NCBI GenBank assembly: GCA_022729575.1
Contig: DZAL01000038.1
Location: forward strand, 1 to 37,763
Source of the DNA: Thiomargarita sp.
GTDB taxonomy: Bacteria; Pseudomonadota; Gammaproteobacteria; Beggiatoales; Beggiatoaceae
Reading direction: 5' to 3'
DNA length: 37,763 bases
Made by a program: the position numbers and the translations under genes. Shown piece after piece: positions 1 through 37,763 of this stretch. The first letter of the stretch is position 1; each line of letters starts with the position of its first letter. The notes beneath the pieces were generated by a model. That model saw nothing but the letters and a program-made list of their open reading frames with translations. It was not told where the DNA came from and did not search any database.

Positions 1-72
1 ACCTCAAACGGGTAAGGTTTAGGAAAGTTAGCACCTGGATTTTAATACCTCCATTGGTTTGGAGGGACTACC
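1..72. mobile_element. Right end of a GGTAGTCCC-type small repeat element, cut by the window edge
   Basis: The stretch ends with CCTCCATTGGTTTGGAGGGACTACC. It matches the right ends of the elements at 8593-8766 and 23327-23525, including the preceding GGTTTAGGAAAGTTAGCACC segment, which is almost identical at 23467-23490. The left part lies outside the window. No coding content is seen. It is a non-autonomous, MITE-like sequence by structure. Confidence 0.7.
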
Positions 73-109
73 CGAATCCAGAGAATTATCGGGAGAGGTC
101 ATCTCAGTC

Positions 110-295
110 ATGAAATTAATAGACACTGGTGGATGGATAGAGGAATTAACAGCAGGTCAATTGGCAGAGCAATTCTCACCCTATTTACAACATCCCGAAG
201 AACTTATTGTGCTAACGGTGGTGCAGTATGGTCAAGAGTATCGAAGGTATTCTCATCAATTTTTACAACCACAAACAGGAGTGACAATATGGTAA
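110..295 (+). pseudogene. Truncated PIN-domain (VapC-like) toxin remnant
   Basis: The 61-residue frame begins MKLIDTGGWIEELTAGQLAE and continues through PYLQHPEELIVLTVVQY. This resembles the start of PIN-domain toxins: the first acidic residue in LID, then a helix and a second strand. The rest of a PIN domain (about 130 residues, with later acidic residues) is missing, and the tail GQEYRRYSHQF does not look like one. It overlaps the next small gene by 7 bases. I infer a VapC-type gene cut short by deletion or frameshift. It could instead be a short unrelated gene. A weak in-frame alternative start lies at 59, inside the repeat element. Confidence 0.45.
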
Positions 296-519
296 CTTTT
301 GAAGAATTTGCTAACCTGGTGAACTTGATTAAGCACAATCAACAAATGCCCGCCGAAGACATCGTGCATGAATATCAAGACTGGTCTTCCAGTGAGGGTG
401 AAACGTTTACCAAGGTGGATGAAAACCGCCAGATGTTCGAAGTCAACCGCGAGTTTCAGTTGCATTATTTGGGCCAAGGATTACGAGGCTTTGGGGCGTT
501 TCAAGACGACCCCACTTGA
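289..519 (+). CDS. Small acidic protein, putative antitoxin of the adjacent PIN toxin
   Basis: This is a 76-residue acidic protein starting MVTFEEFANLVNLI. I do not recognise the family. Its position, directly upstream of a PIN-domain gene on the same strand, is typical of an antitoxin, so the role is inferred from context. The stop is TGA at 517-519. The same frame continues after it as EKLFDDIEQQRHSQQG to a TAA at 568-570, seven bases before the PIN start. That tail is hydrophilic and coding-like. The gene may therefore have been 93 codons long and been cut by a nonsense mutation, or the TGA may be the natural end. Confidence 0.5.
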   Translation: MVTFEEFANLVNLIKHNQQMPAEDIVHEYQDWSSSEGETFTKVDENRQMFEVNREFQLHYLGQGLRGFGAFQDDPT

Positions 520-576
520 GAAAAATTATTTGATGACATTGAACAGCAACGCCATTCGCAACAGGGGTAATCAATC

Positions 577-1002
577 ATGTGGCTTTGGGATTCCAACATG
601 GTGAGAGCTTTTGGTAACAAAAAGCTTCTCATTCTTCTTGAGCATGTCAAACGAGTATCTCACTCAGACATTGCGCTACCTTCCGTGGTGGTGGCAGAAA
701 TTTTAGGAGGACGTTGCGATTTCGCGCGTAAGGCTTCCCCTGAAGAGGCACCTTGGGCACATCGTCAACTATTAGAAACACAGAAACTCTTGGCGGAGTT
801 TAAAGTGATCGTGTTTGATGAACGATGCGCTGACCTCCTGAAACAGCTTAAACAACAACATAAAGCGCATAAACGTTATGCCGATATGATGATAGCGGCG
901 ATGGCGAAAGCGGGTAATCACATTGTAGTTACTCGCAATACCAAAGACTTTAAGTTATTCCTGCCTAATCATCAACTGGCGAATTGGATTAATGACCAAT
1001 AG
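577..1002 (+). CDS. PIN-domain ribonuclease, VapC-like toxin
   Basis: This 141-residue protein has the PIN-domain layout. Asp5 is in MWLWDSN, a middle acidic residue is in VVVAEILGG, and a late acidic cluster is in KRYADMMIAAMA followed by HIVVTRNTKDF. In this family the acidic residues bind Mg2+ or Mn2+ and cut RNA, often tRNA or rRNA, when the antitoxin is degraded. Length fits VapC-type toxins. The small acidic gene upstream would be the antitoxin. The start at 577 was chosen because LWDSN must be at the N terminus. All key acidic positions appear present, so the protein may be active. Confidence 0.75.
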   Translation: MWLWDSNMVRAFGNKKLLILLEHVKRVSHSDIALPSVVVAEILGGRCDFARKASPEEAPWAHRQLLETQKLLAEFKVIVFDERCADLLKQLKQQHKAHKRYADMMIAAMAKAGNHIVVTRNTKDFKLFLPNHQLANWINDQ

Positions 1003-1013
1003 GGTTTTTTCAC

Positions 1014-1042
1014 CTCGTTACCACGCGGAGGGTGGTAACGAG
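1014..1042. repeat. Hairpin, 11-bp arms, 12 bases after the PIN gene
   Basis: CTCGTTACCAC and GTGGTAACGAG form a perfect 11-bp stem with a 7-base loop. A T-run precedes it rather than follows it, so it is not a classical intrinsic terminator for the plus strand. It may still end or protect the toxin-antitoxin transcript. Confidence 0.5.
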
Positions 1043-1090
1043 TTGAAGGGTTGCAGGTAGGGATAACGACCATTGCCGAGAAAGTGACGT

Positions 1091-1142
1091 TGGAGTACGG
1101 AATTTATTTCTGTTCACGGAGCGGAATCAATTTCGTACTCCA
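1091..1142. repeat. Imperfect inverted repeat at the 3' end of the glycosyltransferase gene
   Basis: TGGAGTACGGAATTTATTTC faces a near-complementary copy ending CGTACTCCA. It lies 11 bases beyond the glycosyltransferase stop on the minus strand. A related hairpin (GTCCGGAATT arms) lies at 30891-30927, also just past the stop of a minus-strand gene. Both may act as transcript ends, but no T-run is seen. Confidence 0.45.
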
Positions 1143-1152
1143 TCATTCATTG

Positions 1153-2331
1153 TTAGGCCACGGCTAACAATTCGGCTACTTTAGCCGCTACTTTATCCCA
1201 GCTACTATTGGCCACTGCGGCGCGGCGTTGTTCAATTAAACCAGGGTCAGTTTCGTGCAACGCCTGCTCCAAATTTTGCAAAAATTCGTCATGGGAATTG
1301 GCTGAATAAATCAGGCTACCGTAAGTGTCAAAGGCGGGTAATCTCATTACTACAGTCGGATAGCCGGCCGCTAAATATTCTTTCAGTTTAGTCGGATTGC
1401 ACATTTGATTAAATTCATTTTGTAAAAACGGAATAATGCCCACCGCAAAATGTGCTGCATAATACGGTAACTCTTGGGGAGATACTTGGTCAATATGCAC
1501 CACGTTTTTTTCCGCCAACACGCGGGATAAATCCATCTGTTTGGGCCCGATTAACACTAACGTGCCAGGGTGGAGATGACGAGCAATTTTTATCATCAAT
1601 TCCACATCCATGCGATATTCATCCATACCGCCATAAAATCCCACTATAGGTTTAACCAGATTTTGCATAGCGGGAGGAGTAGGACAACGTGGGCCCTGGA
1701 GCGGGCGAGCCGCCACAAATTGGTCAAAATCTACGCCATGGCCAATAAGGACCGATTGCTTTACCAAACCTCGTTCTCGTTCCATCAAACCTTCATGCAC
1801 ATAAGCAGCGGCATCGGCAATTTCCAACAATCGTTTTTCTAATTCCCAAACCTGCTGTTTATCGGCTTCTGGTAAAGTCGTAAAATCATCGCAACGGTCA
1901 AATACTATTTTAACCCATCGTCCCAATTCGACCGCCGGGGTCATGGTGGGCATGGAGACTAAAGCGGAAGGATGTTTGATTCGGAGATGACGACAAACCC
2001 AGCGGACTTGCCAAGCCAATAGTCTCCCATTGAATTTTAACATCGACGGCGAATATAGCGGCACAAAAATGGGACTGTAAATATACATCCCGGACTGTGG
2101 ATCACGTTTGAGACCACGAGTCAGGCTTTTGAGTTTGCGCCAGTAACGTGACCAAGCAATTTCCGTTTTGCCTGGAATGGGTAAACGCATCCCAATACTA
2201 TTAATCCATACGGTGGGCACTCGTTGTGCTAATCGTGTCGCCATGCGGACTGAGGCATGACCGCGATTATGATACCACCAGTCGACGTTACCAAAATGGA
2301 TTACGCCGTCACAAGAAGAATGAGTCGTCAT
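1153..2331 (-). CDS. Glycosyltransferase, GT4/TuaH-like
   Basis: This 392-residue soluble protein has a GT-B layout. The N-terminal half carries FDRCDDF (about 144-150), like the DxxDD segment of TuaH-type enzymes. The C-terminal half starts near PIVGFYGGMDEYRMD (228-242), contains VLIGP (259-263), and has the donor-site motif NPTKLKEYLAAGYPTV (312-327). Such enzymes move a sugar from a nucleotide donor onto a polysaccharide or glycolipid at the cytoplasmic face. It is downstream of a heptose-nucleotide module on the same strand, so a heptose or related sugar donor is plausible but inferred. The palindrome array at 2353-2610 separates it from the upstream gene. It may have its own promoter or depend on read-through. 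Confidence 0.8.
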   Translation of the reverse strand: MTTHSSCDGVIHFGNVDWWYHNRGHASVRMATRLAQRVPTVWINSIGMRLPIPGKTEIAWSRYWRKLKSLTRGLKRDPQSGMYIYSPIFVPLYSPSMLKFNGRLLAWQVRWVCRHLRIKHPSALVSMPTMTPAVELGRWVKIVFDRCDDFTTLPEADKQQVWELEKRLLEIADAAAYVHEGLMERERGLVKQSVLIGHGVDFDQFVAARPLQGPRCPTPPAMQNLVKPIVGFYGGMDEYRMDVELMIKIARHLHPGTLVLIGPKQMDLSRVLAEKNVVHIDQVSPQELPYYAAHFAVGIIPFLQNEFNQMCNPTKLKEYLAAGYPTVVMRLPAFDTYGSLIYSANSHDEFLQNLEQALHETDPGLIEQRRAAVANSSWDKVAAKVAELLAVA

Positions 2332-2352
2332 GGTGTTAATTCACTATTATTC

Positions 2353-2610
2353 AGATTTGACAACTTTCGAAAGATTCAGATTTGACAACTTTCGAAAAGT
2401 TGTCAAATCTAAGTTCAAATCTAGGTGAGTTTCAGATTTGACAACTTTCAAAAAGTTGTCAAATCTAAGTGGGGTTCAGATTTGACAACTTTCGAAAAGT
2501 TGTCAAATCTAAGTTCAAATCTAGGTGAGTTTCAGATTTGACAACTTTCAAAAAGTTGTCAAATCTAAGTGGGGTTCAGATTTGACAACTTTCGAAAAGT
2601 TGTCAAATCT
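2353..2610. repeat. Tandem array of five 33-bp palindromes (family A) with a 100-bp period
   Basis: Five palindromes start at 2378, 2434, 2478, 2534 and 2578. Each has a 15-bp arm AGATTTGACAACTTT, a 3-base centre (CGA or CAA alternating) and the reverse-complement arm. Spacers alternate 23 and 11 bases, so the higher-order unit is exactly 100 bp, present twice plus one palindrome. A broken half copy is at 2353-2370. The array fills the gap between two genes of the same minus-strand operon. The same palindrome recurs at 15720, 15801, 33123, 34893, 34939 and 34985. Confidence 0.95.
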
Positions 2611-2615
2611 CGGCT

Positions 2616-3902
2616 CTATAAAATGAGTGAAACCGCCGCCGAAAGGTCAGATACTTGATGAGAAAATGGGTGCAGATAAGGAGGAATCGCTACGCCCTCT
2701 AAACCTTTACCAGAGTCGACTAGGATTAATTCTTGGCAATGCGCGTGATAACCTGCCAGCAGGTCACTAATCATATCTCCTACCATCCAAGAGCGAGTAA
2801 GGTCTAATTGTAATTCTTGGGCTGCTTGGAATAATAACCCAGGCCCAGGTTTGCGGTCATAAAATTCGACGACGGTTCGATCTTTGATTTGAGTAGCTTG
2901 GGTGGAATAATAAATGCCATCCAGTGTGGTCTCATGTTGCGCGAGTTGTTCAAATAACACGTTATGAATTTTTACTAAATCGGCTTCCGTGATTAATCCT
3001 TGTCCAATCGGTGATTGATTAGTGACTAAAATGCAAGCAAAACCGGCGGCTCGTAATTGTTTAACAGCTTCTCCGCCGCCGGGGACTAATTTCACTTGCG
3101 CCGGCCGTGAGAGATAATGCACGGATTCAATGAGAGTCCCATCACGGTCTAAAAATACCGCAGGGCGACAACCTTGGAATCGACCCGCACGTTGCCACCA
3201 TTCTACCACTTCCCGTTGCGCCGCTAAATAAGTGTCATAAGTACCGATATCGCGATAATAGCCTTCCCAAATCCATCCTCGCATCTTTCCAACCAAAGTT
3301 GGCAACACGTCAAAGCCTAGATCAAATACTCGTTTAGCCGCAATTTGTCGATACAGGTCAGCCTCAAACACATAGACCCCCGCATTGGCTAAATCACTGG
3401 TCGGTTGCGACGGTTTTTCTTGAAAACCAATAATACGTTGTTGCTCATCTAATTCGGCAATGCCACAGGCTCGCGGGTTAGGCGCATGAAAGAGCAACAT
3501 CGTCGCCGGGTCCTCATGTCGATGATGATAAGCCAACAAGTCACAGAGATTGACATTGCTAAAGTTATCCGCATAAATAATCAATATCTCTTCCGCATCA
3601 TCCGCAAACTGTGGGTGAGCGGCTAACGTGCCGGCAGAGCCGAGTAATTCCGGCTCATACGTTTCTCTCAATTGTAACTGACCTCGAGCGTTGATTGATT
3701 CAATATACACTCGGACCGCTTCAGGTAAATGGTGAGTATTAATCAATACTTCCTTGACTCCCGCCACTACCAATTGTTCCACCCAGTAATCCAGCAATGG
3801 ACGACCTGCAATGGGGACTAAACATTTAGGCGTGTGATCAGTGAGAGGACGTAACCGAGTCCCTAAACCGGCGGCTAGTAGAATAGCTTTAGTGCAACTC
3901 AT
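2616..3902 (-). CDS. Fused sugar-phosphate nucleotidyltransferase (HddC-like) and HAD-IIIA phosphatase (GmhB-like)
   Basis: The first part (about 1-235) is a nucleotidyltransferase. It has the signature LLAAGLGTRLRPLT (8-21), the metal-binding Asp112 in YADN and GYYRDIGTYDTY (214-225). The second part (about 245-428) is a HAD phosphatase of histidinol-phosphate/GmhB type: DRDGT (252-256, nucleophile Asp252 and Asp254), Thr294 in LVTNQ, Lys351 and GDMISD (375-380). In the known heptose pathway GmhB removes the C7 phosphate of heptose-1,7-bisphosphate and HddC makes GDP-heptose, so the fusion would join consecutive steps. Oddly, the Cys/His zinc loop of E. coli GmhB is absent between 330 and 350. 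A related sugar pathway is possible. It overlaps the upstream GmhA-like gene by 4 bases (ATGA). Confidence 0.85.
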   Translation of the reverse strand: MSCTKAILLAAGLGTRLRPLTDHTPKCLVPIAGRPLLDYWVEQLVVAGVKEVLINTHHLPEAVRVYIESINARGQLQLRETYEPELLGSAGTLAAHPQFADDAEEILIIYADNFSNVNLCDLLAYHHRHEDPATMLLFHAPNPRACGIAELDEQQRIIGFQEKPSQPTSDLANAGVYVFEADLYRQIAAKRVFDLGFDVLPTLVGKMRGWIWEGYYRDIGTYDTYLAAQREVVEWWQRAGRFQGCRPAVFLDRDGTLIESVHYLSRPAQVKLVPGGGEAVKQLRAAGFACILVTNQSPIGQGLITEADLVKIHNVLFEQLAQHETTLDGIYYSTQATQIKDRTVVEFYDRKPGPGLLFQAAQELQLDLTRSWMVGDMISDLLAGYHAHCQELILVDSGKGLEGVAIPPYLHPFSHQVSDLSAAVSLIL

Positions 3903-4489
3903 GTCGTTTTACTGTCAGCGGCAATAGCATGATTGAGAATTTGCCCCACAATATGACCAACGGACAGGTGCAGGTCTTCAATGATGCCATAGTTGTCATT
4001 AGGAATATGAATTTGCAAATCGGCCAAGTCTTTAAGTTTGCCGCCATCAAAACCCGTTAATGCCACTACTTTCATGCCCTTAGCCTTAGCTAATTCTACG
4101 GCTTGGAGGACATTAGGCGAATTACCGGAACCACTAATCGCGACCGCAATATCACCAGGTTGTCCATAAGAGCGCAACGGATAACTAAAGATTTTTTCAT
4201 AAGACCAGTCATTGGAGACCGCGGTCAAGGTACCAATGTTATCCGACAAGGCAATGGCTCGCAAGCCCCGCGGACCATTACAACCTGCGGTCATTAGTAA
4301 TTCAATCACAAAGTGACCAGAAGTGCAAGCACTGCCACCGTTACCGAAAACTAACACTTGACGATTTTCTTGCCAAGCCGTGAACAATAACTTAGCGAAA
4401 GCATCAATGACGGAATAGTCGATGATTTGACATAATCGCCCCATCGTGTCTAAATATTCTTTGGCCGATTTACACATGATTCTACTCAT
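3899..4489 (-). CDS. gmhA: SIS-domain phosphoheptose isomerase-like protein (GmhA family)
   Basis: The 196-residue protein is a single SIS domain of the length usual for GmhA. Its sugar-phosphate motifs are FGNGGSA (48-54) and ISGSGNSPNVL (118-128). The C-terminal helix EDLHLSVGHIVG (171-182) carries the Glu and His expected in GmhA, which converts sedoheptulose 7-phosphate to heptose 7-phosphate in the cytoplasm. An AGAGGA ribosome site precedes the start. The 4-base overlap with the nucleotidyltransferase-phosphatase gene suggests translational coupling. A GmhA paralogue used for capsule or S-layer heptose, or a DiaA-like SIS protein, is the main alternative. The neighbour favours GmhA. Confidence 0.8.
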   Translation of the reverse strand: MSRIMCKSAKEYLDTMGRLCQIIDYSVIDAFAKLLFTAWQENRQVLVFGNGGSACTSGHFVIELLMTAGCNGPRGLRAIALSDNIGTLTAVSNDWSYEKIFSYPLRSYGQPGDIAVAISGSGNSPNVLQAVELAKAKGMKVVALTGFDGGKLKDLADLQIHIPNDNYGIIEDLHLSVGHIVGQILNHAIAADSKTT

Positions 4490-4821
4490 AAATTATTATC
4501 CTCTGTAGTTTTTAGCAAGCTGTTTGTCAACCTTCCTCTCCCTATTTCCACAGTAAATAGAATGGTATAACTTCCACCGAATATGGGGACAACTCCGTTT
4601 AATGGAGGGTAATAGGGACAATTGAAATGTAAATATTTTAATTTTCTTAGAATATGATATAATCAAGTTTTATTTTATTCAATAGGAATAAAATAATTAT
4701 AAAATTTATTTTAATTTCAAAAAGTTCCAAGACCAATTCCCAGTAAAAAATGCTGTGACTATCCAAACCATAACTGCTATGGTAGTATAAATACTTTTTT
4801 AGAGTACGTAGCTAGAAAGCC
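4490..4821. other. AT-rich divergent intergenic region
   Basis: This 332-base gap separates the minus-strand heptose operon from the plus-strand cyclase. It holds an A/T-rich block (about 4625-4720) with a perfect -10-like TATAAT at 4658-4663, but no good -35 at the right distance. No palindrome, RNA gene or coding frame is convincing. Promoters for both directions are expected here. Confidence 0.4.
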
Positions 4822-6786
4822 ATGAAAATATTAAAAAAATATTTATTGATGTTAATGTGCCTCTATTCCAGCATAGTGTTGGCAAGTGATGACATTAGCC
4901 AGCGAGAAAAACAACTGGCCACGGTGACTGGCCAACCAAGGATCGATATTTTAAATGAATTGGCAAATTTTTATGAAGAAAGTGCGCCTCAAAAAAGTAT
5001 TGAATACGGAAAAGAAGCATTCGAGTTAGCTACCGCCGCTTCCAATCAGCCAGTTATCGCGATGGTTCTCAACCAGCTCGGAGTGGCTTTTATTAATGCC
5101 GGTGATTATGATAATGCGTTAAACTCTCTGCTGAAATCTTTAGCTGTTCGTGAACAAATAGGCGATAACAAAGCCGTCGCCGAAACTTTCATCAATTTAG
5201 GAATCACTTATTGGCGACTCAGCGATTATGAAAAAGCCTTAGACTACTGTTTCAAAGCGTTACGTTTATACGAGGCAGTTAACTATTCGGAAGGCATTGC
5301 TAAGGCTTGGCATAATCTTGGGATTATTTATGATATAATGAAAGACCATGACAAGGGACTGGAGTTTCTCTTGAAAGCCTTGCGTCTGCGGGAAGTATTA
5401 GGAAACAAAGAGGCTATTGCCGATTCTTTAAATAATATTGGGATTGTCTATTATTACTCTGGTGAATATCAAAAAGCTTTAGAATATTACTCCAAGTCGT
5501 TGGAAATTCAAAAACAGATTAATAACCAAAAAGGCATTGCCAAATCTTTGAATAACATAGGTTTTGTCTATAATGACATGGAAAAATATGACGAAGCCTT
5601 AAAATATTTTACCGAGTCTTTAAAAATTTGGCAAGAGATTCAGAATAGCTTTGAAGTCGCCAATGTGTCCAATAACATTGGCAAAGTTTATATTGCCTTG
5701 CAACAGTATGCGAAGGCCGATTTCTATCTTCGGCAAGGACAGGTCTGGGCTCAGAAAAAAGGCCTCAAATCCAAAGATTTTTTGAGCGAAAATTATGAGT
5801 TATTCTCTAATCTTTATGCCGCTCAAGGAGATTATAAAAAAGCGCTGGAATTTTATAAAGATTCCGCCGACCTGATTAGTGAAATTTTCAAAGAGAAGAT
5901 TCAAAAAATTGCCTCGATTCAAACGCGCTATGAAACCGAAAAGAAACAACAAGAAATTGAACTGTTGAAAAAAGAAAATGATATTAAGCAATTGCAACTG
6001 GCACGTCAGCAATTGCGGCAAAATTCATTATTGGGCGGTTTTGGCTTAGTCATCGTTTTAGCGTTTGTCCTCTATCGCTTGTATCGTTTAACTAAAAAAG
6101 CTAATTTTGTTCTAGCGGAAGCTCATGCGGCCATTAAAATCGAAAAGGAAAAAGCGGATAAATTATTGCTAAATATTTTACCCTATCGTATTGCCAATGA
6201 TTTAAAGGAGAAGCATTACACTGAGCCGGAAAGTTTTGAAAATGTCACGGTTTATTTTTCCGATGTGGTAGGATTTACTAAATTAGCGTCTCACCTCGAG
6301 CCAAAAGCTTTAATTGACGAGTTAAACGAAATTTTTACGGCGTTTGATAACATTATCGAACAAAATCACGGTGAACGTATTAAAACTATTGGTGATGCCT
6401 ATTTATGTGTTTGTGGAATGCCGGAGCCAAATCCGCATCATGCCCAAAATATGGTACGCTCCGCCATTCAAATTGTTCACTATTTGACCGAGCGCAACCA
6501 ACATACTTCTCTCAAATGGCAAATTCGTATCGGCATTCATACCGGTAGCGTGGTGGGTGGCGTAGTTGGAATAAAAAAATATATTTACGATGTGTTTGGC
6601 GATACCATCAATACGGCTTCCCGGATGGAATCTCATTCACAACCGATGAAAATTAACATCTCAGAAACCACTTACCAACTCATTAAGGATGAATTTTCGG
6701 TAGTGGATCGGGGTATGTTTTCAGTCAAAGGCAAAGGAGAAATGAAAATGTATTTTGTAGAGCCAGACCTTAGTGAAATCCCGTAA
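4822..6786 (+). CDS. Exported-sensor TPR protein with class III adenylate cyclase domain
   Basis: The protein has a signal peptide or anchor (1-22) and about six TPR repeats of the NNIG.VY type (41-350). A coiled coil (355-400), a membrane segment (403-420) and a cyclase domain (about 440-650) follow. Asp481 (FSDVVGF) and Asp525 (IGDAY) bind the metals. Lys521 and Asp590 (YDVFG) are the adenine-selecting residues, and Asn597 and Arg601 are the transition-state pair, so it should make cAMP rather than cGMP. TPRs would lie outside the cytoplasm and sense a partner protein, inferred from topology. The ATG at 4822 gives a good signal sequence. It is followed by a MITE and then glgC on the same strand. 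Confidence 0.9.
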   Translation: MKILKKYLLMLMCLYSSIVLASDDISQREKQLATVTGQPRIDILNELANFYEESAPQKSIEYGKEAFELATAASNQPVIAMVLNQLGVAFINAGDYDNALNSLLKSLAVREQIGDNKAVAETFINLGITYWRLSDYEKALDYCFKALRLYEAVNYSEGIAKAWHNLGIIYDIMKDHDKGLEFLLKALRLREVLGNKEAIADSLNNIGIVYYYSGEYQKALEYYSKSLEIQKQINNQKGIAKSLNNIGFVYNDMEKYDEALKYFTESLKIWQEIQNSFEVANVSNNIGKVYIALQQYAKADFYLRQGQVWAQKKGLKSKDFLSENYELFSNLYAAQGDYKKALEFYKDSADLISEIFKEKIQKIASIQTRYETEKKQQEIELLKKENDIKQLQLARQQLRQNSLLGGFGLVIVLAFVLYRLYRLTKKANFVLAEAHAAIKIEKEKADKLLLNILPYRIANDLKEKHYTEPESFENVTVYFSDVVGFTKLASHLEPKALIDELNEIFTAFDNIIEQNHGERIKTIGDAYLCVCGMPEPNPHHAQNMVRSAIQIVHYLTERNQHTSLKWQIRIGIHTGSVVGGVVGIKKYIYDVFGDTINTASRMESHSQPMKINISETTYQLIKDEFSVVDRGMFSVKGKGEMKMYFVEPDLSEIP

Positions 6787-6788
6787 AC

Positions 6789-6960
6789 ATAAGTACCGAA
6801 GCAGAAATTTTACGGTATTTTCAATCGTCGCCCTCACCCCCGGCCCCTCTCCCAGAGGGAGAGGGGAGACAGGCAACACCAGTGGTTTTCTCCCCTCTCC
6901 CTCTGGGAGAGGGGCCGGGGGTGAGGGCAACTACCGTAGAATTTCTGCTTCAGTACTTAT
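6789..6960. mobile_element. Long inverted-repeat element with AAGTACYGAAGCAGAAATT ends
   Basis: The 172-bp element has ends ATAAGTACCGAAGCAGAAATT and AATTTCTGCTTCAGTACTTAT. Inside, a second inverted repeat of CCCTCACCCCCGGCCCCTCT and its complement forms a GC-rich stem. A shorter relative with the same ends lies at 25001-25104, and both are followed by ATCACC. There is no coding gene inside. The open frames across it are only the mirror of the palindrome. It is a MITE-like element. Confidence 0.85.
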
Positions 6961-6985
6961 CACCTAAACCAAGATGAGTAGGAGC

Positions 6986-7043
6986 GGAGTCTAAAACCCG
7001 TTTTGGACTCCCAATTTTCAGTCCAAAACCGGTTTTGGACTCC
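6986..7043. repeat. Two adjacent palindromes GGAGTCYAAAACC type upstream of glgC
   Basis: A 26-bp palindrome (6986-7011) is followed by a perfect 22-bp one, AGTCCAAAACC plus its complement (7020-7041). They sit 40 to 95 bases upstream of the glgC start. The same GGAGTCC...GGACTCC theme appears at 18953-19024, 23583-23670 and 29154-29239. Confidence 0.7.
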
Positions 7044-7081
7044 AATAAATAATATATCTAACATATAAGGAGGAGAATAAG

Positions 7082-8359
7082 ATGAATTTTGAACATGCTC
7101 AAACTTCTCGGTTTGTGAGCCGTCTCACCCGAGACACCTTAGCGTTAGTCCTAGCTGGAGGACGTGGTTCGCGGCTTAGAAATCTTACTGATTGGCGAGC
7201 TAAACCCGCCGTGCCGTTTGGTGGCAAATTCCGAATTATTGACTTTCCGTTATCGAATTGTATCAATTCGGGAATTCGACAAATTGCGGTCTTGACGCAA
7301 TATAAATCGCATTCGTTAATTCGTCACTTACAAAAAGGGTGGACTTTTTTGCGCGGTGAATTTGGTGAATTTGTAGAAATTCTCCCCGCCGCTCAACAAA
7401 GGGAAGATGAATCTTGGTATATGGGCACCGCCGATGCCGTGGGTCAAAATTTGAATATTCTGCGAAGTCATAATCCGAAATACATTCTGATTTTGGCTGG
7501 CGACCATATTTACAAAATGGACTATGGTCCAATGATTGCCCAACATGTCGAACAAAAAGCCGATATGACTATTGGTTGCATTGAGGTGCCTTTGGAAACG
7601 GCCAAAAGTTTTGGGGTGATGAGTATTAATGAACAAGAACAAATTGTGCGTTTTGCCGAGAAGCCAGCACAACCGACACCGACTCCCAATAATCCGGAGT
7701 TGGCGTTGGCTTCGATGGGAATTTATGTGTTTGATGCAGAATTTTTGTATGAACAACTCAAACTAGATTCGCAAAATCCAAACTCTAGTCATGACTTCGG
7801 TAAAGACCTCATTCCATCTTTACTTGAGCAGCACAGCCGCATGATTGCTTACCGTTTTCAAGATGTACAAAATAGCGTGCCGCCGTATTGGCGTGATGTT
7901 GGCACCATAGATGCGTTTTGGGAAGCGAATATGGATTTAGTTACCGTTACGCCTAATCTGAATTTATACGATACGCAATGGCCGATTTGGACTTATCAAG
8001 AGCAATTACCTCCGGCCAAATTTATCTTTAATGATGATGATCGTCGCGGGATGGCGGTCGATGCCATGGTTTCTGGAGGATGTTTAATTTCTGGGGCCAA
8101 AGTAGTTAACTCTTTACTATTTTCCAATGTGAAAATCAATTCTTATAGTTCCTTAGAAGATGCGGTCATCCTCCCCGATGTCGAAATTGGGCGACACTGT
8201 CATCTAAAACGAGTGGTCGTTGATAAAGGTTGTTCCATTCCTCCGCAAACGGTGATTGGTCAAGATTTAACAGAAGATGCTAAACGGTTTTATGTTACGG
8301 AGCAAGGGATTGTTTTGGTCACCCCGGAGATGCTAGGACAACCATTTCATCTAGCCTAA
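7082..8359 (+). CDS. glgC: Glucose-1-phosphate adenylyltransferase
   Basis: GlgC makes ADP-glucose and pyrophosphate from ATP and glucose 1-phosphate, the committed step of bacterial glycogen synthesis. The 425 residues match the family length. Visible motifs are [10 protein letters not shown] (23-32), [20 protein letters not shown] (41-60), [12 protein letters not shown] (112-123) and [11 protein letters not shown] (138-148). A C-terminal left-handed beta-helix region with VSGGCLISG follows. The ribosome site AAGGAGGAG at 7067-7075 is strong and fixes the start. No other glycogen gene is in the window. Whether the upstream adenylate cyclase is cotranscribed is unclear because 295 bases of repeats separate them. 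Confidence 0.95.
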
Positions 8360-8420
8360 AGATTGGCACGAAGATTGACAACTCACCATAACCACCCCCA
8401 GCCTCTCTTTGCTAAGGCGG

Positions 8421-8521
8421 CACTGCCATTAAGTTAAGCCTACCAAAGAAACCTTGAAGGTCTAAAACCAGACCTTCAAGGTTAAAACCAGACCGGGGGA
8501 TTCCTTAACTTAATGGCAGTG
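8421..8521. mobile_element. MITE with 18-bp perfect ends CACTGCCATTAAGTTAAG
   Basis: The 101-bp element starts CACTGCCATTAAGTTAAG and ends with its exact complement. It is flanked by AGGCGG on both sides (8415-8420 and 8522-8527), a possible 6-bp target duplication. Inside is an ACCTTGAAGGTCT hairpin. It lies beside GCGTGGGAACGAGAA (8529-8543), half of another palindromic repeat. Related copies are near 19052-19187 (degenerate) and 23556-23684. Confidence 0.85.
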
Positions 8522-8592
8522 AGGCGGAGCGTGGGAACGAGAAACGAAAAACCTGCGAAGTTTACCACCAGTATTACCGTTACCAGATTTCG

Positions 8593-8766
8593 GGTAGTCC
8601 CTACCAACTAATGGAGGTATTAAAATCTAGGTGCTAACTTTCCTAAACCTCACAGGTTTAGGAAACCTCGGCGATTCTAAGTTTCCTAAACCTCGAAGGT
8701 TTAGGAAACTTTGACCTTTGATAACTCCTTGAATGTTAACACCTCCATTGGTTTGAAGGGACTACC
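8593..8766. mobile_element. GGTAGTCCC element carrying two family-D palindromes
   Basis: The 174-bp element begins GGTAGTCCCTACCAACTAAT and ends ATTGGTTTGAAGGGACTACC. Inside are 33-bp palindromes at 8636-8668 (imperfect) and 8679-8711 (perfect, arm AAGTTTCCTAAACCT, centre CGA), 10 bases apart. The copy at 23327-23525 has the same arrangement in the opposite orientation: its 10-base spacer is the exact complement. Confidence 0.85.
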
Positions 8767-8788
8767 AGGTTTCGCACCACTGGTATTT

Positions 8789-9775
8789 CTATTCGGCTAT
8801 CACTAACATGGGGTCGACCATGGCATTATTCAAATTCACTGACCAATGTAAGTGGGGGCCTGTGGCTCGACCCGTTTTGCCTACGGTGCCAATGGTTTGT
8901 CCCTGGTTGACGGTTTGCTCTAGGGTAACGGCGAGGTGGTCCAAGTGGCAATACATGGTGACCACGCCTTGGCCATGGTCAATAAAAATAGTATTGCCGG
9001 TAAAAAAATAATTACCAGTATTAACCACAATACCATCGCCAGCCGCCGCGACAGGGGTACCCAAGGAGGCAGCAATATCTATTCCTTTGTGGGGATTACG
9101 GGCTTGTCCATTAATATACCGGCTTACTCCAAAAGTGCTACTGAGACGGCCTTGGACTGGTTGTAGTAGTGGTAACGGTGAAGTAGAGGTGGCTCGCCAG
9201 GGCGTAGCCAGGACTTGTTTAATCATTGCGGCTTCGCGTTGGATGCGCTTCATGTCTTGTGCGGTGGGATTGACCTGACGTTCATTTTGGATTTTTAAGT
9301 GTTGGGTTTGATATTTTTTATTTACTACTTCAAAAGGATAATGTTCACCCGTTTTTTTATCAATGACAAAGTGTTTTCCACTTTTGACGGTGAGTGGAAT
9401 GCCAATGATAGCTACCCAATGTGGTGGGTCTTGTAGCACGATTACTCGTTGTTGGTTATAAATAATTTCTGGTGGAATAGGACCTTGGGTAGAAAGAATC
9501 AAATAGGCAATGCCTCCAGGAACCGCGGGTAAATGACGAAGGGGAGTTTTGGACAGTGTAGGGGGGACCGTTGCTACGCTGGTAGTAACAGACATTGGCA
9601 TCATTAATTTGGATTTAACGGTAACTGGCCACGGCGTAGGGGTCTGAGGTTGATTAAGAATGGGAGGAGTGATAATGGGAGAAGTATGGATTTGAATAGG
9701 CGTGGCCGCGGGTGCGGTAATACACCCGGTCATCGTAAAGAAGCATAGGAGGTGCCAATTGAGAATTGGTTTCAT
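8789..9775 (-). CDS. M23 (LytM/lysostaphin-type) peptidase lipoprotein
   Basis: The 328-residue protein starts with a lipoprotein signal (MTGC, lipidated Cys18). A Pro/Thr-rich linker follows, then an M23 N-terminal beta domain (about 85-160) and an M23 catalytic domain (205-326). Zinc ligands are His229 and Asp233 in HKGID and His310 in PHLH; His277 (YCHLDH) and His308 complete the active site, so it should be active. Members cut peptidoglycan cross-bridges in the periplasm. It is a single gene on the minus strand with repeats on both sides. Specific cell-division or remodelling roles cannot be assigned. Confidence 0.9.
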   Translation of the reverse strand: MKPILNWHLLCFFTMTGCITAPAATPIQIHTSPIITPPILNQPQTPTPWPVTVKSKLMMPMSVTTSVATVPPTLSKTPLRHLPAVPGGIAYLILSTQGPIPPEIIYNQQRVIVLQDPPHWVAIIGIPLTVKSGKHFVIDKKTGEHYPFEVVNKKYQTQHLKIQNERQVNPTAQDMKRIQREAAMIKQVLATPWRATSTSPLPLLQPVQGRLSSTFGVSRYINGQARNPHKGIDIAASLGTPVAAAGDGIVVNTGNYFFTGNTIFIDHGQGVVTMYCHLDHLAVTLEQTVNQGQTIGTVGKTGRATGPHLHWSVNLNNAMVDPMLVIAE

Positions 9776-10305
9776 AGTAAATTTTTCGCTGGTTTAATGA
9801 AATTAGGACTTACACAATAATTGGTGCAACTATTTAAGTTTACAGAAGCCCCCCTCCCCCTCCCCTCCCCCTTTCCAGTATATTGTGAGAATGACTCCTT
9901 CCCTAAATTCGAGGAGGGTTGGGGTAGATTTCCTTGAGTTGTCAGGAAATTTGGCAGACTAAAAGGGTAGTCCCTTCAAATTAATGGAGGTCTTAACATT
10001 CAAAGAGTTATACCAAGTCTAAGGTTTCCTAAGCCTTGAAGGCTTAGGAAACCTAGCCCCTGGGTGTTAATCTCGCCATTAGCTGGCACAAGGTACGATC
10101 ATATAGTACATCATAGATAATTGCAAGCGAAGTAAAGTGCGTTATGGCGTAAATGAAGGCTATTCCTGCTACCTCATATTAAAAATATCAGAATTAAAAA
10201 ATGAATGAAAGCTCAAATTTGAACTGATATGAGTTGGGGGAATATTGAGAGGGAATAACCATAAATTTTTAAGAATTGGCGGACCGGTTTTAGCCAGTGA
10301 ATTTC
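9776..10305. repeat. 530-base repeat-filled gap with a degenerate GGTAGTCCC element
   Basis: From 9966 a GGTAGTCCCTTCAAATTAATGG left end leads to a perfect 33-bp palindrome at 10022-10054 (arm AGGTTTCCTAAGCCT, centre TGA). A decayed right end lies near 10070-10090. A C-rich polypyrimidine tract occupies about 9847-9876. I see no gene here. A short frame running from about 10245 into the ATPase gene looks like an antisense shadow. Confidence 0.7.
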
Positions 10306-13098
10306 TTAAACAAACCATCGACGAATCAACTCTACTTGGAAACGATAATAATCAGGGGCAATATTTTCCAGCAATTCGCACTGTACCAAGCGTGCTAACA
10401 CGGTTTCTACCTCTGGTTGAGAATACCATTGCGCTAACTGTTCTCGTCGCAGGGCCACACCTTCTCCTTGAGCAGCGATAACTCGCAATAATTTAAGCAC
10501 TTGCGGTGGATGTTCCGCCAAATAATTAAAATACGTCTGCCCACTGGTTAACGCCTGCCTGGCGGCTACTTCTACGTCTGCTGGCTGTACCAAATTTTTC
10601 ACCGGCATTTGCTGTTCATTGTTTAATCGCACTATCTCCTTACACACCAATTGAATTAACGCCGGATGACCACGAGTTAATTCTAAAATGCCTTGTTTAG
10701 CCGCAGTGGTATAGCGCAGTGAGAACTCTGCCAGCGGTAGTTCAATCAGTTTCATCGCTTCCTCAGCGGCCAAATACCGCAAATGGATGGTCTCCAGGTT
10801 AATCAAATAACCGGACCACCCTGGAAATTTATCTAACGAGGTCGCACCAGCCATCAACAGTCTAAAGCGAGCGCGATGCTGAATCTGATGACGAAACATG
10901 CCTAAAATCAAATCTGGGGTTAACGGTCCCCGCGTAAACGCATTTGCTAGGGCCTCGAATTCATCTAGGGTCAGCAACACGGTGCGCCCTTCTACACTCT
11001 CTTCCACTAAATCCAACCATTCATCAAATCCAGTAAATGGATCGGCTTGCAAGGCCTCACGTTTCAGCGGGGGTAAGGTCAATTGCCGATAGCGATGTTG
11101 ACCCGCTGACTTTCGCATTTCACGACTCATATTATAGAAAAAATTCTGGTAGCTGGTCGCGGAAGAGACAGGGCCTTGCAAATCCACTAACATTGGCACA
11201 TAACTTTCGGTTAACCAGTTGCCTAATTGATACAACAAAGAAGTCTTACCAATGCGTCGTTGACCATATAACAATAACGGTGGCGTATTTTTATCTTGTA
11301 GTAATTGTTCAATGCGCATTCCCTCATTGCGACGACCTACAAACATTTTGGCATCTTGTGATCTTAAAGGCACCCCGGTAATGTAGGGATTGTCGATATC
11401 TGGGGAATTTTGAATTTGTTCCGCCAATTGCTCAAGATGCGCTTTAAGGAGGATAATCCATTGTTCACTGAGGTTTAACCAACGCGGGTCCGAGATAGGA
11501 AAAAATCTCAGGTCTTGTCGTATTTCTCCCACCAAGTTAATCGACTGAATCAAGGCATGACGTTGAGTGTAAAAATTTTCTCGGGCCAACGTTGCTGCCA
11601 CATCTCGACTGATACTACCAAAACGACTTAACAGGTCAGTTAACCGATGAGAAGACCTTTCGGTAGGTAAACGATGATAAATCGTTTGAATGGCTGCCAG
11701 GTGAGTACAGTCTTGCAACGATCGTATTCCTAATTCGATTTGAGCGGTTTGTGTAGCCCACCTTTGCCTGGTTTGGCTCAACTGGGCCATGAATTTCTCT
11801 CCTAGTTGCGGTTGCTGCTCGTTCACCAACACGAGATATTTTTCTAAACCATAGCAAGGTAACCATTGTTGCTCATCCCAAAACGCACTGTGCCAACGTA
11901 ACCAACAGGTGTTAACCTTCATTGGCTCGATTTCGGCTGGTAGTGGCGTTGCTGATACTAGGATGTGAGGAGGAGGTATGTCATGATTCATTCTCCGCTC
12001 TAAATGATATAGTATCCGGTTCCATAGCATTTCCCCTGGATAAAATAACACCGGCCGCCACCAGTGTTGAGTCAGACCCAGTCCACCAGCGACTAATAAC
12101 CAGAGCCAGAGTTGATTCGGCTGATGGTTTGCTGATGTCAGCGACCAAAATAGGTAGTAAATTCCACCACTGCCCAGTAAGCCGGCGACAATGCCGGCAC
12201 CCATACCAGCCAGAGGTTTTAGTAACAAATAGGGCAAAGCGAATAGCCAGGTAAAGAATAACCCATTGAAGAGACTACCCACGATAGCCGATTCTAGCGT
12301 TTCTGCTAATGGCGACCATTGGCTTAAGCCGAAGATAATCATGCCACTGGTTAAACTGATTGCGGTGGCCCAGCGCCAATGATGAGTAAAGTAACCAAAT
12401 TCGAAACCCATGGCCAATACTAAACTGAGCAAAGCGACGGTAACTACATGGTCGCCGGTGCCACTTGCCATTATCGAGGTTAACCAGAGCATTCCGAGCA
12501 CACTTACCAGCATAATGGCCACAAATCGCAATAGTCCCAGAATAATTTTAACGATTGGTTGGAACCAGCGAGAACGTGGAAATTCATCCTCTTCAATCAC
12601 TATCGAGCACAAGACACTGCTGGCCAAACTGACCGCTAAGACACCAGAGCAGAGCAGAACGATACCCCGTGTCTGAGGGTCGGTCAACCAAAAAAAGGAG
12701 CCGCTGATTAAAAATATGTTACTGATACTGGCAATGAGACTAAAGGCTACAGAAATCGTGATACCACTAACCAATCTGCCTACGATACTGGAGATGACGG
12801 CATAAACCAGACCACGTTGAATTAACAGGTCAAGGTCAAGAATGAGTAGTCCCCAACCGGCCATCACCGTGAGAATAAGCGGCTCCACGACATAAATCGA
12901 GAACAGTAAATGTCTTAATTGAGGTTGTTGCCATTGTTGACGAGACAGCATGAATAAAGCAAAGTCCGGTGGTAAACTGGAGTCAATAGTGGCCACCCAT
13001 TGCCGCCAACAGGAAGGATGAAATAGGAGCCAATAGAGCAATTGCAGACTAGCTAGTAACTGGTTTGAATGCAATGAAGAGAAGATAAAAGCGGACAT
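10306..13098 (-). CDS. Polytopic membrane protein fused to a STAND-like P-loop ATPase
   Basis: The first 360 of 930 residues are very hydrophobic, with about eight to ten predicted membrane helices (for example 67-92, 105-135, 143-168, 183-210, 217-236, 245-262, 272-295, 300-320, 330-345). A cytoplasmic linker (370-575) leads to an AAA_16-type ATPase: FVGRRNEG (586-593), Walker A GQRRIGKTSLL (612-622), Walker B LLTLDEFEAL (708-717) and a GHPALIQLVC helix (810-819). A winged-helix-like end follows (about 860-930). STAND ATPases act as switches in signalling and defence. The multi-spanning domain would be a channel, transporter or sensor, which is inference. A second ATPase gene with an XRE domain lies upstream on the same strand. 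Confidence 0.8.
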   Translation of the reverse strand: MSAFIFSSLHSNQLLASLQLLYWLLFHPSCWRQWVATIDSSLPPDFALFMLSRQQWQQPQLRHLLFSIYVVEPLILTVMAGWGLLILDLDLLIQRGLVYAVISSIVGRLVSGITISVAFSLIASISNIFLISGSFFWLTDPQTRGIVLLCSGVLAVSLASSVLCSIVIEEDEFPRSRWFQPIVKIILGLLRFVAIMLVSVLGMLWLTSIMASGTGDHVVTVALLSLVLAMGFEFGYFTHHWRWATAISLTSGMIIFGLSQWSPLAETLESAIVGSLFNGLFFTWLFALPYLLLKPLAGMGAGIVAGLLGSGGIYYLFWSLTSANHQPNQLWLWLLVAGGLGLTQHWWRPVLFYPGEMLWNRILYHLERRMNHDIPPPHILVSATPLPAEIEPMKVNTCWLRWHSAFWDEQQWLPCYGLEKYLVLVNEQQPQLGEKFMAQLSQTRQRWATQTAQIELGIRSLQDCTHLAAIQTIYHRLPTERSSHRLTDLLSRFGSISRDVAATLARENFYTQRHALIQSINLVGEIRQDLRFFPISDPRWLNLSEQWIILLKAHLEQLAEQIQNSPDIDNPYITGVPLRSQDAKMFVGRRNEGMRIEQLLQDKNTPPLLLYGQRRIGKTSLLYQLGNWLTESYVPMLVDLQGPVSSATSYQNFFYNMSREMRKSAGQHRYRQLTLPPLKREALQADPFTGFDEWLDLVEESVEGRTVLLTLDEFEALANAFTRGPLTPDLILGMFRHQIQHRARFRLLMAGATSLDKFPGWSGYLINLETIHLRYLAAEEAMKLIELPLAEFSLRYTTAAKQGILELTRGHPALIQLVCKEIVRLNNEQQMPVKNLVQPADVEVAARQALTSGQTYFNYLAEHPPQVLKLLRVIAAQGEGVALRREQLAQWYSQPEVETVLARLVQCELLENIAPDYYRFQVELIRRWFV

Positions 13099-13135
13099 AT
13101 ATCATATATGAATAGTTAAGTGCGAAAAAGAATCC

Positions 13136-13227
13136 GGTAGTCCCTCCCAACCAATGGAGGTGTTAAAATTCAATGGGTTATCAAAAACCAGAGATTAAGA
13201 TTTCCTAAACCTTTGCCGTTTAGGAAA
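13136..13227. mobile_element. Left part of a GGTAGTCCC element
   Basis: GGTAGTCCCTCCCAACCAATGG begins at 13136. It is followed by an imperfect TTTCCTAAACC palindrome (about 13199-13231). A matching right end (CCTCCATTGATTTGGAGGGACTACC) occurs at 13448-13472. The element at 13236-13375 may therefore have inserted inside a GGTAGTCCC element. Confidence 0.65.
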
Positions 13228-13235
13228 GCGAAAAA

Positions 13236-13375
13236 TGGTAGTGATGACAGGTGGATGATGCGGTCAGGACTGGCAGTCCTCAAAGGACTGCCAGTCCTAA
13301 GTTCTCCGCGGTCAGGACTGGCAGTCCTCAAAGGACTGCCAGTCCTAAGTTCGCAACCAAATTTCCTCACTACCA
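13236..13375. mobile_element. Element with TGGTAGTGATGA ends carrying two family-C palindromes
   Basis: The ends TGGTAGTGATGA (13236) and TCCTCACTACCA (13375) are complementary with one mismatch. Inside are two identical 33-bp palindromes at 13266-13298 and 13314-13346 (arm AGGACTGGCAGTCCT, centre CAA), with a 48-bp period. Partial relatives of the palindrome or the ends are at 22493-22516, 24949-24993 and 29125-29140. Confidence 0.8.
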
Positions 13376-13479
13376 AAATAGTTAAAGTGTTCTAAATTCG
13401 TCAAGCAGGGATCCGCCGCGAAGGGGTGTTATCCCGGTCTTTTGATACCTCCATTGATTTGGAGGGACTACCGATTATC

Positions 13480-15006
13480 TCACTCACCTGTCAGGATTAC
13501 CCTATCGTTTTTTCTTAAGCGGTCCAATCCCTGCGCCTTCCAACAGTCCGGCCCTTTGGTACCCAATTCCAATCGTAGTTTGCAAAATATCTGGACCCAC
13601 CACGGTCGTCCTTCACTGTGCTGCACTATCCACTCGATTTCGTCCGGCTCACAAGTAGGCACGATATAGCTAATTAATTCTCGCATCTCCTCCTCAGTAA
13701 AGTTATTTAAGTGAAATTCATTACCACCAAAAATATTGATAAATGGTGAAGGTTTGCCCAACTCGGTCGCTAAGTTTTCCAATTGCACTAATGACTGACG
13801 GGAAGTGATACCAAAACCTAAGCGTCCACCAGCACCCTGATTACCAAGATAACGTAAGTTTCCCCAAAATTCTTCAGTGAGATTCGGCCAGTGCAAACTT
13901 TTGTCAACGTTATCCATCAAAATGAGGGTCGGTTGTTGCAAGTTGTCATCTAATATCTCGTTGAAATCGTCCAACTTACACGAATCGGGTGTAGGTAGAT
14001 TTAGTTGATGGAGAATAAAACGCATTAAACGGTCTGGATTATGTGTGCGGGCCTCCTCAAAGTCGATCAACACCCAATTCATTTTTACTGGCAAGCAGGC
14101 CGGTGATTGAGACGGACGTAACGTGTTTTTATCTACTTGTTGAATATATCGCAAATAATTGAGTAAAGAAGTTTTGCCACTTTGTTTAGCACCAATGATA
14201 GCCACATGTTCTAAACTAGAACGATTCCAAGCAGTAAAAATTTTTCTTAACAAAGCGGAGCGGCCAAAAAATTCACTCGGATGAGTAATGGGACGAGTGG
14301 TCACGGGCCTTGGCTGCTCGTTGAGCCGTTTCAGTTCTGGCAATTTATGAGAGTCAAATTCGGTTTCCGGGTGAACTTCAGTAGAAGGAACGGGGATTAC
14401 CGGAAACTGATAGCTTTGTGAACAACCAGCCACCGCCAAGAGCAAATTGGGATTGATCGGGGTTAACGCCAAGGCTTTAGCCTGAAAATACAATGCTTGA
14501 TCATCTAATTGGCGGCAATGTAATAATTTAGCCTTCAGATGCAGAATGGTGGCGGTTAACCGCCAAATTTTCGCTCTCGTTTCGGGGTCTTTCAAATCGA
14601 CTGGCAAAGAGTGGATGACAGACCCCAGATTATCTAATTGTTTTGGTAATTTTTTATAGTTGGAACGAGCGACTTCAGTCCTTAACCAGGCTATTTCTGA
14701 TTTTAATTTGGAGGCGGCCACAGTTGTTGTTAATTCGCATTGAGTTAAGTTTAATGACTTTGCCAGTTTGTCGGCGGTTAAAGTAATTTCTTTAGCGGTG
14801 CGCTCTAAAAATTCTGCACACTCCTTTAGCTTATTACAGTTAGGACGAGCAATGCCATCAATCCGCCATCTGGCGATAGTTGTTTTGTTAATCCCGATTG
14901 CCCGAGCTAATTTATGATCACTGATCTGAGTGAGTTCCATGTATTCATTAAGTAACTGTGCGAATTTAGAGCCATCCATATTACATTTCTCTGTTCTGGT
15001 CGACAT
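13480..15006 (-). CDS. XRE-type helix-turn-helix protein with STAND-like P-loop ATPase domain
   Basis: The 508-residue protein begins with a Cro/CI-type helix-turn-helix (about 13-55, LARAIGINKTTIARWRIDG). Next is a helical region (60-190), then an ATPase: FFGRSALL (246-253), Walker A GAKQSGKTS (272-280), Walker B LILMDNVD (361-368) and SEGRPWWVQIFC (464-475). XRE-STAND fusions are known among regulators that bind DNA and change state on ATP binding. Asn replaces the usual acidic residue after the Walker B Asp, so hydrolysis may be slow. Two starts are possible, ATG at 15006 or ATG at 14979; neither has a strong ribosome site. Direct repeats just upstream (15035-15071) could be its operator. 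The membrane ATPase gene follows after 381 bases of repeats. Confidence 0.8.
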   Translation of the reverse strand: MSTRTEKCNMDGSKFAQLLNEYMELTQISDHKLARAIGINKTTIARWRIDGIARPNCNKLKECAEFLERTAKEITLTADKLAKSLNLTQCELTTTVAASKLKSEIAWLRTEVARSNYKKLPKQLDNLGSVIHSLPVDLKDPETRAKIWRLTATILHLKAKLLHCRQLDDQALYFQAKALALTPINPNLLLAVAGCSQSYQFPVIPVPSTEVHPETEFDSHKLPELKRLNEQPRPVTTRPITHPSEFFGRSALLRKIFTAWNRSSLEHVAIIGAKQSGKTSLLNYLRYIQQVDKNTLRPSQSPACLPVKMNWVLIDFEEARTHNPDRLMRFILHQLNLPTPDSCKLDDFNEILDDNLQQPTLILMDNVDKSLHWPNLTEEFWGNLRYLGNQGAGGRLGFGITSRQSLVQLENLATELGKPSPFINIFGGNEFHLNNFTEEEMRELISYIVPTCEPDEIEWIVQHSEGRPWWVQIFCKLRLELGTKGPDCWKAQGLDRLRKNDRVILTGE

Positions 15007-15034
15007 TTGTTAACACTATTTTACCTAAAATGTA

Positions 15035-15071
15035 GCTCGATATGCAAACAATTTCGTGGCTCGATATGCAA
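15035..15071. promoter_or_regulatory. Twin direct repeat GCTCGATATGCAA, candidate operator of the XRE-ATPase gene
   Basis: GCTCGATATGCAA occurs at 15035-15047 and again at 15059-15071, 24 bases start to start. That is about two helical turns, which would place both sites on nearly the same face. It lies 29 bases upstream of the XRE-ATPase start. I saw no other copy in the window. Binding by that protein is inferred only from position. Confidence 0.5.
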
Positions 15072-15094
15072 CATTCGTTTAAACATAATATTGA

Positions 15095-15213
15095 CTCACC
15101 TTACGCAATTTTGATTGTCAGAATCAGAATTTTCAGAACGATAATATTAATTGGCTTATTCGGTTAATTCTTAAATTCGGTAAATTCTGATTCTGACAAC
15201 TGCGTAAGATGAG
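15095..15213. mobile_element. 119-bp inverted-repeat element, ends CTCACCTTACGCA
   Basis: Ends CTCACCTTACGCA and TGCGTAAGATGAG differ at one base. The pairing continues inward (TTGTCAGAATCAGAATTT with AAATTCTGATTCTGACAA) to give arms of about 37 bp around an A/T-rich centre. It sits in the divergent gap between the XRE-ATPase gene and the small winged-helix gene. No coding content is seen. Confidence 0.75.
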
Positions 15214-15309
15214 ATATTAATTTTACCAATAGAGTTTCTACCACCTATTCACCTTTACCAGAAGCCAGTTTAGATTTCACAGCGTAACTATCTGAACTTG
15301 TTAACTGGC

Positions 15310-15342
15310 AGGGATAACACCCCTTCGAGGGGTGTTATCCCT
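15310..15342. repeat. Single family-B 33-bp palindrome
   Basis: Arm AGGGATAACACCCCT, centre TCG, complement arm. AATATTACTATA follows at 15368-15379, resembling the right end of the family-B element at 29399-29614. No left end was found. Confidence 0.85.
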
Positions 15343-15434
15343 CAAACTCCAGGTAGCAAAACGGCGGAATATTACTATAAATTTAAATCCGTATTGCTCA
15401 GGTCCTGGTTTAGGAAAATTAGAGGAAAAATTAT

Positions 15435-15695
15435 ATGTTAACTTATTCAGTGCGTTCTACTCCAACTACCAATTTAAACCGTGCCACTCAGGATGTTTAC
15501 GAAACCCTAAGACGACTGGCGCATGATCAGTTAATCTGCCAAGAAAAATCTAAAATTTTGATTGCTAAATCTGGTTACTGTCGTAGCACCGTGCAACGCG
15601 CTATTAAAGTATTACAGCAACACCGTTATATTAGTATCGAGCACCGTTTTGATAGACAACGCAGACCACTTGCCAACTATTACCGCTTGTTGTAA
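15435..15695 (+). CDS. Small winged-helix DNA-binding protein (HTH_36-like)
   Basis: The 86-residue protein is mostly one winged helix: helix 1 VYETLRRLAHDQ, helix 2 KILIAKSGY, recognition helix RSTVQRAIKVLQQHRYI, then a wing with RFDRQRRPLANYYRLL. This pattern is seen in replication initiators and small phage or plasmid regulators, where RRTVQRAIKxL is typical. The ribosome site AGAGGA (15421-15426) supports the start. It is divergent from the XRE-ATPase gene, so it might regulate it or be an unrelated leftover of a mobile element. There is no effector domain. The exact function is unknown. Confidence 0.65.
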   Translation: MLTYSVRSTPTTNLNRATQDVYETLRRLAHDQLICQEKSKILIAKSGYCRSTVQRAIKVLQQHRYISIEHRFDRQRRPLANYYRLL

Positions 15696-15719
15696 CGGTA
15701 ATGACGGGATTTAAGCGCC

Positions 15720-15833
15720 AGATTTGACAACTTTCGAAAAGTTGTCAAATCTTGGGTCCGGTGATTTTGACAATTTTCGAAATGACGAAATTTAAACTCC
15801 AGATTTGACAACTTTCGAAAAGTTGTCAAATCT
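15720..15833. repeat. Two family-A 33-bp palindromes plus a partial copy
   Basis: Perfect palindromes lie at 15720-15752 and 15801-15833 (arm AGATTTGACAACTTT, centre CGA). A decayed half copy, ATTTTGACAATTTTCGAAA, lies between them. Each full copy follows a TTTAA(G/A)C(G/T)CCAGATTTG context, so a segment of about 81 bp was probably duplicated. They lie upstream of the promoter at 15870. Confidence 0.9.
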
Positions 15834-15869
15834 CTAGGTCCGGCGAGAAGGCCATGAAATTAAAATTGC

Positions 15870-15899
15870 TTGACACCATACTACAAAGTGATTTATTAT
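15870..15899 (+). promoter_or_regulatory. Sigma-70-type promoter for the exported protein/TpsA genes
   Basis: A perfect -35 box TTGACA (15870-15875) and TATTAT (15894-15899) are 18 bases apart. This leaves room for a start near 15906. An AAGGGG ribosome site (15930-15935) precedes the ATG at 15942. Arrangement and spacing are typical, but activity is untested. Confidence 0.55.
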
Positions 15900-15941
15900 T
15901 TGAACTGATTTTATTTTATCCACAACTTTAAGGGGTTAATC

Positions 15942-16598
15942 ATGAAACGCTTGACTTTACTTATCGCATTATTTTTGATAGCAACCAACGTATTAGCGCA
16001 AGAACTATACTCGCTTGGGGCTACTGCTTTTGATAGAGAAAATGCTAACTTCATCAGTGAGACGACCGATGACATGACACCATTATCTACCGATGCCAGT
16101 TTTGAAGGAGGTGTGTCGGTGAATGGCAGTGATTTCAAAAGTGCCGGTATGTACATAAATGACGGTCCCGTAAGTAGCCTACTCTATACTATCAGTCCGT
16201 CTGATATGGTAGAAATCGTGTTCAGAATAATTCCGGATTCCACCCATCTTGGACAAATGACAGATATTTTGGTAACCGCTGGTTACATAGATTTTCAAAC
16301 GTTAATGACATCGGCTCTTTCAGGTGCTGGCAATGTGGAATCGGTAACCCCACTTTTCTTTATGTTAGACCAATATAATAACGTGTTGCTGTTACCTGAA
16401 CATTGGGGTGGAGATATTCTTTTGCCGTTTGCAAGCACTACCTTACAAACCAGTCAAGATATTTTGCTCTATCGAGGCCACCTTGAAAGTGGCGCACTGT
16501 TTATCAACTGTTATTACCGTTTATCAGATGGTACGATCGTCTTCAATCGAGATATAATGTCAATAGTTATTATGCCAAATCTCTTCGCTTTCTTCTGA
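15942..16598 (+). CDS. Exported protein of unknown function, upstream of TpsA
   Basis: I do not recognise the family. The 218 residues start with a clear signal peptide (MKRLTLLIALFLIATNVLAQ, cut near 19/20). The mature part is acidic and beta-rich with almost no Lys and Arg, and ends hydrophobically (IVIMPNLFAFF). It contains single aromatic/Ser stretches such as SLLYTISPSDMVEIVFRI. Cys occurs only near the end (INCYY). It lies 8 bases before the haemagglutinin-type exoprotein on the same strand behind one promoter, so a common transcript is likely. It may be a secreted or periplasmic partner. That is inference from context. Confidence 0.75.
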   Translation: MKRLTLLIALFLIATNVLAQELYSLGATAFDRENANFISETTDDMTPLSTDASFEGGVSVNGSDFKSAGMYINDGPVSSLLYTISPSDMVEIVFRIIPDSTHLGQMTDILVTAGYIDFQTLMTSALSGAGNVESVTPLFFMLDQYNNVLLLPEHWGGDILLPFASTTLQTSQDILLYRGHLESGALFINCYYRLSDGTIVFNRDIMSIVIMPNLFAFF

Positions 16599-16606
16599 TC
16601 AACGGT

Positions 16607-18922
16607 ATGTCATTGCGTTATTTATTTTTGCTTCTCCCCAGTATATACCTGATTCCTCACTACAGTGCCGCGGAGGTGGTATTAGACGGCACTTTAGGGC
16701 ATAGTGGAGCGTTGCCTGGTCCTGATTTTAAAATAACTGAGGCCGAAGGACAACAATGGGGAGAAAATTTGTTCCAGAGTTTTCGTGAGTTTAATCTGCA
16801 AGTCGGTGAAAGTGCGACTTTTTCCGGACCAGATAGCGTGAAACATGTCATTAGTCGAGTGACCGGGGGAACTCGTTCAATCATTGAGGGCACCTTGCGT
16901 TCTACTATGCCAAATGCCGATATGTACTTCCTGAATCCCGCCGGCATTTGGTTTGGGGAAAAAGCTAGATTAGATGTCAAAGGAGCTTTTCATGCCAGTA
17001 CCGCGGATACCTTACGTTTAGGAAGCGACGGCCAATTTAATGCCGCGCAACCGGCACTCAGTTTACTCTCAGTAGCCCCTCCCAGTGCCTTTGGTTTTTT
17101 AACCAATACCCCGGCGGCGATTCAGGTCAAAGACAGTAAATTATCGGTGTCTGAGGCAAAAACTTTATCACTGGTAGGAGGCGACTTAAACTTGCAAGGC
17201 TCCTTTGCCGCCCCGGCCGGAGTTAAACTGTCGGCAAAATTTGGGCAAATTAATCTGGTCAGTGTAGCCTCCTCTGGAGAAGTTATACCTACTTCACAGG
17301 GATTGGATTTGAGTATGGGAACGCGAGGAGGCACCCTGGTGGCCAACAAGACTACCATTGGTACTGCTTTTACGGGTAGTAGCCAAGGAAACAATGATGT
17401 TTCTAGCGGTGATATTTTTATTCGTGCGGAGCGTTTAGAGTTAACCGATAGTTTAGTGTGGGGGAGCCGCAATGAACATCGCGCCGGGTTGATCGATATA
17501 CAAGCTAAAGACCTCACGTTGCAAACTTCTTCCATAAATATGACCGCTAACGAGGCCGACACCAGTGGTATTATCAGAATACAGGCCGATCAACTCAGGC
17601 TATTAACGGCGGCAAAAATCATAAACCGGTCGGCGGTGATCCAGGGAATGGGCGATGGAGGATTAATCGAACTAAACATAGCGGATACTTTGACGATGTC
17701 CGGCGGCAGTGAAATTTGGAACAGTTCACTCGGCGGTCGTCACGCGGGCAATATTCGAATCGAGGCTCGTCGAATGAACTTAACAGAAGGTGCCACGATA
17801 TGGAGTCAGCCATTTAATACCGGAGACGGTGGTGCCATGGTGTTCAAGGTGACAGATGAGTTGAACTTGTCAAACGGGAGTGGCATTATTGGCGGAGTAT
17901 GGAGTCAAGAAGCCAGTGACCATAACGCCACTAATATTCAAATCGAAACGGGTCGACTGGTACTTGATGACAAATCTTTCATTCTTAATGGCACCTTTGG
18001 TGGCAGAAATGCCGGTGCTATCAAAATTACCGTAGGTGACCGGTTAACTTTGTCAAACAGCGTCATTTTTTCCGGTGGTCAGACTGATCGCACTGATTTG
18101 GAAAAAATAGGTAATTCTGGCGATATTGAAATTACGGCTGCTAATCTGACACTACAGCAAGGCGCTCTGATTAGTTGTACCAATGAAAAAGGAGGTCAAG
18201 CTGGAAAACTCGAAATACAGGTCAGTCAATTGTTGCTGCAGGAAGGAGCCAGCATTGAAAGTGCCACCAACGGCAGTGGTCAGGGAGGACCTATCACGAT
18301 CAAAGTGGCAGATACGTTGACCGTCGCTGGCGACACCGATTCCTTCACGGCTATTCGTAGCAATTCGTCAGCCCTGACCGAAGCCGGTAACGCCGGTGAG
18401 ATTAAGATACAAGCTAACACGATAAAGATCACTAAAAATGGTGGCCTCAGCACTTCTGCCAAAAACGCCGCCGGTGGTAATATTACTCTCACTACGCCGT
18501 TTTTACTTTATGTGCAACAAGGTAAAATTTATACCGAGGTCAAAGGGGGAGAAGGTAATGGTGGTAATATCACCCTCCAGCAACCTATTTTCGTTATCTT
18601 AGACGGCGCGGAAATTATTACCAAAGCTAAACGCGGTTTTGGTGGCAATATTATTATTGACTCTAAACAATTTTTGGCCCCAGCCGATAGTAAAAATGTG
18701 TTAGATGCCTCTTCGGATATTATAGAGCGATCGGGGAAAATTGTGATTACCGCCCCCACCAATGATTTAAAGGGGACGCTCATTATCTTGCCCAGTAAAA
18801 TCGATGCCGAGTTATCGTTACAATGTAGTCGTCGGCCGGTGGGAAAAATAAGTGACCTTGTCATTAAAGCGATGCAATCATTATCTGCACCGCCACCGGA
18901 AGCTTTGAAAACTTCCCCCTGA
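16607..18922 (+). CDS. TpsA-type exoprotein with filamentous haemagglutinin N-terminal secretion domain
   Basis: The 771-residue protein has a signal peptide (1-22) and a TPS domain. EVVLDGTLG (23-31) and the NPAGIWFGEKARLDVKGAFH segment (about 104-123) match the haemagglutination-activity domain recognised by TpsB outer-membrane pores. The rest is a repetitive beta-helix with recurring LTLS.GS, GG.I.I and AG.I.I turns. It ends in a basic tail with one Cys (LQCSRRPVG). Such proteins are secreted to the cell surface or outside and serve in adhesion. No TpsB gene is in the window. The TPR-CHAT protease downstream recalls TPS-CHAT neighbourhoods in cyanobacteria and sulfur bacteria. Confidence 0.9.
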   Translation: MSLRYLFLLLPSIYLIPHYSAAEVVLDGTLGHSGALPGPDFKITEAEGQQWGENLFQSFREFNLQVGESATFSGPDSVKHVISRVTGGTRSIIEGTLRSTMPNADMYFLNPAGIWFGEKARLDVKGAFHASTADTLRLGSDGQFNAAQPALSLLSVAPPSAFGFLTNTPAAIQVKDSKLSVSEAKTLSLVGGDLNLQGSFAAPAGVKLSAKFGQINLVSVASSGEVIPTSQGLDLSMGTRGGTLVANKTTIGTAFTGSSQGNNDVSSGDIFIRAERLELTDSLVWGSRNEHRAGLIDIQAKDLTLQTSSINMTANEADTSGIIRIQADQLRLLTAAKIINRSAVIQGMGDGGLIELNIADTLTMSGGSEIWNSSLGGRHAGNIRIEARRMNLTEGATIWSQPFNTGDGGAMVFKVTDELNLSNGSGIIGGVWSQEASDHNATNIQIETGRLVLDDKSFILNGTFGGRNAGAIKITVGDRLTLSNSVIFSGGQTDRTDLEKIGNSGDIEITAANLTLQQGALISCTNEKGGQAGKLEIQVSQLLLQEGASIESATNGSGQGGPITIKVADTLTVAGDTDSFTAIRSNSSALTEAGNAGEIKIQANTIKITKNGGLSTSAKNAAGGNITLTTPFLLYVQQGKIYTEVKGGEGNGGNITLQQPIFVILDGAEIITKAKRGFGGNIIIDSKQFLAPADSKNVLDASSDIIERSGKIVITAPTNDLKGTLIILPSKIDAELSLQCSRRPVGKISDLVIKAMQSLSAPPPEALKTSP

Positions 18923-19227
18923 CCTGTCTCTCTCTCTCTCTCTGGGATTGGAGTCCAAAGCTTCAACTGTGGACGAAATTGCTCAAAGTGAGACGGCATT
19001 GCCAAATCCGAAGATTTGGACTCCAATGCCATAACATTTCTTATGCCATAACGTTTCTTAACTTAACGGCATTGAGGAGCCGGGGTAAGGGCCAATGCCA
19101 TTAAGTTAAGCCTGCCAAAAAAACCTTGAGGGTCTAAAACCAGACCTTCAAGGTTAAAACCTGACCGGGGGATTCCTTAAGTGGGGGTAAGGGCAACCAG
19201 AATCTAATCTAACAGAGAATACAATTA
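18923..19227. repeat. 305-base gap of decayed palindromic repeats
   Basis: A (TC)n run (about 18926-18942) is followed by TTGGAGTCCAAAGCTTC and its inverted partner AAGATTTGGACTCCAA (to 19024). Next comes GTTTCTTAACTTAACGGCATTG, then GCCATTAAGTTAAG with an ACCTTGAGGGTCT/AGACCTTCAAGGT hairpin, related to the element at 8421-8521. It looks like nested, partly deleted copies. No gene is seen. Confidence 0.65.
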
Positions 19228-19935
19228 ATGTTAACACCAACCTTAAAATACCAAATCTGGTCTCTGGGCTTAATTGCCAGTTTTTGTATAGAATCAGCCA
19301 TCGCCTGTGGTGATAACCAGGTAACGGTTATTAAGAGTAACGCTAAATTATACCCGCTAAATACCTGTTTAGCTCCAAATAGCCAGTGCCACAAATTAGC
19401 CACCGGTGAACAAATCACTTTGCAAGCAAAAGGAGGTAATCCTTATATCTTGACTTATTCACGACTAGAAGAGATAAAATGTAACCTTAAACAGTTGATA
19501 GAAACCTTAATTAAATTAGCTAGTAGTGGTCGTAGCTTATCTGACTATTGTCAAGCACCTGAGCAAATAAACCCCGTGCTTGATTCCGACTTTTGTTTTG
19601 AATCCTCAAACGGATTAAAACTGTGTCGTACTGATACCAGCCGTACTGAAACTCTGTCAATTGAGGATTCCGAAGTTAACAAGCCCAAAGTTGACAAGCC
19701 CTACCGCGACAATTGGTTGGCTGGTGGAAATAAAGAAATTCCCTGGCCCTTGGATAAATTGCCCATTCGAGATGATGTAGCGTACCAGATCACTTTGTCC
19801 GGTAAGAGTAACGAGATCACTTTCCACGAAATACCGTCGCTTCTACCTAACTCCTCTAAAGGCATTCTGATGGCGACCAAAAACTGTCTGCGACAAGCCA
19901 ATGAAATAATGTTTAAGCCGCCAGAGGAGCACTAA
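19228..19935 (+). CDS. Exported Cys-containing protein of unknown function
   Basis: The 235-residue protein has a signal peptide (cut near ESAIA/C or slightly earlier) and eight or so Cys residues in its mature part (for example CGDNQ, NTCLAPNSQCH, IKCNL, DYCQ, DFCFES, KLCRT, KNCLR). This suggests disulfides in the periplasm. The first 70 mature residues (VTVIKSNAKLYPLN...ATGEQITLQAKGG) look like a small beta domain such as SH3b or FecR-like, which is weak. I do not recognise the family. It lies between the TpsA and CHAT genes on the same strand. The gap to each is 305 and 272 bases of repeats, so co-transcription is uncertain. Confidence 0.7.
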   Translation: MLTPTLKYQIWSLGLIASFCIESAIACGDNQVTVIKSNAKLYPLNTCLAPNSQCHKLATGEQITLQAKGGNPYILTYSRLEEIKCNLKQLIETLIKLASSGRSLSDYCQAPEQINPVLDSDFCFESSNGLKLCRTDTSRTETLSIEDSEVNKPKVDKPYRDNWLAGGNKEIPWPLDKLPIRDDVAYQITLSGKSNEITFHEIPSLLPNSSKGILMATKNCLRQANEIMFKPPEEH

Positions 19936-19958
19936 ATTTCACTCCCCCGCCTGAATCC

Positions 19959-20114
19959 CTACTCTATGCACACAAGTAGGTTTCTTCTCGTTCCCACGCG
20001 CCAGCGTCCCTTTCCCGCAACGCTGGCGCGTTGCTCACGGCATTCCCACGCTGGCGCGTGGGAACGAGATAACTAGATAAATCAATATGTTGCAAAGTTG
20101 TGTGCATAGAGTAG
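19959..20114. mobile_element. 156-bp MITE with perfect 17-bp ends CTACTCTATGCACACAA
   Basis: Ends CTACTCTATGCACACAA (19959-19975) and TTGTGTGCATAGAGTAG (20098-20114) are exact complements. Inside is a palindromic repeat with TCTCGTTCCCACGCGCCAGC and its complement around 19986-20070. That repeat type also occurs at 23534-23708, where another element is inserted in it. The CHAT gene starts 93 bases later. Confidence 0.85.
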
Positions 20115-20207
20115 CCGTGTACGGGAGGACAGGGGGTGATACGGTTTTTGTGAAATGGTTATTTATCGTACATACATATATGAATATTACTATAGTTCAA
20201 AACTACC

Positions 20208-22475
20208 ATGAAAATAGCTTGGTTACTCTTGACCACCATCATGGCCATTACTGGCCTTACCGTTAGCTTTGCCGAAGAGACCCCGTTACCATTTCATTCA
20301 TCAGTAACGACCATTGAATCTTTAATTAAACTCAGTGATGAGCATCGTATTAACGGTAAAGAAGCGTGTGCTAAATCAGAAGCCGATGAAGCGGTAAATC
20401 TTGCTCGTTTGCTCAACCCGCCTTCCCCTCTTCTCCTAGCCAAGGCGTTAAATACGCAAGGTAACAATCGATTAGTCGCCAAAGATTATCTCAACGCTGT
20501 GACCACTTACCAGGAAGCTCTACGGTGGTTGTCACCGCTCGCCCAACCGCAACTCCAGGCCCACATTTTGATAAATATTGCCCAACTGTGGACCGATGTG
20601 AATCAAGCGGGAGATGATGCCCAGAAACAACAACTTTACCAAAACGATGAAACCATACTGTTACACCAGGCTACCCAAGCTCTACAAACTGCACTAGCCG
20701 CGACTCGCAATTTACCCGAGGCTCAACTAGAAGACAAAGCCCGCGGCTTGATTCATCTCAGTCAACTCGCTAAACTGATTCAAACCGAATTTACTATCAC
20801 TGACCCATCACTGAAATTAATACGTTATCAGGCTTTACGGGAAGTCAGCGACCTGGATGACCAAAAGTATCGTCGCTGGGTAAGTTATGCCAACGGTTAT
20901 TTGGGGGAGCTGTATCAAGCCGACCAACGTTACCTGGAAGCAATACAATTAACTCGGCAAGCGATATTTTTGGCTCAAGCCGCGTCACTAGAGGAGATTT
21001 ATCTGTGGCAGCGACAGTTAGGGCAATTATGGCTGGCTCAAGGTCGGGTGAATGAGGCCATTCGCGCTTATCAACAAGCGATAGCACAGTTGAAAGACTT
21101 GCGTCCCTGGTTGACCGCTACTAATTATAAAAGCCTCTCAAAATCATTTAATGAAACTCCAGCCGGTCAGGTATATTTAGAATTGATTGAATTACTGTTG
21201 CAGCAAGCTAAACAATCATCGCCAGTGGTCGATACACAGTGTCAAAGCTACCTATTGAAAGCTCAACTCATAGTGGAGCAGTTCCGGGAAGTGGAATTAG
21301 AAAATTATTTCCAGGACGAGTGTCTGCGTAGCCATGAACCAGAGAATAAGGAGATTTCGTCAACCGCGATAAATAGTTGTACCATCACTCCACCCAAGAC
21401 GACGTTAAAATCGTTTCCTGGGACTGCGGTATTATACCCCATCATATTTTCTGAACATTTGGAATTATTGCTACAGTTGCCTAATGATAACCGAATTATT
21501 TTTACGGTACCGGTTCAGCGAAAGACCATAGAAAAAGCCGTCAAACCATTCAAAAATTATTTAACCAAAAAACCGCCGGCGGTGGCGCCAATGGAAAAAT
21601 TATTGCCGGTGGCGCAAAAACTTTATGATTGGCTAATTCGCCCGGTGGAAACCCACTTGGCCTTGGCTCAAGTAGAAACTTTGATGGTCATTCCGGATGG
21701 TTTATTACGGTCAATTTCGTGGGCGGCGTTACATGATGGAACAGGCTACTTGATTGAAAAATATGCGTTGGCGACGGCACCTAATTTGACGTTAATTCAT
21801 CCTGAATCGAGGACGCAAACTAAGATTGACAAGACTTTTTTACTCAATGGGTTATCTGCTCCACCCACAGGAGAGTCATTGCCCTCAGTAAAGGACGAAA
21901 TTGAAGCCATTGAAAAACTATATCCAGTAGAAAAATTATTTGACCAAGAGTTTACCAGAGAAACTTTCCGCAACAAATTGCAAGAACGCCCTTATTCGGT
22001 GATCCATATTGCTTCTCATGGTAAGTTTGAGAGTAATCCCGAAGAGAGTTTTCTAATGACCCATCATGGAAATTTAAACTTGAAAGATTTAAAGCAAATC
22101 GGACAATGGGGAAGTTATCGCACCCAGCCAGTAGATTTATTAACTTTGAGTGCGTGTGAAACTGGCAAGGGAAATGATAAAGCGGCTTTAGGTTTGTCAG
22201 GAATTGCGGTGAAAGCAGGTGTCAAAAGTGCGGTAGCTAGTTTATGGGTGGTCAATGATTCATCTACTTGTTATCTGATGGAAGCGTTTTATCGTCAATT
22301 ATCGAACAATAATCCTAAATTGTCTCTGGCTAAAGTGTTACAATTAGCACAATGGCAATTGTTAAAGGGCACCGCGTGGCCAAAGTCATCTCCTTGTGGC
22401 GATGGTGGACTAAGAGAGAACTATAAACATCCTGGCTATTGGGCGGCATTTATTTTGATTGGGAATTGGTTATAA
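20208..22475 (+). CDS. Exported TPR-CHAT protease (caspase-like)
   Basis: The 755 residues have a signal peptide (1-22), TPR-like repeats (about 34-340) and a C-terminal CHAT domain (about 400-755). The caspase-type catalytic pair is visible: His604 in IHIASHG and Cys650 in LSACETG. The family's GLSGIAVKAGVKSAVASLW and YWAAFILIG segments are intact, so it should be an active Cys protease. CHAT proteins can be cytoplasmic effectors (as in Craspase TPR-CHAT), but this one is predicted to be exported. With the secreted TpsA upstream, a role in processing or sensing surface proteins is possible. That is inference. Confidence 0.9.
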   Translation: MKIAWLLLTTIMAITGLTVSFAEETPLPFHSSVTTIESLIKLSDEHRINGKEACAKSEADEAVNLARLLNPPSPLLLAKALNTQGNNRLVAKDYLNAVTTYQEALRWLSPLAQPQLQAHILINIAQLWTDVNQAGDDAQKQQLYQNDETILLHQATQALQTALAATRNLPEAQLEDKARGLIHLSQLAKLIQTEFTITDPSLKLIRYQALREVSDLDDQKYRRWVSYANGYLGELYQADQRYLEAIQLTRQAIFLAQAASLEEIYLWQRQLGQLWLAQGRVNEAIRAYQQAIAQLKDLRPWLTATNYKSLSKSFNETPAGQVYLELIELLLQQAKQSSPVVDTQCQSYLLKAQLIVEQFREVELENYFQDECLRSHEPENKEISSTAINSCTITPPKTTLKSFPGTAVLYPIIFSEHLELLLQLPNDNRIIFTVPVQRKTIEKAVKPFKNYLTKKPPAVAPMEKLLPVAQKLYDWLIRPVETHLALAQVETLMVIPDGLLRSISWAALHDGTGYLIEKYALATAPNLTLIHPESRTQTKIDKTFLLNGLSAPPTGESLPSVKDEIEAIEKLYPVEKLFDQEFTRETFRNKLQERPYSVIHIASHGKFESNPEESFLMTHHGNLNLKDLKQIGQWGSYRTQPVDLLTLSACETGKGNDKAALGLSGIAVKAGVKSAVASLWVVNDSSTCYLMEAFYRQLSNNNPKLSLAKVLQLAQWQLLKGTAWPKSSPCGDGGLRENYKHPGYWAAFILIGNWL

Positions 22476-22655
22476 ATTTTGGGTAATAATGCGGTCAGGA
22501 CTGGTAGTCCTCAAAGGCAATGAATGGTGGATAGATACGTTCGTCAAGGTTTGGTCTAAGCGTTTTGTAAATCATGAGGGTTCTCCTTAATTAACTCGGG
22601 GTCCTGGGTGGTAAATCATCTCATTTCGAGGCGGCGCGTTAGAACGAGATGACAC

Positions 22656-22967
22656 TTATTGGGCAATTACTCTGGCCAATTCTTGTTTGGAAATACCTAA
22701 CACCAACAAGGAACGAACTAATAAATCCAAAGAAATGGAACGCTCGTCAGATTCCAAATTAGTTAGGTCGGAGGGGCTTTCATTAAGTAATTTAGCCACT
22801 TGATGGGGAGTCAAGTGCCGTTGTTGACAGCGTTGTTTTAACTGCTGATGGAGGACGAGTTTTAATTCCAAATAGGTGGCTTCAGCAGGAGTTAATTGTA
22901 AAAACTCTGCTACGGTGCCCACTTTCCAACCTTGTTTAGATAATTTTTCGTGTTTATCTGGGTTCAT
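22656..22967 (-). CDS. XRE-family antitoxin, HigA-like
   Basis: The 103-residue protein has a helix-turn-helix (about 53-85: LTPHQVAKLLNESPSDLTNLES) and a helical N-terminal part. An AGGA ribosome site precedes its start. It follows the RelE/HigB-like toxin by 11 bases. Toxin-first order is typical of higBA. The protein would neutralise the toxin and repress the pair. Its N-terminal GWKVGTVAEFLQLTPAEATYLELKL matches the start of small XRE antitoxins in which the first helix precedes the DNA-binding part. Confidence 0.8.
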   Translation of the reverse strand: MNPDKHEKLSKQGWKVGTVAEFLQLTPAEATYLELKLVLHQQLKQRCQQRHLTPHQVAKLLNESPSDLTNLESDERSISLDLLVRSLLVLGISKQELARVIAQ

Positions 22968-22978
22968 TTCTAAAGTTC

Positions 22979-23305
22979 CTAATCGTCATAATGGACTAAC
23001 CGGCGCTGGCATTTTTCAATCATGGTTTGCGGCGTGTGGTTAGTTTTTTTTGGAAAGACCTCCAGAATGACTATAGCATCTGGGTCAATCCGATAAATAA
23101 TTCGCCAAGTGACCTGCAGGTCGTGGATTCGTAATTCATGACATCTTAATCCAATGGTCGGCATTGGGCGAGAGTGCGGTAGAGATAATAATTCTCCCTG
23201 TTGTAGTCTTCTCAATAATAATCCTGTTTCAATACGGGCGGCCCAAGAAAATGGTGGCGTTTTAATCTTACTCGCCAACCAGACTAGCGGTTTATCATGG
23301 TTCAT
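22979..23305 (-). CDS. RelE/ParE-superfamily toxin, HigB/Gp49-like
   Basis: The 108-residue basic protein shows the phage-derived Gp49/HigB pattern: PPFSWAARIETGLLLRRLQQGE, PMPTIGLRCHELRIHD, then the strands VTWRIIYRIDPDAIVILEVFPKK. HigB toxins cut mRNA on the ribosome. The XRE antitoxin gene directly follows. The start at 23305 is 22 bases from the left end of a GGTAGTCCC element, so the promoter may overlap that element. Confidence 0.8.
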   Translation of the reverse strand: MNHDKPLVWLASKIKTPPFSWAARIETGLLLRRLQQGELLSLPHSRPMPTIGLRCHELRIHDLQVTWRIIYRIDPDAIVILEVFPKKTNHTPQTMIEKCQRRLVHYDD

Positions 23306-23326
23306 ATTGAAGTGATACCAAAGTTC

Positions 23327-23525
23327 GGTAGTCCCTCCAAACCAATGGAGGTGTTAAAATTCAAGGAGTTATCAAAGCTCAAAGTTTCCTAAACCTTTGA
23401 GGTTTAGGAAACTTAGAATCGCCGAGGTTTCCTCAACCTGTGGGGTTTAGGAAACCTAAAACTGGTAAGGTTTAGGAAAGTTAGCACCTGGATTTTAGTA
23501 CCTCCATTAGTTGGTAGGGACTACC
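23327..23525. mobile_element. Full-length GGTAGTCCC element with two family-D palindromes
   Basis: This 199-bp element begins GGTAGTCCCTCCAAACCAATGG and ends with ATTAGTTGGTAGGGACTACC. Palindromes lie at 23382-23414 (perfect, arm AAGTTTCCTAAACCT, centre TTG) and 23425-23457 (two mismatches, centre GTG), 10 bases apart. Arrangement equals that at 8593-8766, inverted. Confidence 0.9.
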
Positions 23526-23555
23526 CAAAGTTCTTCTCGTTCCTACGCGGGGCCT

Positions 23556-23684
23556 CACTGCCATTAAGCTAAGGTTGCGGCGTTGGAGTCCAAAGCTTCA
23601 GCTTTGGCAACGCCGTCTCACCTTAACCAGTCTCGTCCAAAGCTGAAGTTTTGGACTCCAACACTACCTAACTTAATGGCAATG
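23556..23684. mobile_element. CACTGCCATTAAG element nested inside a CTCGTTCCCACGC palindrome
   Basis: The element begins CACTGCCATTAAGCTAAGG and ends CTTAATGGCAATG. It contains two TCCAAAGCT(T)C hairpins of the GGAGTCC type. On its left lies TTCTCGTTCCTACGC (23534-23548) and on its right GCGTGGGAACGAGAA (23694-23708), complementary but for one base. The element at 8421-8521 also abuts the same right-hand sequence. Confidence 0.8.
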
Positions 23685-23777
23685 ACACGGGGGGCGTGGG
23701 AACGAGAAAAAATGTTAGTGAGGTGAGACCTACAGACGAAATCTAAACTTTAAACGACTAATGGTTTATTTAAAGGT

Positions 23778-24470
23778 TTAAATTTTTAAATTTTTCGCCG
23801 CAAATTCCCAATTCACCAAATGCTCCAAGACCGCATTCACATAATCAACTCGTTGGTTTTGGTAATCCAAATAATAAGCATGTTCCCATACATCAATGTT
23901 CAACAACGGCGTTACCCCCTTAGTCAAGGGCGTGTCAGCATTATCAGTCTGCCACACTTTGAGTTTTTCTCCTTCCTGCACTAACCACGCCCACCCACTG
24001 CCAAATTGCGTGAGAGCCGCTTTCTTCAATTCTTCCTTCAAAGCCTCAACACTACCAAAAGAGACTTCTATCAGCTTGGCCAATTCACCTTCTGGTTTGC
24101 CGCCTCCTTTGGGACGCAGACTTAACCAGTAAAAATTATGATTCCACACTTGCGCCGCATTGTGAAAAATATCCACTTTATCTGGTCCCGTAGGAGCCTT
24201 AATTATAGTTTCTAAAGAAGCTCCAACTAAATCAGATTGTGATAGCAATTTATTCAATTTATCCACATAACCCTGATGGTGTTTTCCATAATGAAAACTG
24301 ATGGTTTGTGCAGAAATATAAGGTGCCAACGCATCTCCTGGATAAGGCAACTTAGGCAATATCACTGATTCGGTTGCGTATACTTTATCAGGAAAGCCAA
24401 TATTTCCCAAAACCAAGGCGGCTGACCCAGCGGTTAGAGTAGAAAGAAATTGTCTTCTATTTACTTGCAT
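23778..24470 (-). CDS. sodB: Iron-type superoxide dismutase with Tat-like export signal
   Basis: It converts superoxide to oxygen and hydrogen peroxide. The 230 residues include an N-terminal NRRQFLS twin-Arg motif and a hydrophobic stretch, then a full Fe/Mn-SOD. Metal ligands are visible: His in HYGKHH, His in VWNHNFYW, and Asp and His in [10 protein letters not shown]. The Gln in [14 protein letters not shown] is typical of the iron form. I chose the ATG at 24470 because a GGAG site precedes it and the Arg pair then sits at the N terminus; an upstream ATG at 24521 would add 17 unlikely residues. Export would place it in the periplasm, unlike the usual cytoplasmic SodB. Confidence 0.92.
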
Positions 24471-24595
24471 ATTTCGATTCTCCGTTAAATAATGTGGTAC
24501 AAATAGCAGTGCAAATTTCAATTTGTTCTTTTAATGGTGACTTATTTCACAGATAATATCAAGTCTTGACTACTTAAAAATTACGAATATTGATA

Positions 24596-24919
24596 ATGAA
24601 TACCCAAAATTTAATTACCAATTTTGAAACTTTACTGGCCAAAGGTCAAGATAATGCCATGCTACGTTTGAGCTTAGGCCTGGCATATCTTAAAGAACAG
24701 CATTTAACTTTAGCGCTCCAACATTTAGCCAAAGCCCTAGAGTTAGACCCCAATTATTCAGCCGCTTGGAAAGGTTATGGCAAGGCGTTAGCTGAAAATC
24801 AACAAATTCCAGCCGCTATCGTGGCCTATCAAAAAGGAATTGAGGTGGCTTCCCAAAAAGGTGATCTCCAAGCAGTTAAGGAAATGACCGTATTTTTGAA
24901 GCGTCTGGAATCGCATTAG
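24596..24919 (+). CDS. Small TPR protein
   Basis: The 107-residue protein is made of two to three tetratricopeptide repeats (MLRLSLGLAYLKEQHLTLA, LDPNYSAAWKGYGKALAENQ, IPAAIVAYQKGIEVA). Such proteins are protein-binding scaffolds. It has no signal peptide, so it is probably cytoplasmic. ATG at 24596 was chosen over a TTG six bases upstream. It is divergent from the superoxide dismutase gene; a shared promoter region of 125 bases lies between them. The partner is unknown. Confidence 0.8.
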   Translation: MNTQNLITNFETLLAKGQDNAMLRLSLGLAYLKEQHLTLALQHLAKALELDPNYSAAWKGYGKALAENQQIPAAIVAYQKGIEVASQKGDLQAVKEMTVFLKRLESH

Positions 24920-25000
24920 ATTCTCCAATTTTTAAAATTTAGAACATCGGTAGTGATGCCATCTGGGTGAGAAGTTAGGACTGGCAGTCCTGATAGAATT

Positions 25001-25104
25001 AAGTACTGAAGCAGAAATTCGGCGGTATTTTCCCTCACCCCCGACCCCTCTCCCAGAGGGAGAGGGGCGAAAGAAAATACGGGAAAATTTATGCTTCAGT
25101 ACTT
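25001..25104. mobile_element. 104-bp MITE with AAGTACTGAAGCAGAAATT ends
   Basis: AAGTACTGAAGCAGAAATT (25001-25019) and AATTTATGCTTCAGTACTT (25086-25104) are complementary but for one base. It is a shorter copy of the element at 6789-6960 with one GC-rich arm missing. A truncated GGTAGTGATG end (24949) with one AGGACTGGCAGTCCT arm lies just to its left. Confidence 0.85.
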
Positions 25105-25135
25105 ATCACCAAATTGTATTACCACCGGAAAATCT

Positions 25136-26263
25136 TCACTTCAACTTGGTCTCTATCGTCGCGGGGTCACTAAAGATGTGCCATAACGAGGTTGGCAACT
25201 CTTTAAATACCTCTTGATAACGAGGAGAGTCAGCGCCTTCACCGGTTACATCACGAATCAAAATTCGAATAACCCGTTGCGGATATTTTCGGGCAATTTG
25301 AGCATAAATCTCCGGATCATGTTCACCAGAATCGCCCACTAAAATAAAACGTCGCTCTTGACAACATGCCAGCAGTGAATTAATAGTATCGATTTTATGC
25401 GGCTGCGACGCTTGAAAAAATTCAAATAACGAACTATCTTTCCAACGAAACAGACGTAAATGGAAACTGCCTAATGGAAACTGCTCACTAGAGATAAATT
25501 CACTTAACGGCTCTGACAATTGCCAAGGACTGGCAGAAACATAATGAAAACTAACGGTCGGGGAGGAAGTGGCCCAAGCTCGATATAACTTACTCATGCC
25601 AGAGACCGCCTGAAACGGTAAGCGAAAGGTATGATTGAATAATTCACTTTTGTCACGCACCTGGCTCACTTTAATCGTGTCATCAATATCGGAAACCACT
25701 GAAATACCTTGAGTTTCCAGCAACTCTACTTGACCAGTAAATTGCCGAGAGTCGCCAGGTGGCATCATCACTTTGAACGAAATCCAATGACCCTGCCGCC
25801 ACTTTTCGATGTCGGCCGCCGCTAGATGCAAGAGTCCTGTAAAATGTCCATTGGGGGTAGAAGGGTCAAGCGTAAATGATTTTTCACCTATACGAATAGC
25901 AATTTGTTTATCCCCCTGATTATCCACAAAAAATCGACTGGTCCGTTGCTTAAACAAATGGTCCTGCGCTTCATCCTCCTCGGTGGGGGCCGGTTTACTG
26001 GGCCGAATTTCAGTGTTTCCTTCCTGAGCCCCAGTTGCCTGGTCCCCTTTAAACCAATCACGCCATCCTCTCACCCAATTCGGCTCATAAATCCAGCCAT
26101 GAATATGTAATTCCCACAATGCACCTTTGGCGACTGGATAGCCAATGGTTGGGAAAAACACCATCGTTTCCTCCTTTTGAAGAGGAGAGGTGTCACCATA
26201 AACATACATACAGGAAACTAAACTTAAAGTGGCAATCCATAATAATAGTCGAATAGTCTTCAT
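25136..26263 (-). CDS. App1-type phosphatidate phosphatase (DUF2183), exported
   Basis: The 375-residue protein has a signal or lipoprotein-like N terminus (LSLVSCM, Cys18) and a C-terminal App1 catalytic domain. The DxDxT-type motif SDIDDTIK (191-198, nucleophile Asp192), SASPWQL (243-249), Lys290 and VGDSGEHDPE (309-318) are all present. The yeast relative dephosphorylates phosphatidic acid to diacylglycerol. The N-terminal 50-185 region is a beta-sandwich-like domain with a charged insertion (75-105). An envelope location for a lipid phosphatase is likely, but the actual substrate in bacteria is not established. It is a single gene with no obvious operon partner. Confidence 0.85.
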   Translation of the reverse strand: MKTIRLLLWIATLSLVSCMYVYGDTSPLQKEETMVFFPTIGYPVAKGALWELHIHGWIYEPNWVRGWRDWFKGDQATGAQEGNTEIRPSKPAPTEEDEAQDHLFKQRTSRFFVDNQGDKQIAIRIGEKSFTLDPSTPNGHFTGLLHLAAADIEKWRQGHWISFKVMMPPGDSRQFTGQVELLETQGISVVSDIDDTIKVSQVRDKSELFNHTFRLPFQAVSGMSKLYRAWATSSPTVSFHYVSASPWQLSEPLSEFISSEQFPLGSFHLRLFRWKDSSLFEFFQASQPHKIDTINSLLACCQERRFILVGDSGEHDPEIYAQIARKYPQRVIRILIRDVTGEGADSPRYQEVFKELPTSLWHIFSDPATIETKLK

Positions 26264-26408
26264 AATAATTGTGAAATTATATTAATGGGATTTATACTTT
26301 TAAGCAGTATAAATAAAAAATTTTCAAAAAGGGGTTTACAACGATATTTCAATTATGCCATAATTATCCCCTAGGGTGAAAGTTGAGGTTTCATGGTGCC
26401 TCTTTGGG

Positions 26409-26438
26409 AACCTTGAAGGCATTAATGCCTTCAAGGTT
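26409..26438. terminator. Perfect 30-bp palindrome AACCTTGAAGGCATT, possible bidirectional terminator
   Basis: The arm AACCTTGAAGGCATT is followed at once by its exact complement. TTTATTATAAAAT follows on the plus strand, so a transcript from the left could end here. A weak promoter (TTTACA 26335-26340, 18 bases, CATAAT 26359-26364) lies just upstream. Confidence 0.55.
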
Positions 26439-26549
26439 TATTATAAAATAAAGGTTTTTATTAATTATTAACTTTTTTTATAATGGTGAGTGCTTATTCC
26501 CCATTCCTACTCATCAACCGTAAATCACTCTATTACTATACTAAATTAA

Positions 26550-26625
26550 GCTCCCTTCGTCTAGTGGCCTAGGACATCGCCCTCTCACGGCGGCGACAGG
26601 GGTTCGAGTCCCCTAGGGAGCGCCA
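26550..26625 (+). tRNA. tRNA-Glu(CTC): tRNA-Glu, anticodon CTC
   Basis: The acceptor stem GCTCCCT pairs with AGGGAGC, with G as discriminator and CCA encoded. The D arm, the anticodon loop CTCTCAC between TCGCC and GGCGG, and the T arm ACAGGGGTTCGAGTCCCCT are canonical. The whole resembles gammaproteobacterial tRNA-Glu with CTC in place of TTC. TATACT at 26537-26542, 7 bases upstream, is a likely -10 box. The Nudix gene starts 45 bases later. Confidence 0.97.
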
Positions 26626-26669
26626 ATCTTTGGTCAATTAAAATTGGCACGCCCTGTTTGATCTAATTC

Positions 26670-27230
26670 ATGAACTATTGTAGCAATTGTGGAGCCGCCA
26701 GTCTCGTTCAGAAAATCCCTGAAGGTGATAATCATCTCCGTATTGTTTGCGAAAACTGTCATACTATTCACTACCAAAATCCTAAAATTGTTACCGGTTG
26801 TTTACCAGAATGGGAAGATAAAATTCTGCTGTGTAAACGCGCGATTGAGCCACGTTATGGTTTATGGACCTTGCCCGCCGGTTTTATGGAAAATCAAGAA
26901 TCGCTAGAGCAAGCCGCCGTGCGTGAAACTTGGGAAGAAGCGCAAGCACGGGTGGCACCACTTAGTTTGTATGTAATCCTGAGTTTGCCCCGCATTAGTC
27001 AAGTCTATGTGATGTTTCGTGCGCCGTTGCAAGATTTAAATTTTGCCCCTGGTGTGGAATCATTGGAGGTAAAATTATTTACTCAAGATGAAATTCCGTG
27101 GGAGCAATTGGCTTTTCCGGTGATTCGACGCACTTTAACCCATTACTATCAGGATCGACCTCGCGGTCAGTTTCCAGTACATGTAGAAGAATTACTACCT
27201 CCTTCCTCCTCTCCTCTCCAGACTTCGTAA
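26670..27230 (+). CDS. Nudix hydrolase with N-terminal zinc ribbon
   Basis: The 186-residue protein starts with a zinc ribbon (Cys4, Cys7, Cys27, Cys30). The Nudix fold follows with the box at 71-93 ([23 protein letters not shown]). The catalytic Glu89 and Glu90 and RE pair are present, but Gln92 replaces the usual Gly. NudC-like and ADP-ribose pyrophosphatase-like enzymes with this layout hydrolyse nucleoside diphosphate-linked compounds. The substrate cannot be told. It lies 45 bases after the tRNA gene and convergent with pyrD, 75 bases apart. Confidence 0.88.
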
Positions 27231-27305
27231 TCAGGCCACCGCTTTTCCTGATTTCCTTACTTAAAGAGTGGTTGGGACGGTTGAGTCAACCATGCGTAAG
27301 GCAAG

Positions 27306-28322
27306 TTACTTAATCGTCTCCACAATTTCCCTCACTAAATCTGGACCCGAATAAATCAACCCCGTATACAGCTGCACCAAACTAGCACCGGCGTTCAATT
27401 TATTCTGCGCATCGGTGACACTCATCACCCCACCAGAAGCAATAATCGGAATCTGGCTTTGCAACACCGCTTGTAACTGCCGCACCACTTGCGTAGCAAC
27501 CTTAGTTAACGGCGCACCACTTAAACCGCCGGTTTCATTCCCCTGCGATAAAGTCTTGACACTCTCGCGGGAAACCGTGGTATTGGTAGCAATCACGCCA
27601 TCTATTTTATGAGTCAGTAATTGATGAGCCAACGCGGTAACTTCCTCTGCGGTTAAATCTGGCGCAATTTTCACCACCAGCGGTACATACTTATTATGCT
27701 GGTTAGCTAACTGCTCTTGCACTTGTTTAAGCGAACTTAATAAAATATCTAACTGCTCTCCATGTTGCCATTGTCGTAACTGCTCGGTATTTGGCGAAGA
27801 GATATTTATCGCAATATAATCCGCATGAGGATACAAATTGAAAAAACCGACGAGGTAATCACTGACCGTTAATTCTGGCGTAGTTACCGCATTCTTACCA
27901 ATATTGATACCTAAAATACCGGGAAAATGCTGCCGTTGCTCCTGTAAATGCAGAATAACTCGATTCATGCCTTGATTATTAAATCCCAGGCGATTAATCA
28001 ACGCCGATGCCGAAGGTAAGCGAAATAATCGCGGCAAGGGATTTCCTGATTGCGGTTTGGGGGTGACGGTACCCACCTCGATAAAACCAAATCCCAGACT
28101 ACCTAAACAATCTAAGTATTCCGCATTTTTATCTAAACCCGCCGCCAGTCCCACTGGATTAGGAAAGGTCAAACCCATCACCGTGCGTGGCGCCAGTATG
28201 GTCTCGCCAAAGGTCCAATGAGTTAAATTTAAACGGTGTAACAGGCGTAAACTCTTTAGAGTAAAACGATGGGCTGTTTCCGGGGATAGTGTAAATAAGA
28301 GTGGACGAATGAATGAGTACAT
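27306..28322 (-). CDS. pyrD: Dihydroorotate dehydrogenase (quinone)
   Basis: The 338 residues match class 2 PyrD, which oxidises dihydroorotate to orotate with a quinone as acceptor at the inner membrane in pyrimidine synthesis. The N-terminal helix region (MYSFIRPLLFTLSPETAHRF) is the membrane-contacting part. The FMN site and substrate residues are in GLAAGLDKNAEYL (58-70) and RLGFNNQGMN (111-120). The catalytic Ser175 is in NISSPNT, and GVIATNTTVSR and GGLSGAPL are intact. The length (338 against 336 in E. coli) is normal. It is a single gene on the minus strand. Confidence 0.97.
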   Translation of the reverse strand: MYSFIRPLLFTLSPETAHRFTLKSLRLLHRLNLTHWTFGETILAPRTVMGLTFPNPVGLAAGLDKNAEYLDCLGSLGFGFIEVGTVTPKPQSGNPLPRLFRLPSASALINRLGFNNQGMNRVILHLQEQRQHFPGILGINIGKNAVTTPELTVSDYLVGFFNLYPHADYIAINISSPNTEQLRQWQHGEQLDILLSSLKQVQEQLANQHNKYVPLVVKIAPDLTAEEVTALAHQLLTHKIDGVIATNTTVSRESVKTLSQGNETGGLSGAPLTKVATQVVRQLQAVLQSQIPIIASGGVMSVTDAQNKLNAGASLVQLYTGLIYSGPDLVREIVETIK

Positions 28323-28359
28323 AGATTCCGTTGATTAAATTTAGGCTGGGCTTCGCTCA

Positions 28360-28392
28360 AACTTCGTCTGGTCCTAAGGACCAGGCGAAGTT
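28360..28392. repeat. 33-bp palindrome, family E
   Basis: The arm AACTTCGTCTGGTCC, centre TAA and a complementary arm with one mismatch give the same 15-3-15 geometry as the other palindromes. It lies 37 bases upstream of the pyrD start. The neighbouring stretch 28425-28453 holds another short hairpin (GGCCATCC...GGATGGCC). Confidence 0.75.
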
Positions 28393-28550
28393 TAGTGACC
28401 ACTAAGAAATAGATGGTCCAGGTTGGTAGGGGCCATCCCTGGTGGATGGCCCAACACGTAGGGGCAACTATCAAGGATGGCGCCGCCTACCGGAATGACT
28501 CCTGAAATAGCGAATTTATTGATTGGAAGTCCCTTATCACTACCAAGTAG

Positions 28551-29075
28551 TTATGGCAATCCATACTTCTCTTTTAACTGTTGCCGCTTTTGTTGACATT
28601 CTTCTTGTAACTTAGCCAATTCGGCTTTCCACAATTCACATTGGCCTGGATTCTCCTTACACCATTTTTGCACTTCCTCTTGTTTGCCTTGAAGTAATTG
28701 CTGCCGTTGCGCCTTAACCTGTTGTCGCTCTTGCGACTGTTTCTGTTTAAATTGCGCCCGCAACTCTTCACATTTAGCCGGTTGCGCTTTACATTGTTCC
28801 TCTAGTGCCTGTTTTTCAGCGTGAAGTTGTTTCAATTTGTCCCGACGTTGTGCACACCAGGTAGGATCTTCCGTACAACGTTTACGCAGTTGCTCTTGTT
28901 GCGCCGCCCGTTGTTGACAAACCTCATCGCTCTCTAGGCAATTCGGGTCAATCATCAATTCAGCCGCCGTGCTTGGTACCTTGCTACTACTATCACCAGT
29001 GTTGGTTTGTGCCCAAACTGCGGTCGATAAACTCACCAGCATGGTGAAACACCAAAAAGAAATATGAGTTTTCAT
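28551..29075 (-). CDS. Exported Gln-rich coiled-coil protein with four CX6C repeats
   Basis: The 174-residue protein has a signal peptide (cut at AWA/QT, about 22) followed by a long, charged helix. Four CX6C pairs sit at 46/53, 67/74, 95/102 and 139/146; three share the pattern CxxxPxxC (CTEDPTWC, CKAQPAKC, CKENPGQC). Cys pairs are one heptad apart, and the first repeats start 21 and 28 residues apart, multiples of seven. This would place Cys on one face of a periplasmic coiled coil for disulfides or metal. I do not recognise the family. It stands alone between pyrD and a repeat-filled gap. Confidence 0.75.
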   Translation of the reverse strand: MKTHISFWCFTMLVSLSTAVWAQTNTGDSSSKVPSTAAELMIDPNCLESDEVCQQRAAQQEQLRKRCTEDPTWCAQRRDKLKQLHAEKQALEEQCKAQPAKCEELRAQFKQKQSQERQQVKAQRQQLLQGKQEEVQKWCKENPGQCELWKAELAKLQEECQQKRQQLKEKYGLP

Positions 29076-29153
29076 ATTAATTTTCCAAAATTAAAGTTAA
29101 GTAATTATTCAACAGAAAGTATTTTGGTAGTGATGAAATGTGGGCGAGCCGTC

Positions 29154-29239
29154 TGGAGTCCAAATCTTCAGATTTGGACGGGTTGGTGTTTGAACCTAGT
29201 TAATCCGCCAGGTTGCCAAATCTGAAGATTTGGACTCCA
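29154..29239. repeat. Inverted pair of GGAGTCCAAATCTTCAGATTTGG palindromes
   Basis: TGGAGTCCAAATC begins a small palindrome at 29154. Its mirror ends GATTTGGACTCCA at 29239. The left flank (29125) carries TTTTGGTAGTGATGA, the end sequence of the element at 13236-13375, so this may be a variant of that element. Confidence 0.7.
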
Positions 29240-29398
29240 ACGCGGGGGCTTATAAATTTGGCTTCATCACCCAGAGTTCAGGACTACCAGTATTTTTGGT
29301 CTATAAGCAATTATATGTTGCTTGAGTTAATTATATAACAGGTTAACTTAGACTGTCAAGTGAGAAAACGGTAATGTGAAAACAGCCTGGTTGGTGGA

Positions 29399-29614
29399 TA
29401 TAGTAATATCCTTACCTATTTATCCCTCAATGAATTTGGCCAGCCAGCAGGGATAACACCCCTTCGAGGGGTGTTATCCCTCAGACTTCAGACAGCAGGG
29501 ATAACACCCCTTCGAGGGGTGTTATCCCTCAGACTTCAGACAGCAGGGATAACACCCCTTCGAGGGGTGTTATCCCTCAGACTTCAGGTACAAAAGTGGA
29601 GGGATATTACTATA
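29399..29614. mobile_element. Element with 13-bp ends TATAGTAATATCC and three family-B palindromes
   Basis: TATAGTAATATCC (29399-29411) and GGATATTACTATA (29602-29614) are exact complements. Inside, three identical 33-bp palindromes (arm AGGGATAACACCCCT, centre TCG) start at 29449, 29497 and 29545 with a 48-bp period. It fills most of the gap between the Cys-repeat protein and the HlyD-type adaptor. The rest of this 638-base gap shows only the pair at 29154-29239. Confidence 0.9.
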
Positions 29615-29713
29615 CGCTTCACTTAATCCACCCTACGGATTACGGACCTATTCCTCTTTCTCCCCGCCTTGCCAAGGAGGGGTTGGGGATAATTGAATTA
29701 AAAGTAAGGTGAA

Positions 29714-30820
<1,107 letters not shown>

Positions 30821-30890
30821 AGTTAATTGAAACGTTTTAATTAAATGAAGTTGTTGAAACTGTAAACTAATTTGCTTTTCTGGGGTTGGA

Positions 30891-30927
30891 GTCCGGAATT
30901 CATTCCATTACGGAATAAATTCCGGAC
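30891..30927. terminator. Hairpin past the 3' end of the cyclase gene
   Basis: GTCCGGAATT and AATTCCGGAC are exact complements, with a smaller ATTCC/GGAAT pairing inside. It lies 17 bases beyond the cyclase stop and 71 bases upstream of the adaptor start (both minus strand). A similar hairpin follows the glycosyltransferase gene at 1091-1142. No clear T-run is visible. Confidence 0.5.
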
Positions 30928-30943
30928 CCCAACTCCCTTAACA

Positions 30944-33019
30944 TTATTTCTCTTCTAAAATATTCGTACCGTTCCAATCCGGTGCTAATTTATTAGGGTT
31001 TTGTTGATATTCTTGGCAACGCAACAGAAATAGATTAATAGATTTATCATTAGGATACTGGGTCTGTAAAGCCGAAAATATCTCCAATGCGTAGCTCCAA
31101 TCTTGTCGTAAATAAGCCGCTAGGCCCTGTTCACAATTCGCGCAAAATTCCTCTAGCTTCGGTAGCAGAGGTTCACCTTTTTCGGCGATTAATTCGTAAA
31201 TCTTAATCCCCACACTCTTTCCTTTCACGGCCACAATATCTAAGGGACGGCAATAAAATTGGTCGGCGACCAGTCGATGAGTGGCTTCACTGATAATAAT
31301 TTTAGTGCCATAAATCTTATTGGCGCCTTCCAAGCGGGAAGCCAGGTTAACACTATCACCGATGGCGGTATAATTCATCCGATTAGGGGAGCCGACGTTA
31401 CCAACGACCGCATTGCCGGTGTGTAGTCCAATTCGTGTGTATAAATGGGGTTTACCTTCCAAGGTCCACTGGGTATTCAGTTCTTCTAATTGATACTGAC
31501 AAAGCAATACCGCTCGACAGGCCCGGTGCGGCGCATCGCATAACTTGATCGGCGCACCCCAAAATGCCATGATGCTATCGCCAATGTATTTGTCAATCGT
31601 GCCTTTTTCCTGCATGATAATATTGGTCAAATGCTCAAAATATTCTGACAAATGTAGCATTAACTCTTGTGCTTTCATATTCTCGGAAATGCTAGTAAAA
31701 TTTTTAATATCCGAAAACATCACCGTCAATTCGCTTTCCTCTCCTCCTAGTCTCGCCTCTTGTTCTAGCTGAATCAGCTGACGTAATAGATCAGCAGGTA
31801 CATATTTACGGAATGATTGTAGTCCCTGCGCGGCGGAAAGCAAGACACTGTTCATCATGTCAATTTCTTTGATGCTAGAGTGTACCGGCTTCACTTCATC
31901 AAATAGCAAATCTTTGATTTTATTGGTTTCATGGACCAGTTGCACAATCGGTTTAGTTACTTTGGCAGCAAAGAAATATCCTAAAACAATGGCTATCGCC
32001 AAAATTCCCAAAGAGATTAATCCTACTTGCCAAAGCAGTGCATCGACCGCTCCTAATAAGTCGGTTTCAGGAATCACAACTAAAATTTGCCAATCCGAAA
32101 TAAACGATTGGGGAAAAGGAATGACGTTGATCAAGTAATTTTTACCTTCGGTACGAGTGGTAAATTTCCGCTGGCCAGTTTGAGCGTATCTCTGATAAGC
32201 CTGAGTAAGCCATAGTTCTTTTAATTCATTGAGATGTACTAGGCGGACTTCCCCGGTCACCGGATCAATTTTAGTCGACAGTGTACGGTCCGGATGAGCG
32301 ACCAGTTTACCTTTGGCCGTCATAATAAGTACCAGGCCATGTTTACTTACTTTCGATTTGGCCAAAAAATCCGAAAGACTGTGGAGCGGTGTGTTGATGC
32401 AGGAGACCGCAATTATTTGCCCAGCGTCATTTAAGACGGGATAAGAGGCGGAAATGCCAGGCGTTTGAGTGGTGGTAAAGATGTATACATCAGTCCAATA
32501 AATACGTGGTTGGGCTTGCGTATTTTTATACCAGGGACGGGTCCTGGGGTCAAAACTAGCATCACCATCTTCCTCGCGAAGGATGCGATAATTTTCATCG
32601 CGGATTAACCATTTTTCCACGGGTGGAGTGACTGAACGATCAATAAATCGGGTTGCCAAATTCGGCTCCCTTCGAACCTGCACGTAGCTACCCGCAGCAT
32701 CTGCCACAAAAATGGTTTGCACTTGTGGAAATACCAAAAGCTCTTCCCAGATATGTTTCCACAGTGCTTGATGGATTTTCATGATATTTGAATTATGCAC
32801 CAACTTACTAAGTGGTTTGAGTTGAATAGCAGGTACCTCCAAATAGTTGACTGTACGCACTATTAAATTGTCAGTCACTTCTTCAACCAGTTGCTCGGCA
32901 AGAGCGAGAGTGATTTTTTTAGCACCATAGTAGAAACCAAAACCAATACTTAATACCGTAATCAATAATAAAAATATAAATCTTTGGAGTACACTGGCCT
33001 TGAAACTTATTTTTTTCAT
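30944..33019 (-). CDS. Cache-sensor class III nucleotidyl cyclase (CyaC/class IIIb-like)
   Basis: The 691-residue protein has a membrane segment (about 10-33), a periplasmic dCache-type domain (about 40-315; FDPRTRPWY and GISASYPVLND), a second membrane segment (328-350) and a short HAMP-like stretch. A cyclase domain (about 430-620) follows, ending in a Cys-containing, TPR-like tail. Asp437 (FSDI) and Asp481 (IGDS) bind metals; Lys477 is present and Thr551 (YTAIG) replaces Asp at the base-selecting position. In the class III scheme this K/T pair marks class IIIb enzymes, several of them stimulated by bicarbonate. I chose ATG 33019. A TTG at 33025 is closer to an AAGG site. Confidence 0.88.
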   Translation of the reverse strand: MKKISFKASVLQRFIFLLLITVLSIGFGFYYGAKKITLALAEQLVEEVTDNLIVRTVNYLEVPAIQLKPLSKLVHNSNIMKIHQALWKHIWEELLVFPQVQTIFVADAAGSYVQVRREPNLATRFIDRSVTPPVEKWLIRDENYRILREEDGDASFDPRTRPWYKNTQAQPRIYWTDVYIFTTTQTPGISASYPVLNDAGQIIAVSCINTPLHSLSDFLAKSKVSKHGLVLIMTAKGKLVAHPDRTLSTKIDPVTGEVRLVHLNELKELWLTQAYQRYAQTGQRKFTTRTEGKNYLINVIPFPQSFISDWQILVVIPETDLLGAVDALLWQVGLISLGILAIAIVLGYFFAAKVTKPIVQLVHETNKIKDLLFDEVKPVHSSIKEIDMMNSVLLSAAQGLQSFRKYVPADLLRQLIQLEQEARLGGEESELTVMFSDIKNFTSISENMKAQELMLHLSEYFEHLTNIIMQEKGTIDKYIGDSIMAFWGAPIKLCDAPHRACRAVLLCQYQLEELNTQWTLEGKPHLYTRIGLHTGNAVVGNVGSPNRMNYTAIGDSVNLASRLEGANKIYGTKIIISEATHRLVADQFYCRPLDIVAVKGKSVGIKIYELIAEKGEPLLPKLEEFCANCEQGLAAYLRQDWSYALEIFSALQTQYPNDKSINLFLLRCQEYQQNPNKLAPDWNGTNILEEK

Positions 33020-33122
33020 TAACAATAATACCTTGCTCTTTTTTATGGACGGGATAATCAGAAAACTCTTCTTTCAGCTTAAAATAGTGATATACTTTTG
33101 TAATAATCTTGTCATAACATCG

Positions 33123-33155
33123 AGATTTGACAACTTTTCGAAAGTTGTCAAATCT
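33123..33155. repeat. Family-A 33-bp palindrome in the divergent promoter region
   Basis: Arm AGATTTGACAACTTT, centre TCG, complement arm. It lies between the divergent cyclase and LysM-binding protein genes, 104 bases upstream of the cyclase start. Confidence 0.9.
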
Positions 33156-33240
33156 AAAATTAACTCTAAAATCAAGGTCACTATTGGCATAAATTAACAT
33201 CAATGCCACCACTATTAGCATTATATTATAAATAATTGCC

Positions 33241-34884
33241 ATGAACAAATTATTGTTACTAACATCACTTTATTATTTGACTCATCTTGGGATAACAGCG
33301 GCCCTCGCCGCACCGGTTATAGCCACTCCCTCCATTATAACAGAAAACCATTGGTATGGGCCAGTAAAAGAAGGTCAATCACTATGGAATATTGCCAAAG
33401 AAATACGGCCCGATAAAAGTGTGAATCTCCAACAGGTATTAGTCGCCCTGTGGCAGTTGAATCCACAGGCATTTTCCCAGATTTGCCACCCGAGTACCTT
33501 GAAAATTCACGTTTTATTACAGATTCCTGAGTTATCAGCCATCGCCGCTATCTCACCCGCGGCGGCTCTAACTGCAATTCAACAGCAAAACCAGGCACGG
33601 AAAAAATTCTCTCCACACGGTATAAATTCGCCTTGTCCACCACTTAAAGTTCCAACTTTATCGGTTGAATCAAAAACGGAAGTTTTGGCGAAACCAAAAA
33701 CTTCTCCTCCTACCAGTAAATCAAAGGCGACTATAGAAAAATCAACTGTAGAAAAATCAACGACTGAGGATTCTGCAACTCTATCTTGGTTGAAATTAGG
33801 AGAAGAGGTGTTACCAAATTGGCAAGCCGTCATTTTACCGGAGAACGATTCGATTATGACCATCTCTCCTAAATGGAAAAACACCTCTGAATCACTGACC
33901 AAAAAGATTCTGGGTTTGATTCCAAAACCGTCAGATAGCTACAGTTTGGCCAGTTCCAAATTACTAGAAGTGCTTTATGAGGAAGGAATTTATGCCGAGA
34001 TTACTTTGGTAAATTTTAATAAAGATAATGAATTAGGCAAAAAAGCCTTACAGTTGGCTGAACAAAAGAATATGGATTTAATTTTTTCTATGGGGTCAGA
34101 ATCAGCGGCGTTTCTTCACGAATTTTATAATGGGGGTAAAATTTCCGCCGTCACTTGTACCAATAAAGACCCCGTGCTGTTGCAGCAAGTGGCTGATTAC
34201 GACAAGGGTAGCGGTACTAATATTGCTTATACTTCCCTTAACGTACCTATCAACATTCAAACCAACTATTTAATGGACTTGATGCCTGGTCTGAAAAATC
34301 TAGGCATTCTATATGACCGTAATCATACTCAAGTGGTGGTCACTGAGGTCATTCCCACGCGGAACAAACTATTGGAAATGAAAGTAAAAGTGATAAATAT
34401 TGAAGTGACCTCAGCAGAAACCGCTAAAGGAGAGTTACTCAAAAATATTCCTGCCGCTATTACCGTCATGCAACAGAATGATCCTGAATTACGACACAGT
34501 GTGTTTTGGGTCACTAGCAGCACGCTAGTATTCGCTAACATGGCCACCATTGCCCAGGTAAGCGGTAAGGTGGCCGTGCTCGGCTCCATTCCGAATATTG
34601 TGACCGGCGGTGATGACAGTGCAGTGATGGCGATTGGCATCGACCGCCGAAATAATGCTTATTTAGCCAGCATTTACGCCGTAAAAATTTTAACAGGACA
34701 AGCTAAAGCGGGAGAATTGAAAGTAGGGGTGGTGACACCGCCAGATATTGCTATCAGTTTCCGGGCGGCTCAAAAAATTGGCCTTGATATTCCTTTTCAA
34801 TTGTTTGAAAGTGCTTCTTTTATTTATGGTTATGTAGGGAATAGTGCTCGTTCTTTTGGTCATGATGCCATCTCCTCAAAATAA
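33241..34884 (+). CDS. Fusion of FimV-like LysM domain and ABC_sub_bind solute-binding domain
   Basis: The 547-residue protein has a signal peptide (1-24). Next is a FimV/TspA-type LysM domain (about 36-95; WYGPVKEGQSLWNIAKEIRP...QVLVALWQLNPQAF), a Thr/Ser/Lys linker (130-185) with the repeat EKSTVEKSTTE, and an ABC_sub_bind (PF04392-like) domain (about 220-545). LysM binds peptidoglycan. ABC_sub_bind proteins bind small solutes such as amino acids for ABC transporters. No permease or ATPase genes lie nearby. The next gene is an MFS protein with two sensor-like regions, so this may feed or signal to it. The combination is unusual, and I know no characterised example. Confidence 0.8.
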   Translation: MNKLLLLTSLYYLTHLGITAALAAPVIATPSIITENHWYGPVKEGQSLWNIAKEIRPDKSVNLQQVLVALWQLNPQAFSQICHPSTLKIHVLLQIPELSAIAAISPAAALTAIQQQNQARKKFSPHGINSPCPPLKVPTLSVESKTEVLAKPKTSPPTSKSKATIEKSTVEKSTTEDSATLSWLKLGEEVLPNWQAVILPENDSIMTISPKWKNTSESLTKKILGLIPKPSDSYSLASSKLLEVLYEEGIYAEITLVNFNKDNELGKKALQLAEQKNMDLIFSMGSESAAFLHEFYNGGKISAVTCTNKDPVLLQQVADYDKGSGTNIAYTSLNVPINIQTNYLMDLMPGLKNLGILYDRNHTQVVVTEVIPTRNKLLEMKVKVINIEVTSAETAKGELLKNIPAAITVMQQNDPELRHSVFWVTSSTLVFANMATIAQVSGKVAVLGSIPNIVTGGDDSAVMAIGIDRRNNAYLASIYAVKILTGQAKAGELKVGVVTPPDIAISFRAAQKIGLDIPFQLFESASFIYGYVGNSARSFGHDAISSK

Positions 34885-34892
34885 TGACTACG

Positions 34893-35017
34893 AGATTTGA
34901 CCACTGGTTGAAAGTTGTCAAATCTAAAGTTGCCCCCAAGATTTGACAACTTTCAAAAAGTTGTCAAATCTGAAGTTGCCCCCAAGATTTGACAACTTTC
35001 AAAAAGTTGTCAAATCT
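34893..35017. repeat. Three family-A 33-bp palindromes upstream of the MFS gene
   Basis: Copies start at 34893 (mutated left arm), 34939 and 34985, with a regular 46-base step and the spacer AAGTTGCCCCCA in part repeated. The last two can be read in the MFS frame from 34943 without a stop, adding residues such as RFDNFQKVVKSK. They separate the binding-protein gene from the MFS gene by 175 bases. Confidence 0.9.
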
Positions 35018-35059
35018 AAAGTTGTCAAATCTGAATTCCCTCCCCAATTATTAACAACT

Positions 35060-37663
35060 ATGAAACTAAAAAAGATTTTAATCAGCTCCCCCATCATTCT
35101 CATCCTAATTTTAACCATGTTGCTACTAGAATTCATTGGCTACGGCGAGGCTAAACGCAAATATACTCAATTTCAACTGACCAGATTAGCGACGCAAGGA
35201 GAAATTATCAAGCATGAATTTGATTCATACTTACATGCCGGCCTACCACTCAAACAATTCAGCGGTTTTTCTAACCAAAGCGAAAGACTATTGCTTTCAG
35301 ACGACAGTATTCAAGCGATTCAAGTCACCGATAACCAAAACAAAATGGTCTTTCTCAATGGGCAACATCGCCTCACTTTAGATAAATTAGAAGAAATACT
35401 CTCTAGTCGCCAATATTTTTCTAGTCAGTTTACGCTTGAACAAAACCACCGGGCTGAAGAATCGGCAACCAGTTTTCGCGTTATTTTACCACTCGACACT
35501 CGTTTTGGTGTAGTCGGTCAGGTCATTATCGAGTCCGAAAAAGAGGCATTATTTCAAGTCTTAAATAAGCAATTTTGGTATGTCTTCTATGCTGTTATCA
35601 CTCTAACCGTTATTTTTATTCTGCTGATAGTCATTTATGAAATTTATTTTGCCAACCACAAAACCAGAGAACGTTTCTTAAAGACCACTTATATCATTGA
35701 ATTTATAGTAATGTCCATGATCATTTCCGTAGTCATTTTTCAGGTCTATGAATATGGCGCCCGTGCCAGCACTAAGGCTCTATCTAATTCTATGTCACAA
35801 CGATTATCAGCTATTTTAGAACTAGGTATTCGCATCGAGGACATCAGCAGAATCAACCAGACGTTTCAGGATTATAAAAAAAATAATCCACATATTAATC
35901 AAATTGCCTTAACTCGAAATAACATCGTCATGTTTCACACCGATGAGCAAGTCATTGGTAAACCCTATCAATCGGCACCTAACAGTTTTGAATATGTCGT
36001 GCCTTTAGGAAACACTGAGGAGAAGCAACTATTTCGCGTAGCCGTCAGCATTCCAGTTAAAATAGTGATGAGTGCGATTTGGAGCAGTGCGAAAGCGTTT
36101 ATCGTATTGTTTATCGCTTGTGGTTTGATTTCATTCATCTTTTTAGATGCAGGCACGACCTTACTAACGGTCCGGGAAAGATCGAAACAGGTCACTGCGC
36201 TACCAGAGTCCCCAGAGTCCCCACTCACCAACCTTCCTTTTAGCAACCCTGGCAATGTCATTCCGCCGTTGAACACAGCGGCACCAAAGAAACTTTCGTT
36301 CACTTCTAATCAAAGTAAGCCGTTGACTCCACCGCAGCCAAGGGCGATCGTTTCAGAGGATGATACCCGTTTTCAAATCGGTTTACGACTGGTCAAACCA
36401 GCCTATTTTCTAATCGTCTTCGTCAATGCCTTATCGGTATCGTTTTTACCGCAATTGGCTAACAGTATGGCGGAACAATCAGGCTCTGGCTTCGCTTCGG
36501 CCAGTCTCCCCTTCAGTATTTTTTATACTTGGTTTGCTCTCGTCCTCATTCCTGCGGGTTACTATGCGGAAAAAGGTAATTTGAAAAAGCTGATGGCAGT
36601 GGGCTTTTTATCCGAAGTGATTGGCCTAACCTTAGTAGCCCTGACCGCAGATTTTTGGATCCTCACGGTAGGTCGAATGTTCTCTGGCATCGGTCAGGGC
36701 GTATTTTTAATTGGACTGCAATCTTATATTTTAGCCATCACCCCTAAAAACAAGCAAACACAAGGCGGCGCGGTTAAAGTGACGGGCCGCAATGCGGGAA
36801 TGATAGCTGGCACCTCAATTGGCGCCTTGTTATTTGTCTATCTATCGTACCAAACTTTATTTATGATAGCCTCAGTGTTAACCTTGTTGGCAAGTGTTTA
36901 CCTCTGGATATTAGTGCCAGGGGTAGAAGAAATTACTCATAAACCATTGCAGAGTAAAGCGACAGAAAAGATTTCGTTACTACAATTCGTTCGCGTGTTC
37001 AAAGATTTTGAATTTCTCCACACCCTAATTTTAATTGGTTTAACCTCGAAAATAGCCATTGCCGGTGTTGTGATGTTTGCCGTACCTCTGGTGTTATCCA
37101 AAACCGGCTTTGCCAGCGAAGATATTGGATTAGGATTAATGCTCTTTTACATTTCCTCAATGGTAGTAACCCACTACATTTCGCAATGGGTGGACCATTT
37201 AGGACAAACGCGCTGGGTACTGTCAATCAGTTCACTTCTCGGTGGTTTAGGGATTCTATTATTTGGATTGTTAGGTGCTAGTCCCTGGGCCGGACCAAAT
37301 ATTCCTGGCATCTTGACGTTAAGCTCTCTCGCCAGCAATTTCCATGAAACACTGACCAGCTTAGGCTTACTGCGCTTTGAAAACTACTTACTTTACTCCT
37401 TCCTAATTTTGGCGGGAATTTCCAATGGCCTGTCTACCGCGCCGCTGCTGACTCATATCAATAAAACTGCCGTGGCGGAAAAATATGGTCATAAATCGAT
37501 CAGTGCGACTTACACTTTCCTCGAACGCGGTGGTCATATTCTTGGTCCCATCGTGGTCAGTCAATTATTAGCTCTCGACCACCAAAATACTTTAGGGCTG
37601 ACTTTATTTGGTATCGTGATGATGGTTAGCGGATTTTGGTTTCAGCTATGGTCTCGGAAATAG
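35060..37663 (+). CDS. MFS transporter with two N-terminal extracytoplasmic sensor-like loops
   Basis: From ATG 35060 the protein has 867 residues. Helices lie near 9-27, 172-195, 209-228 and 340-362. They enclose two extracytoplasmic regions (28-171 and 229-339) that resemble Cache-type sensors (NIVMFHTDEQVIGKPYQSAPN near 288-308). A Pro/Ser-rich linker (375-435) then leads to a 12-helix MFS domain (about 445-860; SGIGQGVFLIG, GRNAGMIAGTSIG). The substrate is unknown. Frames extending to 34943 are stop-free only because they cross palindromes, so the natural start is probably at 35060, where a hydrophobic helix begins. A LysM-ABC_sub_bind protein is directly upstream. Coupled sensing and transport is inferred. 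Confidence 0.8.
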   Translation: MKLKKILISSPIILILILTMLLLEFIGYGEAKRKYTQFQLTRLATQGEIIKHEFDSYLHAGLPLKQFSGFSNQSERLLLSDDSIQAIQVTDNQNKMVFLNGQHRLTLDKLEEILSSRQYFSSQFTLEQNHRAEESATSFRVILPLDTRFGVVGQVIIESEKEALFQVLNKQFWYVFYAVITLTVIFILLIVIYEIYFANHKTRERFLKTTYIIEFIVMSMIISVVIFQVYEYGARASTKALSNSMSQRLSAILELGIRIEDISRINQTFQDYKKNNPHINQIALTRNNIVMFHTDEQVIGKPYQSAPNSFEYVVPLGNTEEKQLFRVAVSIPVKIVMSAIWSSAKAFIVLFIACGLISFIFLDAGTTLLTVRERSKQVTALPESPESPLTNLPFSNPGNVIPPLNTAAPKKLSFTSNQSKPLTPPQPRAIVSEDDTRFQIGLRLVKPAYFLIVFVNALSVSFLPQLANSMAEQSGSGFASASLPFSIFYTWFALVLIPAGYYAEKGNLKKLMAVGFLSEVIGLTLVALTADFWILTVGRMFSGIGQGVFLIGLQSYILAITPKNKQTQGGAVKVTGRNAGMIAGTSIGALLFVYLSYQTLFMIASVLTLLASVYLWILVPGVEEITHKPLQSKATEKISLLQFVRVFKDFEFLHTLILIGLTSKIAIAGVVMFAVPLVLSKTGFASEDIGLGLMLFYISSMVVTHYISQWVDHLGQTRWVLSISSLLGGLGILLFGLLGASPWAGPNIPGILTLSSLASNFHETLTSLGLLRFENYLLYSFLILAGISNGLSTAPLLTHINKTAVAEKYGHKSISATYTFLERGGHILGPIVVSQLLALDHQNTLGLTLFGIVMMVSGFWFQLWSRK

Positions 37664-37696
37664 GATCATCTGCCATCACCATTTCGCCAAAGATTT

Positions 37697-37763
37697 GGTA
37701 GTCCTGAAAGTCCCTCCAAACCAATGGAGGTGTTAAAATTCAATGAGTTATCAAAGCTCAAAG
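37697..37763. mobile_element. Left end of a GGTAGTCC element, cut by the window edge
   Basis: GGTAGTCCTGAAAGTCCCTC leads into CCAATGGAGGTGTTAAAATT and TCAAAGCTCAAAG, the same order as at 23327-23384. The remainder lies beyond the window. Confidence 0.75.

Follow-up and report, generated by a model that had tools for sequence, protein, structure and literature searches.

A Conserved Binding Protein and Sensor-MFS Gene Pair with a Linked Adenylate Cyclase in Thiomargarita: A Possible Envelope Signalling-and-Transport Module

The Locus and Its Genes

The stretch of DNA analyzed here, called the window, is a single contig of 37,763 nucleotides from the 6.57-Mb genome of a Thiomargarita sp., whose closest relatives carry the labels Thiotrichaceae and Thiomargarita MAGs. 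Near one end of the window lie three neighboring genes and several copies of a palindromic repeat, with the following layout:

30944..33019, minus strand: predicted class III adenylate cyclase with an N-terminal dCache_1 domain, two TM helices, and a TPR-like C-terminal tail (Pfam, orthologue alignment)
33123..33155, no strand: 33-nt palindromic repeat of a genome-wide type, in the divergent intergenic region (repeat count)
33241..34884, plus strand: periplasmic binding protein with a signal peptide, a FimV-type LysM (residues 47–119), a linker, and an ABC_sub_bind domain (residues 233–525) (Pfam, model)
34939..35017, no strand: two perfect palindrome copies between the binding-protein and MFS genes, with a degenerate third copy at ~34893
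35060..37663, plus strand: sensor-MFS fusion of 867 amino acids (Pfam, orthologue alignment, model, fold matches, hhalign)

A preliminary description of this DNA had reported a Cache-cyclase, a LysM-bearing binding protein, and a sensor-MFS fusion as adjacent genes, and all three are real and lie close to where they had been placed. They are indeed adjacent; however, the cyclase is divergent from the plus-strand pair and hence falls outside any operon shared with it in the window genome.

Two gene starts were revised from the uncorrected open reading frames (ORFs), which span 30944–33025 on the minus strand for the cyclase and 34943–37663 on the plus strand for the MFS protein. Its orthologues place the probable start of the cyclase at ATG 33019, not TTG 33025. 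The start of the MFS gene was moved to ATG 35060 because codons 1–39 of the ORF are read-through of the palindrome, yielding a spurious N-terminus, and because the orthologues, once aligned, begin at the Met encoded there. The loop boundaries given previously for this protein (28–171 and 229–339) already count from the 35060 start.

The repeat itself is a 33-nt palindrome (AGATTTGACAACTTT-3 nt-AAAGTTGTCAAATCT) found in 1,321 perfect copies genome-wide, frequently grouped in clusters with even spacing; its reversed control has zero copies in the genome. Ten copies fall in the window, five between 2378 and 2610 and the others at 15720, 15801, 33123, 34939, and 34985.

Two other genes of the window deserve mention. 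One, at 4822–6786, is a second cyclase gene, whose product joins TPR repeats to a class III catalytic domain. The other, at 29714–30820, encodes an RND-type periplasmic adaptor (TIGR01730, E = 4e-78) and adjoins the cyclase gene; no neighboring pump gene was seen, and the adaptor was not seen in related loci.

The Binding Protein

The binding protein belongs to the ABC_sub_bind family (PF04392, E = 2.2e-13, 50.5 bits against a gathering threshold of 25.9) and is encoded by the only gene of this family in the window genome. Its LysM is of the FimV/HubP type, scoring 57.7 bits against FimV_core (TIGR03505, E = 7.7e-16; cut-off 43.45). The preliminary description had singled out this fusion of a binding domain with a FimV-type LysM and the lack of an accompanying ABC transporter. 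The fusion stands, and so does the second point among the window ORFs scanned: neither there nor among the scanned neighbor genes of related loci was an ABC permease or ATPase identified.

The structure model has a pLDDT of 83, mostly above 90 in the binding domain, which adopts a two-lobe fold with CD0873, VC_1101, and SP1069/TrpX as its best PDB matches; the PDB entries matched include 6hnj, 3lft, and 3lkv. The ligands of CD0873, VC_1101, and TrpX are tyrosine, phenylalanine, and tryptophan (PMC6816091). The window protein scores 41.3 bits, and its orthologues 36–60, against the TrpX equivalog model NF041285, far below the cut-off of 390. The family has invariant signatures of its own, TNKDPV and GIDRR(N/S)NA, and so the ligand cannot be transferred from these three proteins.

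Wall attachment is a variable trait. Six of 17 orthologues match FimV_core; in one of these the LysM lies in an ORF of its own, and three score under the curated cut-off. In one binding protein (L043 7441–9018) a RodZ_C N-terminus replaces the LysM. Tethering to the wall or envelope is thus optional rather than defining, and the earlier proposal that the solute is captured at the cell wall is not supported as a general trait.

The Sensor-MFS Fusion

The transporter protein carries ~430 extra residues at its N-terminus and is arranged as a TM helix, loop 28–171, two TM helices, loop 229–339, a further TM helix, a flexible linker (380–431), and an MFS domain (433–867); both loops, which precede the MFS half, are periplasmic. 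The MFS half matches MFS_1 (E = 2e-28, 99.8 bits) and is modeled with 12 TM helices (pLDDT 77 for the whole sensor-MFS model). Its closest folds are VMAT, NorA, SotB, and YajR (VIA-align Z ~34–38). Residues typical of active transporters are invariant in 15 orthologues, among them the charged E504, R539, D712, E822, R823, and H826, of which E504 and R539 are motif A-/B-like. By sequence and model, the domain is a predicted DHA1-like MFS carrier. Of the 13 genomes searched for the sensor-MFS gene, 12 have just one copy.

Cache/PDC domains are built from a long helix, a short helix, strands, and a long helix, in this order. Both loops are modeled with the same order of elements; Pfam gave no Cache family match in either loop of the window protein. 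PDB sequence searches with the sensor profiles returned HAMP matches or noise only, and whole-model fold searches were dominated by the MFS part. Matches to sCache_3_2, dCache_1, ArlS_N, and PhoQ_Sensor, all below cut-off, were obtained in relatives where the parts are split, including a sub-threshold dCache_1 match in one separate sensor protein homologous to the loops. We call the loops “Cache-like” because Pfam support is sub-threshold and comes solely from split relatives. The sensor-like character previously assigned to them is thus supported by the element order in the model and by homology to separate sensors but not at the Pfam threshold.

These split relatives, found in six more genomes, are distant and consist of a separate membrane sensor protein, a sensor-MFS, and an ABC_sub_bind protein, with the MFS gene directly preceding the ABC_sub_bind gene; on one short contig (L102), the separate sensor gene was absent from view. 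Most split-form sensor-MFS proteins have a sub-threshold HAMP match. By hhalign, window residues 1–200 match the separate sensor (98.6%), residues 200–372 match the sensor half of the split sensor-MFS (94.3%), and its MFS half aligns with that of the window protein (100%). From these region-by-region matches, the window protein is a once-separate sensor protein fused to a sensor-MFS. FGE-sulfatase was considered as a further partner and rejected, being present in three split-form loci only and not in L100 or L102.

A second, unrelated group of sensor-MFS fusions, ~1000 amino acids long with a large N-terminal extracytoplasmic part, was encountered at L049 5725–8751, L050 4235–7354, and L048 6382–9615. 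The L049 protein is the copy in the window genome (contig C162), where it adjoins a kinase-AAA-GAF-cyclase. This family was set aside, having no ABC_sub_bind link and neighbors that vary between genomes.

The resemblance of the MFS half to the DHA1/VMAT/NorA/SotB antiporters, together with the retained motif A-/B-like E504 and R539, raises the alternative of regulated efflux. Here, the MFS would export a compound that is toxic or serves as a signal, which the binding protein and loops would sense in the periplasm so as to switch on the exporter, and the cyclase would act as a parallel alarm; the RND adaptor gene beside the cyclase would also fit. However, binding proteins serve high-affinity uptake or sensing, the adaptor was not seen in related loci, and the fold says nothing on direction. 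We know of no exporter that uses a binding protein in such a manner, and we consider efflux unlikely.

The Adenylate Cyclase

The third protein combines dCache_1 (PF02743, E = 2.8e-18, 66.8 bits against a cut-off of 45) with Guanylate_cyc (E = 2e-24). D439, K479, D483, T553, N560, and R564 are invariant across 10 cyclase orthologues. In class III enzymes, such residues make up the metal, substrate, and transition-state positions, with two metal Asp, a substrate-defining Lys and Thr, and an Asn and Arg; Lys479 with Thr553 is the adenylate-specific class IIIb pattern. With all six catalytic positions retained, the protein is, on its residues, a predicted class III adenylate cyclase.

The dCache domain aligns with PctA-type structures. 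The binding motif of dCache_1AA and dCache_1AM domains has a terminal Asp, represented by D173 in PctA and D235 in PctD (PMC10104139). Here, the window protein has Asn211 and most orthologues likewise have Asn, so neither an amino acid nor an amine ligand is indicated for the cyclase dCache.

Conservation of the Pair and of Its Link to the Cyclase

A scan of ~85,000 species genomes with four binding proteins yielded 14 loci, three of them in the relatives G001, G011, and G022, where the pair is adjacent and in unchanged order, and two further gammaproteobacterial genomes bring the total for the pair to 17. The loci came from the alignment-based scan; a single-sequence scan of genome contigs gave none. 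In all 17 orthologous loci, the binding-protein gene is followed immediately, on the same strand and in the same order, by the sensor-MFS gene. A lack of conserved proximity in related genomes was among the refuting conditions set for the preliminary description, and it does not apply. The module is rare (four of the 369 genomes sampled from the class), and its carriers are labeled Gammaproteobacteria, SAR324, a deltaproteobacterial MAG, a Spirochaetaceae MAG, and a “Cyclobacteriaceae” MAG. In one Spirochaetaceae genome, the pair recurs as adjacent paralogues accompanied by an extra ABC_sub_bind gene; the paralogous operon (L109 3663–10973) comprises a second ABC_sub_bind gene, a D-Ala-D-Ala-ligase-like gene, a sensor-MFS gene, and a binding-protein gene. 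Because of the genetic linkage, the binding protein and sensor-MFS very likely act together.

An orthologue of the cyclase, full-length at 45–68% identity, is present in 10 of 15 pair genomes tested and adjoins the pair in nine, which span Gammaproteobacteria, SAR324, a “Deltaproteobacteria” MAG, and a Spirochaetaceae MAG. The cyclase gene is divergent from the pair in the window, convergent in G001 (with one small gene between) and L052, downstream in G022 (where it shares 4 nt with the MFS gene), L057, and L061, and upstream in L055, L056, and L060; in G011, it is unlinked and lies elsewhere in the genome. Thus, gene orders have been rearranged while proximity was retained, which argues for selection on linkage. 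In the five remaining pair genomes, only generic cyclases, or none, passed the cut-off, and cAMP is therefore not essential to the pair. In the searched relatives lacking the pair, no cyclase orthologue was found, the best full-length match having 33% identity. The association of the three genes, with the pair adjacent in 17 of 17 loci and the cyclase linked in nine, is far beyond chance. Distances of the three proteins also co-vary (r = 0.79–0.90; Mantel p = 0.0002 where the cyclase is compared), a correlation computed with no control gene and for which shared descent is an alternative explanation. In addition, an unrelated dCache-HAMP-cyclase gene heads the split-form operon L100, with 6 nt between its end and the sensor gene; here a cyclase has joined this type of transporter independently.

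On these data, one may ask if the pair is the functional unit and the cyclase merely a frequent neighbor with an independent signal. The five genomes without an orthologue and the unlinked gene of G011 are consistent with such independence. Against this stand the nine linked loci in four gene orders, the failure to find an orthologue in the searched relatives without the pair, and the separate cyclase of L100, making independence improbable. The cyclase is likely part of the same system in most carriers.

Equally improbable is that the MFS senses but no longer transports, in the manner of UhpC, so that the binding protein, loops, and MFS would form a pure receptor signalling via the cyclase or other proteins. 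The two sensor domains preceding the MFS, the HAMP-like linker in the split form, and the recurrence of cyclase neighbors all suit a receptor, but the invariance of the active-transporter residues in 15 orthologues and the lack of an orthologous cyclase in a third of the genomes do not.

Other neighbors recur on a smaller scale. A SulP-STAS-cNMP_binding gene lies directly upstream of the cyclase in the SAR324 and deltaproteobacterial loci (L055 3053–5278 and L056 2851–5076); it was dismissed as a general cAMP effector, its close homologues being confined to G041 and G042. T6SS genes sit beside the pair at L059 3521–7795 (TssM, kinase), L062 8142–8825, and L101 10099–13056 (VgrG-like). A T6SS role is not general, as IcmF_C was found in two of 20 carrier genomes searched (G043 and G045) and not in the window genome.

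A Model for the Module

Our preferred reading, to which we assign a probability of roughly 0.45, is that the three genes form one envelope signalling-and-transport module in which the binding protein gates the sensor-MFS and the cyclase reports as cAMP. The proposed scheme can be set out in five steps. (i) Capture: a soluble TrpX-like periplasmic binding protein, here LysM-tethered to peptidoglycan, would bind a small solute. (ii) Docking: the loaded protein would dock on, or pass its solute to, the two Cache-like domains fronting the MFS. (iii) Gating: docking would gate the MFS, which may use the proton gradient to move this solute or a related one. (iv) Reporting: the cyclase dCache would read the same solute, or the state of the sensor-MFS, and report it as cAMP. 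(v) Response: cAMP would act via CRP-like and other cNMP-binding proteins of the cell; the window genome encodes seven cNMP-binding domains. The simplest reading would be that the liganded protein docks on the loops and the MFS is gated, and uptake is one direction in which transport might run. To our knowledge, the drug:H+ antiporters (exporters) that this MFS resembles do not usually receive their substrate from a binding protein. As a speculation, the recurrent wall-linked extras (LysM, RodZ_C, and the D-Ala-D-Ala-ligase-like gene of L109) would fit a wall-derived ligand.

If correct, the model describes a new coupling of solute capture, transport, and second-messenger output through an MFS with sensors and a cyclase. 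The module joins proteins that annotation would separate (an ABC substrate-binding protein, an MFS transporter, and an adenylate cyclase) into a defined three-protein set that is directly testable.

Comparison with Known Systems

Each part of the module is known singly; the combination is apparently undescribed, with no account of it found in the open-licence literature searched. Binding proteins feed ABC, TRAP, and TTT transporters. As in TRAP and TTT systems, a periplasmic binding protein is genetically tied here to a secondary transporter. However, the binding protein is of a different family, and an MFS with Cache-like loops serves as the membrane protein; the partner is MFS_1, not DctQ/DctM or TctA/TctB, which places the system outside both groups. 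It is conceivable, if somewhat unlikely, that the module stands next to TRAP and TTT as a third type among the secondary transporters that depend on a binding protein, namely an MFS with Cache-like receptors for a liganded binding protein, coupled to cAMP in many species. Uptake (or efflux) and signalling would then share one receptor.

The binding protein shares its fold (Foldseek TM ~0.71–0.78 on target) and sequence family with the aromatic amino-acid binding proteins TrpX, CD0873, and VC_1101. Unlike these, it has its own signature, is encoded in a window with no ABC permease or ATPase identified, has an optional LysM or RodZ_C N-terminus, and is followed by a sensor-MFS gene. Its LysM resembles that of FimV/HubP in matching TIGR03505 above the curated cut-off, but is joined to a solute-binding domain and occurs in only six of 17 orthologues.

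The cyclase has the domain order and the Lys/Thr substrate-defining pair of class IIIb cyclases with a periplasmic dCache, whereas the terminal Asp of amino-acid and amine sensors is Asn in most orthologues, and the gene is linked to those of a binding protein and a sensor-MFS. Finally, a transporter fold is likewise combined with signalling in the MFS protein UhpC and in the SLC5/STAC histidine kinases CbrA and CrbS. In contrast to these, the fusion described here has extracytoplasmic, N-terminal sensors, lacks a kinase domain, and comes with a binding protein and a separate cyclase.
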